In this document: one piece after another, positions 1 through 64,000 of the stretch
Position numbering within the stretch: the first letter of the stretch is position 1
Layout of the letters: every line of letters begins with the position of its first letter
Assembly (NCBI RefSeq): GCF_000011385.1
Contig: NC_005125.1
Location: 1,240,001 to 1,304,000 of the forward strand
Length of the DNA: 64,000 nucleotides
Direction: 5' to 3'
Origin: Gloeobacter violaceus PCC 7421
Lineage (GTDB): Bacteria; Cyanobacteriota; Cyanobacteriia; Gloeobacterales; Gloeobacteraceae
Notes under the pieces: model-generated
Seen by the model: the letters and a program-made list of their open reading frames with translations, nothing else
What the model was told of the DNA's origin: nothing
Databases searched by the model: none
Translations under genes and position numbers: made by a program

Positions 1-110
1 ACGTGGTGGACGGCAGCTTCTTCCCGTCCTCGGCCGCCGTCAACCCGACCCTCACGATCGTCGCCAACGCCCTGCGGGTGGGCGACCACCTCGCCAAAAG
101 GCTCAGATGA
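1..110 (+). CDS. GMC-family oxidoreductase, C-terminal end (partial)
   Basis: Only the last 35 codons are in the window, read in the frame starting at base 3. They contain DGSFFPSSAAVNPTLTIVA, which matches the conserved C-terminal motif of FAD-dependent GMC oxidoreductases (the Asn-Pro segment near the active site). The family oxidises alcohols, sugars or gluconate-like substrates with FAD. Its position beside a debranching-enzyme relic and glucose-metabolism genes fits a sugar oxidoreductase, but the substrate cannot be read from this end. The 5' part lies outside the window. Confidence 0.85.
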   Translation, partial: VVDGSFFPSSAAVNPTLTIVANALRVGDHLAKRLR

Positions 111-374
111 GGCGATGGTAATCGCGTTTGGACCCGAGCTCTGGTCGGACCTGGAGGCGGGCGCAGGGTAGCCTTCCCTGTGAGGCTCCCCTGGTTATAC
201 ACGCCCGGCCAGCCGACAATGGCACCACAGGGCACTACGCAGCTGCAGGTCGGGGAGGCTCATCGGCTTCTATCGCCTGGACGACGGTGTGCGGACCAGC
301 TTTGCAACAGGTAGAGATATGTGGCCGGAAATCGAGGAAGTGTTGCGGCGCAAACGGGGGAGGCAGGCGTAGGG
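111..374. other. Intergenic stretch without a convincing gene
   Basis: Between the GMC stop and the MntA start no frame has a recognisable family. A short plus-strand frame ending just before the MntA start (about 246-372, with RDMWPEIEEVLRRKRG) could be the tail of a decayed gene, but I do not recognise it. The stretch probably holds the junction where the toxin-antitoxin segment was inserted. Confidence 0.4.
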
Positions 375-716
375 ATGAACGGTGAATTGCGATCGATCAG
401 TACAGAGGACACATCCTTGATACCCCGACGTCAGGGGGTACTCGAATGCCTGCGTTGCCATTGGCCTGAAATTCAGAGCTACGGTGTCAAGACTATAGCT
501 GTGTTTGGCTCCACTGCCAGGGATGAAGCTCGTCCTGACTCAGACGTAGATCTGCTTGTCGAATTCGAGGCTGATGCGCGTGTCACCTTCTATCAATTTT
601 GTGATTTGCAAGATTACCTGGAGTCTATCTTGAGAATTCGTGTCGATCTGGGAACTTTCGACTCTCTACGTCCAAGAACAGCAGCAAAGATTTTGAAAGA
701 AGCTGTGTATGTCTGA
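375..716 (+). CDS. mntA: MntA-type antitoxin: minimal nucleotidyltransferase
   Basis: The 113-aa protein has the MNT nucleotidyltransferase motif GSTARDEARPDSDVDLL, i.e. GS-x10-DxD with Asp57 and Asp59 as metal ligands. In characterised MntA/HepT modules this enzyme AMPylates the HEPN toxin on a tyrosine and so neutralises it. I chose ATG 375 (preceded by GTAGGG) over the GTG at 321, because the extra N-terminal codons have no family character. Its last 8 bases overlap hepT, the usual coupling in these modules. The segment is visibly less GC-rich than the sugar genes around it, which fits acquisition by transfer. Confidence 0.88.
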   Translation: MNGELRSISTEDTSLIPRRQGVLECLRCHWPEIQSYGVKTIAVFGSTARDEARPDSDVDLLVEFEADARVTFYQFCDLQDYLESILRIRVDLGTFDSLRPRTAAKILKEAVYV

Positions 717-1101
717 ACGCCTTTTCGATCTACGTCTACTCGATATTCTGGATGCCACTGAGCGTATCCAGCAGTACATAGAGGGCGTAGCCGAGGCGGA
801 GTTTCTTGAGAATCGGCTGCTCATCGATGCAGTCGTCTACAACTTGATTCAGATAGGCGAAGCGGTAGCAAACCTGCCTCAAGATTTCAAGGACGCACAC
901 GATGAGATTCCGTGGTCAAAGATAAAACGTATGCGCGACTTTGCAGCGCATCAGTATTTTCGGCTGAGTCCCTCTATCGTGTGGGAAACAATCGGCTCCG
1001 CCCTGCCAGAGCTGGTGTCATTGATTTGTGAGACAGTTGCAACACGGTCGCAGTCCGACACGGACGATAGTGAGCGATCAGATTCAGGCTCAAGCGCGTA
1101 G
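709..1101 (+). CDS. hepT: HepT-type HEPN ribonuclease toxin (DUF86)
   Basis: This 130-aa protein has the HEPN/DUF86 architecture. Its catalytic motif R-x4-H-x-Y is present as RDFAAHQY, residues 76-83. His81 and Arg76 would form the RNase site, and Tyr83 is the residue AMPylated by MntA in studied pairs. The internal NLIQIGEAVANL stretch is typical of the family. It overlaps mntA by 8 bases, so the two are translationally coupled. The Ser/Asp-rich C-terminal 20 residues extend past the usual end and may come from the flanking relic DNA. Both halves look intact, so this is probably a working toxin-antitoxin pair. Confidence 0.9.
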   Translation: MSERLFDLRLLDILDATERIQQYIEGVAEAEFLENRLLIDAVVYNLIQIGEAVANLPQDFKDAHDEIPWSKIKRMRDFAAHQYFRLSPSIVWETIGSALPELVSLICETVATRSQSDTDDSERSDSGSSA

Positions 1102-1222
1102 GGCAGAACTCGCTGCAGAACTTCAGCAGGATCGTCTCGCCAGAGAACAGACCGAACGCCGAGCGGAATAGTTGGCTGAATATCTGCGCACCCTCGGATT
1201 CGACCCGGACAATCTCCCTCCA
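1091..1222 (+). pseudogene. Relic of an Uma2-family protein, C-terminal end
   Basis: One frame reads a charged helix (RAELAAELQQDRLARE), an in-frame TAG at 1169-1171, then LAEYLRTLGFDPDNLPP. Charged heptad-like helices followed by a leucine-rich 'LGxDPDNLP' tail are the usual C-terminus of cyanobacterial Uma2 (DUF820) restriction-endonuclease-like proteins. The rest of the gene is missing and the stop interrupts the frame, so it is dead. An intact Uma2 gene lies at 45878. Confidence 0.7.
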
Positions 1223-1251
1223 GGCTCTGGAAGCTCTCGCGGTGGGCGGAT

Positions 1252-1368
1252 CTTGGCACCATAAGCGAAATCTTCGACGGCGAAGCGCCCTTTGCCCCCC
1301 GCGGCTGCATCGCCCAGGCCTGGTCGGTGGCCGAGGTGTTGAGGGCCTGGCTCGCCTACTGGGGCTGA
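1252..1368 (+). pseudogene. Relic of a glycogen debranching enzyme, C-terminal end
   Basis: The frame reads LGTISEIFDGEAPFAPRG, CIAQAWSVAEVLRAW and a TGA stop. ISEIFDG followed by PRGC-AQAWSVAE is the conserved C-terminal signature of bacterial amylo-alpha-1,6-glucosidases (debranching enzymes). Only about 38 codons remain; no start or catalytic part is present upstream, where the Uma2 relic and the toxin-antitoxin pair lie. It was probably once a member of the sugar cluster that continues leftward from 1941. Confidence 0.75.
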
Positions 1369-1380
1369 GCCCCGTGGGAA

Positions 1381-1941
1381 TCAAATCCTTGCGTCGATGT
1401 GCTCAAGCCGGATGTCCACCTCGCGTTCGACGAAGTCCCATTCCCGCGTCACCCGGAGCCGGTCGAGGAGATCTTCGAAGGCGTGGGTGTGCTCCGGGGC
1501 GTACTCGAACCAGGTGAGAAAATCGAACGGCTCGCCGATGTCGCGGCAGTGGTGAAGGCGGCGGGCGACCGCCGGAAGGAACTCCATGCCGATCGCCGTG
1601 TGGTGCGACGTCTCCTCGAAGATGGCCCGCCGCTCGTCCTGGGCCAGTTCCCACCACCGGGCCGATTTTTTGATCGGGATCAGCGCGGCGCAGCGCGCCT
1701 CCGGGCGGGCCAGCGCCGGTTGGCGCTCCCGCAGGGCATCCACCTCGGGCCGCGTGGCATAACGCACGTTGCTCGTCAGGCCGCGAAGAACCCACGCCGC
1801 CTCTGAAGCCGATTCCGCCCATTCCCCCTGTACGATCTGCAGTCTTTCGACTGCCTCCAGACCGGCCCCCCGAAGGCCGTCCAACCGGGCGACCCGCCAC
1901 GGACCCCGCTTCCCGCCCAAAAACGAATACCTGTTGTCCAT
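1381..1941 (-). CDS. Chlorite dismutase-like heme protein
   Basis: The 186-aa sequence matches the short (dimeric-type) chlorite dismutase family. The core GMEFLPAVARRLHHCRD, then FLTWFEY and a C-terminal RLRVTREW segment, correspond to the region that carries the proximal heme histidine. Family members either decompose chlorite to chloride and O2 or are heme proteins of unknown role; the sequence alone does not settle which. ATG 1941 has GGAGG five bases upstream. It heads leftward next to the glucose dehydrogenase, in the same direction but separated by the relic DNA. Confidence 0.75.
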   Translation of the reverse strand: MDNRYSFLGGKRGPWRVARLDGLRGAGLEAVERLQIVQGEWAESASEAAWVLRGLTSNVRYATRPEVDALRERQPALARPEARCAALIPIKKSARWWELAQDERRAIFEETSHHTAIGMEFLPAVARRLHHCRDIGEPFDFLTWFEYAPEHTHAFEDLLDRLRVTREWDFVEREVDIRLEHIDARI

Positions 1942-2004
1942 GCGACCTCCGAAAAGGCCCCGCGGCCCTCTGGTACTTACGGCAAGTTTACAATCGGGCC
2001 GCGA

Positions 2005-3111
2005 CTAGACAATAGGAGCGATCTCGCAAAAGACTTTGATTGCTCCTTTTGCCTCGGTCAGGGTGTCGATCAACTCCTGGTAGTTCTCCAGGCCCTCGAC
2101 CGGGTGGGTGAGCAGCTTCGCAAGCCAGCCGGGATACTGCATTTCGGCGAGACAAAAGTCCCGGACGCCCAGTTCAAAGTACTCGCGGTTGGCATTGACC
2201 GTGCCGACGACGACTTTGTTGCCCAGCACAAAACCCAGGTTGATCCGGTCGGCCGGGATCTCGATGTTGCGCCCGCCGCCCGTCACGCTCGACAAAACGA
2301 GCACGCCGTTTTTGCCGAGGATGTTCATCGCCTCAAAGACCAGCGGAGCAAAGCCGGTCGCCTCGAAGATGAGGTCGAAGGGGCCGTGCGCCTTCGAGGC
2401 TTCCGCCAGGCTTAGATCCTGGCTGCTGTGGTAGCAGCCGCCGATTTGTTCGACGAGTTCCGAGTTGAGATAAGGCGGGCGGGTGCGGGCGAAGGTACAC
2501 ACTTCCAGTCCCCTCAGGCGCAGTGCCAGGGTGGCAAGCAGCCCGATCGTGCCCGCCCCGAGCACCGCCGCCCGCTTCGGCTGCCAGACCCGCAACCGCC
2601 GCTGGATCTCGTAGGCTTGGTGGATGCCCTTTTCGATGACGCTGGCGGGTTCGAGCAATACCCCGGTCGCCTTCAGTCCCGGGGGCACTTTGACGATGTA
2701 CTCGGGCTCGTCGACGTAGTACTCGGTGAGAAAGCCGTGGCGGAGGCTGATGCCGCGCTCGTAGTAGGTGTCGTCGAGGGTCATGTCGTACTGGCCGATC
2801 CGGTCGTAGATGCTGCTGCCCGGCCGGCGCACCGTGGCGACGACGACATCGCCGACGGATAGTTCGGTGACCTGCGATCCGACGGCTTCGACGACGCCGA
2901 AGCTCTCGTGCCCGATCACCAGAAAATCGTAGCCGGGCGGAGCCGTCCCGTATTCGGCGGCGTTGATCTCTTTGTCGGTGCCGTCCACGCCGACGCACAG
3001 AATCTTGACCAGGACGCCCCGGCCGCCTGGGACATCGTCCACGCCCGGCTTGGGCAGGTTGGCGAGGTGGATGCTGTTGGGTTGACCGGGAAAAACAGCG
3101 ATCGCTTTCAT
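2005..3111 (-). CDS. Zinc/NAD(P)-dependent glucose 1-dehydrogenase (MDR family)
   Basis: The 368-aa medium-chain dehydrogenase has a GroES-like N-terminal half with [12 protein letters not shown] (catalytic zinc region) and a Rossmann fold with [15 protein letters not shown] at about residue 185. The spacing and the [15 protein letters not shown] segment resemble archaeal and bacterial glucose 1-dehydrogenases, which oxidise glucose to gluconolactone with NAD(P)+. It sits with glucokinase and G6PD, so glucose can be taken either through direct oxidation or through phosphorylation. The start at 3111 fits the family N-terminus (MKAIAVFPG). Confidence 0.85.
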
Positions 3112-3153
3112 AGGTTCGGTTCCTGTCGGGTTTGGGCGAACTGGGTCGGGGCG

Positions 3154-5844
<2,691 letters not shown>

Positions 5845-6049
5845 GGCATGTTCCTCCGGGAGGTCGAATGGGCATCTACCGGTTGCGGAAGGTGCCGTTG
5901 GGAAGGACACGGTGCGTCCGGCCGACCGAGGTCGAACCACCGGTAACCGGGCGATGGGCTTGCCCGTGAAGGTGGAGCACAGGCGCTACAAACAAAACGA
6001 TGTCAAAATCTTGTCCATGAGGGATCTTGAGCGCCGCGGCCCACTGCCG

Positions 6050-7033
6050 CTAGATCAAAGTTTGCATGGCGCAGTGGGCCGCTCCAAGCAGGGCGGCCCG
6101 ATCGTTGAGGATGACGCGCACCGGCATCGCCTCTAAAAGCGGGCGCAGACGCCCCTTGGCAAGAAACGCCTCCAAAAATGCCGGTCCTTTGAGCCGCTCC
6201 ACCAGTTTGGGGGCGATGCCGCCCCCCAAAAACACCCCGCCTAGGGCGGCGACCTTCAGGGCGAGATTGCCCGCCTCTGCACCGTACAGGACAATCAGCA
6301 AATCGAGGGCCTGTTCGCACAACCAGGACTTGCCCGCGAGCGCCACCTGCGAGATGACCGCCGCCGGGTTGGGATGGTTGCGAAGCTCCTCGGTGAGCCA
6401 GTTGGGTTCCTCCCCGCGCCGGGTGTCCCGCAGAAATTGATAGATATTCACCAGTCCCGGACCGGAGAGCACCCGCTCCCAGCTCACATGGGCAAAGCGC
6501 ACCCGCAGATGGTGCAGCAACTCGATCTGCAGCGCGTCGCCGGGCGCAAAATCGGTGTGGCCGCCCTCGGTGGCAAAGGGCCGATGCCGCCTGCCATCCC
6601 AAAACAAACCCGCCTCCCCAAGCCCCGTTCCGGCGGCGATCACCGCCTGGTTGCCCATCGCATCCGCCGCGCCCGGGTTGAGTACGGCAAAATCCGCCGG
6701 TCCCAGCAGCGCAATGCCGTGGGCGTTGGCCTCCAGATCGTTAATCAGTCCCACCGTCGGCAGCTTGAGCCCGGCAGCCAGGGTGGAGGCGTCGATCGAC
6801 CAGGGCAGGTTGGTCGTCTCGGCCCGGCCCCGCCTGACCGGCCCCGCCACCCCGAAGCAGGCGGCGGCGACCCGCAGATGGTACTCAGAAATAAAAAGAT
6901 AGACGATTTGGTCGAGACTGGAGTAATCCCGGCTGGCATAGGTCTCGGAGACGATCGGCATCAAGTTGCCCGCGACCGGCTCGAAGCCGGCCAGCCGCGT
7001 GTTGGTTCCGCCCACATCACCCGCAAGAATCAT
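6050..7033 (-). CDS. glk: Glucokinase
   Basis: The 327-aa protein starts MILAGDVGGTNTRLAGFE, the phosphate-1 motif of the bacterial glucokinase family. Other motifs are LINDLEANAHGI (the catalytic Asp), AAGTGLGEA (phosphate 2) and ATEGGHTDF. It phosphorylates glucose to glucose-6-phosphate with ATP. ATG 7033 is chosen over upstream codons by the motif at the very N-terminus. Its start overlaps the end of zwf by 17 bases, so the two are one operon and the kinase product passes directly to the next enzyme. Confidence 0.93.
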   Translation of the reverse strand: MILAGDVGGTNTRLAGFEPVAGNLMPIVSETYASRDYSSLDQIVYLFISEYHLRVAAACFGVAGPVRRGRAETTNLPWSIDASTLAAGLKLPTVGLINDLEANAHGIALLGPADFAVLNPGAADAMGNQAVIAAGTGLGEAGLFWDGRRHRPFATEGGHTDFAPGDALQIELLHHLRVRFAHVSWERVLSGPGLVNIYQFLRDTRRGEEPNWLTEELRNHPNPAAVISQVALAGKSWLCEQALDLLIVLYGAEAGNLALKVAALGGVFLGGGIAPKLVERLKGPAFLEAFLAKGRLRPLLEAMPVRVILNDRAALLGAAHCAMQTLI

Positions 7034-8555
7034 GGTCCGCTCTCCGCCACTGCCGACCGTCGCGCCCGAGCAACTCCTCCGCCTGCTGCGGACCCCAACT
7101 GCCGGCCGGATAGGTGACCAGGTCGGCAGTTGAATCGTTCCAGGCAGCAAAGATCGGTTCGACGACCTGCCAGGCCGCCTCCACCGTATCCGAGCGCTGA
7201 AACAGGGTAGCATCGCCCATCATGCAGTCGTAGAGCAACGTTTCATAGCCGATCGCCCGCTCGCCGCCGAAGTGGCGATTGTAGCAAAAGTCCATGCCGA
7301 CGCCGGCCATGCGCACCGCCGGTCCCGGCACTTTGGCGCCGAATTCGAGGCTGATGCGCTCCTCCGGCTGGATGTGGAGCACCAGATAGTTGGGTGTGAG
7401 GCGCTCCACCGGCGTGTCGCGAAACATCGCGTAGGGCGCCTGCTTGAAGCGGATGGCGATCTCGGTGCTGCGCCTGGCCAGGGCCTTGCCGGTGCGCAGA
7501 TAAAAGGGCACCCCCGCCCACCGCCAGTTGTCGACGGCGAGTTTGAGGGCGACGAACGTCTCGGTGGTCGAATCCGGCGCCACCCGCGGCTCGGCGCGGT
7601 AGTCCGGCAGTGCCCGCTCCCCGACCGTACCCGCGGCGTACTGAGCGCGCACGACGTGGGTGGAGATCTGGGCGGGCTTGAGGGTCTGGACGGCTTCCAG
7701 CAGCTTGGTCTTTTCGGTGCGCACGGCGTCGGCCCCGAAGCAGGTGGGCGGCTCCATCGCGGTGAGGGCCAGCAACTGGAAAAGATGGTTGGGCACCATG
7801 TCCCTGAGCGCCCCGGCCCGCTCGTAGTAACCGCCCCGCTTTTCGACCCCGACGCTCTCGGCGACGGTGATCTGCACGTGGTCGATGTGGTTGCGGTTCC
7901 AGAGGGGCTCGAACAGGCCGTTGGCGAAGCGCAGGACCAGGATGTTCTGGACGGTTTCTTTGCCCAGGTAGTGATCGATGCGGTAGACCTGGCTTTCGGA
8001 GAGGTCGCGCCGGAGGCGGGCGTTGAGGGCTTGGGCGGAGGCGAGATCCTGACCGAAGGGTTTTTCGAGGACGACGCGTCGCCAGTGACCGGTCTCCTCG
8101 CGGGACAGCCCAGCCCAGCCCAACTGCTCGACAATGCCGCCGAAGTGCTCAGGGGCGGTCGCCAGATAAAATAGCGTGTTGCCGTCCGTGTTGAATTCGG
8201 CTTCCGCCTCGGCCAGCCGCTGCCGCAGGCGGGCGTAGGTATCGGGAGCTTCGAAGTTGGCTTCCAGATAAAAAAATCGCTGCGCAAGGGCATCCCAGAC
8301 GGCCGGATTGACTGCAGCAGTGCCATGGCGCTGCAGCGCCTCGCCCAGTTGTGTCCGAAAATTCGTGTCGGTGAGCGGGGCGCGGGCCAGCCCGATCAAG
8401 ACAAATTTTTCACCTAATAGCCCGCCCGCGGCCAGGTTATAGAGCGCCGGCACCAGTAGCCGACCGGTAAGATCTCCAGCCGCCCCGAAGACGACCATCG
8501 CGCAGGGTCCAGCCGGTGGGGCGATTGGGAAGGGCGTCGTCGAATCGGTTGCCAT
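7017..8555 (-). CDS. zwf: Glucose-6-phosphate 1-dehydrogenase
   Basis: 512 aa. VVFGAAGDLTGRLLVPALYN is the N-terminal NADP-binding motif; RIDHYLGKETVQNIL holds the catalytic substrate-binding site. It makes 6-phosphogluconolactone and NADPH, the entry step of the oxidative pentose phosphate route that cyanobacteria use in the dark. The start at 8555 follows the stop of the gnd stub by only 5 bases; the GGAGGG at the end of that stub serves as ribosome site, so zwf translation is probably coupled to the stub. The ORF upstream of 8555 in this frame is not family-like. Confidence 0.95.
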   Translation of the reverse strand: MATDSTTPFPIAPPAGPCAMVVFGAAGDLTGRLLVPALYNLAAGGLLGEKFVLIGLARAPLTDTNFRTQLGEALQRHGTAAVNPAVWDALAQRFFYLEANFEAPDTYARLRQRLAEAEAEFNTDGNTLFYLATAPEHFGGIVEQLGWAGLSREETGHWRRVVLEKPFGQDLASAQALNARLRRDLSESQVYRIDHYLGKETVQNILVLRFANGLFEPLWNRNHIDHVQITVAESVGVEKRGGYYERAGALRDMVPNHLFQLLALTAMEPPTCFGADAVRTEKTKLLEAVQTLKPAQISTHVVRAQYAAGTVGERALPDYRAEPRVAPDSTTETFVALKLAVDNWRWAGVPFYLRTGKALARRSTEIAIRFKQAPYAMFRDTPVERLTPNYLVLHIQPEERISLEFGAKVPGPAVRMAGVGMDFCYNRHFGGERAIGYETLLYDCMMGDATLFQRSDTVEAAWQVVEPIFAAWNDSTADLVTYPAGSWGPQQAEELLGRDGRQWRRADHDSCG

Positions 8556-8560
8556 CGTCC

Positions 8561-8728
8561 TTACCCTCCCGCGCCGGTGTGCTCGGTGTGCTCGCCGAAC
8601 TGAAAGCGCACCGCCGAGAGCACTTTCTCGGCGGTGCGGTTGTAGACTACACACTCGTGACCGTGGCGCAGCAGGCGCCGGACGATGTTGGCGCCCATGC
8701 GCCCGAGTCCTATCATGCCAAGTTGCAT
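8561..8728 (-). pseudogene. gnd: 6-phosphogluconate dehydrogenase reduced to joined N- and C-terminal ends
   Basis: A 55-codon ORF from ATG 8728 (GGAG upstream) begins [20 protein letters not shown], the NADP-binding N-terminus of the short bacterial 6-phosphogluconate dehydrogenase. After about 35 codons it passes straight into [15 protein letters not shown], which resembles the C-terminal end of the same family (usual length near 300-330 aa). The whole catalytic middle is absent, without loss of frame. It cannot be an active enzyme. The preserved start, ribosome site and stop next to zwf suggest it is kept as a leader for zwf translation; this is inference. Confidence 0.8.
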
Positions 8729-8776
8729 CGCGTTGTCTCCTCAATGGGGCGCCGGGTGGGCTTACGGTGAATTTTT

Positions 8777-10036
8777 TCAGGCGGCCATGCCCGAGCGCGG
8801 CCACAGTAAATCGGTCAACCAGTAGGCGGTGGCCTTGAAGCTGTAAATCGGCGTGGGCAACAGCCCCAGATAGCGCAACTGGCGGATGAGCAGACCGAGG
8901 CGGCCCGCTATCTCGTAGCGATCGAAGACTTCCACCGCCCCTTCGCCCAAGCCGAGTTTCATCATCGTTCCTAATTGGCGCACGGGGGCTACCGCGATCT
9001 GCCGCCCGCGCGCGAGGGCTTCGATGTTGTAGGCGATCGCCTCGCCCTCCTGGTAGGCGGCCTGGGCCGTGGTGGGCTGCGGATGGTCCGGGTCGAGGGC
9101 CAGATCCCCCCCGGCAAAGACTTCCGGAAAATTCGGCAACTGCCAGGTCGGGGTGACCAGCAGGCGTCCGTTTTTGTTGTACCCTTCCGGGGACAACCCC
9201 TGAAGCTTGAACGGCATCGTCGCCCCACCGCCGCCGCCCGTCCAGACGACGGCCGCGGCCGGGATTATTTCGGCGGTGCCTTCGCGCTCGTAGTACACCC
9301 CGTCCGGCTCGACCTTTTTGACCGACGCCCCCAGAACCACCTCCACCGGCACAGCGCGCCGGGCGAGCGCGTCCACGGCGGTCTTGCGCAGGTAGAGGCT
9401 CATGTCCTGGGGCAATAGCTGCATTCCCCTTTGCAACAGCGCCACGCGCACCTCCCGGCCGGCGCCCCCCAACCGGGTGAAGCTCGCGGGCAGCCAGTCG
9501 GCGAGCGTCGCCGCCAGTTCGATACCCGCGGGTCCGCCGCCCACCACCGCTACCGTCAGCAGCCGTTTTCGCTCGTCCGGCCCGCCAAGCTGGGTTGCCC
9601 GCTGCAGGCAGAGGCGCAAGTGCTGCCGCAATTTGAGCACCTCTTCGCCCGTGCGCAAAAAATAAGCGTGCCGGTTGTCCGGCCCAGTGCTGCCGACAGC
9701 CCCGCCCAGAGCCAGCACCAGATTGCTGTAAGCGTAAGAAAGTCCTGATTCCAACTCCACCCAGCGCCCTTCCAGGTCAATAGTCTGCACTGCATCCTGG
9801 ATAAAGGTGATGCGGCTGCCGCGCAGCAACTCTTCGAAGCGCGGCCAGACCTGGTAGACGTCCATCTCGCCGCTCAGCAACTCATAAAGTAAGGGCTTGA
9901 ACGAAAAGCGCTCCGAGCGGTCGACGAGCACGACCGGGTGGGGATAGCGCCGACGGTTGAGGCGCAGGGCGGTAAACAGGCCAGTGAACCCCCCGCCCAG
10001 AATCACGGTGCGGTCGCTGGGCATCATGGTCGGCAT
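8777..10036 (-). CDS. ndh: Type II NADH dehydrogenase (NAD(P)/FAD oxidoreductase)
   Basis: The 419-aa flavoprotein has two nucleotide-binding motifs: VILGGGFTGLFTALRLN near the N-terminus (FAD) and VAVVGGGPAGIELAATLADW near residue 170 (NADH). A late FAD contact, FAGGDLALDP, and a hydrophobic C-terminal region follow. NDH-2 enzymes pass electrons from NAD(P)H to quinone without pumping protons. ATG 10036 was chosen because the FAD motif lies about ten residues after it. It lies upstream of the gnd-zwf-glk genes in the same direction and could reoxidise the reduced nucleotide they make. A terminator hairpin separates it from the DM13 gene. Confidence 0.85.
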   Translation of the reverse strand: MPTMMPSDRTVILGGGFTGLFTALRLNRRRYPHPVVLVDRSERFSFKPLLYELLSGEMDVYQVWPRFEELLRGSRITFIQDAVQTIDLEGRWVELESGLSYAYSNLVLALGGAVGSTGPDNRHAYFLRTGEEVLKLRQHLRLCLQRATQLGGPDERKRLLTVAVVGGGPAGIELAATLADWLPASFTRLGGAGREVRVALLQRGMQLLPQDMSLYLRKTAVDALARRAVPVEVVLGASVKKVEPDGVYYEREGTAEIIPAAAVVWTGGGGGATMPFKLQGLSPEGYNKNGRLLVTPTWQLPNFPEVFAGGDLALDPDHPQPTTAQAAYQEGEAIAYNIEALARGRQIAVAPVRQLGTMMKLGLGEGAVEVFDRYEIAGRLGLLIRQLRYLGLLPTPIYSFKATAYWLTDLLWPRSGMAA

Positions 10037-10121
10037 CGGCAGATTCCTGTGTCGAGTGCGTTTCGCTAGATAGCTGATTCTTTCCGCTCCCTCCCGGTCG
10101 ACGAAGGCACGCTCCAGGGAG

Positions 10122-10170
10122 GGGCAAAGGAGCGCCGAACCCGTCTGCGCTCCTTTGCCCGTGGCTTTTT
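10122..10170. terminator. Strong hairpin with T-run between DM13 gene and ndh
   Basis: GGGCAAAGGAGCGC (10122-10135) and its perfect complement (10147-10160) form a 14-bp stem with an 11-base loop. On the plus strand this is followed by GTGGCTTTTT, as in a Rho-independent terminator. Both neighbouring genes run leftward, where the hairpin forms equally well but lacks a good T-run. It may therefore shield ndh from DM13 transcription or stop antisense transcription. Confidence 0.6.
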
Positions 10171-10176
10171 CCCCAA

Positions 10177-10650
10177 TTAGCGGTCGATCTTGGCGTAGGC
10201 CAGGGTGACATCGAACTTTTTGCACCAGATGGCGATCGAGCCGTAGTCTTTGACGTTGAGATTGGTCGGGATGGCGTAGCGCTGGTCTCCCTTGCGGCTG
10301 ACCAGGGCTCCCAAATCGACGTACTTCTTGGGGTCGTAGGTCTTCTTGGGCGGAGCGGCGTCTTTGTAGAGCGTCATCCGGATGGCGGGTGCTTCGCCGA
10401 TGGTAAAGTCCTCGCTCAGTTGAACGTAGGACTTGCCGTTCTCGACGACGATGCGTCCGGTGCCGGTGGTTTTGGCGTCGACACTGACGAGGCTCAAAGG
10501 TGGGGTTTCCACAGAGCCCGCCATGGCGCCAGGGTTGGAGTCGCTCACGGTGGATTGCGCCATCAGCCCGGTGGAGCCGGAGCGGGCCGCCGGAGCGATC
10601 GCAAGCGCGGCGCCCAGGACGAGGGTGAGGGCAACAATAGCTTTGGACAT
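10177..10650 (-). CDS. Exported DM13-domain protein
   Basis: 157 aa from ATG 10650 with GAGG eight bases upstream. An N-terminal signal (ALTLVLGAALAIAPAARS) is followed by a DM13 domain with the typical core DLGALVSRKGDQRYAIP and a late IAIWCKKFDVTLAYA. DM13 domains have been proposed to take part in redox or electron-transfer reactions at a conserved cysteine (here in WCKKF); the real function is unknown. Divergent to the DoxX gene, whose family is also often tied to redox or membrane quality functions. Confidence 0.8.
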   Translation of the reverse strand: MSKAIVALTLVLGAALAIAPAARSGSTGLMAQSTVSDSNPGAMAGSVETPPLSLVSVDAKTTGTGRIVVENGKSYVQLSEDFTIGEAPAIRMTLYKDAAPPKKTYDPKKYVDLGALVSRKGDQRYAIPTNLNVKDYGSIAIWCKKFDVTLAYAKIDR

Positions 10651-11014
10651 TGGAATATCCTCAATATCTGAAGGTAGTCTGCGGACGCGGGCGAAACCGC
10701 ACAGGCCCGTCGCACAAAGCTGTGAACGTGATCTGTGCTTTTCGAGCAGCTTGGGCCCATTATGGGCGGCAAGATCCGGGCCGTCGGCGAAGTTGTACCG
10801 GTTAATCGACAAGATAAGCCTCGGCACCGGCGCAGATGGCGGGAGCCCCCGGCTGCCGACAGCGAAAGTGCACAGTGCGAATGGTTGACTGTCGGGCACC
10901 ATTGCCCCCGTCGGACCGTAAACTTCACCGCTAAGTTGGCTATCTCTTGCCTGATCGGTCAGCGAATCAACAACAGTGGTCAAGCATGGTGCACCCCCAA
11001 CTGTGGAGAACAGG
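10651..11014. promoter_or_regulatory. Divergent intergenic region, DM13 gene / DoxX gene
   Basis: The 364-base gap separates the leftward DM13 gene from the rightward DoxX gene, so it must hold promoters for both. I see no clear -35/-10 pair and no recognisable gene, RNA or repeat in it. Confidence 0.35.
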
Positions 11015-11530
11015 ATGAATTCCACGACCCTCGACACCACTTTGACCGCCACTCGTATCGTGCTGGGCGTGTTTTTTGTCCTCTCAGGCATTGCGAACTA
11101 TTTACACTTTTACGAAAGCGGCGGTCTGCTCGAAACCTTGCTATCAGCCAAGTTGCGGCTTTGGGGGTTGGGATTTGGCGGTATCGGTCCCTTGCCGGCC
11201 TGGATGGCGCTTCCGTACGCCTACTTGCTGCCGGCGGTGGAGATCGCCGCGGGCACTCTGTTTGCCCTGGGGCGCTGGACGAAATATGCCGGGGCGCTCA
11301 TGCTGCTGATGTTGTTGAGCTTTATCCTGGCTTTCGGTTTGTTCCCGGCGGCGGGCCTATTTCCCAGCAACGAATCGACCTGGGACAAAAACGTCTTCAT
11401 CATGATTGCCGTCTGGATCTGCATGGTCTGGGAGGAAGTCAAGGCGCAGGCTGGGGGGACGCCTTTTGCCACCGCCTTGCGCGCACCGGCCGCCGGAAGT
11501 TCCGGGGGGCCGGATCCCTCCCACAACTGA
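11015..11530 (+). CDS. DoxX-family membrane protein
   Basis: 171 aa from ATG 11015 (GGAG upstream). Four hydrophobic helices are evident (TRIVLGVFFVLSGIANY, PYAYLLPAVEIAAGTLFALG, GALMLLMLLSFILAFGLF, VFIMIAVWICMVWEE), the DoxX/MauE fold of the inner membrane. The family includes subunits of quinol-oxidising or thiosulfate-oxidising complexes, but most members are uncharacterised, and nothing here fixes a substrate. The EamA gene follows 47 bases later in the same direction and may be co-transcribed. Confidence 0.75.
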   Translation: MNSTTLDTTLTATRIVLGVFFVLSGIANYLHFYESGGLLETLLSAKLRLWGLGFGGIGPLPAWMALPYAYLLPAVEIAAGTLFALGRWTKYAGALMLLMLLSFILAFGLFPAAGLFPSNESTWDKNVFIMIAVWICMVWEEVKAQAGGTPFATALRAPAAGSSGGPDPSHN

Positions 11531-11577
11531 CGGGGCTGTGCCGCCGGACCTGTAGAGCATCTAGCGAGGATTGCCTT

Positions 11578-12579
11578 GTGGCGGCGCTGTTGGCAAAAAT
11601 ACCAGGACAGCTCTATCTGTGGGTCGCAGTCGCGATCTTCGCCGCCTCGGGCGCTGTGACGAAACAGTTGACCGAACTGGGCACCCAGCACCCAATCGAC
11701 GGCAGAAACCCGATTTCATTTTGCAATTTGTTGTTCGTCGGCAATCTCTGCGCCCTGCTGGTCCTGATTCCCCTCTACCGCAAGCAGCTGAGCCCGGCCA
11801 TTTTGCGGCAGTTTTCCCGCGGCGACTGGTTGGGGATGGTGGCGGTGGCTCTGCTCGCGGGCGCTCTGGCCCCGGCGCTCATCTTGATCGCCCTTTCCCA
11901 GACCATGATCAACGACGTCACCCTGGTGGGCCGTCTCGAACCGCTGTTGACGCTTGCCCTCTCGGCCTGGTGGCTGCGCGAACGCCCTACCCCCTGGCAG
12001 ACCACCGGTGCCGCCGTGTGTTTTTTGGGGGTGATCGTCACCGTAACTTTGCAGGGAGTTTCGGCGGGCGGCATGGCCGCGCTGCACTTGAGCACCACGG
12101 GCCGGGGGGAATGGCTGACCGCATTCGGGGCGGTGGCCCTGGCACTTGCGAATATCATCAGCCGCGCGCGCCTCGGCCGTATTCCGATCGGGACTTTCGC
12201 CGTCGTGCGTACGACTTTGGGAACGGTCATATTTTTTGGCATCGCCCTTTACCTGTTTGGCAGCCACCATTTCGTCGACGCGTTTTCGCCATTTCTCTGG
12301 GAGTGGATGCTGCTGTACGGCATGCTTATTGTCGTGGTCGGCCAATCGCTCTGGCTTCTGGGCCTCAAGCGCGCCGGCTCCGCTCAAGCTGCCGTCATCC
12401 AAGCTTTTCATCCGCTCGGGGCGATTTTAGCCGCTTACTGGCTTTTGGGGGAGGCGCCCACCCCGGCTCAGTATGCGGGAGGCGGCATCATTCTTTTCGG
12501 TATTGCCTTAAGTCTTGTGGGAAGCGGGCGCACCACAGCGCCACCCCCGGGAGCGGGCATGGGATTTAAAGGCTGGTAG
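11578..12579 (+). CDS. EamA/DMT-family transporter
   Basis: 333 aa, about ten hydrophobic helices arranged as two EamA repeats: first LWVAVAIFAASGAVTKQL to VTVTLQGVS, second WLTAFGAVALALANIIS to FGIALSLVGS. The end of each repeat has the typical segment (SAWWLRERPTPWQTTG; AYWLLGEAPTPAQYAGG). Members export or import small metabolites across the inner membrane; the substrate is unknown. The start is taken as GTG 11578, with GAGGA upstream, because the longer open frame to 10735 runs through the DoxX gene in another frame. Confidence 0.8.
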   Translation: MAALLAKIPGQLYLWVAVAIFAASGAVTKQLTELGTQHPIDGRNPISFCNLLFVGNLCALLVLIPLYRKQLSPAILRQFSRGDWLGMVAVALLAGALAPALILIALSQTMINDVTLVGRLEPLLTLALSAWWLRERPTPWQTTGAAVCFLGVIVTVTLQGVSAGGMAALHLSTTGRGEWLTAFGAVALALANIISRARLGRIPIGTFAVVRTTLGTVIFFGIALYLFGSHHFVDAFSPFLWEWMLLYGMLIVVVGQSLWLLGLKRAGSAQAAVIQAFHPLGAILAAYWLLGEAPTPAQYAGGGIILFGIALSLVGSGRTTAPPPGAGMGFKGW

Positions 12580-13149
12580 AGCTGTGTAAGCTCAAAAAGA
12601 GGTAGGAATGTTGTTGAGCAACACGATGTTGTTGAGTAACATTTCGAGTTTTGCTGGTAGGTCAGCTGAAGACAGCCGGCTCCTGACAACCCTCGTAGTA
12701 TTCCAGTAGCTTTCTTCTAAATCTTTGCCGCTAGCATTGCTCCTTGGCGCAGTCCTTATGAGGCTGCAGTCCGAGTTCCAGCCCGCTGTTCGAAGCAGCC
12801 CACACGGACAACCTGCACCTCTAAATGAAGGCAAGAGATATGCTCGAATGCTCTCCAGGCGTGGATTGCTTTGTCATGGCCGGGTGGGGCAGAATCATGA
12901 TCCGGCGCAGGAAATCATTGATTTGGTTATTTCGACGGAGCATCTGTTCCCAACTCATTGATTTTTGATATCGGCTAATATATGTTATGGACTGCCTATT
13001 GCTCCGAATCGCTGGAGGCTACTCCAGGGCTACGACTACAACGATCGACCGCCCGTGTACTGTGATCCGTTGGTCCTACCTGAAAGGCGAAGCTTTGCTC
13101 CATCCAAAACGTCTTTGTCCAGTTGCTTGTTATTTCTGCGGAGAACCCG
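12580..13149. other. Long intergenic stretch upstream of the STAND gene
   Basis: 570 bases with no ORF that looks like a protein family. It contains the paired 15-base repeats at 12609-12641. The second half is less GC-rich than the neighbours and presumably holds the promoter of the STAND gene; no clear promoter boxes were identified. Confidence 0.45.
12609..12641. repeat. Two near-identical 15-base repeats with TGTTG...AACA arms
   Basis: TGTTGTTGAGCAACA (12609-12623) and TGTTGTTGAGTAACA (12627-12641) start 18 bases apart and differ at one base. Each has partly self-complementary ends (TGTTG and CAACA/TAACA). This is the form expected for a tandem operator, lying 30 bases after the EamA stop. 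The protein that would bind is unknown. Confidence 0.45.
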
Positions 13150-16100
13150 ATGCAGACCTTCAAAGCCGGCCGCCAGCGGGGATTCGTTTTGACGGAGAGT
13201 GGTTGGTGCAAGCTGCAGGCCAAAATGCGCGATTGGGAGTTCAGGACCGGGGTGCGCTGCACCGCCCGCAAGCTTTCGCTGCAGGCGCAGTTGGCCGGCT
13301 TGCCGGGGATGCATCACAACACCGTCAAGCGCATCCTGGATCGCAAAGACGGAGTCGATTTCAGTTCCATTGGTCTGCTGTTTCAAGTTTTTGAGCTGAC
13401 CCTCGAAGCAAGCGACTGCGCTTACGCCCGCCTGCCGGAAGCCGACGGCCGGGCGACGCGCGTCGACTGCAGCGAAGCGATCGATGTAACCCATTTTTGC
13501 GGGCGCACCGAAGAGTTGGCTCTACTACGCCGGTGGATTGTCGAGGAGCGCTGCCGGGTGGTGAGCCTGCTGGGCATGGGCGGCATCGGCAAGACCGCCC
13601 TGGCGGCCCGGTTTGTCGAGGGGCAGCGCCCGGCCTTCGAGCGCGTCATCTGGCGTTCGCTGCGCAACGCGCCGCCTGTCGAGCAGATCCTCTCGGAGGT
13701 GCTCCGTTTTCTTGAGGAAGGGCCGGAGGCTGAGGCGCCGTCCCATCTCGACGGCAAACTGCACCGGGTACTGCAGCTGATGCAACAGCAGCGCTGCCTG
13801 CTGGTGCTCGACAACATCGAGACGGTGCTGCGGGAGGGCGGCTGGGCCGGGCACTACCGCGAAGGTTACGAAGGATACGGCGAGCTGTTGCGCAGCGCGG
13901 GCGAAATCGCCCACCAAAGTTGCCTGCTGGTGACCGGTCGGGAAAAGCCCCGCGAATTGAGCGCTCTGGAGGGCGACGCCCTGCCGGTGCGCTCGCTGGC
14001 GCTTCCTGGTCTGGGAGAGGCCGAGGGCCGGCAGGTGTTTCAGAGCCGGGGCGCTTTTTTTGGGTCCGAAGCGGACTGGCGCACGCTGATCGACCATTAC
14101 GCCGGCAATCCCCTGGCTTTGAAGATGGTCGCTCCGACGGTGCAGGAGCTGTTCGAGGGTGACATCGGCGAACTGGTCGATCTGATTCGAGGCGGGATGG
14201 CGCTTTTCGGCGACATCGAGGAGTTGCTGCAAAAACAGTTCAACCGCCTCTCGGAACCTGAGCGGGACGCGGCCTTCTGGTTGGCGGTGGAACGCGCGCC
14301 GACCACCTTCGCCCGCTTGCGCGAGTGCTTCGTCTCGCCTGCTGCCCAACCGCGGCTGGTCGAGGTGCTCCGCTCCCTCAGCCGCCGCTCGCTCATCGAA
14401 AAAACCGGCGAGGGCTTCACGCTGCAACCGGTGGTCCTGGAGTTTGTCACCAACCGGCTTATCGACCGGGTCTGCCACGAAATCCTCGCAGGCGAGGTCG
14501 GGCTGCTCGAAAGCCACGCCCTGCTCAATGCCCGAGGTAGAGACTACCTGCGCGAGGCGCAGTTGCGGCTGATTGTTGAACCGACAGTCCACCGTCTGAG
14601 GGCGCTGTGCGGCGGCAAAAGCGCCCTCGAAGCTCACCTCGGGCAAGTTCTCGCTCGTCTGCAAGGCGGGCGGGCGGGCTACGCCGCGGGCAACCTGCTC
14701 AATATGCTGGTGCACCTGGGAACCGACCTGCGCGGCTGGAATTTTTCCGGCCTCACCATCCGCCATGCCGATCTCCGGGAAGCTTGCTTGCGCGAAGCGC
14801 ACTTTGCCGGCAGCCGCTTTATCCGCAGCGCCTTTGCGGATCATTTTTGCGGCGTCCTTGCCCTCGCCTTCAGCCCGGACGGCCGCTGGCTCGCCATGGC
14901 CGACACGCGCGGCGAGGTGCGCCTGTGCCTGGTGCAAAGCCGGGAGCAGCGCTTCGTCTGTGCGGGTCACAGCGGTTGGGTCGAGGGTCTCGCCTTCAGC
15001 CCGGACAGCGAGATACTGGCAAGCGCCGGTCTCGACGGCACCATCCGGCTGTGGCAAGTGGTTTCAGGCCAACTGCAAGCTACCCTCACCGGCCACAACA
15101 AAGGGGTGCGCTCGGTCGCTTTTGCCCCCGATGGTCACCTGATCGCCAGCGGCAGCCTCGACGGCACCATCAAGCTGTGGGACGCCCAAAGCGGCCAGTG
15201 CCGGCTCACCCTGACCGGTCACCGCAATGTGGTGGCATCGGTCGTCTGGAGCCCGGACGGTCAGTACCTGGCCAGCGGCAGCAACGACGGCACGGTCAAA
15301 TTCTGGCGCCCGGTGGGCGGCCGTTGCCTGCGCACGCTGCGCGGACACACCGACGAGGTCTGGTCGGTGGCCTTCGGTCCCGACAGCCGCACGTTGCTCA
15401 GCGGCAGTTCGGACGGGACGCTGCGGATGTGGGACACCCACGGCGGCACCTGCAAACAGGCACTGTCCGGTCACCAGGACAAAGTGCGCACAGTCGCGTG
15501 GAGCCTGGATGGGCAACGCCTGGCCAGCGGCAGTTGGGACGCCACCGTCCGGGTGTGGAATGCCGACGGCCGTTGCCAATCGATCCTGCGCGGCCACAGC
15601 GGGATCATCCGGTCGGTCGCCTTTGCCCCGGATGGTGGCCTGCTTGCCACGGGCAGCATCGACCAGACCGTCAAGCTGTGGGACTTGCAAAGCGGCCAGT
15701 GTGTGTATTCGTTCAAGGGCCACAGCGGCGGCGTCGCCGCCGTCGCCGTCGGCGGCCATGGAACGCTCGCAAGCGGTGACGCCGACCACCGCGTGCGGAT
15801 CTGGAGCACCGAGGACGGTCGATGTACGCGGGTATTGAGCGGACATACCCACCCGATTTGGTCGGTGGCCTTTGCACCGGGCGGCGCCACCCTGGCCAGT
15901 GCCAGCGCAGATCACGCGGTGCGGTTGTGGGATGGGGCGAGCGGCCGGTGCACCCATATCCTGCAGGGACACACCAGCTGGGTCTGGTCGGTGGCCTTCA
16001 GTCCCGACGGCCGCCGGTTGGCGAGCGGCGGCGCCGACCGGACCGTCAGGCTGTGGGACACCGCCACCGGCCAATGCCTCAGAACGAGCACAGAAGCCGA

Positions 16101-16701
16101 TCACCGGGTCTTGGCCGTCGCCTTTATGCCCGACGGCCTCACCCTGGCGGGTAGCGTCGATCAAACCGTGCGGCTGTGGGATGCGGCCACCGGTCGGTGC
16201 CTCAGAACCCTCGCGGGCCACACCAGCTGGATCTGGTCGCTCGCCGCCAGTGCGGACGGCCGCCTGATGGCCACCGGCAGCGCCGACCGCAGCGTGCGGA
16301 TCTGGGAAGTGGCCACTGGTCGCTGCTTGAAGCACCTGGAGGAGCACGGCGGCTGGGTCTGGTCGGTGGCCTTCAGCCCCGACGAGCGCCGATTGGCCGT
16401 CGGCAGCATGGACGGCACCATCCGCCTCTGGAGCTTTCCCGAGGGCGAGCTGCTGCGGTCTATGGCCTGTGAAAGCGCCGTGCGTTCGATCGCTTTTGAG
16501 AGCCACGGCCAGGTACTCATCGCCGGTTGCGAAGATGGGACGATCCGCTTCTGGTCGGTAGCTTGCGGCGAGTGCCTGCGGGTGCTGCGCGCCCCCGGCC
16601 CCCACGCCGGCATGGATATTTCCGGAGCTGTCGGCCTGAGTGAAGCCCAGCGCGCCTCCCTGATTGCCCTTGGAGCGGTGGAGCACGGTGGGAGGATCTG
16701 A
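13150..16701 (+). CDS. STAND NTPase with C-terminal WD40 propellers
   Basis: 1183 aa from ATG 13150 (GGAG upstream). Order: residues ~15-90 a helical, HTH-like domain (LSLQAQLAGLPGMHHNTVKR); ~115-450 an NB-ARC-type ATPase with P-loop GMGGIGKTA (142-150), Walker B CLLVLDNIE and GNPLAL; a helical linker with a few pentapeptide-like residues; then ~570-1150 fourteen WD40 repeats (pattern VWSVAFSPDGRRLASG...TVRLWD), enough for two seven-bladed propellers. STAND proteins are ATP-driven switches that oligomerise on ligand binding; the propellers would be the sensor and the N-terminal domain the effector or adaptor. Such proteins act in signalling, cell death and phage defence, but no partner gene lies beside it. 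Confidence 0.85.
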   Translation: MQTFKAGRQRGFVLTESGWCKLQAKMRDWEFRTGVRCTARKLSLQAQLAGLPGMHHNTVKRILDRKDGVDFSSIGLLFQVFELTLEASDCAYARLPEADGRATRVDCSEAIDVTHFCGRTEELALLRRWIVEERCRVVSLLGMGGIGKTALAARFVEGQRPAFERVIWRSLRNAPPVEQILSEVLRFLEEGPEAEAPSHLDGKLHRVLQLMQQQRCLLVLDNIETVLREGGWAGHYREGYEGYGELLRSAGEIAHQSCLLVTGREKPRELSALEGDALPVRSLALPGLGEAEGRQVFQSRGAFFGSEADWRTLIDHYAGNPLALKMVAPTVQELFEGDIGELVDLIRGGMALFGDIEELLQKQFNRLSEPERDAAFWLAVERAPTTFARLRECFVSPAAQPRLVEVLRSLSRRSLIEKTGEGFTLQPVVLEFVTNRLIDRVCHEILAGEVGLLESHALLNARGRDYLREAQLRLIVEPTVHRLRALCGGKSALEAHLGQVLARLQGGRAGYAAGNLLNMLVHLGTDLRGWNFSGLTIRHADLREACLREAHFAGSRFIRSAFADHFCGVLALAFSPDGRWLAMADTRGEVRLCLVQSREQRFVCAGHSGWVEGLAFSPDSEILASAGLDGTIRLWQVVSGQLQATLTGHNKGVRSVAFAPDGHLIASGSLDGTIKLWDAQSGQCRLTLTGHRNVVASVVWSPDGQYLASGSNDGTVKFWRPVGGRCLRTLRGHTDEVWSVAFGPDSRTLLSGSSDGTLRMWDTHGGTCKQALSGHQDKVRTVAWSLDGQRLASGSWDATVRVWNADGRCQSILRGHSGIIRSVAFAPDGGLLATGSIDQTVKLWDLQSGQCVYSFKGHSGGVAAVAVGGHGTLASGDADHRVRIWSTEDGRCTRVLSGHTHPIWSVAFAPGGATLASASADHAVRLWDGASGRCTHILQGHTSWVWSVAFSPDGRRLASGGADRTVRLWDTATGQCLRTSTEADHRVLAVAFMPDGLTLAGSVDQTVRLWDAATGRCLRTLAGHTSWIWSLAASADGRLMATGSADRSVRIWEVATGRCLKHLEEHGGWVWSVAFSPDERRLAVGSMDGTIRLWSFPEGELLRSMACESAVRSIAFESHGQVLIAGCEDGTIRFWSVACGECLRVLRAPGPHAGMDISGAVGLSEAQRASLIALGAVEHGGRI

Positions 16702-16710
16702 CAACAACAA

Positions 16711-17766
16711 TCAGGCAGGTCCGCCCGTCAGTTGCTCCAACATCGCGAGCCACCGCTGTACCCCTCGTGCCAACAAAAATGCCTGCGATCGCTCCAGAGC
16801 ACGTTCAACCAGCGCACCGCGTACGGCCGCGTCCACCAGCACCCGCTCCAGGCGCTCCGCCATCGCGGTCACATCCTGGGGCGGCACCAAAAGCGCGTCG
16901 TAGCCGTCGCTCAGCAAGCGCGGCAACTCCCCGACCCGGGTGGTCACCACCGCACAGCCGCAGCGCATCGCCTCCAGAGGCGGCAGTCCGAAGCCCTCGA
17001 AGCGGCTCGGGTAGAGCAAGGCGACGCTCTCGGCGTACAGTGCCCTGAGTCGTTCAGCCGTGGGCTGCCGCTCGAAGCTCATCCACGCCCCATCGAAATC
17101 CGTCGGCCGCCGGTGGCCGAAAAGCCGCACCCTGAGCCCCGGTAAGCGCCCTTTGAGCCGCCGCAGGGCGGCCAAGCCATCCTCGCCGCCCTTGCGTGCG
17201 TCGGGATGGTAGGGCATCACCACCGTGAGCGGTTCCACCCGCCCGCCCGGGTAGAACACCGCCGGGTCCACCCCCGGCGGGATCACCCCGAGGCAGCGGC
17301 GACCGAAGCGCGCTTCGATCAATTCGGCCAGTTGACTGGAGACGGCCACGGGGGCCAGGGGCAGCCGGTAGCTGCCGTCCACCCGATCCGCCGGTCCGCT
17401 GTCGATTTCATACAGCTGAATGAAGTAGATTTTCCGGCCCTTGGCCGCTCCCAAACCGGCGACGTCGTAGGCGGTGGGCCAGGCCGTCGCCACCACCGCC
17501 TCGCCGTCGGGCAGATAGGCATCGTCGATGCGCGGCACCTGCACCAGCGGCGCTTCGAGGTCGAACCAGCCCAGCCGGTTACCGGTGAGCAGGTGGCGGG
17601 CGAACACGCGCAGTTGTCGGGGGCGGCCGTGGTGAAAGCGGTAGGGCCAGAGCGGATGGACGACCTGTACGCGGTGACCGAGGCGGTGCAGGGCGTTGGC
17701 ATAATCGAGCACCACCCGGATGCCGCCGGTGGGATTCAAAAAGGGAATCACAAAGGTGATCCGCAT
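16711..17766 (-). CDS. Glycosyltransferase, family GT4-like
   Basis: 351 aa, two Rossmann-like halves of the GT-B fold. N-terminal FLNPTGGIRVVLDYANALHRLGH is the acceptor-side motif; VIPPGVDPAVFYPG and SRFEGFGLPPLEAMRCG (the E-x7-E motif for the sugar nucleotide) are in the C-terminal half. It transfers a sugar from a nucleotide donor to a glycan or lipid. It lies just after the exosortase and partner genes (12 bases), which suggests a role in making or decorating an envelope polysaccharide exported or anchored with that system. Confidence 0.85.
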   Translation of the reverse strand: MRITFVIPFLNPTGGIRVVLDYANALHRLGHRVQVVHPLWPYRFHHGRPRQLRVFARHLLTGNRLGWFDLEAPLVQVPRIDDAYLPDGEAVVATAWPTAYDVAGLGAAKGRKIYFIQLYEIDSGPADRVDGSYRLPLAPVAVSSQLAELIEARFGRRCLGVIPPGVDPAVFYPGGRVEPLTVVMPYHPDARKGGEDGLAALRRLKGRLPGLRVRLFGHRRPTDFDGAWMSFERQPTAERLRALYAESVALLYPSRFEGFGLPPLEAMRCGCAVVTTRVGELPRLLSDGYDALLVPPQDVTAMAERLERVLVDAAVRGALVERALERSQAFLLARGVQRWLAMLEQLTGGPA

Positions 17767-17778
17767 CGCCGCGTTCTC

Positions 17779-18354
17779 CTACAGCGAGCCCAGCCAGCTT
17801 TGCAACCGCCGATCAAGGGTGCCGGCAAAGGCGTGTAGCCGCCGGTCGCTGCAGCTCAAGTCGGTGGCAATCTCTACTCGCAGCAGCCACTCGACGCGAC
17901 GCTCGCCAAGCCGGCTGGTAGCCAGCCGCCGCTGCAGCGACCCCAGATCCGTCAGGCGCCGGTCGGCTGTCAGATAGTACGACACCAGCCCGAAGCGTTT
18001 TTGCGCTCCGGTCAACTCGTCACATCGGCCCCCAAAGACTGCCGATTGTCTGCCTACTCGATAGCCGCGCTTTTGCCAGGCAAGGGTGTGATCGGCGTTG
18101 AGCAGACCGCCGGTATGCAGCAGGAGCATTTCGACCGTCCGGGCCGGCCCGGGCGGGGGTGTCCAGCTCACCCGGGCCTCCTCGCGCTCCACCTCCACGA
18201 GCGTCGCCCCGGACAACAGACCGACAAGCTGTTGTGCCGTCCGGGGCAGCCGCTCGCGCGCCGAGCGCTCCGCCGCCCGGTAGACCAGCGGGTTGGCCGG
18301 ACCGCTCCAGAGTTGCCAGCCCGCCACCGCTGCCGCGAGGGCCGCAAGGATCAC
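17779..18354 (-). CDS. Exosortase-associated protein (EpsI-like), probable
   Basis: 191 aa from GTG 18354, whose start overlaps the exosortase stop in a GTGA junction. The N-terminus is a single hydrophobic helix (VILAALAAAVAGWQLW); the remainder is soluble and basic with a central GARTVEML-like beta segment and a conserved-looking W-x-KRGYRVG. This is the layout of the EpsI/DUF3485 proteins encoded next to cyanobacterial exosortases. The family match is by context and architecture; I cannot confirm it at residue level. The longer frame to 19191 simply overlaps the exosortase gene. Confidence 0.6.
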   Translation of the reverse strand: MILAALAAAVAGWQLWSGPANPLVYRAAERSARERLPRTAQQLVGLLSGATLVEVEREEARVSWTPPPGPARTVEMLLLHTGGLLNADHTLAWQKRGYRVGRQSAVFGGRCDELTGAQKRFGLVSYYLTADRRLTDLGSLQRRLATSRLGERRVEWLLRVEIATDLSCSDRRLHAFAGTLDRRLQSWLGSL

Positions 18355-19235
18355 AAGCCGGCTTTGGGAGTGTCGAAGGGATTCCACCGGAAATACCAGC
18401 AGGTGAACAGGACCGTGGCGGCGCTGATGCCGCCGCTGTAAAGCTGGGCGCCCCAGCCTTCGTGCAGCGCGTCGAAGAGCGGCCGACCCCAGTAGACGCT
18501 TGCCACCGCAAGCAGCAGCACACGCCCGGCGTTGAGGGCAAGCACCAGGGCCGCGCACAGCGCCAGGTAGAACCCATTGTCCCGGCGGGAGCGCCGCGAG
18601 AGGGTGAAGATGGCGGCGGTGGCGAGCACCCCAATTTCCAACAGACTGCGCACCCCTGAGCAAGCGGCGTTGACATCGACACCGCCCGTGTCGCCCAGGC
18701 GGATCACCGTCTGCTGCCACTCGACGGCGAAGCCCGCCATCCAGAGCGCGTAAGCCGCAAGCCCCGCCACCAATTGCTGCAACCAGAGGACCACCGGCGT
18801 GTAGCGGGGCAGCCAGCTGTCGGCGAGGCCGCTTGTGAGCATGGCCAGGGTGACGATGACGAACGGCTTGGCGAGCCGCCTCAGGGCCGCATCCCCCCAG
18901 CGCAACAGCGCCAGTCCTGCGAGGGCAAAACAAAAGGCCAGACTCTGCACACTCAACGCCGGCAGCTGCACCAGCAGCAGCCCACCCATCAGGCAGGCAA
19001 GACCGATGCCCTGAAAAAACGGGGAGGCGGACGCTTCGAGGAGCGTTGCCCGGCCGCATACAAACAAGTAGCCCGCGGCAACCAAGGCGACCGCCCGATT
19101 CTCCAAGCCGCCGCCTTCTGTCCAAAGCAGCGCGCAGGCGAGCAATACCGGCGCAAAGCACCCCCCCACGGCGGCGAGCAGCAGCCACCACAGCGAAGCT
19201 TCCAAAGAAATCGAACGGGAGCTTTTAACGGTCAT
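18351..19235 (-). CDS. Exosortase (cyanobacterial type)
   Basis: 294 aa with about eight membrane helices. The exosortase catalytic triad is present: Cys192 in NAACSGVRSLLE, Arg238 in NAGRVLLLAV and His258 in LHEGWGAQLY. Exosortases cleave PEP-CTERM-type sorting signals and attach or release proteins during export to the surface, usually together with exopolysaccharide genes. ATG 19235 is chosen because the first helix follows it; the frame upstream to 19472 overlaps the epimerase gene. Partner gene, glycosyltransferase, epimerase and methyltransferase around it form an envelope locus. Confidence 0.82.
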   Translation of the reverse strand: MTVKSSRSISLEASLWWLLLAAVGGCFAPVLLACALLWTEGGGLENRAVALVAAGYLFVCGRATLLEASASPFFQGIGLACLMGGLLLVQLPALSVQSLAFCFALAGLALLRWGDAALRRLAKPFVIVTLAMLTSGLADSWLPRYTPVVLWLQQLVAGLAAYALWMAGFAVEWQQTVIRLGDTGGVDVNAACSGVRSLLEIGVLATAAIFTLSRRSRRDNGFYLALCAALVLALNAGRVLLLAVASVYWGRPLFDALHEGWGAQLYSGGISAATVLFTCWYFRWNPFDTPKAGL

Positions 19236-19331
19236 CGCGCGAATTGTACCGCGAATCAGGCCGGTGCGGCACGCGCCGGTGCGCCCCGGTACCGTACCGA
19301 ACAGGGTGATAAGATAGGAAACTGCCGGAAA

Positions 19332-19354
19332 CGGCAAACGGGCCAAGTTTGCCG
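19332..19354 (+). promoter_or_regulatory. Hairpin upstream of the epimerase start
   Basis: CGGCAAAC (19332-19339) and GTTTGCCG (19347-19354) form a perfect 8-bp stem with a 7-base loop, 20 bases before the epimerase ATG. A smaller hairpin (TGCCG-gaaa-CGGCA) overlaps its left side, so two alternative folds are possible. The position suits control of translation or an operator; which is not known. Confidence 0.4.
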
Positions 19355-19374
19355 AATACACTCTCTGGAAGGAT

Positions 19375-20436
<1,062 letters not shown>

Positions 20437-20437
20437 A

Positions 20438-20463
20438 TTGCCGGGGCGCGCCGGATCCGGCAA
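20438..20463 (+). promoter_or_regulatory. Hairpin between epimerase and methyltransferase genes
   Basis: TTGCCGG (20438-20444) and CCGGCAA (20457-20463) make a 7-bp stem around a GC-rich loop, filling nearly all of the gap between the two genes. It lacks a T-run. It may reduce read-through or protect the upstream message. Confidence 0.35.
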
Positions 20464-20472
20464 AATCAGGGG

Positions 20473-21651
20473 ATGGACATCACCCGCGCTGTTCAAAGTC
20501 TCTACGAACGCTACCCGTTTCCGCCCGATCCGCTCAGCGACAAGCCGCCTCCCGGGTGGAACTGGCGGTGGAGTTACAGTTTTGCCCACAGTTTCTGCCG
20601 GGGCTGGCGGCCCGAACCACGGCCCATCCGCATCCTGGATGCCGGTTGCGGCACCGGGGTGAGCACCGAGTACCTGGCGGTGCAAAACCCCGAGGCTCAG
20701 GTGACGGCCATCGACATCTCCGAGGCCTCGCTTGCGCTCGCAAAGCGACGCTGTGCCGGGCATGCCAACGTCCAATTCGCCCAGATGAGCCTCACCGACG
20801 CCGGGGACCTGGAAGGACAGTTCGATCTCATCAACTGCGTGGGGGTGCTGCACCACCTGGCCGACCCAAAGGCGGGGCTTGCGGCCCTGGCGGCCAAACT
20901 CGCCCCCGGCGGATTGCTGCACATCTTCGTCTACGGCGAACTGGGGCGCTGGGAGATCCGGCTGATGCAAGAAGCGATTCGCCTGTTGCGTGACGGGCGC
21001 GACCCGCTCGCGGACGGTCTGAAGGTCGGCAGGGCGCTATTTGAAGCGCTGCCGGAGGACAACCGCCTGAAGTCGGCCGACCGGCGTTGGGTTCTGGAGA
21101 ACCACCACGACACCTGCTTTGTCGACATGTACGTGCAGGTGCAGGAGATTCGCTACACGATCCCGACACTGTTTGATCTGATCGCATCGTCGGGGCTCGG
21201 GTTTTTGGGATTTTCCAACCCGGGCTTCTGGCGACTTGAGCGATTGGTGGGCAAAGCTCCGTGGCTGTTGGAGCGCGCCGCCACCCTATCGGACAAAGAA
21301 CGCTTTCGATTGATCGAGCTGTTGGATCCGGTGGTCGCCCACTACGAATTTTTCCTGGGCGCCCCTCCCCTGGAGCGCCTGGAGCTGGACGACGACCGGC
21401 TCGATGCGGCCCTGCCGGTGCGCAGCCCCTATCTCTACCCCTGGCCCGAACGTCAGGTCTTCGACCACGAGTACGAACTGGTGGAACTGAGCGAGGCGGA
21501 AGTCGCGTTTCTGCAGCGCTGCAACGGCCGGCAAACCCTCGGACAACTGCGCGGCGACATCGCCCAGGCACGCATCCGGGAATTGCTGGAGCACTTTTTG
21601 CTGCAGCTGGCCCCGCCGCCGGGGCTGCTCTCAAGTAAAATGCGTGTCTAG
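20473..21651 (+). CDS. SAM-dependent class I methyltransferase
   Basis: 392 aa. Motif I ILDAGCGTGVSTEYLA (about residues 53-68) and AIDISEASLALAKRR bind S-adenosylmethionine; FDLINCVGVLHHLADP is motif post-II. The C-terminal 180 residues are an extra domain rich in acidic and hydrophobic residues, ending in a helix that resembles winged-helix style regions found in similar bacterial proteins. The substrate is unknown. ATG 20473 follows AGGGG. It is the last gene before the phycobilisome block and could serve the glycan locus or be independent. Confidence 0.78.
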   Translation: MDITRAVQSLYERYPFPPDPLSDKPPPGWNWRWSYSFAHSFCRGWRPEPRPIRILDAGCGTGVSTEYLAVQNPEAQVTAIDISEASLALAKRRCAGHANVQFAQMSLTDAGDLEGQFDLINCVGVLHHLADPKAGLAALAAKLAPGGLLHIFVYGELGRWEIRLMQEAIRLLRDGRDPLADGLKVGRALFEALPEDNRLKSADRRWVLENHHDTCFVDMYVQVQEIRYTIPTLFDLIASSGLGFLGFSNPGFWRLERLVGKAPWLLERAATLSDKERFRLIELLDPVVAHYEFFLGAPPLERLELDDDRLDAALPVRSPYLYPWPERQVFDHEYELVELSEAEVAFLQRCNGRQTLGQLRGDIAQARIRELLEHFLLQLAPPPGLLSSKMRV

Positions 21652-21725
21652 GTCCGCTGAGCGAGGGCACCCCGCCTGTGCGAAGCATCGAGTGACAGAA
21701 CACCTGACAATCGAAGGAGAACACC

Positions 21726-22211
21726 ATGAGTGTCGTGCTCACGACGATCATGAACGCCGATCAGCAACTGCGCTACCCGAGCGTCGGCGAACTCGAACAG
21801 ATCAAAAATTTTATGGAGGACAGCGCCCTGCGCCTCAAGGTCGCCAAGACCCTGAGCGACGCGAACGACCGGGTGGTCAAGCAGGCGTCCGCCGGGCTGT
21901 TCCAGCGCCGCCCCGATCTCAACAACCCAGGCGGCAACGCCTACGGCGAGAAGCGCCTGGGCAGCTGCATCCGCGATCTGGGTTGGTACTACCGCCTGAT
22001 CACCTACTCGATCGTGGCGGGCAACAACGAACCGGTCGAGCGCATCGGCCTCACGGGCATCTTCGAGATGTACCGCGTGCTGGAAGTGCCGATCCCCGCC
22101 ATGATCGAATCGATGCGTCTGCTCAAAAAAGAAGCGCTCGAACTGTTGAGCCCGGCGGAAGCGGAAATCGCCGCCCCCTACTTCGACTACGTCATCGGCG
22201 CGATGCAGTAG
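21726..22211 (+). CDS. apcD: Allophycocyanin-B alpha chain
   Basis: 161 aa phycobiliprotein. The chromophore cysteine is Cys81 in GSCIRDLGWYYRLITYSIVAG; CIRDxGWY rather than CLRDLDYY, and the PIPAMIESMRLLKKEAL segment, favour ApcD over ApcA. ApcD is a terminal emitter of the phycobilisome core that passes energy to the reaction centres. AAGGAG lies just before ATG 21726. cpcT follows after 5 bases, so the two share a transcript, unlike the usual dispersed location of apcD. Confidence 0.82.
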   Translation: MSVVLTTIMNADQQLRYPSVGELEQIKNFMEDSALRLKVAKTLSDANDRVVKQASAGLFQRRPDLNNPGGNAYGEKRLGSCIRDLGWYYRLITYSIVAGNNEPVERIGLTGIFEMYRVLEVPIPAMIESMRLLKKEALELLSPAEAEIAAPYFDYVIGAMQ

Positions 22212-22216
22212 CCGCC

Positions 22217-22825
22217 ATGAGCAGCCACAACCTCGTCACACTCGTCAGCTGGCTGGCGGGCGATTTCAGCAATCGGGAGCAAGCCTGGGACGCGCCCGCC
22301 TTTTTCTCCCACATCCGGCTTTGCATGCGGCCCCTGCCCTGGCAGGTCTTTGAAGGCTACGGGCTCTACTCCGAGCAGGCCGACGACTACGACTGGGCCC
22401 ACCCCTACCGCATCGTCGTGCTCAACCTGGTGGAACAGCCCGACGGCATCATCGAGTGCCGCAACTACGCCCTGAAAGACACCGCCCCTTACCTGGGCGC
22501 CGCCCGCGAAGCGGAACGCGCACGGCTGCACCGACTCACCCCCGAGCAGCTGGAGCCGCTGCCCGGCTGCACGTTTCTCTTTAAGCGAGAAGGCAGTCTC
22601 TTTCGCGGGCGGGTGCGGCCCGGCAAGGGCTGCCGCGTCTTTCGCAAAGGGCGCGATACCTATCTCGACGGCGAGGCGACCGTGAGCGCCGATTACTACA
22701 AAAGTATCGACCGCGGTCGCGACCTCGAAAGCGATGAGCAAGTCTGGGGCTCGGTCTCCGGACCGTTTCATTTTACCAAGCAGGTCGATTTCGCCCCCGA
22801 AGTGCTCGCCCTGGCCCGCCCGTGA
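22217..22825 (+). CDS. cpcT: CpcT-type bilin lyase
   Basis: 202 aa CpeT/CpcT family protein: LVSWLAGDFSNREQAW at the start, FEGYGLYSEQADDYD, then LEPLPGCTFLFKREGSLFRG and a C-terminal WGSVSGPFHF. CpcT attaches phycocyanobilin to the second beta-chain cysteine (Cys153 of CpcB here). It follows apcD by 5 bases and its stop overlaps the next small ORF. The assignment to CpcT rather than CpeT rests on position near cpcBA and on the presence of a second family member beside cpeBA (29689). Confidence 0.8.
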   Translation: MSSHNLVTLVSWLAGDFSNREQAWDAPAFFSHIRLCMRPLPWQVFEGYGLYSEQADDYDWAHPYRIVVLNLVEQPDGIIECRNYALKDTAPYLGAAREAERARLHRLTPEQLEPLPGCTFLFKREGSLFRGRVRPGKGCRVFRKGRDTYLDGEATVSADYYKSIDRGRDLESDEQVWGSVSGPFHFTKQVDFAPEVLALARP

Positions 22826-23034
22826 GCGCTCCCCTCGAAGTCCGCCTGGCAGTGTTTCGCAAATTGCCGCTGCGCGCGCAGCGCACATTTATCGCCGCCA
22901 GCCTCGCCAACTCCGAAGTCGCCTCCGACATACAGTACATCGAGCAGCTGGAGACCATCCACCGCGAATGCCTGACACAAGCCACTCCCGAACAGCGCGC
23001 CCACTACGAGCGCTGGCCCGCCGATCCGGCCTAG
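22822..23034 (+). CDS. Small protein coupled to cpcT, unknown function
   Basis: 70 aa from GTG 22822, overlapping the cpcT stop in a GTGA junction, which argues for real translation. The sequence is mostly helical, probably two helices (APLEVRLAVFRKL; RTFIAASLANSEVASDIQYI), with no membrane segment or metal motif. I do not recognise a family. Its size and helix-rich nature recall phycobilisome-associated small proteins such as NblA, but no NblA signature is visible. Confidence 0.6.
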   Translation: MSAPLEVRLAVFRKLPLRAQRTFIAASLANSEVASDIQYIEQLETIHRECLTQATPEQRAHYERWPADPA

Positions 23035-23333
23035 ATAACATTTGTTTTCAAGGCAGGCGTTACTTCATACATATTATTTAATGAATCGGCAAACAACTTC
23101 TGTGTTAGAAGAAACAGGGAAGATTCTTCCAGCGCCTGGCTTTCAGCCGTTCACTCAGAAAAAAATGTTAAAGATGAGTCACGAAATTCCACTTATCTTT
23201 GCATGGGTCTGAGTGGCCACTTCCGATCCACTTTGGGTGTTTGGGGAGGATAGGCCGGGGGAAGGGAGTCTTCGCCAGTCAGAAGCTGCTTCGCACGCAG
23301 ACAACGTTTCCAAAGTGTAAGGAGAGCAATGTA
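23035..23333 (+). promoter_or_regulatory. Upstream region of cpcBA
   Basis: About 300 bases, clearly less GC-rich in the first third, precede cpcB and must hold the phycocyanin promoter. I could not pick a convincing -35/-10 pair. A strong ribosome site, AAGGAG, lies at 23319-23324 just before ATG 23334. Confidence 0.4.
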
Positions 23334-23852
23334 ATGCAAGACGCATTCACCAAAGCCATTGTTGCGGCGGATCTGCGCGGGTCGTTCCTCAGCGAGCAGG
23401 AACTCAACCAGCTGACCAACCTGGTCAAAGAATCCAACAAGCGACTCGATGCCGTCAACGCCATCACCGGCAACGCCGCCGAGATTATCTCCGACGCCGC
23501 CCACAAACTGTTCGCCGAGCAGACCGACTTGATCCGTCCGGGCGGCAACGCTTACCCCAACCGCCGCATGGCCGCCTGCCTGCGCGACATGGAAATCATC
23601 CTGCGCTACGTCTCCTACGCGCTTTTGGCCGGCGATGCGTCGGTGCTCGAGGACCGCTGCCTCAACGGACTCAAAGAGACCTACGTGGCCCTGGGCACCC
23701 CGACCCGTTCGGTGGCCCGCGCGGTCCAACTGATGAAAGAGACGGCGATAGGCTACGTCAACAGCCCCTCCGGGGTGACCCGCGGCGACTGTTCGGCGCT
23801 GGTCAACGAAGCGGCCACCTACTTCGACAAGGCCGCCGCGAGCATCGCCTGA
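23334..23852 (+). CDS. cpcB: Phycocyanin beta chain
   Basis: 172 aa. Chromophore cysteines are Cys82 ([22 protein letters not shown]) and Cys153 ([12 protein letters not shown]); Asn72, methylated in other phycobilisomes, is conserved in [11 protein letters not shown]-terminal [11 protein letters not shown] is typical. The absence of the extra Cys pair at 50/61 and of the loop insertion separates it from phycoerythrin beta. It forms the rod hexamers with CpcA. cpcA follows after 38 bases. Confidence 0.93.
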
Positions 23853-23890
23853 GTTTCACCCACCGAGACCGACACAGGAGAACGACGAGC

Positions 23891-24379
23891 ATGAAGACCG
23901 TGATTACCGAAGTGATCGCCTCGGCGGACAGCCAGGGGCGTTTTTTGAACAACACCGAGCTGCAGGCGGCGAACGGCCGTTTTCAGCGGGCGACGGCCTC
24001 GATGGAAGCGGCGCGGGCGCTGACCTCGAACGCCGATTCGCTGGTCAAGGGTGCGGTGCAAGAGGTGTATAACAAGTTTCCGTACCTGACGCAGCCGGGT
24101 CAGATGGGATACGGCGACACCAACCAGGCGAAGTGCGCCCGCGACATCAGCCACTACCTGCGCTTCATCACCTACAGCTTGGTGGCCGGTGGTACCGGTC
24201 CATTGGACGACTACATCGTGGCCGGTCTGCGGGAGGTGAACCGCACGTTCAACCTGTCGCCGAGCTGGTACATCGAGGCGTTGAAGCACATCAAGGGGAA
24301 GGTCGGTTCGCAGCTGTCGGGCCAGCCGCTCACCGAGGCGAACGCCTACATCGACTACTGCATCAACGCCTTGAGCTAG
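23891..24379 (+). CDS. cpcA: Phycocyanin alpha chain
   Basis: 162 aa alpha-type phycobiliprotein with one chromophore cysteine, Cys82, in [22 protein letters not shown]. The [18 protein letters not shown] segment is the usual alpha-phycocyanin core and the protein ends [10 protein letters not shown]. It carries phycocyanobilin attached by a lyase pair (CpcE/F) not found in this window. GGAG precedes ATG 23891. A hairpin at 24444 probably ends most cpcBA transcripts. Confidence 0.92.
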
Positions 24380-24443
24380 CCGTCCTGCGGTGGCGTTTTC
24401 GGTGATGCCGTACCTGCCGGTGTCCGGCATCTCAATAGTTCGG

Positions 24444-24479
24444 CACAAGCAGGCAGGTTTCAGCGCTTGCTTGCTTGTG
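24444..24479 (+). terminator. Hairpin after cpcA
   Basis: CACAAGCAGGCAGG (24444-24457) pairs with CTTGCTTGCTTGTG (24466-24479) through 14 pairs, two of them G-U, with an 8-base loop; TTGATTTT follows. A smaller hairpin (TGCCGG-tgt-CCGGCA) lies just upstream. Likely an imperfect terminator that limits read-through from cpcBA into cpeR. Confidence 0.55.
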
Positions 24480-24756
24480 TTGATTTTCGAAACTGCCGGC
24501 TTCGGCGTCATACACAGCGCCGGCATGGGCTCCACTCTTGAAGCATGTGAAGCGCAAGTGCGCCACCGATCATCGACTGTTTGACACGCAGCGCGTCAGA
24601 GATGGAGATGTATGTCGTTGCGATTGTGTTGTCGAGCGCGGGCCGCGTGCAGGTAGGGAGCTGGAGGGAGCGCAGGAAGAGGCGGCACAGCGTGGTGCGC
24701 AGGCACAAGGGGGCGCAACGCATGGCGGTCGTCGTTGGAGTTATCGAGCTTGGACC
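24480..24756 (+). promoter_or_regulatory. Leader region of cpeR
   Basis: About 280 bases between the cpcA hairpin and cpeR. No gene is supported: the open frames here do not resemble proteins. The second half is purine-rich and strongly G/A-skewed. It presumably contains the cpeR promoter and a long 5' leader; no promoter boxes were identified. Confidence 0.35.
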
Positions 24757-25071
24757 ATGCTTCCACCGCAAGCTTGCAAGAAAATGCAAAGCTGGATTCG
24801 AAGCCGACATTTGATTTGCGCGGGTAATTTTCTTGTCCTCGAAACGCTCGGCTACTCCACGGTCGAACGTTTTTCTGATTGTGTTTCCAGTCTGGGTGGT
24901 GCGCTGATCAACGTCGATCCGATCGACAAGATCTGGATGGGCAACCACCGTCAGGTGATTCTCTACCGCGCCAAGGCGAGCTTGAATACTCCCCAGCAGC
25001 ATGCTCTCAAGCAGTACTGGATCAAGTACGGGAGTCTCTATACCCGCTTTGACGAGCGGTCGATCTATTGA
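24757..25071 (+). CDS. cpeR: CpeR-like activator of phycoerythrin genes
   Basis: 104 aa from ATG 24757. The sequence MLPPQACKKMQSWIRSRHLI, the VERFSDCVSSLGGALINV stretch, DKIWMGNHRQVILYRAKAS and the LKQYWIKYGSLYTRFD end match CpeR as I know it from phycoerythrin-containing cyanobacteria, where it is needed for cpeBA expression. CpeR is distantly related to PP2C-type or DNA-binding regulators in various proposals; its mechanism is unsettled. The open frame upstream to 24538 has no family character. It lies after cpcBA and converges on cpeZ with a 7-base overlap of the coding ends. Confidence 0.75.
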   Translation: MLPPQACKKMQSWIRSRHLICAGNFLVLETLGYSTVERFSDCVSSLGGALINVDPIDKIWMGNHRQVILYRAKASLNTPQQHALKQYWIKYGSLYTRFDERSIY

Positions 25072-25679
25072 GATGAGCCGCTGTTCCAGGGGCGATGCTC
25101 GGCCAGGCGCGACAGAGCGCCGGTAGCCGCTTCGTACAGATAAGCATCGAGATTGGGCCGGGCCGCTAGCGATGCCAAGACCGTCCGGCCGCGCGGATCC
25201 CCCACAGAAGCGAGCGCTCCGATAACCGCCATCGAGACGGCCAGGTCATCCAAATCGAGAGCCGCAGCCAGGATTTCGAAGGCGGGGCTGCCTACCGTCC
25301 CCAGGGCTCCCACCGCCGAGAGCTTGACCACCGGATCCCGATCGCCCAGGGCCATAGAGAGGGCTTCAAGCCCCACCGGGGCGAAAGGTACCTCCGGGTA
25401 GTTGAGGGCGATGGCGGCGAGGGCCTTGGCGCAGCTGGCCCGAACGGTGGCGTTGGGGTGGATCGTCAACTGTTGCGCCAGAGCAGGCAGCGCATCCGGT
25501 CCGATAATGCCCAGCGTCTGTACCGCCGTGCGCCGGTAGGTGACATCCTCCTCGGCGAGGACGGCCATCAACTGCGCCAGGGTGTCCTCGGTGCGCTCCT
25601 GGGCCACCTGGTGCATGGCCCGCTCGCGCAGGCGGGGATTTTTGTGTTTGAGCTGCGGATAAGTTTCTTCGAGAGACAT
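25065..25679 (-). CDS. cpeZ: Phycoerythrin bilin lyase subunit CpeZ-like (HEAT repeats)
   Basis: 204 aa made of about six HEAT/PBS-lyase repeats (e.g. RRTAVQTLGIIGPDALPAL, VKLSAVGALGTVGSPAFEIL). It matches the CpeZ/CpcF group, which works as partner of the larger CpeY/CpcE subunit in attaching phycoerythrobilin to phycoerythrin alpha. ATG 25679 is chosen because MSLEETYPQLKHKNPRLRERA is the family N-terminus. It lies 26 bases after cpeY, in line with cpeBA. Its stop overlaps the end of cpeR on the other strand. Confidence 0.8.
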   Translation of the reverse strand: MSLEETYPQLKHKNPRLRERAMHQVAQERTEDTLAQLMAVLAEEDVTYRRTAVQTLGIIGPDALPALAQQLTIHPNATVRASCAKALAAIALNYPEVPFAPVGLEALSMALGDRDPVVKLSAVGALGTVGSPAFEILAAALDLDDLAVSMAVIGALASVGDPRGRTVLASLAARPNLDAYLYEAATGALSRLAEHRPWNSGSSQ

Positions 25680-25705
25680 CGCGTTTAGATGGTCGGTGAA
25701 AATAC

Positions 25706-26992
25706 TTAGTGGGCAAGGGGGGCAGTACACTGGCGCTCGGCTTTGGCGCGCACGACCCAATCGCTGTCCTGCAGAGCGATTTGTGCCCCCGTGGGATCTT
25801 CGAGGTGTTCGAGGGCAATCAGGCAGGCGTACTTGAGTTCCCAGATAAACGAATCCAGGCACGAGCGCAAATCCGCCGGCACCCGGGTATCTCCCAACTC
25901 GGCCAGGGCGATGGCGGCGGCGGAGCGAGATTTCATAAATTGCGGCCGGCGGTCGTGCAAAGCCCCGACGACAATTTCCCGCGCCTCACCGAAGCGCAGC
26001 CAGCCCAACAGTTTGACGATGTGGTAATGGGCGCCGTAGTCGTTGTGGCCTGCGGCTTCAAAAGAAGCGACCAGGGCGGGACCGGCGTCGGGGTAGTGAT
26101 CGATGATCGTCTGGGTGGCCAGATAGCAGCGGCCGAAGTCGGTACTGTACAGTTCTTCGATCAGTTCCTCCAGGTGGGGGGTGCGCTCGTAGCGGTGCAC
26201 CGGCTCCAGGAAGCGGGGATGATCGACGATCACCCGGTCGAGGCCGGATTCCACCTGCTGAAAGGAGACCGCTCCGATCGGCACCCCGGCATCGGCCAGG
26301 TGCCGGATGCCGCGCAACCGAAATACGGCCGAGACCGGGCAGGCGGCGATGCGGGGGATGGCTTCGAAGTATTCGCTATCCATCAGATCCTGAATGACGC
26401 CCCGCCGGGCATTGACATTCGGGTGCTGCAAAAACGGCAGCAGTCGCTCCAGCCCCGCCCGCTCGCCGCTCAGACGGCCCACGGCGGTGATGGCGGCACT
26501 GGCAATTGGTGGCTCAGGCGATTGCTCGAAAGCGGCGATGCGCCCGGTGGCGGGGGTGTAGCCCAGCTTGGCAAGCGTCTGGATGATCGTGCGGTAGCTC
26601 TGGCGGGGTCTGGCAAGCAGTGCGGTCAGTTCTTCGAGAATCTCCGGGTCGCTGCAACCGATTTCGCCGATCGCCCAGGCGGCGTTTTCGACCAGATAGT
26701 TGTCCTCGTCCTGCAGAGAGGCGCGAATCACCGGCAGGGCGCGCTCGACTTTGAGCCGCCCGAGCGTTTCTACCGCTTTGCGGCGCACGATGCGGTTGTC
26801 GAGGGCCGAATCGCGGTTTTCGACCGCGGCGAGAAGCGCGTCGATGGCCCGCTCGCTCGGGAAATTGACCAGGTGGGCAGCGGCGATATAGCGCTCGGAG
26901 GCATCCTCAAGCTGGGCCATCGGCGTGTACAACAGTTCGATTGCCCGTTCCTCGCTGAGGCCGGGAAAAATGTTCAAAAAGCGGTTTTCCAT
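25706..26992 (-). CDS. cpeY: Phycoerythrin bilin lyase subunit CpeY-like (HEAT repeats)
   Basis: 428 aa of HEAT/PBS-lyase repeats (AAHLVNFPSERAIDALL, RRKAVETLGRLKVERALPVI, VENAAWAIGEIGCSD). The C-terminal third (YSTDFGRCYLATQTI, FEAAGHNDYGAHYHIVKLLGWL) is diagnostic of CpeY-type proteins, with length near the family norm. Together with CpeZ it would attach bilin to Cys82 of CpeA. ATG 26992 fits the N-terminus MENRFLNIFPGLSEERA. It lies 133 bases after cpeA, beyond hairpins that may lower its level relative to the structural genes. Confidence 0.82.
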   Translation of the reverse strand: MENRFLNIFPGLSEERAIELLYTPMAQLEDASERYIAAAHLVNFPSERAIDALLAAVENRDSALDNRIVRRKAVETLGRLKVERALPVIRASLQDEDNYLVENAAWAIGEIGCSDPEILEELTALLARPRQSYRTIIQTLAKLGYTPATGRIAAFEQSPEPPIASAAITAVGRLSGERAGLERLLPFLQHPNVNARRGVIQDLMDSEYFEAIPRIAACPVSAVFRLRGIRHLADAGVPIGAVSFQQVESGLDRVIVDHPRFLEPVHRYERTPHLEELIEELYSTDFGRCYLATQTIIDHYPDAGPALVASFEAAGHNDYGAHYHIVKLLGWLRFGEAREIVVGALHDRRPQFMKSRSAAAIALAELGDTRVPADLRSCLDSFIWELKYACLIALEHLEDPTGAQIALQDSDWVVRAKAERQCTAPLAH

Positions 26993-27034
26993 AGTTGCCC
27001 AATCCGGGGTGAAGCATTCATAATCGCCGAAAAA

Positions 27035-27118
27035 CCCCGGTGGGCAGGGGCACTCGCAAAAGTGCCGCCGCACGCACACCAGGGATTTTTCGACTATGGC
27101 GTTCGGTGGGACACCGAA
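27035..27118 (-). terminator. Hairpins between cpeA and cpeY
   Basis: Reading leftward after cpeA: TTCGGTG-tcc-CACCGAA (27102-27118), then GGCACT...AGTGCC, then a short CCCC/GGGG stem (27035-27050) followed by TTTTTC. This looks like a partial terminator, a common way to make abundant cpeBA mRNA and less lyase mRNA from one promoter. Confidence 0.45.
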
Positions 27119-27125
27119 GCGCAAC

Positions 27126-28527
<1,402 letters not shown>

Positions 28528-29133
28528 ATGGCGATCGATGCTATGGAATTTTTTCGGTTGAGTGCGGGGCGGTGGCAGTCGCAGCGGACGACCCACCACC
28601 TGGCCTTTCGGCGCTCGGAGCTGGGTGAATCGGACATTGTGGTGGAGGCTCTGGCCGTCGGCGATCCGGCGGTAGCTGAGCTTTGTACCTACCATGGGGT
28701 GGATCCGGTCCTGGCGGCGGGCGGTGCCCTGGTCAGCTGGCACGGTCGCATGGACTGGGATCGCCAGGACGAGGAGCAACACAAAGGGTCGACTGTGATG
28801 GTGATCGTTCCAGATAGCCCGGATGGCCGTCAGGGACGGCTGTTGCGCGAGCGCGGCTACGCCGAGGTGGCGCCGGTGGCGGGGCAGTACGTCATGGACG
28901 CAGAAGACGGTCTGAACTTGATCACCGAGTACGAGACGATGAGTGTGGTGGAGCGCTTCTGGTTTGCGGCTCCCGATTTGCGTTTGCGCACCAGCACCCT
29001 CAAGCGCTTCGGCGGTTTTAGCACCGCGACTTTTTGCGCTGAAAAGCGCGTGGATGCGGCAGCGGCGGCCGTGGAGTCCCAGGAGCGCACCGCCGTCCAG
29101 ACCGAGCGCTCCTACTCGCTGTGGGGTTGGTAA
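28528..29133 (+). CDS. cpeS: CpeS-type bilin lyase
   Basis: 201 aa S/U-type lyase, a lipocalin-like fold. MEFFRLSAGRWQSQRTTHHLAF is the family start, GADPxVxxL-like residues and a C-terminal RFWFAAPDLRLRTSTLKRFGGF follow. Family members attach bilins to Cys82 of beta chains (and alpha allophycocyanin). ATG 28528 has GGAGGAGA upstream. Placement divergent from cpeBA suggests phycoerythrin beta Cys82 as target. The residue-level distinction of CpeS from CpcS cannot be made here. Confidence 0.82.
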   Translation: MAIDAMEFFRLSAGRWQSQRTTHHLAFRRSELGESDIVVEALAVGDPAVAELCTYHGVDPVLAAGGALVSWHGRMDWDRQDEEQHKGSTVMVIVPDSPDGRQGRLLRERGYAEVAPVAGQYVMDAEDGLNLITEYETMSVVERFWFAAPDLRLRTSTLKRFGGFSTATFCAEKRVDAAAAAVESQERTAVQTERSYSLWGW

Positions 29134-29143
29134 CTTCCCTGCT

Positions 29144-29686
29144 GTGGTCATCGTGAAGCACGTCACCGAATTTTTTGAGCAGTCCTTTGGCCGTTGGCGC
29201 TCCCAGCGCAGCGGTCACCACTTGGCCTTCAGCCACTTTGAAGAGGTACGCTCGACCATCGATATCGAGCCGCTGACGGCCGCCGACCCGGCGGTGGCGG
29301 AACTGTGCCATCGCTACGGTGTCTCTGCCGAAGCGATCACCCACCCATTTCGCATGCGCTGGCAGGGCGAGTCGGACTGGGAGGAAAACGCCACTTTCGA
29401 GGGTTCCACCGTGCTGGTACCGGTGCCTGACCCCGGCGACGCCACCAGAGGCAAGCTGCTGCGCGATCAAGGTTACGCCGAGACGGTGGCGGCGGTGGGC
29501 GAGTACGCCTTTGGCCCCGACGGCACCTTTGTGCTGTTCACCGATTACGAGCGGGCGAGTGCGGAGGAGCGCATCTGGTTTGCGACGCCCAATGTGCGCT
29601 TTCGCGTCTCGCTTATCCGCACACGCGACGGAGCCGGGGTGACTACCGCTTCGTTTTCTTCCGAAATCCGCGCCCTTGCGAAGTAG
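29144..29686 (+). CDS. Second CpeS/CpeU-type bilin lyase
   Basis: 180 aa S/U-type lyase, a diverged paralogue of the gene just upstream: VTEFFEQSFGRWRSQRSGHHLAF corresponds to the start of that protein, and ERIWFATPNVRFRVSLI to its C-terminal core. S and U proteins often act as a pair, so it may be CpeU. The start is GTG: 29144 is taken, 29153 is equally possible and neither has a good ribosome site, suggesting coupling to the upstream gene 10 bases away. cpeT starts 2 bases after its stop. Confidence 0.75.
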   Translation: MVIVKHVTEFFEQSFGRWRSQRSGHHLAFSHFEEVRSTIDIEPLTAADPAVAELCHRYGVSAEAITHPFRMRWQGESDWEENATFEGSTVLVPVPDPGDATRGKLLRDQGYAETVAAVGEYAFGPDGTFVLFTDYERASAEERIWFATPNVRFRVSLIRTRDGAGVTTASFSSEIRALAK

Positions 29687-29688
29687 CG

Positions 29689-30300
29689 ATGACCACCGCA
29701 CCCTCCGAGGATTTGCTGACCCTGGCGCGCTGGATGGCGGGCGATTTTAGCAATCAAAAGCAGGCCCTCGCCCAACCGCAGACCTTTGCGCACATTCGCG
29801 TTTTCTTTCGACCACTGCCCTTTGCTTTTTTTGGTACCGTCGGCTTTTACTCCGAGCAAACCTACGACTACGACCTCTGGAGCCCGTACCGCCAGGGGCT
29901 GCACCGCTTGCTCGACCGGGAGGGCGGCATCTACATCGAAAATTATGGCCTCCAGGATGCGGGGCTCTACGCCGGAGCCGGTCACGACCCTGAGATCCTG
30001 GCCACCATCCCCACCGATTGTCTGCAACCGCGCCGGGGTTGCGCGATGGTTTTCCGGCGCGAGGGAGATTGCTTTCGCGGCAGTGTCGAACCTGGCAACC
30101 ACTGCTTGATCCCTCGCGACGGGTATTGGACGTATCTGGTGAGTGAAGTCGAACTCACCGAGAGCACCTGGGTGAGCCTCGATCGCGGCATGGACCGTGA
30201 AACCCACCGGCAAATCTGGGGTTCGCAGGCGGGGCCGTTGCACTTTGAGAAGCGGGAGGGGTTTGATCCCCCCCTGCCCCCCCTTGGGAAGGGGGGGTAG
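29689..30300 (+). CDS. cpeT: CpeT-type bilin lyase
   Basis: 203 aa CpeT/CpcT family: LARWMAGDFSNQKQAL, FFGTVGFYSEQTYDYDLWSPY, LQPRRGCAMVFRREGDCFRGSV and WGSQAGPLHFEKR. CpeT attaches phycoerythrobilin to the last beta-chain cysteine of phycoerythrin (Cys158 of CpeB here). The paralogue at 22217 is the likely phycocyanin counterpart. The last 14 residues (EGFDPPLPPLGKGG) are encoded by the inverted-repeat element that starts here; the natural C-terminus probably ended near FEKR. Confidence 0.82.
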   Translation: MTTAPSEDLLTLARWMAGDFSNQKQALAQPQTFAHIRVFFRPLPFAFFGTVGFYSEQTYDYDLWSPYRQGLHRLLDREGGIYIENYGLQDAGLYAGAGHDPEILATIPTDCLQPRRGCAMVFRREGDCFRGSVEPGNHCLIPRDGYWTYLVSEVELTESTWVSLDRGMDRETHRQIWGSQAGPLHFEKREGFDPPLPPLGKGG

Positions 30301-30463
30301 TTGGGCGGTCCGCGGTGGGCTCGTTGCCTCGCCCGCCCGCTTGGGTCAGAGCCGCACGCAGGCAGTGCGGCTGAGCGGCCACAACCTGGTGCGCGTCCCC
30401 ATCCCGCAAGACGGACCGGAGACCCGGTCCGCCGAACCGCCCAACTACCCCCCCCTTGGAAAG
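30270..30463. repeat. Palindromic element with 19-bp inverted repeats (MITE-like)
   Basis: GGGGGGGTAGTTGGGCGGT at 30291-30309 and its exact complement at 30436-30454 bracket about 126 bases; C-runs extend both arms. Inside are two perfect hairpins, AGCCGCAC/GTGCGGCT with a 7-base loop near 30347-30371 and CGGACCGG/CCGGTCCG near 30413-30432. There is no ORF. The form resembles the non-coding palindromic repeats or small transposon-derived elements of cyanobacteria. It covers the 3' end of cpeT and can also fold as a very long hairpin after it, which may act as a terminator. Confidence 0.7.
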
Positions 30464-30573
30464 CGATCCATTGCCCACATTTTTGAGAGCGCGCCTGCCT
30501 GCTGTGGGCCAGCCACACTGGTACCGCACTGGCCGGCAACGGAGTTGAGCGATTCATCCTCGGGTGTCACCCG

Positions 30574-31059
30574 CTAACAAAGCGCGATGGTAAGCGATGC
30601 CGCTGCTGCAAGCGCCGCCGCCGTCCGAATGTGGTTCCAGAGCGTCCAGTTGGCAAGGTATCTGGTCCACAGGCTCTCGCCCCCGGTGCTGCCCGGCTCG
30701 ACAGCCGCCAACGCTTCGTTCAGCGGCACATTAAACACGATGGTCACCAGAAATGTGCCCACCAGATAGAGCAGACTGCCAGTGAGCACGTAGGCGGCAC
30801 CGGGTTGATGCCAGCCCGACAGCGAAAAGACAGCTAGAAGCATGCAAGCTGCGGCCGTGCCAAAGAATGCCGTGATAAACAATGGATTGATCACCGTGAT
30901 ATTGATCGATTGCATGGCGGCAATACCTTGCGCCGGCCGCAGCCTGGCAAGGGCGTCCATCACAAAGGCCGAGAAGGCGAAGAAGACTCCAGCTATCAGC
31001 CCGCAACCCAGTGCCGAAAAAAGCTTCAAAGCGAAAAGCAAGTGGTCCGAAGTTGCCAT
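30574..31059 (-). CDS. DUF1772-family membrane protein
   Basis: 161 aa with four membrane helices (ALKLFSALGCGLIAGVFFAF; INPLFITAFFGTAAACMLL; VLTGSLLYLVGTFLVTIVF; a C-terminal AAALAAAASLTIALC) and the family motif FNVPLNEALAAV followed by W-x-RYLANWTLWNHIR. DUF1772 includes anthrone-oxygenase-like proteins; most are uncharacterised. AGGAGGAAAT precedes ATG 31059. Its upstream end is only 28 bases from the insertion sequence, so its original promoter was probably displaced. Confidence 0.78.
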   Translation of the reverse strand: MATSDHLLFALKLFSALGCGLIAGVFFAFSAFVMDALARLRPAQGIAAMQSINITVINPLFITAFFGTAAACMLLAVFSLSGWHQPGAAYVLTGSLLYLVGTFLVTIVFNVPLNEALAAVEPGSTGGESLWTRYLANWTLWNHIRTAAALAAAASLTIALC

Positions 31060-31087
31060 ATTTCCTCCTGCGGATTACTGCCCAAAA

Positions 31088-32247
31088 CAGAAGTGTTGAA
31101 TCAGTAGACATTTGCACACAATTTGAGCGACCAGACCCTGCGCCTCCGGCTACCCAGTAATTTTCCCAGCCAATGCACATAACTGATTTCTTTGCACATA
31201 CAACATTGCAAGTAGCGCAACTTATCCAACCGCTGACTTCCCCACATCTTCGGCACTGCCACCAGTTCCAGTAACAGGTGGGCAATCAGGGTCACGTAGA
31301 GCTGCATCCGGATACCATTCTCATTTTTTGTCATCAGCCGCTTCAGCTTCAGATGCATTTTCAGAAACTTCCATAACAGCTCTATTTGCCAGCGTTGACG
31401 GTACAGTTCCATCACCTCTTCGTCACTGACAAAACATTCGCCTTCGGCAGGTAAATTGGTGACCAACCGATACTCAGCCCGGTTCTCGATATCGCAGAAG
31501 TTGACCACCCGATACATCCCGGACTCTTTGCCCGTTCCCACCCGCATCTGGCCAGCATTGCCCTCGAAGGTAAGCTTGTAATTGCTCGGGATGCGCATTA
31601 AAAAATATTTGCTTGATGCCTGGGAACTTTTTAGATATTCCAGTCCTGCAAAGCCCCGGTCGAAGATACCTACGCCATTTTCAGGAATCGCTTGAAGCAT
31701 TTCATTAACAAAATTAGAATCGTGGTCGTAGCCAAAATTGATCAGGCTACCCTCGGTGGCGCCGCTGCCGTGTTCAAGGCAGGCGAGCAGTTTGACCTGG
31801 TGATAGCTTTGCGCCCATAGCAACTTGCTTGTCAAGCCGACTACCGTCGAGTCAATCGGGCAAGGATGCAGTTGTTTGACGGGCAACTCTCGCCTGACCC
31901 GGGCAAGCAAATCCCGGTACAGCTGCTCAAACATCTGCAGAGAACGGGACTTGCAGGCTTTGGAAAAAGTGGAGATATCGACGGGGATACCGGTGTGGTT
32001 GAGGCGTTTGAATAGGTCCTGCATGCTGACGGTACTCTTGTCCATAATGAGGGCCAGCCAGCAACTGAAAAAGAGCCTGGAGTCGAGGACAGGGAAATCG
32101 CGATCGGGCAAAGCGGACAGAAAGGTTTTGACAAGTTGCGGAAAATCGAGTAGCATTGTCTCAACATAATGAAATTGAACACAGCTCAAAGTTTACACGA
32201 CTTCGAGCTGTTTTTGTAGGATCAATTCCTGACATTCAACACTTCTG
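31088..32247 (-). mobile_element. Insertion sequence, IS4-type, about 1160 bp
   Basis: Perfect 14-bp terminal inverted repeats: CAGAAGTGTTGAAT at 31088-31101 and its complement at 32234-32247. They enclose a single DDE transposase gene that fills nearly the whole element. No clear target-site duplication is visible at the flanks. The element is less GC-rich than the host. The right repeat supplies the stop codon of the neighbouring secreted-protein gene, which it interrupts. Confidence 0.85.
31101..32189 (-). CDS. IS4-family transposase
   Basis: 362 aa from the first start; ATG 32156 would give 351 aa. Catalytic motifs: DSTVVGL (first Asp), FDRGFAGLEYL (second Asp) and the IS4 signature Y-x2-R-x3-E-x6-K as YRQRWQIELLWKFLK near residue 290. 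The frame is intact, so the element may still move. The stop lies in the left inverted repeat. Confidence 0.9.
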   Translation of the reverse strand: MSCVQFHYVETMLLDFPQLVKTFLSALPDRDFPVLDSRLFFSCWLALIMDKSTVSMQDLFKRLNHTGIPVDISTFSKACKSRSLQMFEQLYRDLLARVRRELPVKQLHPCPIDSTVVGLTSKLLWAQSYHQVKLLACLEHGSGATEGSLINFGYDHDSNFVNEMLQAIPENGVGIFDRGFAGLEYLKSSQASSKYFLMRIPSNYKLTFEGNAGQMRVGTGKESGMYRVVNFCDIENRAEYRLVTNLPAEGECFVSDEEVMELYRQRWQIELLWKFLKMHLKLKRLMTKNENGIRMQLYVTLIAHLLLELVAVPKMWGSQRLDKLRYLQCCMCKEISYVHWLGKLLGSRRRRVWSLKLCANVY

Positions 32248-32802
32248 AACCCCATCATCCTCCGGCGACTGTGGTTGCGGTTGAGTTTCAGACCCTTGTG
32301 AGTCTTTAGACTTCTGCTGGAATCTAGTAGGTCTATTCATATAAATATCTTTTGGCGAATTGCTGAGTAGAAAAATTGCTCTTCCAAAGTAGTCGCTGAG
32401 TAGCGACTTTCGGTCGATTTTCAAAGAGAGGGAAGAGGCAAGTTGTCTAAGCTGTAGGACATCAGATTCTGTTATCTTGACCGGTTCACCTGTCTGTGGA
32501 GAAAAGCTGCGCATCGATACGTCCTTCTTCGCAGGATAAATTTCGACGTTTATCTGCTTATCTTTGCTCAAAAATACATTAACAACAATTTGCTTTTCTG
32601 CTCCCCAAGCTGCAACAAAGCTTGACTGTGAAGCACTGTCTTCACCCTCTATCCTTTCGGCAGATTCAACGAAGAACTTGACGGCGTCAGGTCTGCCGGC
32701 CTCTTGAGCCAAAGCAACCGCCGGTCCAGTTAAGACACATATCAAAACCGTCGATAAGAGAACAAAATACTTTCGTGCTTTCAAGCGATACGTTTTCGGC
32801 AT
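32236..32802 (-). CDS. Secreted protein, C-terminus cut by the insertion sequence
   Basis: 188 aa from ATG 32802 (a GTG at 32811 is possible). A signal peptide (YFVLLSTVLICVLTGPAVALA) is followed by a soluble region with a beta-rich part (QIVVNVFLSKDKQINVEIYPAKK). I do not recognise the family. The C-terminus becomes low-complexity (QPQPQSPEDDG) and the last codons VQKC plus TGA are read from the inverted repeat of the insertion sequence. The gene has therefore lost its own end; how much is missing is unknown, since no matching piece is seen beyond the element. Lower GC than neighbours. Confidence 0.6.
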   Translation of the reverse strand: MPKTYRLKARKYFVLLSTVLICVLTGPAVALAQEAGRPDAVKFFVESAERIEGEDSASQSSFVAAWGAEKQIVVNVFLSKDKQINVEIYPAKKDVSMRSFSPQTGEPVKITESDVLQLRQLASSLSLKIDRKSLLSDYFGRAIFLLSNSPKDIYMNRPTRFQQKSKDSQGSETQPQPQSPEDDGVQKC

Positions 32803-32982
32803 GGGTGCCACGACTCATCCCAACCGTTGCTGGGGCTGAATGTCAAAACCATTTTACTCAAAGAATATACACCAAAGGCTGAGTAATCGCAAACAGTTGC
32901 GACAATTCGCAAGCCGTGTTTGCTTGATTGAACCTTGCTATACTGTCTCAAGTCGACGAAACATTCCGATCCGCAAGAAGCT

Positions 32983-33993
32983 TCACTCGTAATGACCGCC
33001 GGTGACTTTGCCGCGAAAGACGATGTACTGGAAGATGTTGTAAGCGAGCATGATCGGGATCAAAAAGCCCATAAAGATGATCATGAACACCAGGGCACTG
33101 GGGGCGGCGGCGGCCTGGTAGATGGTCACCGACATCGGAATGATGTACGGAAAAACGATCAGCCCCAGCCCGGCAAAGGTGAGGGTGAAAATCAAGATCG
33201 TCCAGATAAAGGGGGCACGCTCCTGACGGCGGGAAAGACTGCGCAGCAGCAGCCAAATAAGCAGGGCACCCAGCAAGGGGATGGCCGCAAAGATGTAAAT
33301 AAACGGTTCCTGGAACAGACGGGTGCGGGCGCTCTCGTAGAAGATGGGAGTCGAGATGGTGATGAAGACGGCGCCCACGAGCGTGGTGAGCGCTGCGATT
33401 TTGGCGGTGCGGTAGTGGGTGTCCTGCAGTTCACCCTCGGTCTTGGTGATGAGATAGGTCGAACCGATGAGCACGTAGCCTTGGATAAGGGTGAGCGCCA
33501 CCAGTACCGATTGCCAACTCAGCCAATCCCAGGTGGAGCCTGCGAAGCGGCCCGCCGCATCGACGGTGATCCCTTGGAGCACGCTGCCCAGAGCAAAACC
33601 CTGGCCAAGGGCCGCCAGAAAACTGCCGAGGCCGAAGGCGTAGTTCCAGAAGAGCTTGCGCTTGGCGTGCTCGCGAAATTCGAAGGCGACCGCCCGGAAA
33701 ATCAATCCGAAGATCATCAAAAAAATCGGGATGTACAGACCGTTGAGGATCGTGCCGTAGGCGAGGGGAAAAGCTCCGAACAGAGCACCCCCCATAATCA
33801 CCAGCCAGGTTTCGTTGGCATCCCAAACATTGCTGAGACTGGTCATCAGGATGCCCCGGCGCTCCTCATTGGAGGAAGTGAGCGAAAGAATGCCGACTCC
33901 CAGATCGAAGCCGTCGAGCATGACGTAGAGAAACAAAAACAGCGCCAGGATAAAAAACCAGACCTGCGGTAGGAACTGTGCGAGCGGATCCAT
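32983..33993 (-). CDS. cydB: Cytochrome bd ubiquinol oxidase subunit II
   Basis: 336 aa, about eight or nine membrane helices. LFLFLYVMLDGFDLGVGIL in helix 1 and VWDANETWLVIMGGALFGAFP are the CydB signatures. The subunit supports the heme-bearing CydA in the quinol oxidase, which reduces O2 to water at the inner membrane with high oxygen affinity. ATG 33993 fits the family N-terminus; the open frame upstream overlaps cydA. It follows cydA by 13 bases. Confidence 0.93.
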   Translation of the reverse strand: MDPLAQFLPQVWFFILALFLFLYVMLDGFDLGVGILSLTSSNEERRGILMTSLSNVWDANETWLVIMGGALFGAFPLAYGTILNGLYIPIFLMIFGLIFRAVAFEFREHAKRKLFWNYAFGLGSFLAALGQGFALGSVLQGITVDAAGRFAGSTWDWLSWQSVLVALTLIQGYVLIGSTYLITKTEGELQDTHYRTAKIAALTTLVGAVFITISTPIFYESARTRLFQEPFIYIFAAIPLLGALLIWLLLRSLSRRQERAPFIWTILIFTLTFAGLGLIVFPYIIPMSVTIYQAAAAPSALVFMIIFMGFLIPIMLAYNIFQYIVFRGKVTGGHYE

Positions 33994-34006
33994 GCATTTT
34001 CCTCGC

Positions 34007-35461
34007 TTACGGTTGGGCTTCTTGCTGGGCTTCGGCCGGGCGGCTGTCGGGGAGGTGCTCGGCAGGCTCCACTTCGACGGGTAACCGGCCCTCAAAATCC
34101 GGAACCGGCAGATTGAGATTGGGGCCGCGCTGGAGAATGCGCGCTCCGAAGTAGAGCACACAGCAAAACAGAAACGTGTAGACTACTGCAAAAAACGTCA
34201 GCGACGTCAGCACGTTGCTTGCCGGCACGTTGGAGACGCCTTCGGCGGTGCGGATCTGGCCGTAGACGATCCACGGCTGGCGGCCCACACAGCGCACGAT
34301 CCAGCCGCACTCGACGGCGATGTAGCCCAAAGGGGCTGCCAAAATCCAGGCGCGCATCAGCCAGCGCTGGGAGCCGATAGTGTCGACCGAAAGCTTGCCA
34401 CGCAGCCATTGCACTGCGCTCACCAGCATCAGGGCCGCAAAGAAAAAGCCGATGCCCACCATGATGCGAAACGAATAAAAGATCAGCCATACCAGCGGGG
34501 GCCGGTCTTCGGGCTTGTAGGCTTTGAGGCCGTAGACCGGTTCGGACAGTTCCGGCTTGAATTCGAGAATATAGCCCAGGCCGCCCGGGACGGCGATCTC
34601 CCAGTCGTTTTTTTCGCCCTGCTCGTCGGGCCAGGCAACGATCGACCAGGGGGCGGCCTGACCGGCCGGGATCGTATCCCACTGCGACTCCATGGCGGCC
34701 AGTTTGGTGGGCTGGTAGCGGCGCACCTGCTCGCCGCTGACGTGGCCCACCCAGATCTGCACGGGTGCCACCACAACCGCCGCCGCCAGGGCGATCTTGA
34801 GCGATTTCGAGAAGAACTCCTGATTGCGGCCTTTGAGGATATACCAGGCACTGATGCCGCCGATCACAAACAGCGAAGTCTCCAGGGTGGCAAAGAACAT
34901 GTGCAGGATGCTGTGGCCGCTAAAGGGGTTGAGCATAGCTTGAAAATAATCTTGAACGACGAATTTGCCGTTGACAAATTCGCCGCCCGCCGGGGTTTGC
35001 ATCCAGGAGTTGGCAATCAAAATCCAGACCGTCGAAAGGTTCGCCCCAAAGGCGACCATGATCGTTGCGAAGTAGTGGATATAAGGATGCACCCGCTGCC
35101 AGCCAAACAGCATGATCCCCAAAAAACCGGCTTCGAGCATGAAGGCCATCGACGCTTCAAAACCGAGGATGCTGCCGAAAAAGTCGCCCACCGCCTCCGA
35201 AAAAGCCGCCCAGTTGGTGCCGAACTGAAATTCCATCGGAATGCCGGTGGCCACACCGATGCCGAAGTTCAACACGTACAGCTTCGACCAGAAGCGGGCG
35301 TGGTGATAGTAGGCGGGGTTGCGCGTCCTCAGCCATAGGCCTTCGACGATGACCAGAAAGATACCCATGCCCGTGGTCAGCACCGGCCAGAGCATATGAA
35401 AGATGGCAGTCAGCGCGAACTGCATGCGCGATAGGATGACGGTATCGGATAGAAAATCCAT
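34007..35461 (-). CDS. cydA: Cytochrome bd ubiquinol oxidase subunit I
   Basis: 484 aa. His22 in [13 protein letters not shown] is a heme b595 ligand equivalent; other signatures are [25 protein letters not shown] and [16 protein letters not shown] (GRQPW motif). The quinol-binding Q-loop between helices 6 and 7 is present but of the short type found in cyanobacteria. It oxidises quinol and reduces O2. In this organism it could act with the type II NADH dehydrogenase at 8777 as a non-pumping respiratory branch. Confidence 0.93.
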
Positions 35462-35760
35462 GGGTATTTCTGCTCACTAAGCGAATTGAAAAATTCCATA
35501 CCGGCCGCTCGACGGCCCCGGCGAAATTCTCGGCTCGTGGACTGCGGGGGGCAGTTGGCGGTGCTGCAGAGAGGACAACAGCCGACACCCACGACCATGA
35601 TCCCGGTGTGAAATCCGACCGGCCCAAATCTTTGCGGATTTTTTTAGCTTTGTCAGCAGAGGTCCGTACCCGCCCGGGTGGCGGGTGCTGCCCGAGACAC
35701 TCCCTGGGCGCTGAACTTGGTTAGACTCGTGCGCGCAGTCTTCGCGAAATCCCAGTTTTT
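35462..35760. promoter_or_regulatory. Divergent region, cydAB / phosphatase
   Basis: About 300 bases that should contain promoters for leftward cydA and the rightward phosphatase. No gene, hairpin or clear promoter pair was identified. Confidence 0.3.
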
Positions 35761-37323
35761 ATGGCGTTTGATCGGACTTCATTGATGCGATTGTTCGCCG
35801 CCGCCACAGGCCGCAGGCGGTTTCTGGCCGCTGTGGGTGCCTTCGGGGGGGCGGCCCTGGTGCAGCGGGTCCATGCTGCTGAGGCCGGAATTTTCAGCCT
35901 CGGGGTAGCCTCCGGCGATCCACTCGCCGACGGTGTTGTGCTCTGGACGCGCCTGGTACCGAAACCGCTGGGTGGAGGCGGCATGGGCACGCGGCCGGTA
36001 CCGGTGCAGTGGCAGGTGGCCAGGGATGCGAATATGCGCCAGGTGCTCCAGCGCGGCACGGTGTTGGCCCTGCCGGAGATGGCCCACTCGGTGCACGTCG
36101 AAGTGCACGGCCTGGAGCCTGCCCGCTCTTACTGGTACCAATTCAAAGCCGGTTCCGAGGTGAGCCCTGTGGGCCGTACCCGCACCGCACCCGCTCCGGG
36201 CGCGCGGGTGGAGCGCCTGCGCTTTGCCTTCGCTTCCTGCCAGCACTACGAACACGCCTACTACAGTGCTTACCGGGACATGGCCGCGGTGGAGGATCTC
36301 GATTTTGTCGTCCACCTGGGCGATTACATCTACGAGCGGGGACCGACGGCTAACCAACCGCGCAAGCACGACGGGCCGGAGATTACCACCCTGGAGCAGT
36401 ACCGCAACCGCTACGCGCTCTACAAGCTCGATCCGTCTTTGCAAGCGGCCCACGCCGCCGCCCCCTGGATCGTCACCTGGGACGATCACGAGGTGGACAA
36501 CAACTACGCAACCCTCATCCCCGAGGACGACCAGACCCCGCAGGCCTTCGCCGCCCGCCGCGCCGCCGCGTACCAGGCTTACTACGAGCACATGCCCCTG
36601 CGCCTTGTCTCGTTGCCCAAGGGCCCCGATTTGCAACTCTTTCGCCGCTTCACCATGGGCGATCTGGCCGAATTGCACGTGCTCGACACCCGCCAGTACC
36701 GAAGCGACCAGCCCTGCGGCGATCGGCTGAAGCCCCGCTGCCCGGAAGCGCTTGCCGAGGCCGCTTCGATGCTGGGGGACCGGCAGGAGCGCTGGCTGCT
36801 GGCGGGGCTGAACCTCTCGCGGGCGCGCTGGAATGTGATGGCCCAGCAGACGGTGATGGCCCAGTTCGACGTCGATCCGCGCCCGGAATCGGCACTATTC
36901 AACCTCGATCAGTGGGACGGCTACGTGGCGGCCCGCGAGCGGCTGCTGCGCTACCTTGCCGCCCGCCGCCCCGCCAACCCGGTCGTGATCACCGGCGACA
37001 TCCATTCCAACTGGGTCTTCGATCTCAAGTCCGATTTCGCCAATCCCGACTCAGCCACCGTCGCCACCGAATTTGCCGGAACCTCGATCAGTTCCAACTT
37101 CTCAAAGGAATTCACTGCCCAACTCACGGCGGCGATGCCTTCCAACCCCCATACCAAATTCTTCAACGGCGACCAGCGGGGTTACACCCTGTGCACGATC
37201 ACCCCCAAACAATGGCAAACCGACCTGCGCGTGGTCACCAACCCGATCGACCCCGAGAGCACCGTGAGTACCCTTGCCTCCTTTGTGGTTGAGGACGGCC
37301 GACCAGGGGCTCAGAAGATTTAG
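35761..37323 (+). CDS. phoD: PhoD-like alkaline phosphatase/phosphodiesterase, Tat-exported
   Basis: 520 aa. A Tat-type signal (TGRRRFLAAVGAFGGAALVQ) leads to the PhoD N-terminal domain (FSLGVASGDPLADGVVLWTRL) and the metallophosphatase core: LRFAFASCQHYEHAYYSAY, FVVHLGDYIYE, VTWDDHEVDNNYA, and VITGDIHSNWVFD. These hold the metal ligands of PhoD (Ca/Fe enzymes). It likely releases phosphate from phosphoesters in the periplasm. No Pho box was located. Confidence 0.9.
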   Translation: MAFDRTSLMRLFAAATGRRRFLAAVGAFGGAALVQRVHAAEAGIFSLGVASGDPLADGVVLWTRLVPKPLGGGGMGTRPVPVQWQVARDANMRQVLQRGTVLALPEMAHSVHVEVHGLEPARSYWYQFKAGSEVSPVGRTRTAPAPGARVERLRFAFASCQHYEHAYYSAYRDMAAVEDLDFVVHLGDYIYERGPTANQPRKHDGPEITTLEQYRNRYALYKLDPSLQAAHAAAPWIVTWDDHEVDNNYATLIPEDDQTPQAFAARRAAAYQAYYEHMPLRLVSLPKGPDLQLFRRFTMGDLAELHVLDTRQYRSDQPCGDRLKPRCPEALAEAASMLGDRQERWLLAGLNLSRARWNVMAQQTVMAQFDVDPRPESALFNLDQWDGYVAARERLLRYLAARRPANPVVITGDIHSNWVFDLKSDFANPDSATVATEFAGTSISSNFSKEFTAQLTAAMPSNPHTKFFNGDQRGYTLCTITPKQWQTDLRVVTNPIDPESTVSTLASFVVEDGRPGAQKI

Positions 37324-37335
37324 CAAGTTCGATGG

Positions 37336-37863
37336 CTACGGTGCATCCGGTCGCACCAATTTCGTGATGGTAGTCATTGGCAGAAACAAGCGTTGAGTGG
37401 AATCGAGAAATGGTACGAATCCATATTTGCAATAGAAGCCTGTCGCTTGCTCGTCGAAGGCGTCAATGACAACTGCAGCGGCGGGAATTTCACTTCTGAA
37501 GCTTCTGCTTAGGGCATCGAGCAACAATAGTTTTCCAAGACCCATTGCAGAGCATCGCTGATCGCGGGCAAGCCTTCCGAGCAGTACAGCAGGCACCACG
37601 GGATACCGCGGCAACCGCTTTTGAATTTCGGGAGGAAAACTTGTTAACACCACCCCTGTCATGGCCAAAGTATAGTAGCCGATGACCGTGGTCGAGCGCT
37701 TCTGGGTCAAAACAAAAGTCGCAGCCGCATACCGACGCAAATCTTGCGTTGCTTGCTGCTTTAAGTAGCGGTCCAATGATTCGTTGCCGCTCGCAAAAAG
37801 TGAACGTTCATGAAACTGCTGCAAAGGCTGGATTGTGAAACTTGCAGCCTCCTCAAGAGACAC
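37336..37863 (-). CDS. tacT: GNAT-fold toxin (TacT-like)
   Basis: 175 aa GNAT acetyltransferase: an acetyl-CoA site around LGRLARDQRCSAMGLGKLLLLDAL (R/Q-x-x-G-x-G/A) and the C-terminal GFYCKYGFVPF that holds the catalytic Tyr region. TacT-type toxins acetylate aminoacyl-tRNA and block translation. The gene starts 11 bases inside the end of the DUF1778 antitoxin gene, the normal order for TacA/TacT modules. Confidence 0.88.
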   Translation of the reverse strand: MSLEEAASFTIQPLQQFHERSLFASGNESLDRYLKQQATQDLRRYAAATFVLTQKRSTTVIGYYTLAMTGVVLTSFPPEIQKRLPRYPVVPAVLLGRLARDQRCSAMGLGKLLLLDALSRSFRSEIPAAAVVIDAFDEQATGFYCKYGFVPFLDSTQRLFLPMTTITKLVRPDAP

Positions 37864-38143
37864 TGTTTACCGACCGCTGATATTCCTTCGCAGCCTGGCG
37901 CAGCTCGTCATTGGGCTCTGGTGGATTTAAGATCGCCTCGACAAAAATCTGTTGATCTTGCTGGGAGAGATACAACAATCCATGCTCCTGGATGGTCCGG
38001 CTCGCGGCTTCGAGCGCACTGGCAACCACAAAGTCGCTCACAGTGCGTCCTTCCAGTTGGGCTGCCTGGGCGATCAAGGCTTTGCCGTCGCCGCTTACCC
38101 GCACTTCCAAGCGCTCGGATTTCTTGCCCTCGGGACTTGCCAT
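37853..38143 (-). CDS. tacA: DUF1778 antitoxin (TacA-like)
   Basis: 96 aa. The N-terminal half (ERLEVRVSGDGKALIAQAAQ, GRTVSDFVVASALEAA) is the ribbon-helix-helix fold of DUF1778; the C-terminal half (FVEAILNPPEPNDELRQAAKEY) wraps the toxin. It would bind DNA at its own promoter and inhibit the GNAT toxin. It overlaps the toxin gene by 11 bases. A perfect palindrome at 38197-38215 upstream is the likely operator. Confidence 0.88.
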   Translation of the reverse strand: MASPEGKKSERLEVRVSGDGKALIAQAAQLEGRTVSDFVVASALEAASRTIQEHGLLYLSQQDQQIFVEAILNPPEPNDELRQAAKEYQRSVNSVS

Positions 38144-38183
38144 ACCGTTTGCCGCCTTTTGTGCTCAATAGCAGTTTCGTCCT

Positions 38184-38215
38184 CACTATAACATTTGTAC
38201 GGAATTTTTCCGTAC
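38184..38215 (-). promoter_or_regulatory. Promoter and palindromic operator of tacAT
   Basis: GTACGGAA-ttt-TTCCGTAC (38197-38215) is a perfect 8-bp palindrome around 3 bases. On the minus strand TATAGT follows a few bases downstream and can serve as -10, so the palindrome covers the -35 region. This fits autorepression by the ribbon-helix-helix antitoxin. Confidence 0.6.
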
Positions 38216-38235
38216 GCTGATAGCGGTTTCGTCAC

Positions 38236-40863
38236 CTACTCGTACCGCAAAGCCACCATCGGATCGACACGGGTGGCACGGCGGGCGGGCAGGAAGCAGG
38301 CCAAAAACGCCACTCCCAAAAGCATTGCCGCTACACCGATGAAGGTAGGCGGATCGATGGCACTGACGCCGAACAGCAGGCTCGAAAGGAGTTGCCCGAG
38401 TGCCGCGGCAGCGACCAGACCGATCGCTACCCCTGCTATGGCCGGCGCCATTCCCTGGCCGACGACGAGCCGGATGATGCTGCCCCGCTCGGCGCCTAGA
38501 GCGAGGCGGATGCCGATCTCGTGGGTGCGCTGGGTGACCGAGTAGGCCATCACGCCGTAGATGCCCACCCCGGAAAGCGCCAGGGCGACAACCGCGAACA
38601 GGATCAACAGCAACGCATTGAAGCGTTCCTGTTCGATCGACTCGGCGATCACCGCTTCCATGGTGCGGACTTTGCCTAGAGCCTGGTCGGGATCGATCGC
38701 CATCACCTGCTCGCGCAAAGCGTTACTGAGAGCAGCCGGGTCGCCGGTCTCGGTGCGGACGACCAGATTGAACAGAGGCCAGGTGAACTGGGAGTACGGA
38801 AAGTATATCTCTGGGCGCACCGGCTTGTTGAGTGCCAGCGTGCGCGCGTCCTTGACGATGCCCATAATCTCAATCCAGCTGTCGGGAGCCGGCCTGGGGG
38901 TGTCAATGCTGATGCGCCTGCCCACCGGGTCTTTGCCGGGCCAGAATCGCCGGGCCATCGTCTCGTTGATCAAGGCCACCTTGCGGGATGTGGCGCGGTC
39001 GCGCTCTTCGAAGGTACGGCCCCGCACCAGGGGAATGCCCATCGTCTGCAAATAATCGGGGCCGACAATCAACTGGCCTGCATTCGGCTCCTGGCCGGGT
39101 CCGGCGGGAGGGCGGCCTTCGATGATGAAACTGCCGTCGGAACTGTTGCCGCTCAGGGGCAGCGTGGTAACGCCGCTGGCCGAACTTACCCCCGGTAGGT
39201 TGCGGATGCGTGCCAGCAGGCGATCGAAAAAGTCCACCATCTGCCGCTCTTCGCGGTACTTGGCCACCGGCAGGAAGATATTGGCCGTGAGCACGTTTTT
39301 GGGGTTCAAGCCTGGATCGACGCTTTGCAATCTCCACAAACTCTGTCCCAGCAAACCGGCTCCCACCAGCAGCATCAGGGCAAGCGACACCTCCCCCACC
39401 ACCAGCAAGTTGCGCAGGCGATGGCGCGACCGGCCACCCGTGGCTGTGCGTCCACCGTCCTTGAGCGCCTCGTTGCAATCGACGCGGGTGGCCTGCAAAG
39501 CCGGCGCCAATCCGAACACAAAGGCCGTGGCAAACGCCACCACAACCGTGAAAGCGAGCACCGGTCCGTCTACGGCAATCTCCTGCGCCCGGGGCAGATC
39601 CGCCGGGCTAAAAGCCACCAGCAGCCGAACCCCAAAGTACGCGAGCACCAGACCGCATGCCCCCCCAAACAGCGATAGCAGGGCGCTTTCGGTCAACAGT
39701 TGCCGGACGAGCCGCGCGCGGCTCGCCCCGAGCGCCACGCGCAGGGCAAATTCCTTCTGGCGGGCGACGGCGCGCGCGAGCAGCAAGTTAGCCACGTTCG
39801 CGCAGGCGATCAGCAACACAGCCGCCACCGCACCGGTGAGCACCAGCAGCGCAGGACGTATGTCCCCCACTAGTTCTTCGTACAGGGGCACAAGCGCCAC
39901 CCCCCGGCCGGTGTTGCTGTCCGGGTACTGCCGGGCGAGGGCGCGGGCGACAATGTTCATCTGCTCGGAAGCCTGCGCCAGATTCACCCCCGGCTTGAGG
40001 CGGGCGACGGCCCGGTAGGAGTGTTGGCCCCGCTGCTGAAAGTATTCGGTATCGAAAGCGAAGGGTACAAAGATGTCCCGGTCGTCCCGGGGAAATTGGA
40101 ATCCAGGAGGCATCACCCCCACGATCGTGTAGGGCCGCGAGTCGATAGTGACGGTTTTACCCAGTACCGCCGCGCTCGCCTCGAAGCGCCGCTGCCACAG
40201 GCCGTGGCTGATCACTGCCACCCGGCTGTCGGCAGATTTTTCTTCCTCCTGCCGAAAACCCCGCCCCAATAGCGGCGCGGTGCCGAAGGTCTCAAAGAAG
40301 TTGGTCGAGACGATCGCCCCCAACAGCCGATCCGGATTGTCATTGTTACTGAGGTTAAACGCTCCGTAGCCGTAGAGGGCGATGCGGTCGAATACGTGGT
40401 TTTGCTCGCGCCAGTCGAGGTAGTTGGGGGCTGAGACCGAGCCCTCCATCACATCTTGTCGGGGCGCCGTCTCCCAGACCTGCACGAGCCTCTCCGGCTC
40501 GGCGTAGGGCAGCGAGCGCAACAGCACCGCACTGACGACGCTGAATATCGCTGTATTGGCGCCGATAGCAAGCGCCAGTGTCAAGACCGCCACCACCGTA
40601 AAGCCGGGGCTTCCCGCCAGCATCCGCAAACCATAGCGCACATCCTGTAAAAGCATCTGCATCTGTTCTTTCACGGCGGTCACTCCCAGATCGAATGCGG
40701 TCGACATCCACCAACGCACGAGCAACGCCCCCCCGCCCTGCCGGGACAGTTCGCGGTGCTGCTCGCGAAACACCTGGACTATCTCATCGGCATACTCCTG
40801 CTGAAATTCGGTCGGATACAGTTTCAGCAGCCCCTCAAAAATCCGCTCCGGCCAGCTTTTCAT
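38236..40863 (-). CDS. ABC permease of the ADOP type (MacB/FtsX fold)
   Basis: 875 aa. An N-terminal cytoplasmic part (EGLLKLYPTEFQQEYADE) precedes two MacB-like halves, each a periplasmic core domain and FtsX-type helices (VVAVLTLALAIGANTAIFSVV; LFAVVALALSGVGIYGVMAYSV). QRTHEIGIRLALGA is the typical FtsX motif. The ADOP group (first named in acidobacteria) consists of duplicated permeases often lacking an adjacent ATPase, as here, but paired with a PadR regulator. Its start overlaps padR by four bases. Substrate unknown. Confidence 0.88.
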   Translation of the reverse strand: MKSWPERIFEGLLKLYPTEFQQEYADEIVQVFREQHRELSRQGGGALLVRWWMSTAFDLGVTAVKEQMQMLLQDVRYGLRMLAGSPGFTVVAVLTLALAIGANTAIFSVVSAVLLRSLPYAEPERLVQVWETAPRQDVMEGSVSAPNYLDWREQNHVFDRIALYGYGAFNLSNNDNPDRLLGAIVSTNFFETFGTAPLLGRGFRQEEEKSADSRVAVISHGLWQRRFEASAAVLGKTVTIDSRPYTIVGVMPPGFQFPRDDRDIFVPFAFDTEYFQQRGQHSYRAVARLKPGVNLAQASEQMNIVARALARQYPDSNTGRGVALVPLYEELVGDIRPALLVLTGAVAAVLLIACANVANLLLARAVARQKEFALRVALGASRARLVRQLLTESALLSLFGGACGLVLAYFGVRLLVAFSPADLPRAQEIAVDGPVLAFTVVVAFATAFVFGLAPALQATRVDCNEALKDGGRTATGGRSRHRLRNLLVVGEVSLALMLLVGAGLLGQSLWRLQSVDPGLNPKNVLTANIFLPVAKYREERQMVDFFDRLLARIRNLPGVSSASGVTTLPLSGNSSDGSFIIEGRPPAGPGQEPNAGQLIVGPDYLQTMGIPLVRGRTFEERDRATSRKVALINETMARRFWPGKDPVGRRISIDTPRPAPDSWIEIMGIVKDARTLALNKPVRPEIYFPYSQFTWPLFNLVVRTETGDPAALSNALREQVMAIDPDQALGKVRTMEAVIAESIEQERFNALLLILFAVVALALSGVGIYGVMAYSVTQRTHEIGIRLALGAERGSIIRLVVGQGMAPAIAGVAIGLVAAAALGQLLSSLLFGVSAIDPPTFIGVAAMLLGVAFLACFLPARRATRVDPMVALRYE

Positions 40864-41216
40864 CCCAAAACCTCCGGGGCGGCCAGAAGCTTTTTTGAGC
40901 GCGCGTCGGCCACCAGTTCCACCAGGCGCTCGGCCTCGGCCACCGCCACCCGCCTGCCCAGTTCGCTCAGGCGGTAGTACCGCCGCCGCTCATCGTCAAG
41001 GGCCGGATCTGGACGCCACTGGGACTGTTCGACCAACCCCGCGGCGAGCAAGCGCTTGATCGTGCTGTAAAGCGTGCCGAGCCCCAGGTGAGCTTTACCC
41101 TCCGAACGCTGCTCGACCTCACGCACGATCCCGTAGCCGTGGCGCTCGCCGTCGGCCAGGGTCAGCAAAATCTGAAACACCGCCGGAGTCAGAGGCAAAA
41201 AACGCTTGGGGTCCAT
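40860..41216 (-). CDS. PadR-family transcriptional regulator
   Basis: 118 aa winged-helix protein: PLTPAVFQILLTLADGERHGYGI, VEQRSEG and LGLGTLYSTIKRLLAAGLVEQS (recognition helix and wing), ending in a charged dimerisation helix. ATG 41216 is chosen over a TTG at 41240. It ends in an ATGA overlap with the permease gene, the usual PadR-ADOP pair, in which the regulator probably represses both genes in response to an unknown signal. Confidence 0.9.
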   Translation of the reverse strand: MDPKRFLPLTPAVFQILLTLADGERHGYGIVREVEQRSEGKAHLGLGTLYSTIKRLLAAGLVEQSQWRPDPALDDERRRYYRLSELGRRVAVAEAERLVELVADARSKKLLAAPEVLG

Positions 41217-41286
41217 AGATCCAGACTCGATGTAATGCAAGTGGATATAATCACTGCGGATACATTAGGGCGAGCCGGATCGGTTG

Positions 41287-41849
41287 TCAAGGGTATCGGG
41301 ACGATGTATCGATACGCAGCGACAGTTCGAGCCTGCGCACCAGCAAGTTGACGGCCGTCGCGTACTGGCGGTCGGTGTCGGCCGTGCGCATCGCGGGCAC
41401 GACCACATCCGGCACCAGGCCGATGCCCTGGATGGGGCAGCCCGCGGGGGTAAGATACTGGCCCACGGTGACACTCAGCCCGGAGCGATCGGACAGGTGT
41501 AGTCCTGCTGGATGGCCCCCTTGCCGTAGGTTGGGGTGCCGACCAGGACGGCGCGGCCATTGTCGCGTAGTGCCGATCGACCAGCTGCCAGACCTCTCGT
41601 ACCAGTACCCGGTGCGGCCCACCACAGCAGCACGAGCAACACCATCGGTGCCTGAAGATCCCAGCGAGCGGTCACATCGACGGTGGTGGTGCGCTCGACA
41701 AGGGGAATCCGCCAGCGGGAGACGACCGCGTCGCGCACCCGGCTGTTGAAGGCCGAACGCTCGATAGCCGTCGGACGGGCCATCGCAGCCGGAACCTGGA
41801 TGACCCCGGCTGCGATGGCCGCCAGAGCAAGGAACGACAGGCGTTCCAT
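41287..41849 (-). pseudogene. Decayed S41 C-terminal-processing protease
   Basis: From ATG 41849 a signal peptide and a TonB-C-like piece (FNSRVRDAVVSRWRIP) run to about 41650. Near 41617-41570 one frame reads VLVREVWQLVDRHYA, the N-terminal S41 peptidase motif. A different frame then gives DNGRAVLVGTPTYGKGAIQQ, the C-terminal catalytic Lys region of the same family, and a third frame continues GLSVTVGQYLTPAG, IQGIGLVPDVVVP to the stop at 41287. The middle of the protease is missing and at least two frameshifts remain, so it is not functional. Confidence 0.75.
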
Positions 41850-41858
41850 CGATTGGCC

Positions 41859-42272
41859 TCAGTTGGGGAGATTCAGTTTTTGCTGCACGCAGGCGCGCAC
41901 GGCCTCCGGACCCTGCTGCTGGTTTTGGGCGCGGCACTGCTCGATGGCCGCGCGCCGGGCAGCGCGCTGCTCTTCACTCAAGTTGGACGGGCCTTCGCCG
42001 CCGTAGCCCTGGGCGCGACTGCGCGTGTAACCCTGCATCTGCTCGGGGGTGAGCACCCCACCCAAGCGCTGCTGCACGCAGGCGCGCACAGCCGGCGGCT
42101 TCTCGTTTTGCTTGCGGCACTCGCCAATTGCCTGGCGCATAGCCGTCTGCTGCTCGGGGGAAAGCTCCGTCCCCCGCCCCGGAGCATCGGGCGACTGCGC
42201 CGACACCGGGACGGCGGCGGCAATGAGCAGGCACACACCCAGAACGCCATGAAAACAATGTCTGCTCAGCAC
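41859..42272 (-). CDS. Small secreted protein with two Cys-containing repeats
   Basis: 137 aa. A signal peptide (GVLGVCLLIAAAVPVSAQ) precedes two copies of a repeat of about 40 residues: LSPEQQTAMRQAIGECRKQN...AVRACVQQRL and LSEEQRAARRAAIEQCRAQN...AVRACVQQKL. Each has two cysteines (ECR/QCR and ACVQQ) that could form a disulfide in the periplasm. The family is unknown to me; the LSxEQ helices recall Spy/CpxP-like periplasmic proteins only in a general way. The start of the decayed protease ORF follows 9 bases later. Confidence 0.7.
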   Translation of the reverse strand: MLSRHCFHGVLGVCLLIAAAVPVSAQSPDAPGRGTELSPEQQTAMRQAIGECRKQNEKPPAVRACVQQRLGGVLTPEQMQGYTRSRAQGYGGEGPSNLSEEQRAARRAAIEQCRAQNQQQGPEAVRACVQQKLNLPN

Positions 42273-42507
42273 GTTGAAATGCTCCTATAACGATTGGGGC
42301 CGTTGGCGCAAACCGAGGTCAGTATCTCCGGCTTCTTGGAGGGCCGGTGGTTTTACCCACTGCCGCGGGGAGAGGCGCCGCCGCGACGAACGGCCGCAAA
42401 CCACTCGGAGAAAACTATACCATTTTTCACATTTTGAAGCATTTAACGCTTTCTTTACTTTGCAGAGGTAGCATCGGTATCAGCTTTGGGTCAAAGGGGG
42501 AGTGAAC

Positions 42508-43152
42508 ATGAAGCGTGTGGTAACCGCCCTATTGAGCGGCGTAGCGTTTTTCGGCATATTTGCACCGTCTGCACAGGCCCAGTTTGCAGAAGGCTTGTAT
42601 GTTCAGGCCGGCGGCGGGGCGTCTTTTCCCAACAGAATCGGCACCAGTCTGGGTACGGCCATCAATTTGAACACCGGCTACACCGCCTTTGGCGCGATTG
42701 GCTACGGTATCAACAACGGCTTTCGCATCGAAGGGGAATTTGCCTACTCCAGTTTCGATGTCAGCTCGCTGGTCTTTCAGGGAAATACCTCTGCGGGGCG
42801 GGGCGACATCGACACTTATTCCGGATTGGTGAATATCTATTACGACCTGCTCTTTCCTGAGATCACCGATATCGTCTCTCCGTATATCGGTGCCGGTGCC
42901 GGTGTCTCCAGCATCTCAGCCAACAACATCACCGCCCCGGGTTTTACGACGGTCAACGGCTCCAGCACTGTCTTTGCCTACCAGTTCAAAGCCGGCCTCG
43001 GATTTCGCTTGGGTTCCAGTGCGACGATTCTGCTCGGTTATCGCTATTTTGCCACTGCCGCTCCCGGATTTACCGACAACCTCGGCACCAGTCTGACCAC
43101 CGATAGCCCCAATATCCACAATGTCGAGTTGGGTTTTAGATTCAGCTTCTAA
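42508..43152 (+). CDS. Outer-membrane beta-barrel protein
   Basis: 214 aa with a signal peptide (VVTALLSGVAFFGIFAPSAQAQ) and alternating amphipathic strands (GLYVQAGGGASF, FRIEGEFAYSSF, YSGLVNIYYDLLF, FKAGLGFRLGSSATILLGYRYF) ending NVELGFRFSF, whose terminal Phe is the barrel-assembly signal. About eight strands fit the OmpA-transmembrane or surface-antigen porin-like families. ATG 42508 follows GGGGGAG; the GTG at 42502 is less likely. Upstream, an AT-rich stretch (42405-42480) probably holds the promoter. Confidence 0.82.
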   Translation: MKRVVTALLSGVAFFGIFAPSAQAQFAEGLYVQAGGGASFPNRIGTSLGTAINLNTGYTAFGAIGYGINNGFRIEGEFAYSSFDVSSLVFQGNTSAGRGDIDTYSGLVNIYYDLLFPEITDIVSPYIGAGAGVSSISANNITAPGFTTVNGSSTVFAYQFKAGLGFRLGSSATILLGYRYFATAAPGFTDNLGTSLTTDSPNIHNVELGFRFSF

Positions 43153-43222
43153 ATACCCTCGTCCTGGGCTGTAGGATACAAATTGCGGGGCGCTCGCGGC
43201 GATTGCCCCGGACGGTGCGCCG

Positions 43223-44032
43223 TTAAATGATCTTCTCCAGCCCGTAAACCAGGCTCTTCAGGCCGAGTACCTTGCGGATGGCGAGCAGCACCCCGGGCAT
43301 GTAGGCGGCGCGGTCGGTGGTGTCGTGGCGCAGGGTGTAGCTCTGGCCAAGCCCGCCGAAGATCACTGCCTGGTGGGCCAGTAGACCGGGCAGGCGCAGC
43401 GAATGGATGCGAATGTCGCCGGGGGTCATTCCACCCCTGGCACCGGCGACCAGTTCGCTTTCGCTCACCTCGGGAACATTAAAAGTCTTGCCGGTAGTGG
43501 CGATCATCTGGGCGGTGGCCAGGGCCGTGCCGCTCGGAGCGTCGGCTTTGCGGTTGTGGTGCAACTCAATAATCTCGACGTGATCAAAATATTCCGCCGC
43601 CCGCAGGCAGGCCTGCTGCAGCAGGATCATGCCGATGGCGAAGTTGGGGGCGACGATGCAGCCGGTGCTCGCCTTGTCGGCAAATTCGGCCAGTTCTTCA
43701 ATGTGCTCGGGGGGTAGTCCGGTGGTGCCCACCACGGGGCGCACGCCGTAGGCAATGGCCGAGCGCACCCGGTCGTAGATGCCCCGGGGGTGCGTAAAAT
43801 CGACCATCACGCCGGGGGCGCGCTCCTGGGCGACCATGGCGCAGGTGATCTCGAGGTTGTCGGTGACCAGCACGTCGATAGGCCCGATCCCCGCTAGTTC
43901 GCCGGCATCTTCATCGATGTGGCTGCGGTCGACCGCGCCGACGACGGCCATATCGGGGGCGGCGTGCACCGCCTTTACCACCTCCCGGCCCATCTTGCCG
44001 GCGCATCCCACCACCACCACCGGTATCGCCAT
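43223..44032 (-). CDS. dapB: 4-hydroxy-tetrahydrodipicolinate reductase
   Basis: 269 aa. [17 protein letters not shown] is the NAD(P)H-binding motif; [19 protein letters not shown] and [16 protein letters not shown] (with the catalytic His-His and the E-x-H-H-x-x-K-x-D-x-P-S-G-T motif) are diagnostic. The enzyme makes tetrahydrodipicolinate in the lysine/diaminopimelate pathway, needed for peptidoglycan. It converges with the outer-membrane protein gene, with a short GC-rich hairpin possible between their stops. Confidence 0.96.
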
Positions 44033-44144
44033 CGTTCAATTGCTCCCTGGATTTCTTGCCCATCCAGTGTAAGAGCCGTCGAACCACAACCGTTGCATCC
44101 CTACTGAACAACAGGTTTTTACCGACTGGCTCACCTTTTCGACT

Positions 44145-45752
44145 ATGACTGCTTTGCGTCGCTTGCTCGGTTTATTGGTTGCCGTCTGGCTAGGTTGGGT
44201 TGCCCCACCCGCTCCGGGGGTGTCGGCGGCACCGTCCAAGGCGACGATGCCGGTGGAGCGATGGCAGCAGGCCCAGACCCACCTGCGGCGGTCCGACTAC
44301 GCGCGTCTGGCCGACGAGTGCAGCCGGATGCTCCGGCAGGATGCCGCCTTTGAACCCGCCTACCGGTGGCGGGCACAGGCAAGATTGCGCCTGGGAGATC
44401 TAAAAGGGGGCCTGGCCGACGCCGAGCAGGCCATCCGGTTGGTGCCCACCAACGCCGAAGCGTATTTGCTGCGCGGCGAACTGCACGCCACCGCCGGTAC
44501 CGCCGCGGCGGCCCGGGCTGATTATCTGCAGGCGGTGCAGGCCAGCCCCGACGACGCCGAGGGGCTCAGGGTGCGGGCGATGGCCCAGTACGCTTTGGGC
44601 GACGGCGACGGAGCGTTGATGCATCTTGATCGCGCCGTTGTCCTCGACGCGCGCAAGGAGCGCGCCTACCTGCAACGGGGGTTGCTGCGCGCCCAGCGCG
44701 GCGATCGCGAGGGGGCGCGCGCCGACTATTTACGGGCGGTGGTCCTGGCCCACGACTATGTGCCCGCCCACCTGCAGCTGGCTGCTCTGGCGCAGCAGCG
44801 CGGCGAGTACGCCGCCGCCGTCGAAACCCTGGACCGGGTCATCGAGCTGAACAAAAGCCACCCCCTCGCCCACGCCAACCGGGGCCTGGCGAAGCTCAAG
44901 CTCAAAGAGTACCGGGCTGCCGCCGCCGATTTCAGCCGGGCCATTACCCTGAACGCCCCGGCACCGGCGATGCTCCGCCTCAACCGCGCCGTCGCCCTGG
45001 CCGAACTGAGGGACCATCCGGCGGCTCTCACGGATCTGGGCGAAGCGATCCGCCTCGATCCGAAGCTCGCCGCCGCCCACGGCAACCGGGGTCTGGTGCG
45101 CACCCGCTCGGGCGACTTTAAAGGAGCCATCGCCGATTTTGACCGGCAACTCGCCCTCGATCCGAGCAGTGCCGACGCCTACATCGGTCGGGCGGACGCC
45201 CGCACCCGCTCCGGGGATCTCCAGGGGGCGCTGGCTGATTTTGACCGGGCCGTCGATCTGTCGCCTTCATCGTTTGCCCTACGCAGTCGGGCCGAGTTGC
45301 ACGTGCGGCTCAAAGCTTACAAAGAAGCGATCGCCGACTACGACCGGGTGATCGCCCTGGAGCCGAAGCTTCCCACCGCTTATGTCGGCCGCGGCAACGC
45401 CCGCCTCGGCCTACAGGACACCCAGGGGGCGCTTGCCGATTACGACCAGGCCCTCGCCCTGGATTCGGCCTTCGGACGGGCCTATTACAACCGCGGCCTC
45501 GCCAACTTCCGGCTGCGCAGTTACCGCAAGGCGGTCAACGACTTTGACCGGGCTCTGGACCACAACTTCGACAGCGCCCCGGTCTTTCTCAATCGCGGTC
45601 TTGCCCTCGCGGGCCTGGGCGAGCGCGGTGCGGCGCTCGCCGACTGGCGCAAGGCTGCGACCCTCTTTCGCGAGCGCAACGACCAGGTAGGTTACCGCCG
45701 TGCCCGCGAACTCATCGAGCGCGTCAGCCGCAAAAGCGACCTGTTCGCCTGA
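44145..45752 (+). CDS. Exported TPR-repeat protein
   Basis: 535 aa. A signal peptide (LLGLLVAVWLGWVAPPAPGVSA) is followed by about twelve TPR units from residue 40 to near the end (e.g. AYLLRGELHATAGTAAAARADYLQAVQASP; AHANRGLAKLKLKEYRAAAADFSRAI). TPRs form a superhelix for protein contacts, here probably in the periplasm. No enzyme domain is present. Many cyanobacterial genomes have several such proteins; the partner is unknown. It is divergent from dapB. Confidence 0.85.
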   Translation: MTALRRLLGLLVAVWLGWVAPPAPGVSAAPSKATMPVERWQQAQTHLRRSDYARLADECSRMLRQDAAFEPAYRWRAQARLRLGDLKGGLADAEQAIRLVPTNAEAYLLRGELHATAGTAAAARADYLQAVQASPDDAEGLRVRAMAQYALGDGDGALMHLDRAVVLDARKERAYLQRGLLRAQRGDREGARADYLRAVVLAHDYVPAHLQLAALAQQRGEYAAAVETLDRVIELNKSHPLAHANRGLAKLKLKEYRAAAADFSRAITLNAPAPAMLRLNRAVALAELRDHPAALTDLGEAIRLDPKLAAAHGNRGLVRTRSGDFKGAIADFDRQLALDPSSADAYIGRADARTRSGDLQGALADFDRAVDLSPSSFALRSRAELHVRLKAYKEAIADYDRVIALEPKLPTAYVGRGNARLGLQDTQGALADYDQALALDSAFGRAYYNRGLANFRLRSYRKAVNDFDRALDHNFDSAPVFLNRGLALAGLGERGAALADWRKAATLFRERNDQVGYRRARELIERVSRKSDLFA

Positions 45753-45789
45753 TCCAGTAAGCAACTGAAGAGCTTATCCGGCGTCGCGT

Positions 45790-45811
45790 CCGGCAATTGC
45801 CCTTTTGCCGG
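45790..45811 (+). terminator. Hairpin after the TPR gene
   Basis: CCGGCAA (45790-45796) and TTGCCGG (45805-45811) form a perfect 7-bp stem with an 8-base loop, 37 bases after the stop of the TPR gene. There is no T-run. The same arm sequence is found in the hairpin at 20438. Confidence 0.4.
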
Positions 45812-45877
45812 GATTGCTGCGGCCGGCATACGATGTGATGGTCTTACGCGCTTTCAAGTGCGACCGGTGAGGCTGGC

Positions 45878-46570
45878 ATGCAGGAGATCCGAAAGCACGA
45901 GGCATTGCAGCCACGTCTTTTCAGCGCCTCCGAGTATTACCGGATGGTCGCGGATCATCTGCTGGATCGCACTGAGCACTTTGACCCATTGCGCGGGCAA
46001 ATTACACAAAGCGCCTCCGGAGATCCGCATTCCTGGACGGTTGGGGAATACTACCGATTGGGAGAGTTAGGAATCTTACATCCCGAAGAGCGGCTGGAGC
46101 TGATCGATGGACAAATTCTGCCTGTGAGTCCCCAGGGGCCTTTGCACGCTGAATCGGTAGAGCATTTGGCAAAAGTACTCGCTGCCGCGTTGGCTGGCGA
46201 AGCGCTTTTGCGCAATGAAAAACCTGTGGTCCTCGGCCAGTTTGCCGAGCCTGTGCCGGATCTGGCAGTGGTCGAAAACCGCAGCTATCGCCATCGGCAT
46301 CCCGGCCCGGAAAATATCCTGCTCATCATTGAGGTGGCCGATTCCAGTCTGGAATACGACCTTGGGACCAAGCGCGCAATGTACGCACAGGCAGGGATAC
46401 AGGAGTACTGGGTAGTCAATCTCAGGCAGCGCCGACTCCATCGCTTTAGCCATCCGGGCGGCAATCGCTATCTGGAAGAGACCATTCTGAATGCATCCGA
46501 TACCGTGACCTCCGCGGCATTCCTAGGAATGACGTTTGTCGTAGAAGCCCTGCTGCTGCCTCCGGAGTAG
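45878..46570 (+). CDS. Uma2-family protein (DUF820, restriction-endonuclease-like fold)
   Basis: 230 aa. The Uma2 core is clear: WTVGEYYRLGELGILHPEERLELIDGQILPVSP, then PVPDLAVVENR and ILLIIEVADSSLEYDLGTKRAMYAQAGIQEYWVVNL, with the D...ExK-like nuclease residues of a PD-(D/E)xK fold. The first 45 residues partly repeat the start of the domain (SASEYYRMVADHLLDRTEHFDPLRGQI). Uma2 proteins are abundant in cyanobacteria; their role is unknown, though they are predicted nucleases and often near mobile DNA. ATG 45878. Confidence 0.82.
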   Translation: MQEIRKHEALQPRLFSASEYYRMVADHLLDRTEHFDPLRGQITQSASGDPHSWTVGEYYRLGELGILHPEERLELIDGQILPVSPQGPLHAESVEHLAKVLAAALAGEALLRNEKPVVLGQFAEPVPDLAVVENRSYRHRHPGPENILLIIEVADSSLEYDLGTKRAMYAQAGIQEYWVVNLRQRRLHRFSHPGGNRYLEETILNASDTVTSAAFLGMTFVVEALLLPPE

Positions 46571-46693
46571 CCGCGGCGCATTCGTTGCCAGAAGCTTTGT
46601 CCTGGGTGATCTCCAATCTCCTTGCAACGTCTTAGGAACTCCAAACCTGCTATCTTCGACTGCATCCGTGGCGAGAATCTCAAGGAACAGACG

Positions 46694-48433
46694 ATGCAGA
46701 GCAGCAAGCCAAGCCGGTGGGCATGGGCGATCGGGTGGGCGGCGGCGGCGACTTTTGCTGTGGGGGTGCCCGCTCCCGCCGCCCCCGAAGCCTACACCCA
46801 ACTGGTGGACGCCTACTTCAAGGCCACCTTCGAGGTCAATCCCAGCTTTGGCACCTACGCGGGCTTCCACGAGTACGATACCCGGCTGGAAAATTTTTCA
46901 CAGCCCGCCCGTACCGCCTGGATCGCAAAGCTCAAGGCATTCATGAAATCTTTTGAGGCCATCGACCCGGCAAGCCTCAATCCGGCCGAGCGCAACGACC
47001 GCGAAATCGTGCTCGCTTCGATCCGCTCCAATTTGCTCGAACTGGATCGCATCCAGATGTGGAAGCGCAACCCGGATATGTACCCGAGTGCCGTCACCGG
47101 CAGCATCTTCAAACTGGTCAAACGCGACTTCGCCCCGCCCGCCGAGCGGCTGCGCTCGGTGATCGCCCGCGAGGAGCAGATTCCTGCCGCCCTCCAGACC
47201 GCCCGCACTCTGCTATCCAACCCGCCACGCATCTACACCGAAATCGCTCTGCAGCAACTGCCGGGGAACGTCGAATTTTTCAAGACCACCGTACCGGAGG
47301 CTTTTGCCGAGGTCAAAGACCCGGCCCTGCTCGCGCGCTTCAAACGCGCCAACGCCCGCACGATTGCCGCTCTGGGCCGCTACGAACGGTTTCTCAAAAC
47401 AGATCTGCTCCCCCGCTCAAAAGGCAACTTCGCCATCGGGGCTGAGAGTTATCGCCTGAAGCTGCTTTATGACGAGATGGTCGACATTCCCCTCGACCGG
47501 ATGCTGGAAATCGGCTATGCCCAACTGCGCAAGGACCAGCAGGAACTGGTCCAGACCGCCAGGCGCATCGATCCGGCCAAATCGGTGCGCGAGGTGCTCG
47601 CCCTCGTCGAAGACGATCACCCCACCGCCAAAGAGCTGATCCCCGCCGCCCAAAAACAACTCGACGCGCTGCGCCAGTTTCTGGTAGATAAGCGGATCAT
47701 CACCGTGCCCGGCGATGTGCAGGCCCAGGTGACCGAGACGCCGCCATTCTTGCGCGCCCTCACGTTCGCATCGATGGACACCCCCGGCCCCTACGAGAGC
47801 AAAGCGACCGAGGCTTACTACAACATCACCCTTCCCGATCCGAAATGGCCCGCCAAACGCCAGGAGGACTACCTGCGCGGCTACAACTATCCGCTGCTCA
47901 ACACCGTTTCGGTGCACGAGGTTTGGCCCGGCCACTATACCCAGTTTTTGTGGGTCAAAAACAACCCGGATCTCTCGAAGGTGCGCAAGCTCATCACAGC
48001 CAACTCCAACGCCGAGGGCTGGGCGCACTACACCGAGCAGATGATGCTCGACGAGGGTTATGGCGAGGGCGATCCAAAATTGCGCTTCGGCCAACTCATC
48101 GACGCGCTGTTGCGCGACTGCCGCTACATCGTGGGCATCCAGATGCACACCCAGGGCATGACCTACGAGCAGGCGGTCGACTTTTTCGTCAAAGAGGGTT
48201 TTCAGCAGCGGGTGAACGCCGAAATCGAAAGCAAGCGCGGCACCGCCGACCCGACCTTTCTTATCTATACCCTCGGCAAGCTGCAAATTCTCAAGCTGCG
48301 CGACGATTACCGCCAGAAAATGGGAGACCAATTTACGCTGCTCGAGTTCCACGACCGCTATATCAAAGCCGGCTCGCCGCCCATCAAGATCGTGCGGCGC
48401 GAACTGCTCGGCGACGACAGCCCGAGTCTTTGA
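46694..48433 (+). CDS. DUF885-family protein, exported, putative metallopeptidase
   Basis: 579 aa from ATG 46694 (AAGGAAC upstream). A signal peptide (WAIGWAAAATFAVGVPAPAA) leads into a long helical domain. The C-terminal part has SVHEVWPGHYTQF, i.e. HE-x3-GH, followed by SNAEGWAHYTEQMMLDEGYG, the metal-site pattern I associate with DUF885, a group of predicted zinc peptidases. The catalytic activity is not proven for most members. A paralogue lies at 57402. Confidence 0.82.
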   Translation: MQSSKPSRWAWAIGWAAAATFAVGVPAPAAPEAYTQLVDAYFKATFEVNPSFGTYAGFHEYDTRLENFSQPARTAWIAKLKAFMKSFEAIDPASLNPAERNDREIVLASIRSNLLELDRIQMWKRNPDMYPSAVTGSIFKLVKRDFAPPAERLRSVIAREEQIPAALQTARTLLSNPPRIYTEIALQQLPGNVEFFKTTVPEAFAEVKDPALLARFKRANARTIAALGRYERFLKTDLLPRSKGNFAIGAESYRLKLLYDEMVDIPLDRMLEIGYAQLRKDQQELVQTARRIDPAKSVREVLALVEDDHPTAKELIPAAQKQLDALRQFLVDKRIITVPGDVQAQVTETPPFLRALTFASMDTPGPYESKATEAYYNITLPDPKWPAKRQEDYLRGYNYPLLNTVSVHEVWPGHYTQFLWVKNNPDLSKVRKLITANSNAEGWAHYTEQMMLDEGYGEGDPKLRFGQLIDALLRDCRYIVGIQMHTQGMTYEQAVDFFVKEGFQQRVNAEIESKRGTADPTFLIYTLGKLQILKLRDDYRQKMGDQFTLLEFHDRYIKAGSPPIKIVRRELLGDDSPSL

Positions 48434-48450
48434 AATCCACTACGGATAAT

Positions 48451-48549
48451 ATGAGGTTGTTGGAGCGGGCGCATCTGCGGGCTCGCGAGCGACTAGACGC
48501 TCTGTCTCGCAGCGTTCGAGAGATCAAAACCGACTGGGGACTGCCATGA
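48451..48549 (+). CDS. Very small protein, unknown
   Basis: 32 aa (MRLLERAHLRARERLDALSR then [12 protein letters not shown]). A single basic amphipathic helix could be formed. The stop overlaps the start of the next small ORF in an ATGA junction, which supports translation. It lies 17 bases after the DUF885 stop and has no recognised family. Confidence 0.45.
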   Translation: MRLLERAHLRARERLDALSRSVREIKTDWGLP

Positions 48550-48758
48550 GCCACGAACCGATCAAACTGCTTGTCGATGACAAGACCCACGAGCGGCATC
48601 TGGAGAATCTGCGGCAAGCTACCGAAAGTCTGCGTGCACTCAATGCCGAACTGGCACTGATAGAAGCTGAACTCGACCGCCGCTACGAAGACAGCCCCAT
48701 TGGCCAATTCCATGCCCGCCGCCGCCGCGGCAATGGCGCCCCACCAGTTCAAGAGTAA
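48546..48758 (+). CDS. Small helical protein upstream of hisIE, unknown
   Basis: 70 aa, mainly one long charged helix with heptad-like Leu ([20 protein letters not shown]) and a basic tail. The start overlaps the preceding tiny ORF by ATGA. Its stop codon is part of the AAGGGAG that serves hisIE, suggesting that ribosomes finishing here reinitiate on hisIE. No family is recognised. Confidence 0.55.
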
Positions 48759-48771
48759 GGGAGCACCCACT

Positions 48772-49389
48772 TTGGTCCACGTACGGGAAGCTGCCCGCTT
48801 CGACCGCGACGGGCTCATCCCCGCCGTTGTGCAGGATGTGCTGGATGGCACGGTGCTGATGGTGGCCTGGATGAACCGCGAGGCGCTTGAACGCACGCTC
48901 GAAACCGGCGAGAGCTGGTTCTGGAGTCGCTCGCGCCAGGAACTCTGGCACAAAGGCGCCACCTCCGGCCACCGGCAAAAAATCAAAGCCCTGCGCTACG
49001 ACTGCGACAGCGACGTGCTGCTGCTCACCGTCGAGCAGCAGGGCGACATCGCCTGCCATCTGGGCGAGCGCAGTTGCTTTCACCGCGACGAGGCGGGCGA
49101 CTACGACCTACCCCCGGCCGACACCCTCTCTCAGGTCTTCCGCGTCGTAGAGGAGCGCAAAGCCCATCCCCATCCCGATTCTTATACCAGCCGCCTGCTC
49201 GAAGCCGGATCCAACAAGATCCTTAAGAAAATCGGCGAGGAGGCGACCGAGGTGGTGATGGCCGCCAAAGACGGCGAGCGAGTAGCCGAAGAAGTGGCCG
49301 ACCTCTGGTACCACACGCTGGTGCTGTTGGCCCACGCCGATGTCGATATCCTCGATGTTTATCGGGCGCTCCAGCAGCGGCGGCGCTGA
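48772..49389 (+). CDS. hisIE: Bifunctional phosphoribosyl-AMP cyclohydrolase / phosphoribosyl-ATP pyrophosphatase
   Basis: 205 aa. HisI half: [42 protein letters not shown] and a zinc-binding DCDSDVLLL; HisE half from about residue 115: [25 protein letters not shown] and [12 protein letters not shown]. It catalyses steps 2 and 3 of histidine synthesis. I prefer TTG 48772, with AAGGGAG nine bases upstream and immediately after the small ORF; ATG 48712 or 48733 would overlap that ORF and have no ribosome site. Confidence 0.9.
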
Positions 49390-49482
49390 GCAGAGGCCCC
49401 GCTGCAACCCGCTACCGTTGCTCCTGTCTTACCCGCGCTCCACAGCACCGCTAGAGCAAACGCTATCAGGGCGGGTGCGGTG

Positions 49483-49947
49483 TCAATGGTTGCGGGGCTT
49501 CCACACGCGCCGGTCGAAACAGAATTTTTGGGGCGGGTCGGTATGCAGTTGCAATTCGGAATGGGCAGGGTTGAGGAGGTAGTTGTACTCGACAGGAACA
49601 ATGGCCGAGGGCACCTTCAAAACCGGTGCCCTCAGAGACTCCAGCCATTCTCGGCCGAGCGCCTGCAGGTGTGGGTAGGCACGCACTGCTTGCCAATCCT
49701 CCGGCAGCATGGCCGGTTCGATCGTCTGGACGGCCGTTCCCTCGGCCAGAAATGCCCGGATGGCCACGAGCGGAATTTTGTCGCTTTCTATGCGCACAAA
49801 CACCTCCAGACTGGCTAGGGCCAGGCTTTCGGAGGTGTAGACGCACCGAAAACCCTGCGGCGTCCATCGTCCCGGCGCGTACAGGCCGCCCAGACCCTGG
49901 AAGGCTGTTTCCAGGTGTTTGCGCTTGCAAAGCCGCCACAGCTGCAC
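49483..49947 (-). CDS. RES-domain toxin
   Basis: 154 aa from GTG 49947, overlapping the antitoxin stop (TAGTG). The RES motif residues are seen: GGLYAPGRW (Arg), VYTSESLALASLEVFV (Glu and Ser) and PSAIVPVEYNYLLNP. RES toxins degrade NAD+ in characterised Xre-RES pairs such as MbcT and Res. The open frame to 50070 overlaps the antitoxin gene and is not used. Confidence 0.88.
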   Translation of the reverse strand: MQLWRLCKRKHLETAFQGLGGLYAPGRWTPQGFRCVYTSESLALASLEVFVRIESDKIPLVAIRAFLAEGTAVQTIEPAMLPEDWQAVRAYPHLQALGREWLESLRAPVLKVPSAIVPVEYNYLLNPAHSELQLHTDPPQKFCFDRRVWKPRNH

Positions 49948-50369
49948 TAACCGAAGATTCCGTACTCGGCGCGGTACAGCATCTGCTCCACCCGCTTGCT
50001 CCCTTCGTCCGTACCCAGTAGATCGAGGGGAGCCAGACCTTCCAGGTCCACTTTCGAGCTTGCAAGCCACCGCTCGGCCTCCCCTTCGTCCTCGAACAAA
50101 TCGACAGCCTGGGTCAGAATACGCCGGAAACGCTTCAACCGATCACCAACCGATGGCTTGAGCATCGGATTTTCCCGCTCATAGCGGTACTGAGTCCGCT
50201 CGGAGATACCGAAGATCTCTTTGACCTGTTTTCTACTGAGCGAGAATTGGATGGACAAGACTTTGATGGCCCGGTAGTTGTCAACCGCCACCGCTTGCTG
50301 CAAAGATCCTGCGCCCGGCTCTGCGGCATTGCCCGATACCGGACGCGAACGTCCTACGGCGTTGCTCAT
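49947..50369 (-). CDS. Xre/MbcA/ParS-type antitoxin
   Basis: 140 aa. A central HTH (IQFSLSRKQVKEIFGISERTQYRY) is followed by the DUF2384 C-terminal toxin-binding domain (DLFEDEGEAERWLASSKVDLEGLAPLDLL, then EGSKRVEQMLYRAEYGIFG). The last residues block the NAD site of RES toxins in known pairs. One-base overlap with the toxin gene. A TATGAT-like -10 lies about 40 bases before the start (minus strand). Confidence 0.9.
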   Translation of the reverse strand: MSNAVGRSRPVSGNAAEPGAGSLQQAVAVDNYRAIKVLSIQFSLSRKQVKEIFGISERTQYRYERENPMLKPSVGDRLKRFRRILTQAVDLFEDEGEAERWLASSKVDLEGLAPLDLLGTDEGSKRVEQMLYRAEYGIFG

Positions 50370-50486
50370 GGGCGTGTCCTACTTGTGACAACTGGCACCA
50401 TCATACTGCCAACCAGCACACACGACCGGCAGGTCAGTTCGCAGCGAGGAGCCGCGGTCCTCCTGCAGCCAGATCAAGATGTGTTG

Positions 50487-50603
50487 TCACACAGTTGTGC
50501 GACCGACCAGGCGGGCTACCGACTCCACCAGCTGTTCCATGTCCATGGGCTTGCTCAGGTGTGCCTGAAAACCGGCCGAGCGCGAGCGCGCCGCCAAAAC
50601 CGA
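50487..50603 (-). pseudogene. C-terminal relic of a response-regulator receiver domain
   Basis: The frame ends AARSRSAGFQAHLSKPMDME, then QLVESVARLVGRTTV and TGA. AGFQAHLSKP followed by a short helix is the conserved end of receiver domains of hybrid kinases (the Lys-Pro after beta-5). Nothing of the phosphoacceptor part remains upstream, so only about 38 codons survive. Confidence 0.7.
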
Positions 50604-50677
50604 GGGGGTCGAACCGCTCAGCAGTTGAAGGCCGGGGACGCCTGCAGGCGCATAGGTCTGCCCCACCGCCCGCCGGG

Positions 50678-51742
50678 CTAAGTCTGCACCAGAAATGCTT
50701 CCGGATCGCTGCCCCCGTTGGCCCACCGGGCGGCGGTGCGGGCGGTGGTGAATTCCGGCGGCACCCTGAGGACTTGGACGGTCCCGGTGCCGGGACAGCT
50801 CGTCTGCAGCAGGTAGACTGGCTCGACGTCGATGTGCTCGACTTTGAGCAGGCTGTACTCTTGCCAGCGGTCGAGCGGCCGGGCCTGCAACTGCCGGCAG
50901 ATGCGTTCGTAACCGATACCCTCGATCAAGACCCGGCGCAATTCGGCGTCGTTTTCTTCGAGAATCCAGTGGGGCCGCCACTCGGCGGGGGGCACACGGC
51001 CGTAGCTTTCGGGCAGCGTCACCCCGTGCCAGGAATAGATTGCAAAACCGTCGGCGAAGCGCAGGGCCGGTGTACCCTCGGCGTGCAGGCGCTCGCGGTC
51101 GTCGAGGTGCAACGATACCGGTCGCTCGCTGACCAGACAAACCCGACGGTACGGAAAGAGCCAGCCACAGCTTTGGACCACCGCACAAAACCTTTGCCAT
51201 TGGCCCCGGTCGTGGGGACAACCGAGCACGGTGTGGCAGTAATCAAAGTAGCAGCACAGGGCCGTCCAACCTTCCGGTGAGATGCTGTTGGCCGAGAGTC
51301 CCCACACCCGAGCGTCCAGGGTGGCCACCAACTGGTTTTCGAGGCTGCGCCACACCTGGCCCGCCAGGCGCTTTTTGAGGTTGTCTTCGAGCTGTTTGCG
51401 CAACCGCTCGATATAGCGGCTGCGCATCCGGCGGGCCAGCTCGTCGCCCAGCGACCAGCTGAGGCGGTGCCAGAGGGTGCCCGCCTGGGGAACTTCGCTG
51501 CCGCTTTGAAAAATCTCGCTCTGGGTGGCCGCGTAGGGGCTCGAGCAAAAGACAACTTCCGGTGCGCCCAGCCCCGCAAGCACGTAGACGGCCCGGACGG
51601 CTTCGCAGGCTGCCTGCCGGTCCAGCGGCTCACAACGGAGCGCCATGCGCCGCCACTTTTCGCAGTACACCGAGATCAAGGCTTCCTGGTCGGGAGTGAG
51701 ACTCTCCAGCCGGATCGGCCGCTCGCCGGTTCCGTTGCCCAT
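50678..51742 (-). CDS. DUF6745-like protein, unknown function
   Basis: 354 aa from ATG 51742. It begins with helical segments (SLTPDQEALISVYCEKWRRM; AACEAVRAVYVLAGL) and contains W-rich motifs (WTALCCYFDYCHTVLGC, FAIYSWHGVTLPESYGRVP) and a late EPVYLLQTSCPGTGTVQVLRVPP. This resembles a family annotated DUF6745 that accompanies repeat proteins in bacteria; the name is from memory and uncertain. No catalytic site is obvious. It is the last of three leftward genes with two pentapeptide-repeat proteins upstream. Confidence 0.6.
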   Translation of the reverse strand: MGNGTGERPIRLESLTPDQEALISVYCEKWRRMALRCEPLDRQAACEAVRAVYVLAGLGAPEVVFCSSPYAATQSEIFQSGSEVPQAGTLWHRLSWSLGDELARRMRSRYIERLRKQLEDNLKKRLAGQVWRSLENQLVATLDARVWGLSANSISPEGWTALCCYFDYCHTVLGCPHDRGQWQRFCAVVQSCGWLFPYRRVCLVSERPVSLHLDDRERLHAEGTPALRFADGFAIYSWHGVTLPESYGRVPPAEWRPHWILEENDAELRRVLIEGIGYERICRQLQARPLDRWQEYSLLKVEHIDVEPVYLLQTSCPGTGTVQVLRVPPEFTTARTAARWANGGSDPEAFLVQT

Positions 51743-51826
51743 GCGGATACCTGAATTGTGGGCACATCGTATCACGCAGGCGGGCGGGGGCCAGTCGGCC
51801 GCGAGACGCTATGTCTGTCTTTATCG

Positions 51827-53524
51827 CTACCACCAGCTCGGTTTTTTCTGGCTGTAGCGCACCCCATCGGGCAAAACCGTCTGGCGAATCTGGGTGTTGA
51901 GGCGGCGGCAACCGTCGTAGGCGGCCCCCTGCAAATTGGCATGGCCGAGGTTGGCGCCGTCGAGAATTGCAAAGCGCAAATCGGCCCGGTTGAGGGCGGC
52001 GCTGAAGCAGTTGGCGCGGGCGAGGTCGGCTTGCTGGAAATTGGCCAGACCGGCATTGGCGTACTCCAGCTCGGCCCCGGTCAAATTCGCGCCGCTAAGA
52101 TCCGCGCCCACCAACCGGCTCCAGCGCAGATCCGCTCCGCTCAAATCCGCCCCGGCCAGATTCGCCCGCTCCAGATTGGCCTGGCGCAGGTGCGCGCCGC
52201 GCAACCGGGCACCGCCCAGGTCGATATCCCGAAGCCGGGCGCCGCGCAGATCCGCTCCGCTCAAATCCCGGTCACGCCCCCCCGCGTTTTGCAGTTGCCA
52301 GACGAGGCGGCTACGGGCTTCGAGCCCCCGCGCCTCCCCAAGCTTCGTCCCCTGCAGGCGGGCGCTCACCAGATAGGCTCCACCCAGATCCGCCCCGGAC
52401 AGATCCGCCCCGGACAGATCCGCTTCGCGCAGATCCGCTCCGTGCAGATTGACGCCGCGCAGATCCGCCCCGCGCAGATCCGCCCCCCAGAGCCGGGTGT
52501 CGGCGAAATCCATGCCTGCGAGGTTGGCCCCGGCCATCTCCCCCGCGAGGATCCGCCAGATCCGCCGCAGCCGCTCATCGAGGCGGGTAGTGGCATCGAG
52601 GCGGATCTTGCCCAGGAAAACCCGGTCGAGGCAGGCGCCGCGCAGATCCGCACCGGTGAAATCCGCACTGCCCAGATTGGCGTCGGCCAGATTCGCCTCG
52701 CGCAGATCCGCCCCGCGCAGATCGGCACCTGCGAGCAATGCACCTGCGAGGCAGGCGGCGCGCAGGTCTGCGTCTGCGAGCAACGCACCCGCCAGGTTGG
52801 CTTTGCGCAGCGAGGCGGCGGCCAGCGAAGCCCCCTGCAGCACCGCGCGGCGCAGGTTGATCCGATCGAGACCGGCCCCGTCCAAATCCACCCCAGCCAG
52901 ATCCGCAGCGCCCAGGTCCGCCCCGGATAGATCCCGGCCCCGCCCGCCCCGGTTCTGCAACTCCCAAATGCACCGCATCCCGTCATCGAGGCGGGTGTGC
53001 GCCGAGAGCCGCGCCCCCCGCACGTTGACACCGCCGGGGACCACCCCGCGCAAGTCCGCTTCGCGCAGGTCCGCCCCCGCGAGGTTCACTTCCACCAGAT
53101 CCGCCCCCGCCAGATCCGCTCCGCGCAGGTTTGCCCCGGCCAGGACCATTGCACCCAGCGCCGCCCCGCGCAGGCGGGCGCAGGCAAAGTGGCGCTTGCC
53201 CTGCTCATAGAGCGTCCGCACCCCGGCCGCCCCACCCAGGTCCCGCATCGGCGGCCCGGCCGTCGCCAGTTCCCCCCGGCCGCTCTCCAGCAACAATTCC
53301 CAGGCGCAGTGGCGCACGGGCCACTCGCGGTCCTGCCGCAGGGCGCGCGCTATCAATTCCAGGCCCGCCTCGCCGTGGCGCATCGCCTCGCGCAGAGCCC
53401 CGATGCGCTCCTTGGGGTGCGGAGACTGACCCAGGCGCATCCGCACACCCGCGAGGCCGCCCAGAGCGGGGGCGGTGACCGGGGCGGCCGGGACGCTGAG
53501 CACCGGATCGGTGTTTGAGGACAA
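51827..53524 (-). CDS. Long pentapeptide-repeat protein with HEAT-like N-terminal domain
   Basis: 565 aa. Residues ~10-90 form a helical, HEAT-like part (ERIGALREAMRHGEAGLELI; CAWELLLESGRGELA). Then several blocks of A(D/N)LxG pentapeptides (LAGANLRGADLAGADL) build a right-handed beta helix, broken by repeated linkers TRLDDGMRCIWELQNRGG, TRLDERLRRIWRILAG and SRLVWQLQNAGG. The start is TTG 53524, 8 bases after the stop of the paralogous gene, with no ribosome site, so translation is probably coupled. Function unknown. Confidence 0.75.
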   Translation of the reverse strand: MSSNTDPVLSVPAAPVTAPALGGLAGVRMRLGQSPHPKERIGALREAMRHGEAGLELIARALRQDREWPVRHCAWELLLESGRGELATAGPPMRDLGGAAGVRTLYEQGKRHFACARLRGAALGAMVLAGANLRGADLAGADLVEVNLAGADLREADLRGVVPGGVNVRGARLSAHTRLDDGMRCIWELQNRGGRGRDLSGADLGAADLAGVDLDGAGLDRINLRRAVLQGASLAAASLRKANLAGALLADADLRAACLAGALLAGADLRGADLREANLADANLGSADFTGADLRGACLDRVFLGKIRLDATTRLDERLRRIWRILAGEMAGANLAGMDFADTRLWGADLRGADLRGVNLHGADLREADLSGADLSGADLGGAYLVSARLQGTKLGEARGLEARSRLVWQLQNAGGRDRDLSGADLRGARLRDIDLGGARLRGAHLRQANLERANLAGADLSGADLRWSRLVGADLSGANLTGAELEYANAGLANFQQADLARANCFSAALNRADLRFAILDGANLGHANLQGAAYDGCRRLNTQIRQTVLPDGVRYSQKKPSWW

Positions 53525-53532
53525 GGGATGGG

Positions 53533-54387
53533 CTAGAGATCAATGGGCTTTACTCGGGACAAAGCCGCCCAAGCGACACCACCCAGATCCGCTCCTTCCC
53601 AGCACGTTCCCTCGGTGGCCGCGCATTCGAGGTCCGCCCCTTCCAGACGGGCGCGCCGCAGATCCGCCCCTTCCAGGCGGGCGCCCCTCAAGAAAGCACC
53701 GGCAAGGTCCGCCTCACCGAGATTGGTGCGGCGCAGGTCGGCGCCCTCCAGATGCGCGGCGCGCAGGTTCGCCCGGGACAGGTCCGCGCCGCTCAGGTTG
53801 GCTCCGGCAAGCGCAACCTTCATGAGATCCGCCGCTTCCAACCGGCTGCCGGACAGGTTGGCTCCGTGCAGGAAGGCCCCTCGAAGATCCGCTCCCACCA
53901 GCCGTGCCCCACGCAAATCCGCCCGTTTGAGGTTGACCGAGCGGCTCAGATCCGCACCGCTCAAATCGGCAAACGGCAGCACCGCAAAGCTCAGATTCAT
54001 CCGGCAAAGATTCTCTGCGCGCAGGTCGGCACAGGCGAGGTTTTCGCCCCGTTCGTAGCAGCGGATGAGACCCCTGCGTCCGCCGATGTCGCGGCGGGGA
54101 AGCGATTGCGACGGATTTCGAAGCCACGGTGCACTCTCCATGCGAGAAGCCAGCAGTTCCCAGGCTTCTTGGCGAACGTGCGGATCCGCGTCCTGTCCAA
54201 GAACGACCAGCAGCAATTTGAGGCCCTTCTCGCCCCAGTCCGGCGCCTTGCGAAGCGCCGCCCGGCGCTCCTCGGGGCTTGTCGACTGCAGCAGCCGTAG
54301 CCGCAGGCCCGCGAAGCCCCCCAGGGCCGGAGCGTCGGGTGGTGCGGCCTTGCCGCCGAGCACAGGATCGCGATTGGGAACATCCAT
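53533..54387 (-). CDS. Pentapeptide-repeat protein, paralogue of the next gene
   Basis: 284 aa from ATG 54387 (GGAGG nine bases upstream; ATG 54396 lies directly on that site and is less likely). N-terminal ~100 residues repeat the layout of the neighbouring protein (DPVLGGK...APALGGFAGLRLRL, ALRKAPDWGEKGLKLLL, VRQEAWELLASRMES). From about 110 onward it is a continuous pentapeptide beta helix (LKRADLRGARLVGADLRGAF). The two genes clearly arose by duplication. Role unknown. Confidence 0.8.
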   Translation of the reverse strand: MDVPNRDPVLGGKAAPPDAPALGGFAGLRLRLLQSTSPEERRAALRKAPDWGEKGLKLLLVVLGQDADPHVRQEAWELLASRMESAPWLRNPSQSLPRRDIGGRRGLIRCYERGENLACADLRAENLCRMNLSFAVLPFADLSGADLSRSVNLKRADLRGARLVGADLRGAFLHGANLSGSRLEAADLMKVALAGANLSGADLSRANLRAAHLEGADLRRTNLGEADLAGAFLRGARLEGADLRRARLEGADLECAATEGTCWEGADLGGVAWAALSRVKPIDL

Positions 54388-54421
54388 AGAAGTCATCCTC
54401 CTCCCCGGCCGCGGCGGTGCG

Positions 54422-55315
54422 CTACTGGCTCAGCGCCGAAGACCGCCGGGCGCCCCAGGCGAGCAGGTGGGCGTTGACTTCTTCGGGTGCTTCGTCCTGC
54501 GGACAGTGGCCCGCCCGCTCGATGGGCACAAATTTCTCGACGCACGGGTAGTCCGCGAGAGCGCGGCCCAGGGCACAGGGCTCCCAGGGGTCGTCTTTAC
54601 CCCAGAGGATGAGCACCGGCGAGCGCACCTCGGGCAGCAAGTCCTCGGCGAGCGGCCCGCTCGCGTAGTTGATAAAAGCCAGAAACACCGCCGTTGCCCC
54701 TGGATCGGCAGCCGGGCGGGTGAGCATTTCCACCAGTTCGTCGGTAACCGCCTCGCGGCGCACGTAGGCTTGCTGGAGGATCTTGCGCACGCTCTCGGGG
54801 CGGCGCAGCCGGTTAAAAAAGAAGCGCCCCACCGCCGGTACCGAGAGCAACCGCTGCAATAGCGGCGTCCCGGCGCGGCGCAGCCAGGGGAGCGTCCGGC
54901 GCTTGCGCTCGTGCAGGAGTCGCAGCGAACAGTTGATCAGTACAACGCTGTCGGTCCGCTCGGGAGCACCCACCGCCGCCTGCAGCGCCACGATGGCGCC
55001 GATCGAGTTGCCGACCAGGATGGCCGGCCGGCCCACCACTTCGCGCACAAAATCGCCGACCTGCCGACCCCAGGTCTCGAAGGTGTAGGCCAGTTCGGCA
55101 GGGCTCGGTTTGGCACTCGCCCCAAAGCCCACCAGATCCAGCGCAAAAACAGGATGCTCCTGCGCCAGGACCGGCAGGTTGCGGCGCCAGTGGCCCAGCG
55201 AGGCGCCGAAGCCGTGGATGAGCACCATCGGCGGCCGGTCGCTGTGGGCCTCCCCGGCGCTGCGGTAGGCCACCGGGTAACCGTGCCAGGACCACTGTGT
55301 TACGGAAGATTGCAT
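54422..55315 (-). CDS. Alpha/beta hydrolase
   Basis: 297 aa. The HGFGASLGHW oxyanion region, nucleophile Ser104 in LVGNSIGAIVAL, acid Asp in LILWGKDDPWEP and His in ERAGHCPQDEAPEEV complete the triad. The sequence resembles a cyanobacterial/plastid group of hydrolases that includes pheophytinase-like and dehalogenase-like members; the substrate cannot be read. It starts 89 bases from hemA on the other strand. Confidence 0.85.
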   Translation of the reverse strand: MQSSVTQWSWHGYPVAYRSAGEAHSDRPPMVLIHGFGASLGHWRRNLPVLAQEHPVFALDLVGFGASAKPSPAELAYTFETWGRQVGDFVREVVGRPAILVGNSIGAIVALQAAVGAPERTDSVVLINCSLRLLHERKRRTLPWLRRAGTPLLQRLLSVPAVGRFFFNRLRRPESVRKILQQAYVRREAVTDELVEMLTRPAADPGATAVFLAFINYASGPLAEDLLPEVRSPVLILWGKDDPWEPCALGRALADYPCVEKFVPIERAGHCPQDEAPEEVNAHLLAWGARRSSALSQ

Positions 55316-55404
55316 AACCTACCATCTAACACTCTGCGCGGTTGTGCGCAAAGTGCAATGTGCTACAGTATGAGGCGCTACGAACGCGCAGTGGGAGAGC
55401 GTGG

Positions 55405-56697
55405 ATGCAGATCGCGGTCATCGGATTGAGTCACCGAACTGCACCAGTCGAAATTCGCGAACGGGTCAGCATTGCCGAGGGGCAGGTTCCCGAATACGTG
55501 TCTCGGTTGCGAAGCTGCTCACAAGTTGCCGAATGCGCGATTTTGAGCACCTGTAATCGTCTAGAAATTTATACGGTCCTGCGCGACAGCGAGCACGGTC
55601 TGCGCGAGGTGACCCGCTTTCTGGCCGAGAGCAAAGGGGTGCTGCTGCCGACGCTCCAGCGCCACCTGTTCGTGCTGTTGCACCAGGATGCGGTGATGCA
55701 TCTGATGCGCGTGGCGGCCGGGCTCGATTCGATCGTGCTGGGCGAAGGGCAGATTCTTGCCCAGGTGAAGATGACCCAAAGCCTCGCCCAGCAGGGTAAG
55801 GGCGTGGACCGCGTCCTCAACCAGCTGTTCAAGACGGCGATCACCGCCGGCAAGCGGGTGCGCAGCGACACCAACATCGGCACCGGCGCAGTCTCGGTCT
55901 CCTCGGCGGCGGTCGAGATGGCCCTGCGCAAAAAAGGTCCCCTGCACAACCAGCGCTGTCTGGTGGTGGGGGCGGGCAAGATGGGCGAACTGTTGGTGCG
56001 CCATCTGCTCGCCAAGGGGGCGCGCCAGATCATCGTGCTTAACCGCTCCCTCGAAAAGGCGGCCCAGATGGTCGAGCAGTTCGGGCTGATGCTGCCGGTG
56101 GCCACGGTCGACGAGTTGACCAACTACGTGCCCTGCTCCGATTTGATCTTCACCTGCACAGGCGCCACCGAACCGCTGCTGACGCTGGAGAAGATGAGCT
56201 CCTTGCGCCGCGACCAGTCGCTGATGATCTTCGACATCGCCGTGCCGCGCAACGTCGCGACCGAGGTGGACGAGTTGCCGAACGTGCAACTATTCAACGT
56301 CGATCACCTCAAGCAGGTGGTCGAGGAGAACCGTGCCTACCGGCAGCTGATGGTCACCCAGTGCGAGGAGATTCTGCTGGAGCAGCTCGATGAATTTCTC
56401 GACTGGTGGCGCGGCCTGGAGGCGGTGCCCACGATCAACCAGTTGCGCCAAAAAGTCGAAACCATCCGCGAGCAGGAACTCGAAAAAGCCCTCTCGCGCC
56501 TGGGAACCGAATTTGCCGAGAAGCACCAGGGCATTATCGACTCGCTCACCCGCGCCATTGTCAACAAAATCCTGCACGACCCGATGGTGCAACTGAGAGC
56601 CCAGCGCGACATCGAAGCGCGCCGCCGTGCCCTGCAGACCTTGCAGACGCTCTTCAACCTCGAAGCGCAGAGCAATCCCGAGCCTCCGACACTTTAG
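55405..56697 (+). CDS. hemA: Glutamyl-tRNA reductase
   Basis: 430 aa. Catalytic Cys50 in [30 protein letters not shown] and the NADPH-binding [15 protein letters not shown] follow; the C-terminal helices ([22 protein letters not shown]) form the dimerisation domain. It makes glutamate-1-semialdehyde, the first committed step to heme, chlorophyll and the bilins used by the phycobilisome genes in this window. ATG 55405 with GGGAGAG upstream gives the standard [16 protein letters not shown] start. Confidence 0.96.
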
Positions 56698-56727
56698 TAT
56701 CTTTCTCTGAATTTGCTTAATGTATCT

Positions 56728-57384
56728 ATGTCTGCACCCGTTCCACCTGTTCTCACCCCTGAGAACACCCTGGGTGTTGACGTTGGGTTGCAGGATTTCC
56801 TGGTAGATAGCGATGGCAAGCATGAGCCTATCCCTCAGTATTACCGCAAAGCGCAGCAGCGGCCGGCGAGGGCGTAAAGGCAGCTATCGCGCAAGCGTAA
56901 CAAAGCCGGCAAACGCAGAGCAAAGGCAGTTCGCAAGGTAGGACGTATGCATTTGCGAGTCGCCAACCGGCGCAAGGATTTCCACCACAAAACCGCTGTC
57001 AAGCTTCTCGCAAAGTCCAAGGTCATAGCCCATGAAGACTTGAACATTCAAGGGTTGGCGAGCACCCGTCTTGCCAAGTCAGTATCCGACGCTGGTTGGG
57101 GTCAATTCATTACAATCCTGACAAACAAGGCTGCAAGAGCCGGGTGTCTGGTGATTGCAGTGAACCCAAACGGTACTACACAAATGTGTTCCGGCTGCGA
57201 TACGCAAGTACCCAAGACTCTTGGCGAGAGGTGGCACAGTTGCCCCCGATGTGGTCTGGAGTTGAACAGGGACCAGAACGCAGCGCGGAACATTAAGAGC
57301 AGGGCGGTGGGGCATCCCGTCCCTGCTCGGGGAGGCTACCGCAGTACCGTTCCTACGAACCGAGAAGCCTGCGCTCTATGCTAA
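56728..57384 (+). pseudogene. TnpB (IS200/IS605 family) remnant with a stop codon
   Basis: The frame starts in the RuvC-I region (TLGVDVGLQDFLVDSDGK), reads a TAA at 56875-56877 where the family usually has Gln, then continues RQLSRKRNKAGKR, HLRVANRRKDFHHKTA, the RuvC-II Glu (AHEDLNIQGL), the zinc finger (CSGCD...CPRCG) and RuvC-III (NRDQNAARNI). The N-terminal half of TnpB (usually near 400 aa) is missing. TnpB is an RNA-guided nuclease; this copy cannot be active. No TnpA gene is near. Confidence 0.85.
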
Positions 57385-57401
57385 GCATGAGCGGCGGAAG
57401 T

Positions 57402-59288
57402 ATGTCACGATTATCGATGTTTTCCATGCTTTTGAAGCGCCGCACCGTACTTGCCGCCGCCGGTTGCTGGCTTGCCGCCCGTCAGGTCCGGGCCGCCCCG
57501 GCGGCGGAGCGCGACGCCCGGGCGCAAACGCTTTTCGAGGCGATTCTGGCCGAGGGTTTCGCAAGCGATCCGGTGGGTGCCACCGCCGTCGGGGAGCACC
57601 GCTACGACGATCGCTGGCCGGATGTGAGTCCCCCAGGCCGCGAGCGCGAGCGCGACCGTATCCGCTCTGCCCTGGCCCGACTCGCCGCCTTCGGGCGCAA
57701 GGATCTGTCGGTTGATGCCCGCATCGATTTCGACTCGCTAGTGAACAGCCTCGAACTGGCCCGTTTCACCGATCCAATCGAGGCGCCCTGGCTGCACAAT
57801 CCCCTCTACTACACCGGCAATATCGGCACCGGCCTCGACGAACTGGTCAGCCGCGAATTTGCCCCAGCCGGGGTGCGCGCCGCGAGCGTCGCCGCCCGTC
57901 TTGAGAAGCTGCCCGGTTTCGTGGAGGAAGCGATTGCCAATCTGCGCCGGGGTAAGCCCCTCGCTCCCCACTCGCGCGTGGCGGTGGGCCAACTGGCAGG
58001 AACGCTCCTGCTGATTCAAAAAGAGCTTCCGGACAAGCTCAAAAATGCTCCCCCGGCTTTGCGCCGCCGCATTGCCGCCGCCACTCCCGCCGCCGTCACC
58101 GCCGTCGAGAAACTGCGATCCGTAGTCCAGAACGAACTGCTACCGGGGGCGAGTGAGAACTGGCGCCTGGGCCGCACCAACTTTGAGCGCAAGCTCCGGC
58201 TCACCCTGGAGATGGACCTGGGGGCCGACGAAGTCTATGCCCTCGCCCGGCAAGAGCACGAGCGGGTGCGTGCGCGCATGGCGAGTCTGGCGCGCGAGTT
58301 GTTCGTGCCGCTGTTCGGTGCGGCGGAACTGAAGCTCTTCGCAGCCGGGCCGGACGCGGACGAGCGGATTATCCGGCGTGTGCTCGCGCAACTGGCTAGT
58401 GACCACGTCCGGGCTGAAGATCTGCGCGCCGCCTGCGAGAGCAACCTCGAACGGCTGAGCGCCTTTGTGCGCGAGCGCAAGCTGGTGCCCCTCGACGAGC
58501 AGGCGGTACTCAAAGTAATCTGGACGCCACCCCAGCAACGGGGGGTAGCAATCGCCGGTCTGGCCGCCCCTGCTCCCCTCGACGCCGACAAACCGGGATT
58601 GCCGAGTTTTTATCTTGTCCAGCCGGTGCCCGAGGACTGGACACCCGAGCGGCGCGAATCCTTCCTGCGCGAGTACAACAACTTTATGCTCGAAATTCTC
58701 TCGATCCACGAGGCGATCCCCGGCCATTTCGTCCAGGGCTACTACGCCAAGCGTGTCCCGTCGAAGGTGCGCAAAGTGAACGCCAACGGCCCCTTTGTCG
58801 AAGGCTGGGCAGTCTACACCGAGCATGTGATGGTCGAGGCTGGCTACGGCGGGCCGGACCCCGGCAAAGACAAACCCGCGGGGCTCACAGACGCGCTGTG
58901 GCGCATCAAACAAGATCCGGTACTCAGGGCAAAGGCCATCGCCCTGCACGGTCAGAAGTTTTATCTGCGCTCCGTCACCAACGCCATCCTCGATCATGCC
59001 ATCCACGCCGGGACGATGGGCGAGGAGGAAGCCGTGGCGCTGATGGTCGAGCGTTCCTTCCAGCAGGAGGGCGAAGCACGGGCCAAGTGGGTGCGCGCCC
59101 AGGTGAGTTCCACACAGCTGAGCACTTACTTCGTGGGAGCCCAGGCCTGGTTCCGCCTTCGAGAACGGGCAGAAGCGCGAGCCAAAGCCAGATACGAGCT
59201 CTTCGATCTGGCGGCTTTTCACGCCCAGGCCCTTGCCCACGGCGCTCCTCCCGTCGGCCGCCTGCCCGAATTGATGGGCTGGAATTAG
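57402..59288 (+). CDS. DUF885-family protein, second copy
   Basis: 628 aa from ATG 57402; ATG 57378 (inside the tnpB end) or 57417 are alternatives. A Tat-like signal, LLKRRTVLAAAGCWLAARQV, precedes a helical domain and the metal motif SIHEAIPGHFVQGYYAKR (HE-x3-GH), with FVEGWAVYTEHVMVEAGYG downstream. It is longer and diverged from the copy at 46694 but has the same order of motifs. Probable exported peptidase; activity unproven. Confidence 0.8.
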   Translation: MSRLSMFSMLLKRRTVLAAAGCWLAARQVRAAPAAERDARAQTLFEAILAEGFASDPVGATAVGEHRYDDRWPDVSPPGRERERDRIRSALARLAAFGRKDLSVDARIDFDSLVNSLELARFTDPIEAPWLHNPLYYTGNIGTGLDELVSREFAPAGVRAASVAARLEKLPGFVEEAIANLRRGKPLAPHSRVAVGQLAGTLLLIQKELPDKLKNAPPALRRRIAAATPAAVTAVEKLRSVVQNELLPGASENWRLGRTNFERKLRLTLEMDLGADEVYALARQEHERVRARMASLARELFVPLFGAAELKLFAAGPDADERIIRRVLAQLASDHVRAEDLRAACESNLERLSAFVRERKLVPLDEQAVLKVIWTPPQQRGVAIAGLAAPAPLDADKPGLPSFYLVQPVPEDWTPERRESFLREYNNFMLEILSIHEAIPGHFVQGYYAKRVPSKVRKVNANGPFVEGWAVYTEHVMVEAGYGGPDPGKDKPAGLTDALWRIKQDPVLRAKAIALHGQKFYLRSVTNAILDHAIHAGTMGEEEAVALMVERSFQQEGEARAKWVRAQVSSTQLSTYFVGAQAWFRLRERAEARAKARYELFDLAAFHAQALAHGAPPVGRLPELMGWN

Positions 59289-59467
59289 TCGAGAAAGATT
59301 TTTTACTGTGACCTGTGAAGGTCGCAACTTTGTTGAGGCTGAAGCTTACAAAAGTGCTGTCGTGCCGGGTCGTTGAGCTAAGCGCCTCGGTACGATATGT
59401 GAGGCGGGACGAATGACCAGTACGGTCTTCTATCGTCTTGGTCTAAGCCCCAGTCCTGGAGTGAATA

Positions 59468-60319
59468 GTGCGACTGTCAGTTCCCACTCTTAACGACGAC
59501 CCGCAAGACTTTAAGCGTATGTTCAGCTTGCTGCAGCAAATAGAGGGTCATGGTCTGCAGGTCATCTTCGATTTTACAAATTGCAACTTCCTTCGGCAAA
59601 ACGCAGTGGCCTTCCTCGGAGGCATTGCCAGGATGGTGAACTTGCGGGGCGGCACCGTAGAGTTTGCCTTGGACACTTTAGGCAACGATATTCGGGCCAA
59701 TCTGGCTCAAAACGGCTTCCTGGAAGCTTTCGGCTACCCAGAACAGCCATGGACAGGGAACTCCATTCCTTACCGGGAAGACCCATGTGGCTCTGTAAAC
59801 ACTGAAGAGGAGGTTGTTAAGTACCTTGGTTCATATTGGCTTGGCAGAGGCTGGCTGCAAATCAATCCTTCTTTGAGAGACGCCATTGTTGGTAAGGTTT
59901 GGGAGATCTACGCAAACGCCTTCGAGCATGGGCGTTCGGACATCGGGATATTCAGCTGTGGCCAGTTCTACCCGAACCTTCGAGTCCTCAAGTTAGCGGC
60001 TGTAGACTTTGGAGTGGGTATCCCAGCCAATGTTCGGGAATGTCTCAGCAAACCGGAAATGAGGGACTGCGATGCTCTACGGTGGGCTCTCTGTGCAGGC
60101 AACTCCACATGTACAGGGATAGCCCGTGGAATGGGACTCGATCTCCTCAAAAGCTTTCTTAAGGCAAATCAGGGCAGGCTTGAAATATACAGCCACAGAG
60201 GCTACACTGTGATAGATATGGACACTGAGTTACATCTGGATCGATGTTCGCGCTTCCAGGGCACTCTGGTAAACATCACTCTCAAGTGTGATGAGTCGTT
60301 CTTTGACCTGGCTTCGTAG
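59468..60319 (+). CDS. STAS-like / GHKL ATPase fusion protein
   Basis: 283 aa from GTG 59468 (TGGAG seven bases upstream). Residues ~30-90 look STAS-like (LQVIFDFTNCNFLRQNAVAF). Residues ~135-275 are a GHKL ATPase: N-box EIYANAFEHG (Glu146, Asn150, His154), G1 DFGVGIP (Asp180) and G2 with GIARGMGLDLL (Gly221, Gly223). This is the layout of anti-sigma kinases and ATPases of the SpoIIAB/RsbW type, but fused to its own STAS part. First gene of a three-gene unit. Clearly lower GC than flanking genes, so probably acquired. Confidence 0.78.
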   Translation: MRLSVPTLNDDPQDFKRMFSLLQQIEGHGLQVIFDFTNCNFLRQNAVAFLGGIARMVNLRGGTVEFALDTLGNDIRANLAQNGFLEAFGYPEQPWTGNSIPYREDPCGSVNTEEEVVKYLGSYWLGRGWLQINPSLRDAIVGKVWEIYANAFEHGRSDIGIFSCGQFYPNLRVLKLAAVDFGVGIPANVRECLSKPEMRDCDALRWALCAGNSTCTGIARGMGLDLLKSFLKANQGRLEIYSHRGYTVIDMDTELHLDRCSRFQGTLVNITLKCDESFFDLAS

Positions 60320-60345
60320 ATAGCGAAGAGAATCTGGAGCACATC

Positions 60346-60693
60346 ATGAGACAGGAAGTGTTCACCCTCATTGGGAAGTATGCAATGACTCCTGACGCAG
60401 GTCAGGTTGTCTACGAGAAAATATATCCACAATTGCAGGCCGGACGGCAAGTGGAGCTTGATTTTGACAGGGTGGAAATATTTGCCTCCCCATTTTTCAA
60501 CTATGCAGTCGGTCAGCTCCTCGGGAGTATTAAACCGGAGGCTCTCGATCGCTTGCTAATCGTTCAAAACCTTGGTGCGGCTGGCAAGACAGCTCTTGCA
60601 AGAGTGCTGGAAAATGCCCGGCAATACTACAGTGACGAGCACGTGCGCGAGGCTCATGACCGTGTCTTGAGCGAGCAGGCTGCAACTGTCTGA
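60346..60693 (+). CDS. DUF4325 (STAS-like) protein
   Basis: 115 aa from ATG 60346 with GGAG nine bases upstream. QVELDFDRVEIFASPFFNYAVGQLL matches the core of DUF4325, a STAS-like family usually next to a GHKL ATPase gene. It probably binds or is regulated by the ATPase 26 bases upstream. Its TGA overlaps the start of the PIN gene (TGATG), so the three proteins are made together. Confidence 0.8.
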   Translation: MRQEVFTLIGKYAMTPDAGQVVYEKIYPQLQAGRQVELDFDRVEIFASPFFNYAVGQLLGSIKPEALDRLLIVQNLGAAGKTALARVLENARQYYSDEHVREAHDRVLSEQAATV

Positions 60694-61319
60694 TGCCGCC
60701 CAGCTACACTGTATGCGCAGATGTCATTGATATCGGAACAGACGCACCTAGAGCAGATGATATTTTCTTGGTAGATACCAACGTTTGGTACTGGCTAGGC
60801 TACACTCGCTCCAGTTTGATTAGGAAGCCTCCCCAGCAGTATCAGACTTCTACTTATCCTGCATATGTTCAAGCAGCAAGTACCGCGGGCTCCTTGCTGA
60901 CATGGTGTGGTTTGTCGTTGGCAGAGCTGGCCCATATCATTGAAAAAACTGAACACGAAATCTGGAATAGTAGGAATGCTCCTATAAAGCCAAAGGAATT
61001 CAGGCATAATCGTCCGCAGGAGCGGATCAATCAGGTAGTTCCAGAAGTTGAGACAGCATGGGCAATTGTACAAAATATTGCTGCGCCCATCGATACTCTT
61101 GTTGACGACTCAACCACTACGGCAGCCCTCTGCCGCTTCAAATCACAAGCAGTTGACGGCTATGATCTGTTCCTACTGGAAGCAATGACCAAGGCAGGGA
61201 TCAAAAAAGTACTTACAGATGATGGCGATTTTGCTACCGTGCCAGGCATCCAAGTATTTACTTGCAATGCAAATGTCATAAGTGCGGCAACGGCACAGGG
61301 TCGCTTGATTCAGCGCTGA
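60693..61319 (+). CDS. PIN-domain nuclease, third member of the unit
   Basis: 208 aa. PIN acidic residues: Asp28 in FLVDTNVWYWLGY, Glu78 in SLAELAHIIEK, Asp158 in DGYDLFLLEAM and Asp176-Asp179 in LTDDGDFATVPG. It is longer than VapC toxins (about 130 aa) because of an insertion between the first and second motifs. PIN domains cut RNA. It overlaps the DUF4325 stop by one base. No VapB-type antitoxin is present; the ATPase/STAS pair may control it instead, which is inference. Confidence 0.78.
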   Translation: MPPSYTVCADVIDIGTDAPRADDIFLVDTNVWYWLGYTRSSLIRKPPQQYQTSTYPAYVQAASTAGSLLTWCGLSLAELAHIIEKTEHEIWNSRNAPIKPKEFRHNRPQERINQVVPEVETAWAIVQNIAAPIDTLVDDSTTTAALCRFKSQAVDGYDLFLLEAMTKAGIKKVLTDDGDFATVPGIQVFTCNANVISAATAQGRLIQR

Positions 61320-61545
61320 TTCAGAATCCGCAAAGTTGTATACAATAGCTAAATCAAGACGAATGTGCCAGCGACCCATAGGCTGGAACTGATCGAGACA
61401 CCAGATCTGTCAGTGTCAGTGCGTTAGCAACGATTGGTGGACTGAAGAGACAAGGACGACGGGCGAACACCGCTACTTCACCAGAATCCCACCAAGTCTA
61501 AGATTTTATCGAGATGCATAAAAGCATTTGCTTGCGGAGGCAGGA

Positions 61546-61761
61546 ATGCGTGAGTCGTGGGTATATCAAGAGATTTTTGACAAAGGGAAACTGCAAGGTG
61601 TGCGCCGCATAATTTTGCGCCAGCTCACCCAGAAACTTGGCAAACTGCCTGCCGACTTCGTGCAGGAGATCGAATCTATTACTGATAGTGAACGCCTGGA
61701 ACGACTCGGTTTACTCGGCTTGCAAGCTGACGACTTCGATAGTTTGCGTGCCCAGATATAA
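61546..61761 (+). CDS. DUF4351-like C-terminal fragment
   Basis: 71 aa from ATG 61546 with GGAGG upstream. MRESWVYQEIFDKGKLQGVR and the LRQLTQKLGKLP...LGLLGLQADDF pattern match the C-terminal DUF4351 region of Rpn/PD-(D/E)xK family proteins, which are usually about 250-300 aa. The nuclease part is missing from the 226 bases upstream, where I see no gene. It may be a relic or an internally started short form. Confidence 0.5.
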   Translation: MRESWVYQEIFDKGKLQGVRRIILRQLTQKLGKLPADFVQEIESITDSERLERLGLLGLQADDFDSLRAQI

Positions 61762-61849
61762 TGGCATCCCCTCGGCCTTGAAGCGTTCTGAGCCTGGTAT
61801 TCAGTCCACTCAGGTGATATCTCTGTGGAGAACAGTCCGGCCACCAACG

Positions 61850-62191
61850 ATGACCACCAGCAACGGACAACCCCCAGAATTTTCCTTCAGGCTCGATCGC
61901 ATCGAGGCGATCGTCGCGGCCAACAGCGAACAGATCACTGCCAACACCACCGCCATTACCCGGCTCGAAGCCAATCAGGCAGCGCTGAGCGAACGGGTGA
62001 ACATTATGGCCGAACGTGTGGACACCGTATCGGAATCCGTGAATCAGGTTTCTCGCATTGCCCTGGCTATCCTGCAGCGCGTCGACTCAACGCAGACCGA
62101 AATTCGCGATCTACAGACGGACATGCGCGGCCTGCAACTGGAGAACCGGCGCATCCTCGATATTCTGCAGCAGCGCAGGGGGGATGGGTGA
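61850..62191 (+). CDS. Coiled-coil protein
   Basis: 113 aa from ATG 61850. After ~15 polar residues the sequence is heptad-rich throughout (IEAIVAANSEQITANTTAIT; VDTVSESVNQVSRIALAILQ), the pattern of small cyanobacterial coiled-coil proteins sometimes linked with Uma2 or other predicted nucleases. No other domain. The ribosome site is weak (GGAGAAC farther upstream). Confidence 0.55.
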   Translation: MTTSNGQPPEFSFRLDRIEAIVAANSEQITANTTAITRLEANQAALSERVNIMAERVDTVSESVNQVSRIALAILQRVDSTQTEIRDLQTDMRGLQLENRRILDILQQRRGDG

Positions 62192-62194
62192 ATT

Positions 62195-62377
62195 GCCCAA
62201 ATTCAAGCACGCGATCAGGCAGGCGCCGCTGACGCCAAAAAGGGACTCGAAGTGGGAAAATCCGCCGACATCGTCGCGGTGCCCGGCGAGCCGACCGCCA
62301 ATATCCGGGTCGCCGAGCGGGAGTCTCCAAAGTTGCTCCCGAGGCTAAAGCACAAACCCCGGGAACCGCCCAGATAA
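62195..62377 (+). pseudogene. C-terminal relic of an amidohydrolase
   Basis: In the frame that begins at the coiled-coil stop, AADAKKGLEVGKSADIVAVP, GEPTANIRV is read, then a TAA at 62375. GxLEVGKxADIVAVPGxPxxNI is the well known C-terminal motif of imidazolonepropionase-like amidohydrolases. No metal-binding part remains. Confidence 0.7.
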
Positions 62378-62380
62378 GCC

Positions 62381-63340
62381 TCAGTCCTGGCTGCTCAGCA
62401 CTGGGGTGCCAGCGGGGGTCAGCCAGTGCATATAGTCGGGCAGACGGCCGTGGATGGCCTGGTCGAAGAGATCTTGAATCGCCCGGGTGATCGGTCCCAC
62501 GGTGCCGTCGCCGATGGCGCGGTGGTCGATGCGGGTGACCGCCGCCACCTCGGTGGCCGTGCCGCACAGGAACATCTCCTCGGCAACATAGAGTTCAGTA
62601 CGGTCCACCTGCCGCGATTCGACTGGGATCCCCAGTTCTTTCCGGGCTAGTTCGATGACCGTGGCGCGGGTGATCCCTTCGAGGATGTTGTTGCTCACCG
62701 CTGGGGTGACCAGTCGGCCGTCGCGCACCAGGAACAAATTCATCGCACTGCCTTCGGCGACGTGGCCGTCATCCGATAGGGCGATGGCGTCGTCGAAACC
62801 GGCCAGAGCGGCGTCGGTCTTGATCAGCGCGGTGTTGACGTAGGCGCCGTTGCACTTGGCGCGCGCCGGGATCATGTTGTCGTCGATGCGGCGCCAGGAG
62901 GAGACGCAGACGTGCAGACCTTTGTGCGTATCCAGGTAGGCGCTCATCGGGGCGGTAAACAGACAAAAGTCGTCGACCGTATCGGGAATCTCCAGGATTG
63001 GACCGATGCGCCGGTCGGCTTTGTAGACAATCGGGCGCAAGTAAGTGTCCTCGCGGCAGCCGTTGCGCACAACAATCTCCGCACTCAACTCCACCATCCG
63101 CCGGATATCCAGGGGTGCCTTGAGGCGAAGGATGCGGCAGCTTTGCACCAGCCTGCGAAAATGCTCCTCGGCGCGAAAGATGAACATCGTCTCGCGCTCG
63201 GGCGCCCAGTACGCCTTGATGCCCTCGAAGACGGCGGTGCCGTACAAAAAAGCATGGGTGCGCACGCTCAAAGAAGCCTCGCTGTCCGGGACGAAGCGAC
63301 CGCGCAGGTAGATGACGGGTTCGGAAGATGGCTGGGTCAT
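62381..63340 (-). CDS. ilvE: Branched-chain amino acid aminotransferase
   Basis: 319 aa, fold-type IV PLP enzyme. RTHAFLYGTAVFEGIKAYW is the N-terminal signature; the catalytic Lys lies in NGAYVNTALIKTDAAL; SNNILEGITRATVIELA binds the PLP phosphate. It makes Leu, Ile and Val by transamination with glutamate. The start fits the family (PVIYLRGRFVPDSEA). Confidence 0.95.
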   Translation of the reverse strand: MTQPSSEPVIYLRGRFVPDSEASLSVRTHAFLYGTAVFEGIKAYWAPERETMFIFRAEEHFRRLVQSCRILRLKAPLDIRRMVELSAEIVVRNGCREDTYLRPIVYKADRRIGPILEIPDTVDDFCLFTAPMSAYLDTHKGLHVCVSSWRRIDDNMIPARAKCNGAYVNTALIKTDAALAGFDDAIALSDDGHVAEGSAMNLFLVRDGRLVTPAVSNNILEGITRATVIELARKELGIPVESRQVDRTELYVAEEMFLCGTATEVAAVTRIDHRAIGDGTVGPITRAIQDLFDQAIHGRLPDYMHWLTPAGTPVLSSQD

Positions 63341-63475
63341 GGTGGTCCTTGAGGTATCGATACGAAGCCTGGCCGTTCCAATTGTGCTCCAATTGCAAGG
63401 GCGGACCGGACGATGTGTCGCAATTTCGTTACACCGTTTGCAGAATTTACCACAGCCATGAGGGGGGACAGAGCC

Positions 63476-64000
63476 CTATGCTCCCCAACCGCCACCCCCC
63501 GGTGTCTCGACGGTGATCACATCCCCCGCCTTGAGCGCGCGCGAAGTCTTGCCTGGAAGCGGTTCACCGTTAAGCCGGTTGCGGCCCGGTCGGCCCGCCG
63601 CGCCGCCCGCCGCCCCCTGGGGAGCGTGAGTGCGGCGATCGCTCAATAGCGAAAGGGAGCAATCTTCGTGCACCTGCACCTCGCGGACGATCCCCCAGCC
63701 GCCGCGGTAGAAGCCCGCCCCGCCCGAATCTTCGCGCAGTTCGTAGCGCCGGACGGTGAGCGGAAATTCCAGTTCGAGCGCCTCGATGGGGGTATTAAGG
63801 GTGTTGCTCATACCGACGTGCACCCCGTCGAGGCCGTCGCCGCAGGCACTCGCCCCCTGGCCGCCCCCGATCGTCTCGTAGTAGCTGAAGCGGCGGTTGC
63901 CCAGGATCAGATTGTTCATCGTGCCCTGCCCCTGGGCAAGGCCGCCCGCGACACTGCCCAGGGCGAGGATGATCGCATCGGCGATGCGCTGGGAAGTCTC
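63476..64000 (-). CDS. Hydantoinase B/oxoprolinase-family protein, C-terminal part (partial)
   Basis: The last 174 codons are in the window; the 5' part is beyond its end. [38 protein letters not shown] and the C-terminal [12 protein letters not shown] are the signatures of HyuB/5-oxoprolinase beta-like proteins. Such proteins work with a HyuA subunit in ATP-dependent hydrolysis of 5-membered cyclic amides. HyuA or a fused partner would be expected upstream of the visible part. Confidence 0.88.

What the first reader, a model, noticed from the sequence alone, without database searches (positions are those of the whole stretch)
59468..61319. Three-gene unit: STAS-GHKL ATPase, DUF4325 and an enlarged PIN nuclease
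Seen: three ORFs in one direction, tightly spaced (26-base gap, then a one-base overlap), with intact GHKL boxes, a STAS-like small protein and all acidic residues of a PIN nuclease. The segment is less GC-rich than hemA or ilvE nearby, and is bounded by a DUF885 gene and by gene relics, as in an accessory island. Known: GHKL/STAS pairs act as partner switches for sigma factors, and PIN proteins cut RNA. Inference: the ATPase/STAS pair may gate the PIN nuclease, giving a toxin or defence-like module without a classical antitoxin. I do not know of a characterised system of this composition, though one may exist.
Basis: partly seen in the sequence, partly recalled or inferred. Interest (0 to 1): 0.78.

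Follow-up and report, generated by a model that had tools for sequence, protein, structure and literature searches.

The report
VapKSC toxin–antitoxin operon in a cyanobacterium
These three adjacent genes are a member of VapKSC, a bacterial self-poisoning system described in 2026 in which a kinase frees an RNA-cutting toxin from its inhibitor, so the unit is real and informative but no longer of an unknown kind.

Summary
In detail: three intact genes in one direction (59468-60319, 60346-60693, 60693-61319), a 26-base gap, then a one-base overlap, in a GC-poor insert that a sister genome lacks. They are vapK-vapS-vapC. Chambers et al. (EMBO J, June 2026; PMC13373217) described this composition as VapKSC, a kinase-controlled toxin-antitoxin system. 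The window's PIN protein matches the solved Escherichia VapC (9Z7O) at E=1.3e-45 and its DUF4325 protein matches VapS at E=5e-17. The ATPase is 46% identical to an E. coli VapK. Residues tested in that paper are conserved: VapC D28, VapS S48 and the VapK aromatic (F41 here). What is added: the trio recurs in fixed order in cyanobacteria and about ten other lineages. VapC is never found intact without VapS, whereas VapK is often lost. The phospho-acceptor S/T is kept in 49/49 loci with intact VapK and VapC but lost in 3 of 9 VapK-less ones (p=0.003). One VapK-less locus joins VapSC to a TPR-CHAT protease, possibly a changed trigger. Activation by single-stranded DNA is inferred, not shown, here.

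The parts
59468..60319 (+). vapK: N-terminal STAS-like domain plus GHKL kinase domain, 283 aa, GTG start
   Evidence: 46% identical over 290 columns to VapK of an E. coli vapKSC locus; AlphaFold model pLDDT 84, Foldseek matches to SpoIIAB (1tid_A, TMt 0.65) and, more weakly, to the STAS protein RsbS (6jhk_A, TMt 0.55)
59588..59590 (+). VapK Phe41, equivalent of Escherichia VapK F54 (putative ssDNA-stacking aromatic; CapK W68)
   Evidence: Aligns with F49 of the annotated E. coli VapK, which is F54 if the in-frame ATG five codons upstream is used; F, W or Y at this column in nearly all intact VapK
59915..59917 (+). VapK Asn150, N-box Asn of the GHKL site
   Evidence: Invariant in alignments A4 and A5
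60346..60693 (+). vapS: STAS-like (DUF4325) antitoxin with C-terminal helical tail, 115 aa
   Evidence: PDB 9Z7O chain A (Escherichia VapS), E=5e-17 over residues 8-112; Pfam DUF4325 E=3.5e-17
60487..60489 (+). VapS Ser48 codon, predicted phospho-acceptor (motif FASPFFNY)
   Evidence: Same position as S48 of Escherichia VapS; S or T in 49/49 loci with intact K and C
60625..60690 (+). VapS C-terminal tail (residues 94-115), predicted to reach towards the VapC active site
   Evidence: Equivalent of residues 94-116, deletion of which abolished antitoxin activity in Escherichia; this tail is absent from DUF4325 proteins without a PIN neighbour
60693..61319 (+). vapC: PIN-domain nuclease toxin, 208 aa
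   Evidence: PDB 9Z7O chain C (Escherichia VapC), E=1.3e-45 over residues 5-205; 42% identical to E. coli VapC
60774..60776 (+). VapC Asp28 codon, catalytic acid (D28A abolished toxicity of the Escherichia protein)
59289..61721 (.). Segment absent from the homologous place in sister genome G003; holds the trio and part of a DUF4351 relic

Best explanation
The unit is a vapKSC operon. VapC is an RNase toxin. VapS binds VapC through its STAS domain and pushes its C-terminal helix towards the catalytic site, so VapC stays off. When VapK is activated, by analogy by single-stranded DNA from DNA damage or phage infection, its GHKL domain phosphorylates Ser48 of VapS, VapS lets go, and VapC cuts RNA and stops growth. 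By homology with direct support here: gene identity, domain make-up, the phospho-acceptor, catalytic acids and inhibitory tail. Inferred only: expression in this organism, ssDNA as the signal, the RNA target, and a benefit against phages.
For: Published system: PMC13373217 (experimental details in 35-37). Sequence membership: VapC E=1.3e-45 and VapS E=5e-17 to 9Z7O; VapK, VapS and VapC 46, 38 and 42% identical to an E. coli vapKSC locus. Key residues D28, S48 and F41 conserved. Same order K-S-C in cyanobacteria, Planctomycetes, Desantisbacteria, Verrucomicrobia, Bacteroidota, Selenomonas, Pseudomonas, Pasteurellaceae, Deinococcus, Streptococcus phage and other viral contigs. Decay pattern: in 70 non-redundant loci with intact VapC and flanks long enough to judge, VapS is intact in 70 and VapK broken or absent in 21, as expected if VapS alone holds VapC in check. 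S/T48 kept in 49/49 K-intact, lost in 3/9 K-absent loci, Fisher p=0.0027. Of three genomes of these K-less loci that were searched whole (G298, G198, G030), none had a VapK match.
Against: No expression or activity data for this genome. Even in Escherichia, phosphorylation of VapS by VapK and ssDNA binding were not measured directly (VapK was insoluble); they rest on the S48E, S48A and F54A mutants, an AlphaFold 3 model and analogy with CapK. Loci were collected largely by VapC similarity and are related to one another, so the decay counts are not fully independent samples.
Confidence: 0.88

Rival explanations
1. Same K-S-C switch, but VapK answers a signal other than single-stranded DNA in cyanobacteria (for example a protein ligand or nucleotide state).
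For: The STAS and GHKL domains are kept, but ssDNA activation was not shown directly for any VapK. The aromatic column is V or R in some members (L125, L132).
Against: The aromatic equivalent to F54 is F in all intact cyanobacterial-class VapK and F, W or Y in most others.
Confidence: 0.15
2. Sigma-factor partner switch (RsbW/RsbV or SpoIIAB/SpoIIAA type) with an unrelated PIN gene downstream.
For: VapK model resembles SpoIIAB; DUF4325 is a STAS-like domain.
Against: The PIN gene is coupled to vapS by overlap and follows it in fixed order across phyla; VapS and VapC homologues form a solved complex (9Z7O); DUF4325 proteins without a PIN neighbour lack the tail that contacts VapC.
Confidence: 0.03
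3. CapK/CapS-type transcriptional control of a neighbouring immune operon.
For: Same kinase and STAS families in the same paper.
Against: VapK here has no N-terminal HTH and VapS has no winged helix; the next gene after the STAS protein is the PIN toxin.
Confidence: 0.02
4. A silent or decaying island in this strain: intact by chance but not expressed or not functional.
For: Many relatives carry broken copies; surroundings hold gene relics (DUF4351, TnpB fragment); patchy presence, absent in three congeners.
Against: All three frames and all known functional residues are intact.
Confidence: 0.08

Closest known systems
VapKSC (Escherichia sp. E4736; Chambers et al. 2026, PMC13373217; PDB 9Z7O)
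   Same: Gene order, domains, sequence similarity of all three proteins, catalytic D28, phospho-acceptor S48, C-terminal VapS tail, aromatic of VapK
   Different: 38-46% identity; on the chromosome of a deep-branching cyanobacterium; no functional data
CapK/CapS regulators of immune operons (same paper)
   Same: STAS-GHKL kinase and STAS substrate
   Different: CapK carries an HTH and CapS a winged helix that represses transcription; here the substrate is an antitoxin without a DNA-binding domain
VapBC toxin-antitoxin modules
   Same: PIN-domain RNase toxin held by a co-encoded antitoxin
   Different: The antitoxin is STAS-like, not a VapB DNA-binding protein; release is by phosphorylation rather than antitoxin degradation; the paper reports that VapS does not displace the Mg2+ ion
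RsbW/RsbV and SpoIIAB/SpoIIAA partner switches
   Same: GHKL kinase phosphorylating a Ser/Thr on a STAS domain
   Different: Target is a PIN toxin rather than a sigma factor; the kinase carries its own STAS-like domain

Membership tests
VapKSC | Three-gene operon in order VapK (STAS-GHKL, no HTH), VapS (STAS plus short C-terminal region), VapC (PIN) | tested here: met
VapKSC | VapC homologous to Escherichia VapC with catalytic acids intact (D28 and others) | tested here: met
   E=1.3e-45 to 9z7o_C; D28, N30, E78, D155, D177, D179
VapKSC | VapS homologous to Escherichia VapS with conserved Ser/Thr at position 48 | tested here: met
   E=5e-17 to 9z7o_A, S48 aligned
VapKSC | VapS C-terminal tail needed for inhibition (residues 94-116) | tested here: met
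   Tail present: PIN-linked VapS have 63 or more residues after the acceptor, PIN-less DUF4325 proteins 43-56
VapKSC | VapK aromatic equivalent to F54 (CapK W68) | tested here: met
   F41, aligned with the E. coli VapK Phe
VapKSC | VapC toxic, VapS neutralises, S48E releases, phage protection | not testable with these tools
   Shown for the Escherichia system in PMC13373217, not for this locus
VapKSC | VapK activated by ssDNA and phosphorylating VapS | not testable with these tools
   Not shown directly even for Escherichia VapK
CapKS | HTH on the kinase and winged helix on the STAS protein | tested here: not met
   No such domain found by Pfam; protein lengths leave no room
VapBC | VapB-type DNA-binding antitoxin next to the PIN gene | tested here: not met
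   Only DUF4325/STAS upstream; no VapB family hit

The most novel reading that the evidence does not exclude
VapSC is a portable toxin-antitoxin cassette whose trigger can be exchanged. In most genomes the trigger is the VapK kinase. In some cyanobacteria VapK is gone, Ser48 of VapS has become Pro or Ala, and VapS sits behind another gene. In L121 (Brasilonema MAG) a 1236-aa TPR-CHAT caspase-like protease ends 3 bases before a VapS that carries an extra N-terminal domain of about 150 residues. Elsewhere a related domain is a free-standing neighbour of TPR-CHAT genes, which suggests that a protease, instead of a kinase, releases VapC there. This concerns relatives, not the window's own copy.
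Probability: 0.35. Interest if true: 0.7.

Novelty: new member of a known kind. Interest (0 to 1): 0.4.

Why it matters
It places a kinase-gated toxin-antitoxin system, so far tested only in Escherichia, in a deep-branching cyanobacterium, and shows the same three genes across about ten lineages. The natural losses act as a comparative test of the published mechanism: kinase lost, phospho-acceptor free to change; toxin never intact without antitoxin. The VapK-less loci point to exchangeable triggers, which would be new. For the window itself the value is annotation: these genes can now be named and given a testable role.

Tried and rejected
VapC relatives on plasmids and in phage records by tblastn with the window protein: none at E 1e-5; VapK found more distant ones. 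PADLOC hit of VapK to DrmA (E=1.5e-5): covers only a short stretch of a 1750-position model within the GHKL part, so taken as shared ATPase fold, not as DISARM. Sigma-factor partner switch and CapKS considered and rejected (see rivals). The psiM100 ORFD N-terminus as a PIN domain: motif seen by eye, but profile comparison did not support it (4.7% probability), so left open. The profile comparison is circular (its query is in the alignment) and was not used. An alignment of all distant VapK forms was too diverse for a collection scan. The N-terminally extended VapS was not found in viral contigs.

Full report
Observation. The three ORFs are present exactly as described: 59468-60319, 60346-60693 and 60693-61319, all on the + strand, with a 26-base gap and then a one-base overlap. 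Pfam gives HATPase_c (below its cut-off), DUF4325 (3.5e-17) and PIN (1.6e-4). The segment 59289-61525 has GC 0.498 in a window of 0.62. The genome is a single contig of 4,659,019 bases, which from memory matches Gloeobacter violaceus PCC 7421 (the name is an inference).

Locus history. Three genomes of the same genus have no match to VapS, and no VapC or VapK match was reported in them in the phylum searches. In G003 the DUF885 stop codon is joined directly to sequence equivalent to window 61722, so about 2.43 kb holding the trio is missing there. G001 has a different arrangement at the same place: a DUF4351 piece, then a copy of the DUF885 tail, then the ilvE side, so the site is variable. 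Insertion here is more likely than deletion there, given the GC difference, but direction was not proven.

Identity. A literature search for PIN, STAS, GHKL and anti-phage found Chambers et al., EMBO J, June 2026 (PMC13373217). [quoted passage not shown] A search for 'VapKSC' finds only this paper. Its crystal structure 9Z7O contains the closest solved relatives of two of the window's proteins: VapC, E=1.3e-45, and VapS, E=5e-17. No solved relative of VapK was found by sequence. An E. coli vapKSC locus beside mntR at a prophage edge (L190; carried by 2 of 5426 E. coli genomes) gives 46, 38 and 42% identity for K, S and C. The AlphaFold2 model of the window's VapK (pLDDT 84, pTM 0.87) matches SpoIIAB (TMt 0.65) and, more weakly, the STAS protein RsbS (TMt 0.55, E=6e-3), in line with a STAS-GHKL architecture.

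Residues. Published mutants map onto the window: VapC D28, VapS S48 and VapK F54. D28 and S48 have the same numbers in the window's proteins. VapK F54 aligns with F41 of the window; the annotated E. coli VapK numbers it F49, and an in-frame ATG five codons upstream restores F54. The numbering agreement for VapK is therefore inferred from a start codon choice.

Conservation. PIN homologues occur in 25 of 386 phylum genomes sampled and VapK homologues in 22. Mapping with local HMMs shows K-S-C in the same order in cyanobacteria, in another class of the phylum (L058, L059) and, by record title, in Planctomycetes, Desantisbacteria, Verrucomicrobia, Pseudomonas, Spirabiliibacterium, Selenomonas, Scalindua and a Bacteroidota MAG, in Deinococcus and Streptococcus phage records and in several viral contigs. 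Some MAG labels may be wrong; the spread does not depend on any one of them.

Natural losses as a test. After removing redundant loci, 83 loci with a VapS were classified. VapC is intact in 70 that have enough flank to judge; VapS is intact in all 70, VapK is intact in 49, broken in 12 and absent in 9. If lesions fell on VapS at the per-residue rate seen for VapK, about 13% of VapS genes would be broken, and none in 70 has a probability of about 4e-5; relatedness makes this figure rough. VapC loci without VapS were seen only where VapC is itself broken or the contig ends. The phospho-acceptor is S or T in all 49 loci with intact K and C and in all 12 with broken K, but P, P and A in three of nine K-absent loci (Fisher p=0.0027, three changes on the tree). 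G298, G198 and G030, which hold K-less loci, have no VapK match anywhere. A VapS-based search gave the same pattern: every VapS next to an intact VapK had S or T, and all non-S/T cases lacked VapK nearby. DUF4325 proteins paired with a GHKL gene but without a PIN neighbour lack the C-terminal tail (43-56 residues after the acceptor against 63 or more), much like the inactive tail-deletion mutant of the paper.

Mechanism. Best supported: VapS clamps VapC; activated VapK phosphorylates S48; VapC is released and cuts RNA. Shown for Escherichia: VapC toxicity, VapS neutralisation, loss of both binding and rescue with S48E, need for the tail, about 2 logs of protection against one phage, and loss of protection with D28A, S48A or F54A. 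Not shown even there: direct VapK activity and ssDNA binding. Inferred here: everything functional.

Variants. In L121 a TPR-CHAT protein of 1236 aa ends three bases before an N-terminally extended VapS with S48 changed to P. In other genomes a domain similar to that extension (about 50% identity) is a free-standing neighbour of TPR-CHAT genes (L200, L202, L215). In L129 a TIGR04255 protein overlaps an extended VapS, also S48P. In L040 VapS is S48A and the extension may not be translated. These suggest that the trigger can be swapped; no function was tested.

Verdict. Real, correctly read, and now a member of a named system. Novelty lies in the comparative evidence and in the VapK-less variants, not in the window's locus. 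Interest 0.4.

Noticed in passing
L121:1462-5172 and 5176-6657 (same locus as L199): TPR-CHAT protease gene directly upstream of an N-terminally extended VapS (S48P) and intact VapC, with a second VapS-like gene at 6820-7176; no VapK.
   Followed up: partly
L129:4518-5336 and 5318-6001: A TIGR04255-family gene overlaps an extended VapS (S48P) followed by intact VapC; no VapK.
   Followed up: partly
L206, L207, L216 (and L201): VapS with S48A found without VapK or VapC within about 1.5 kb; possible stand-alone antitoxins.
   Followed up: no
L064:2683-5304 (Methanothermobacter prophage psiM100, inserted fragment IFa): VapK-like ATPase, DUF4325 protein and a 492-aa protein with an acetyltransferase-like part and a DTN motif at its start; possible archaeal relative, PIN fold not supported statistically.
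   Followed up: partly
L067, L068, L069, L070, L198: Two-gene GHKL-DUF4325 pairs without a PIN gene, in Streptococcus and Clostridioides phages, two plasmids and a viral contig; DUF4325 lacks the tail but keeps the Ser in most. Their target is unknown.
   Followed up: partly
L127:4389-5594, L125:4501-5652: VapK proteins of 401 and 383 aa; in L127 a long insertion lies between the STAS-like and GHKL parts.
   Followed up: no
L190:6666-8525 (E. coli NZ_AP045049.1): vapKSC lies between mntR and prophage tail genes, and occurs in only 2 of 5426 complete E. coli genomes.
   Followed up: partly
window 61528-61761 and 56947-57384: DUF4351 relic downstream and a TnpB (IS605/Cas12f-like) C-terminal fragment upstream; the DUF885-ilvE site is rearranged differently in G001.
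   Followed up: partly
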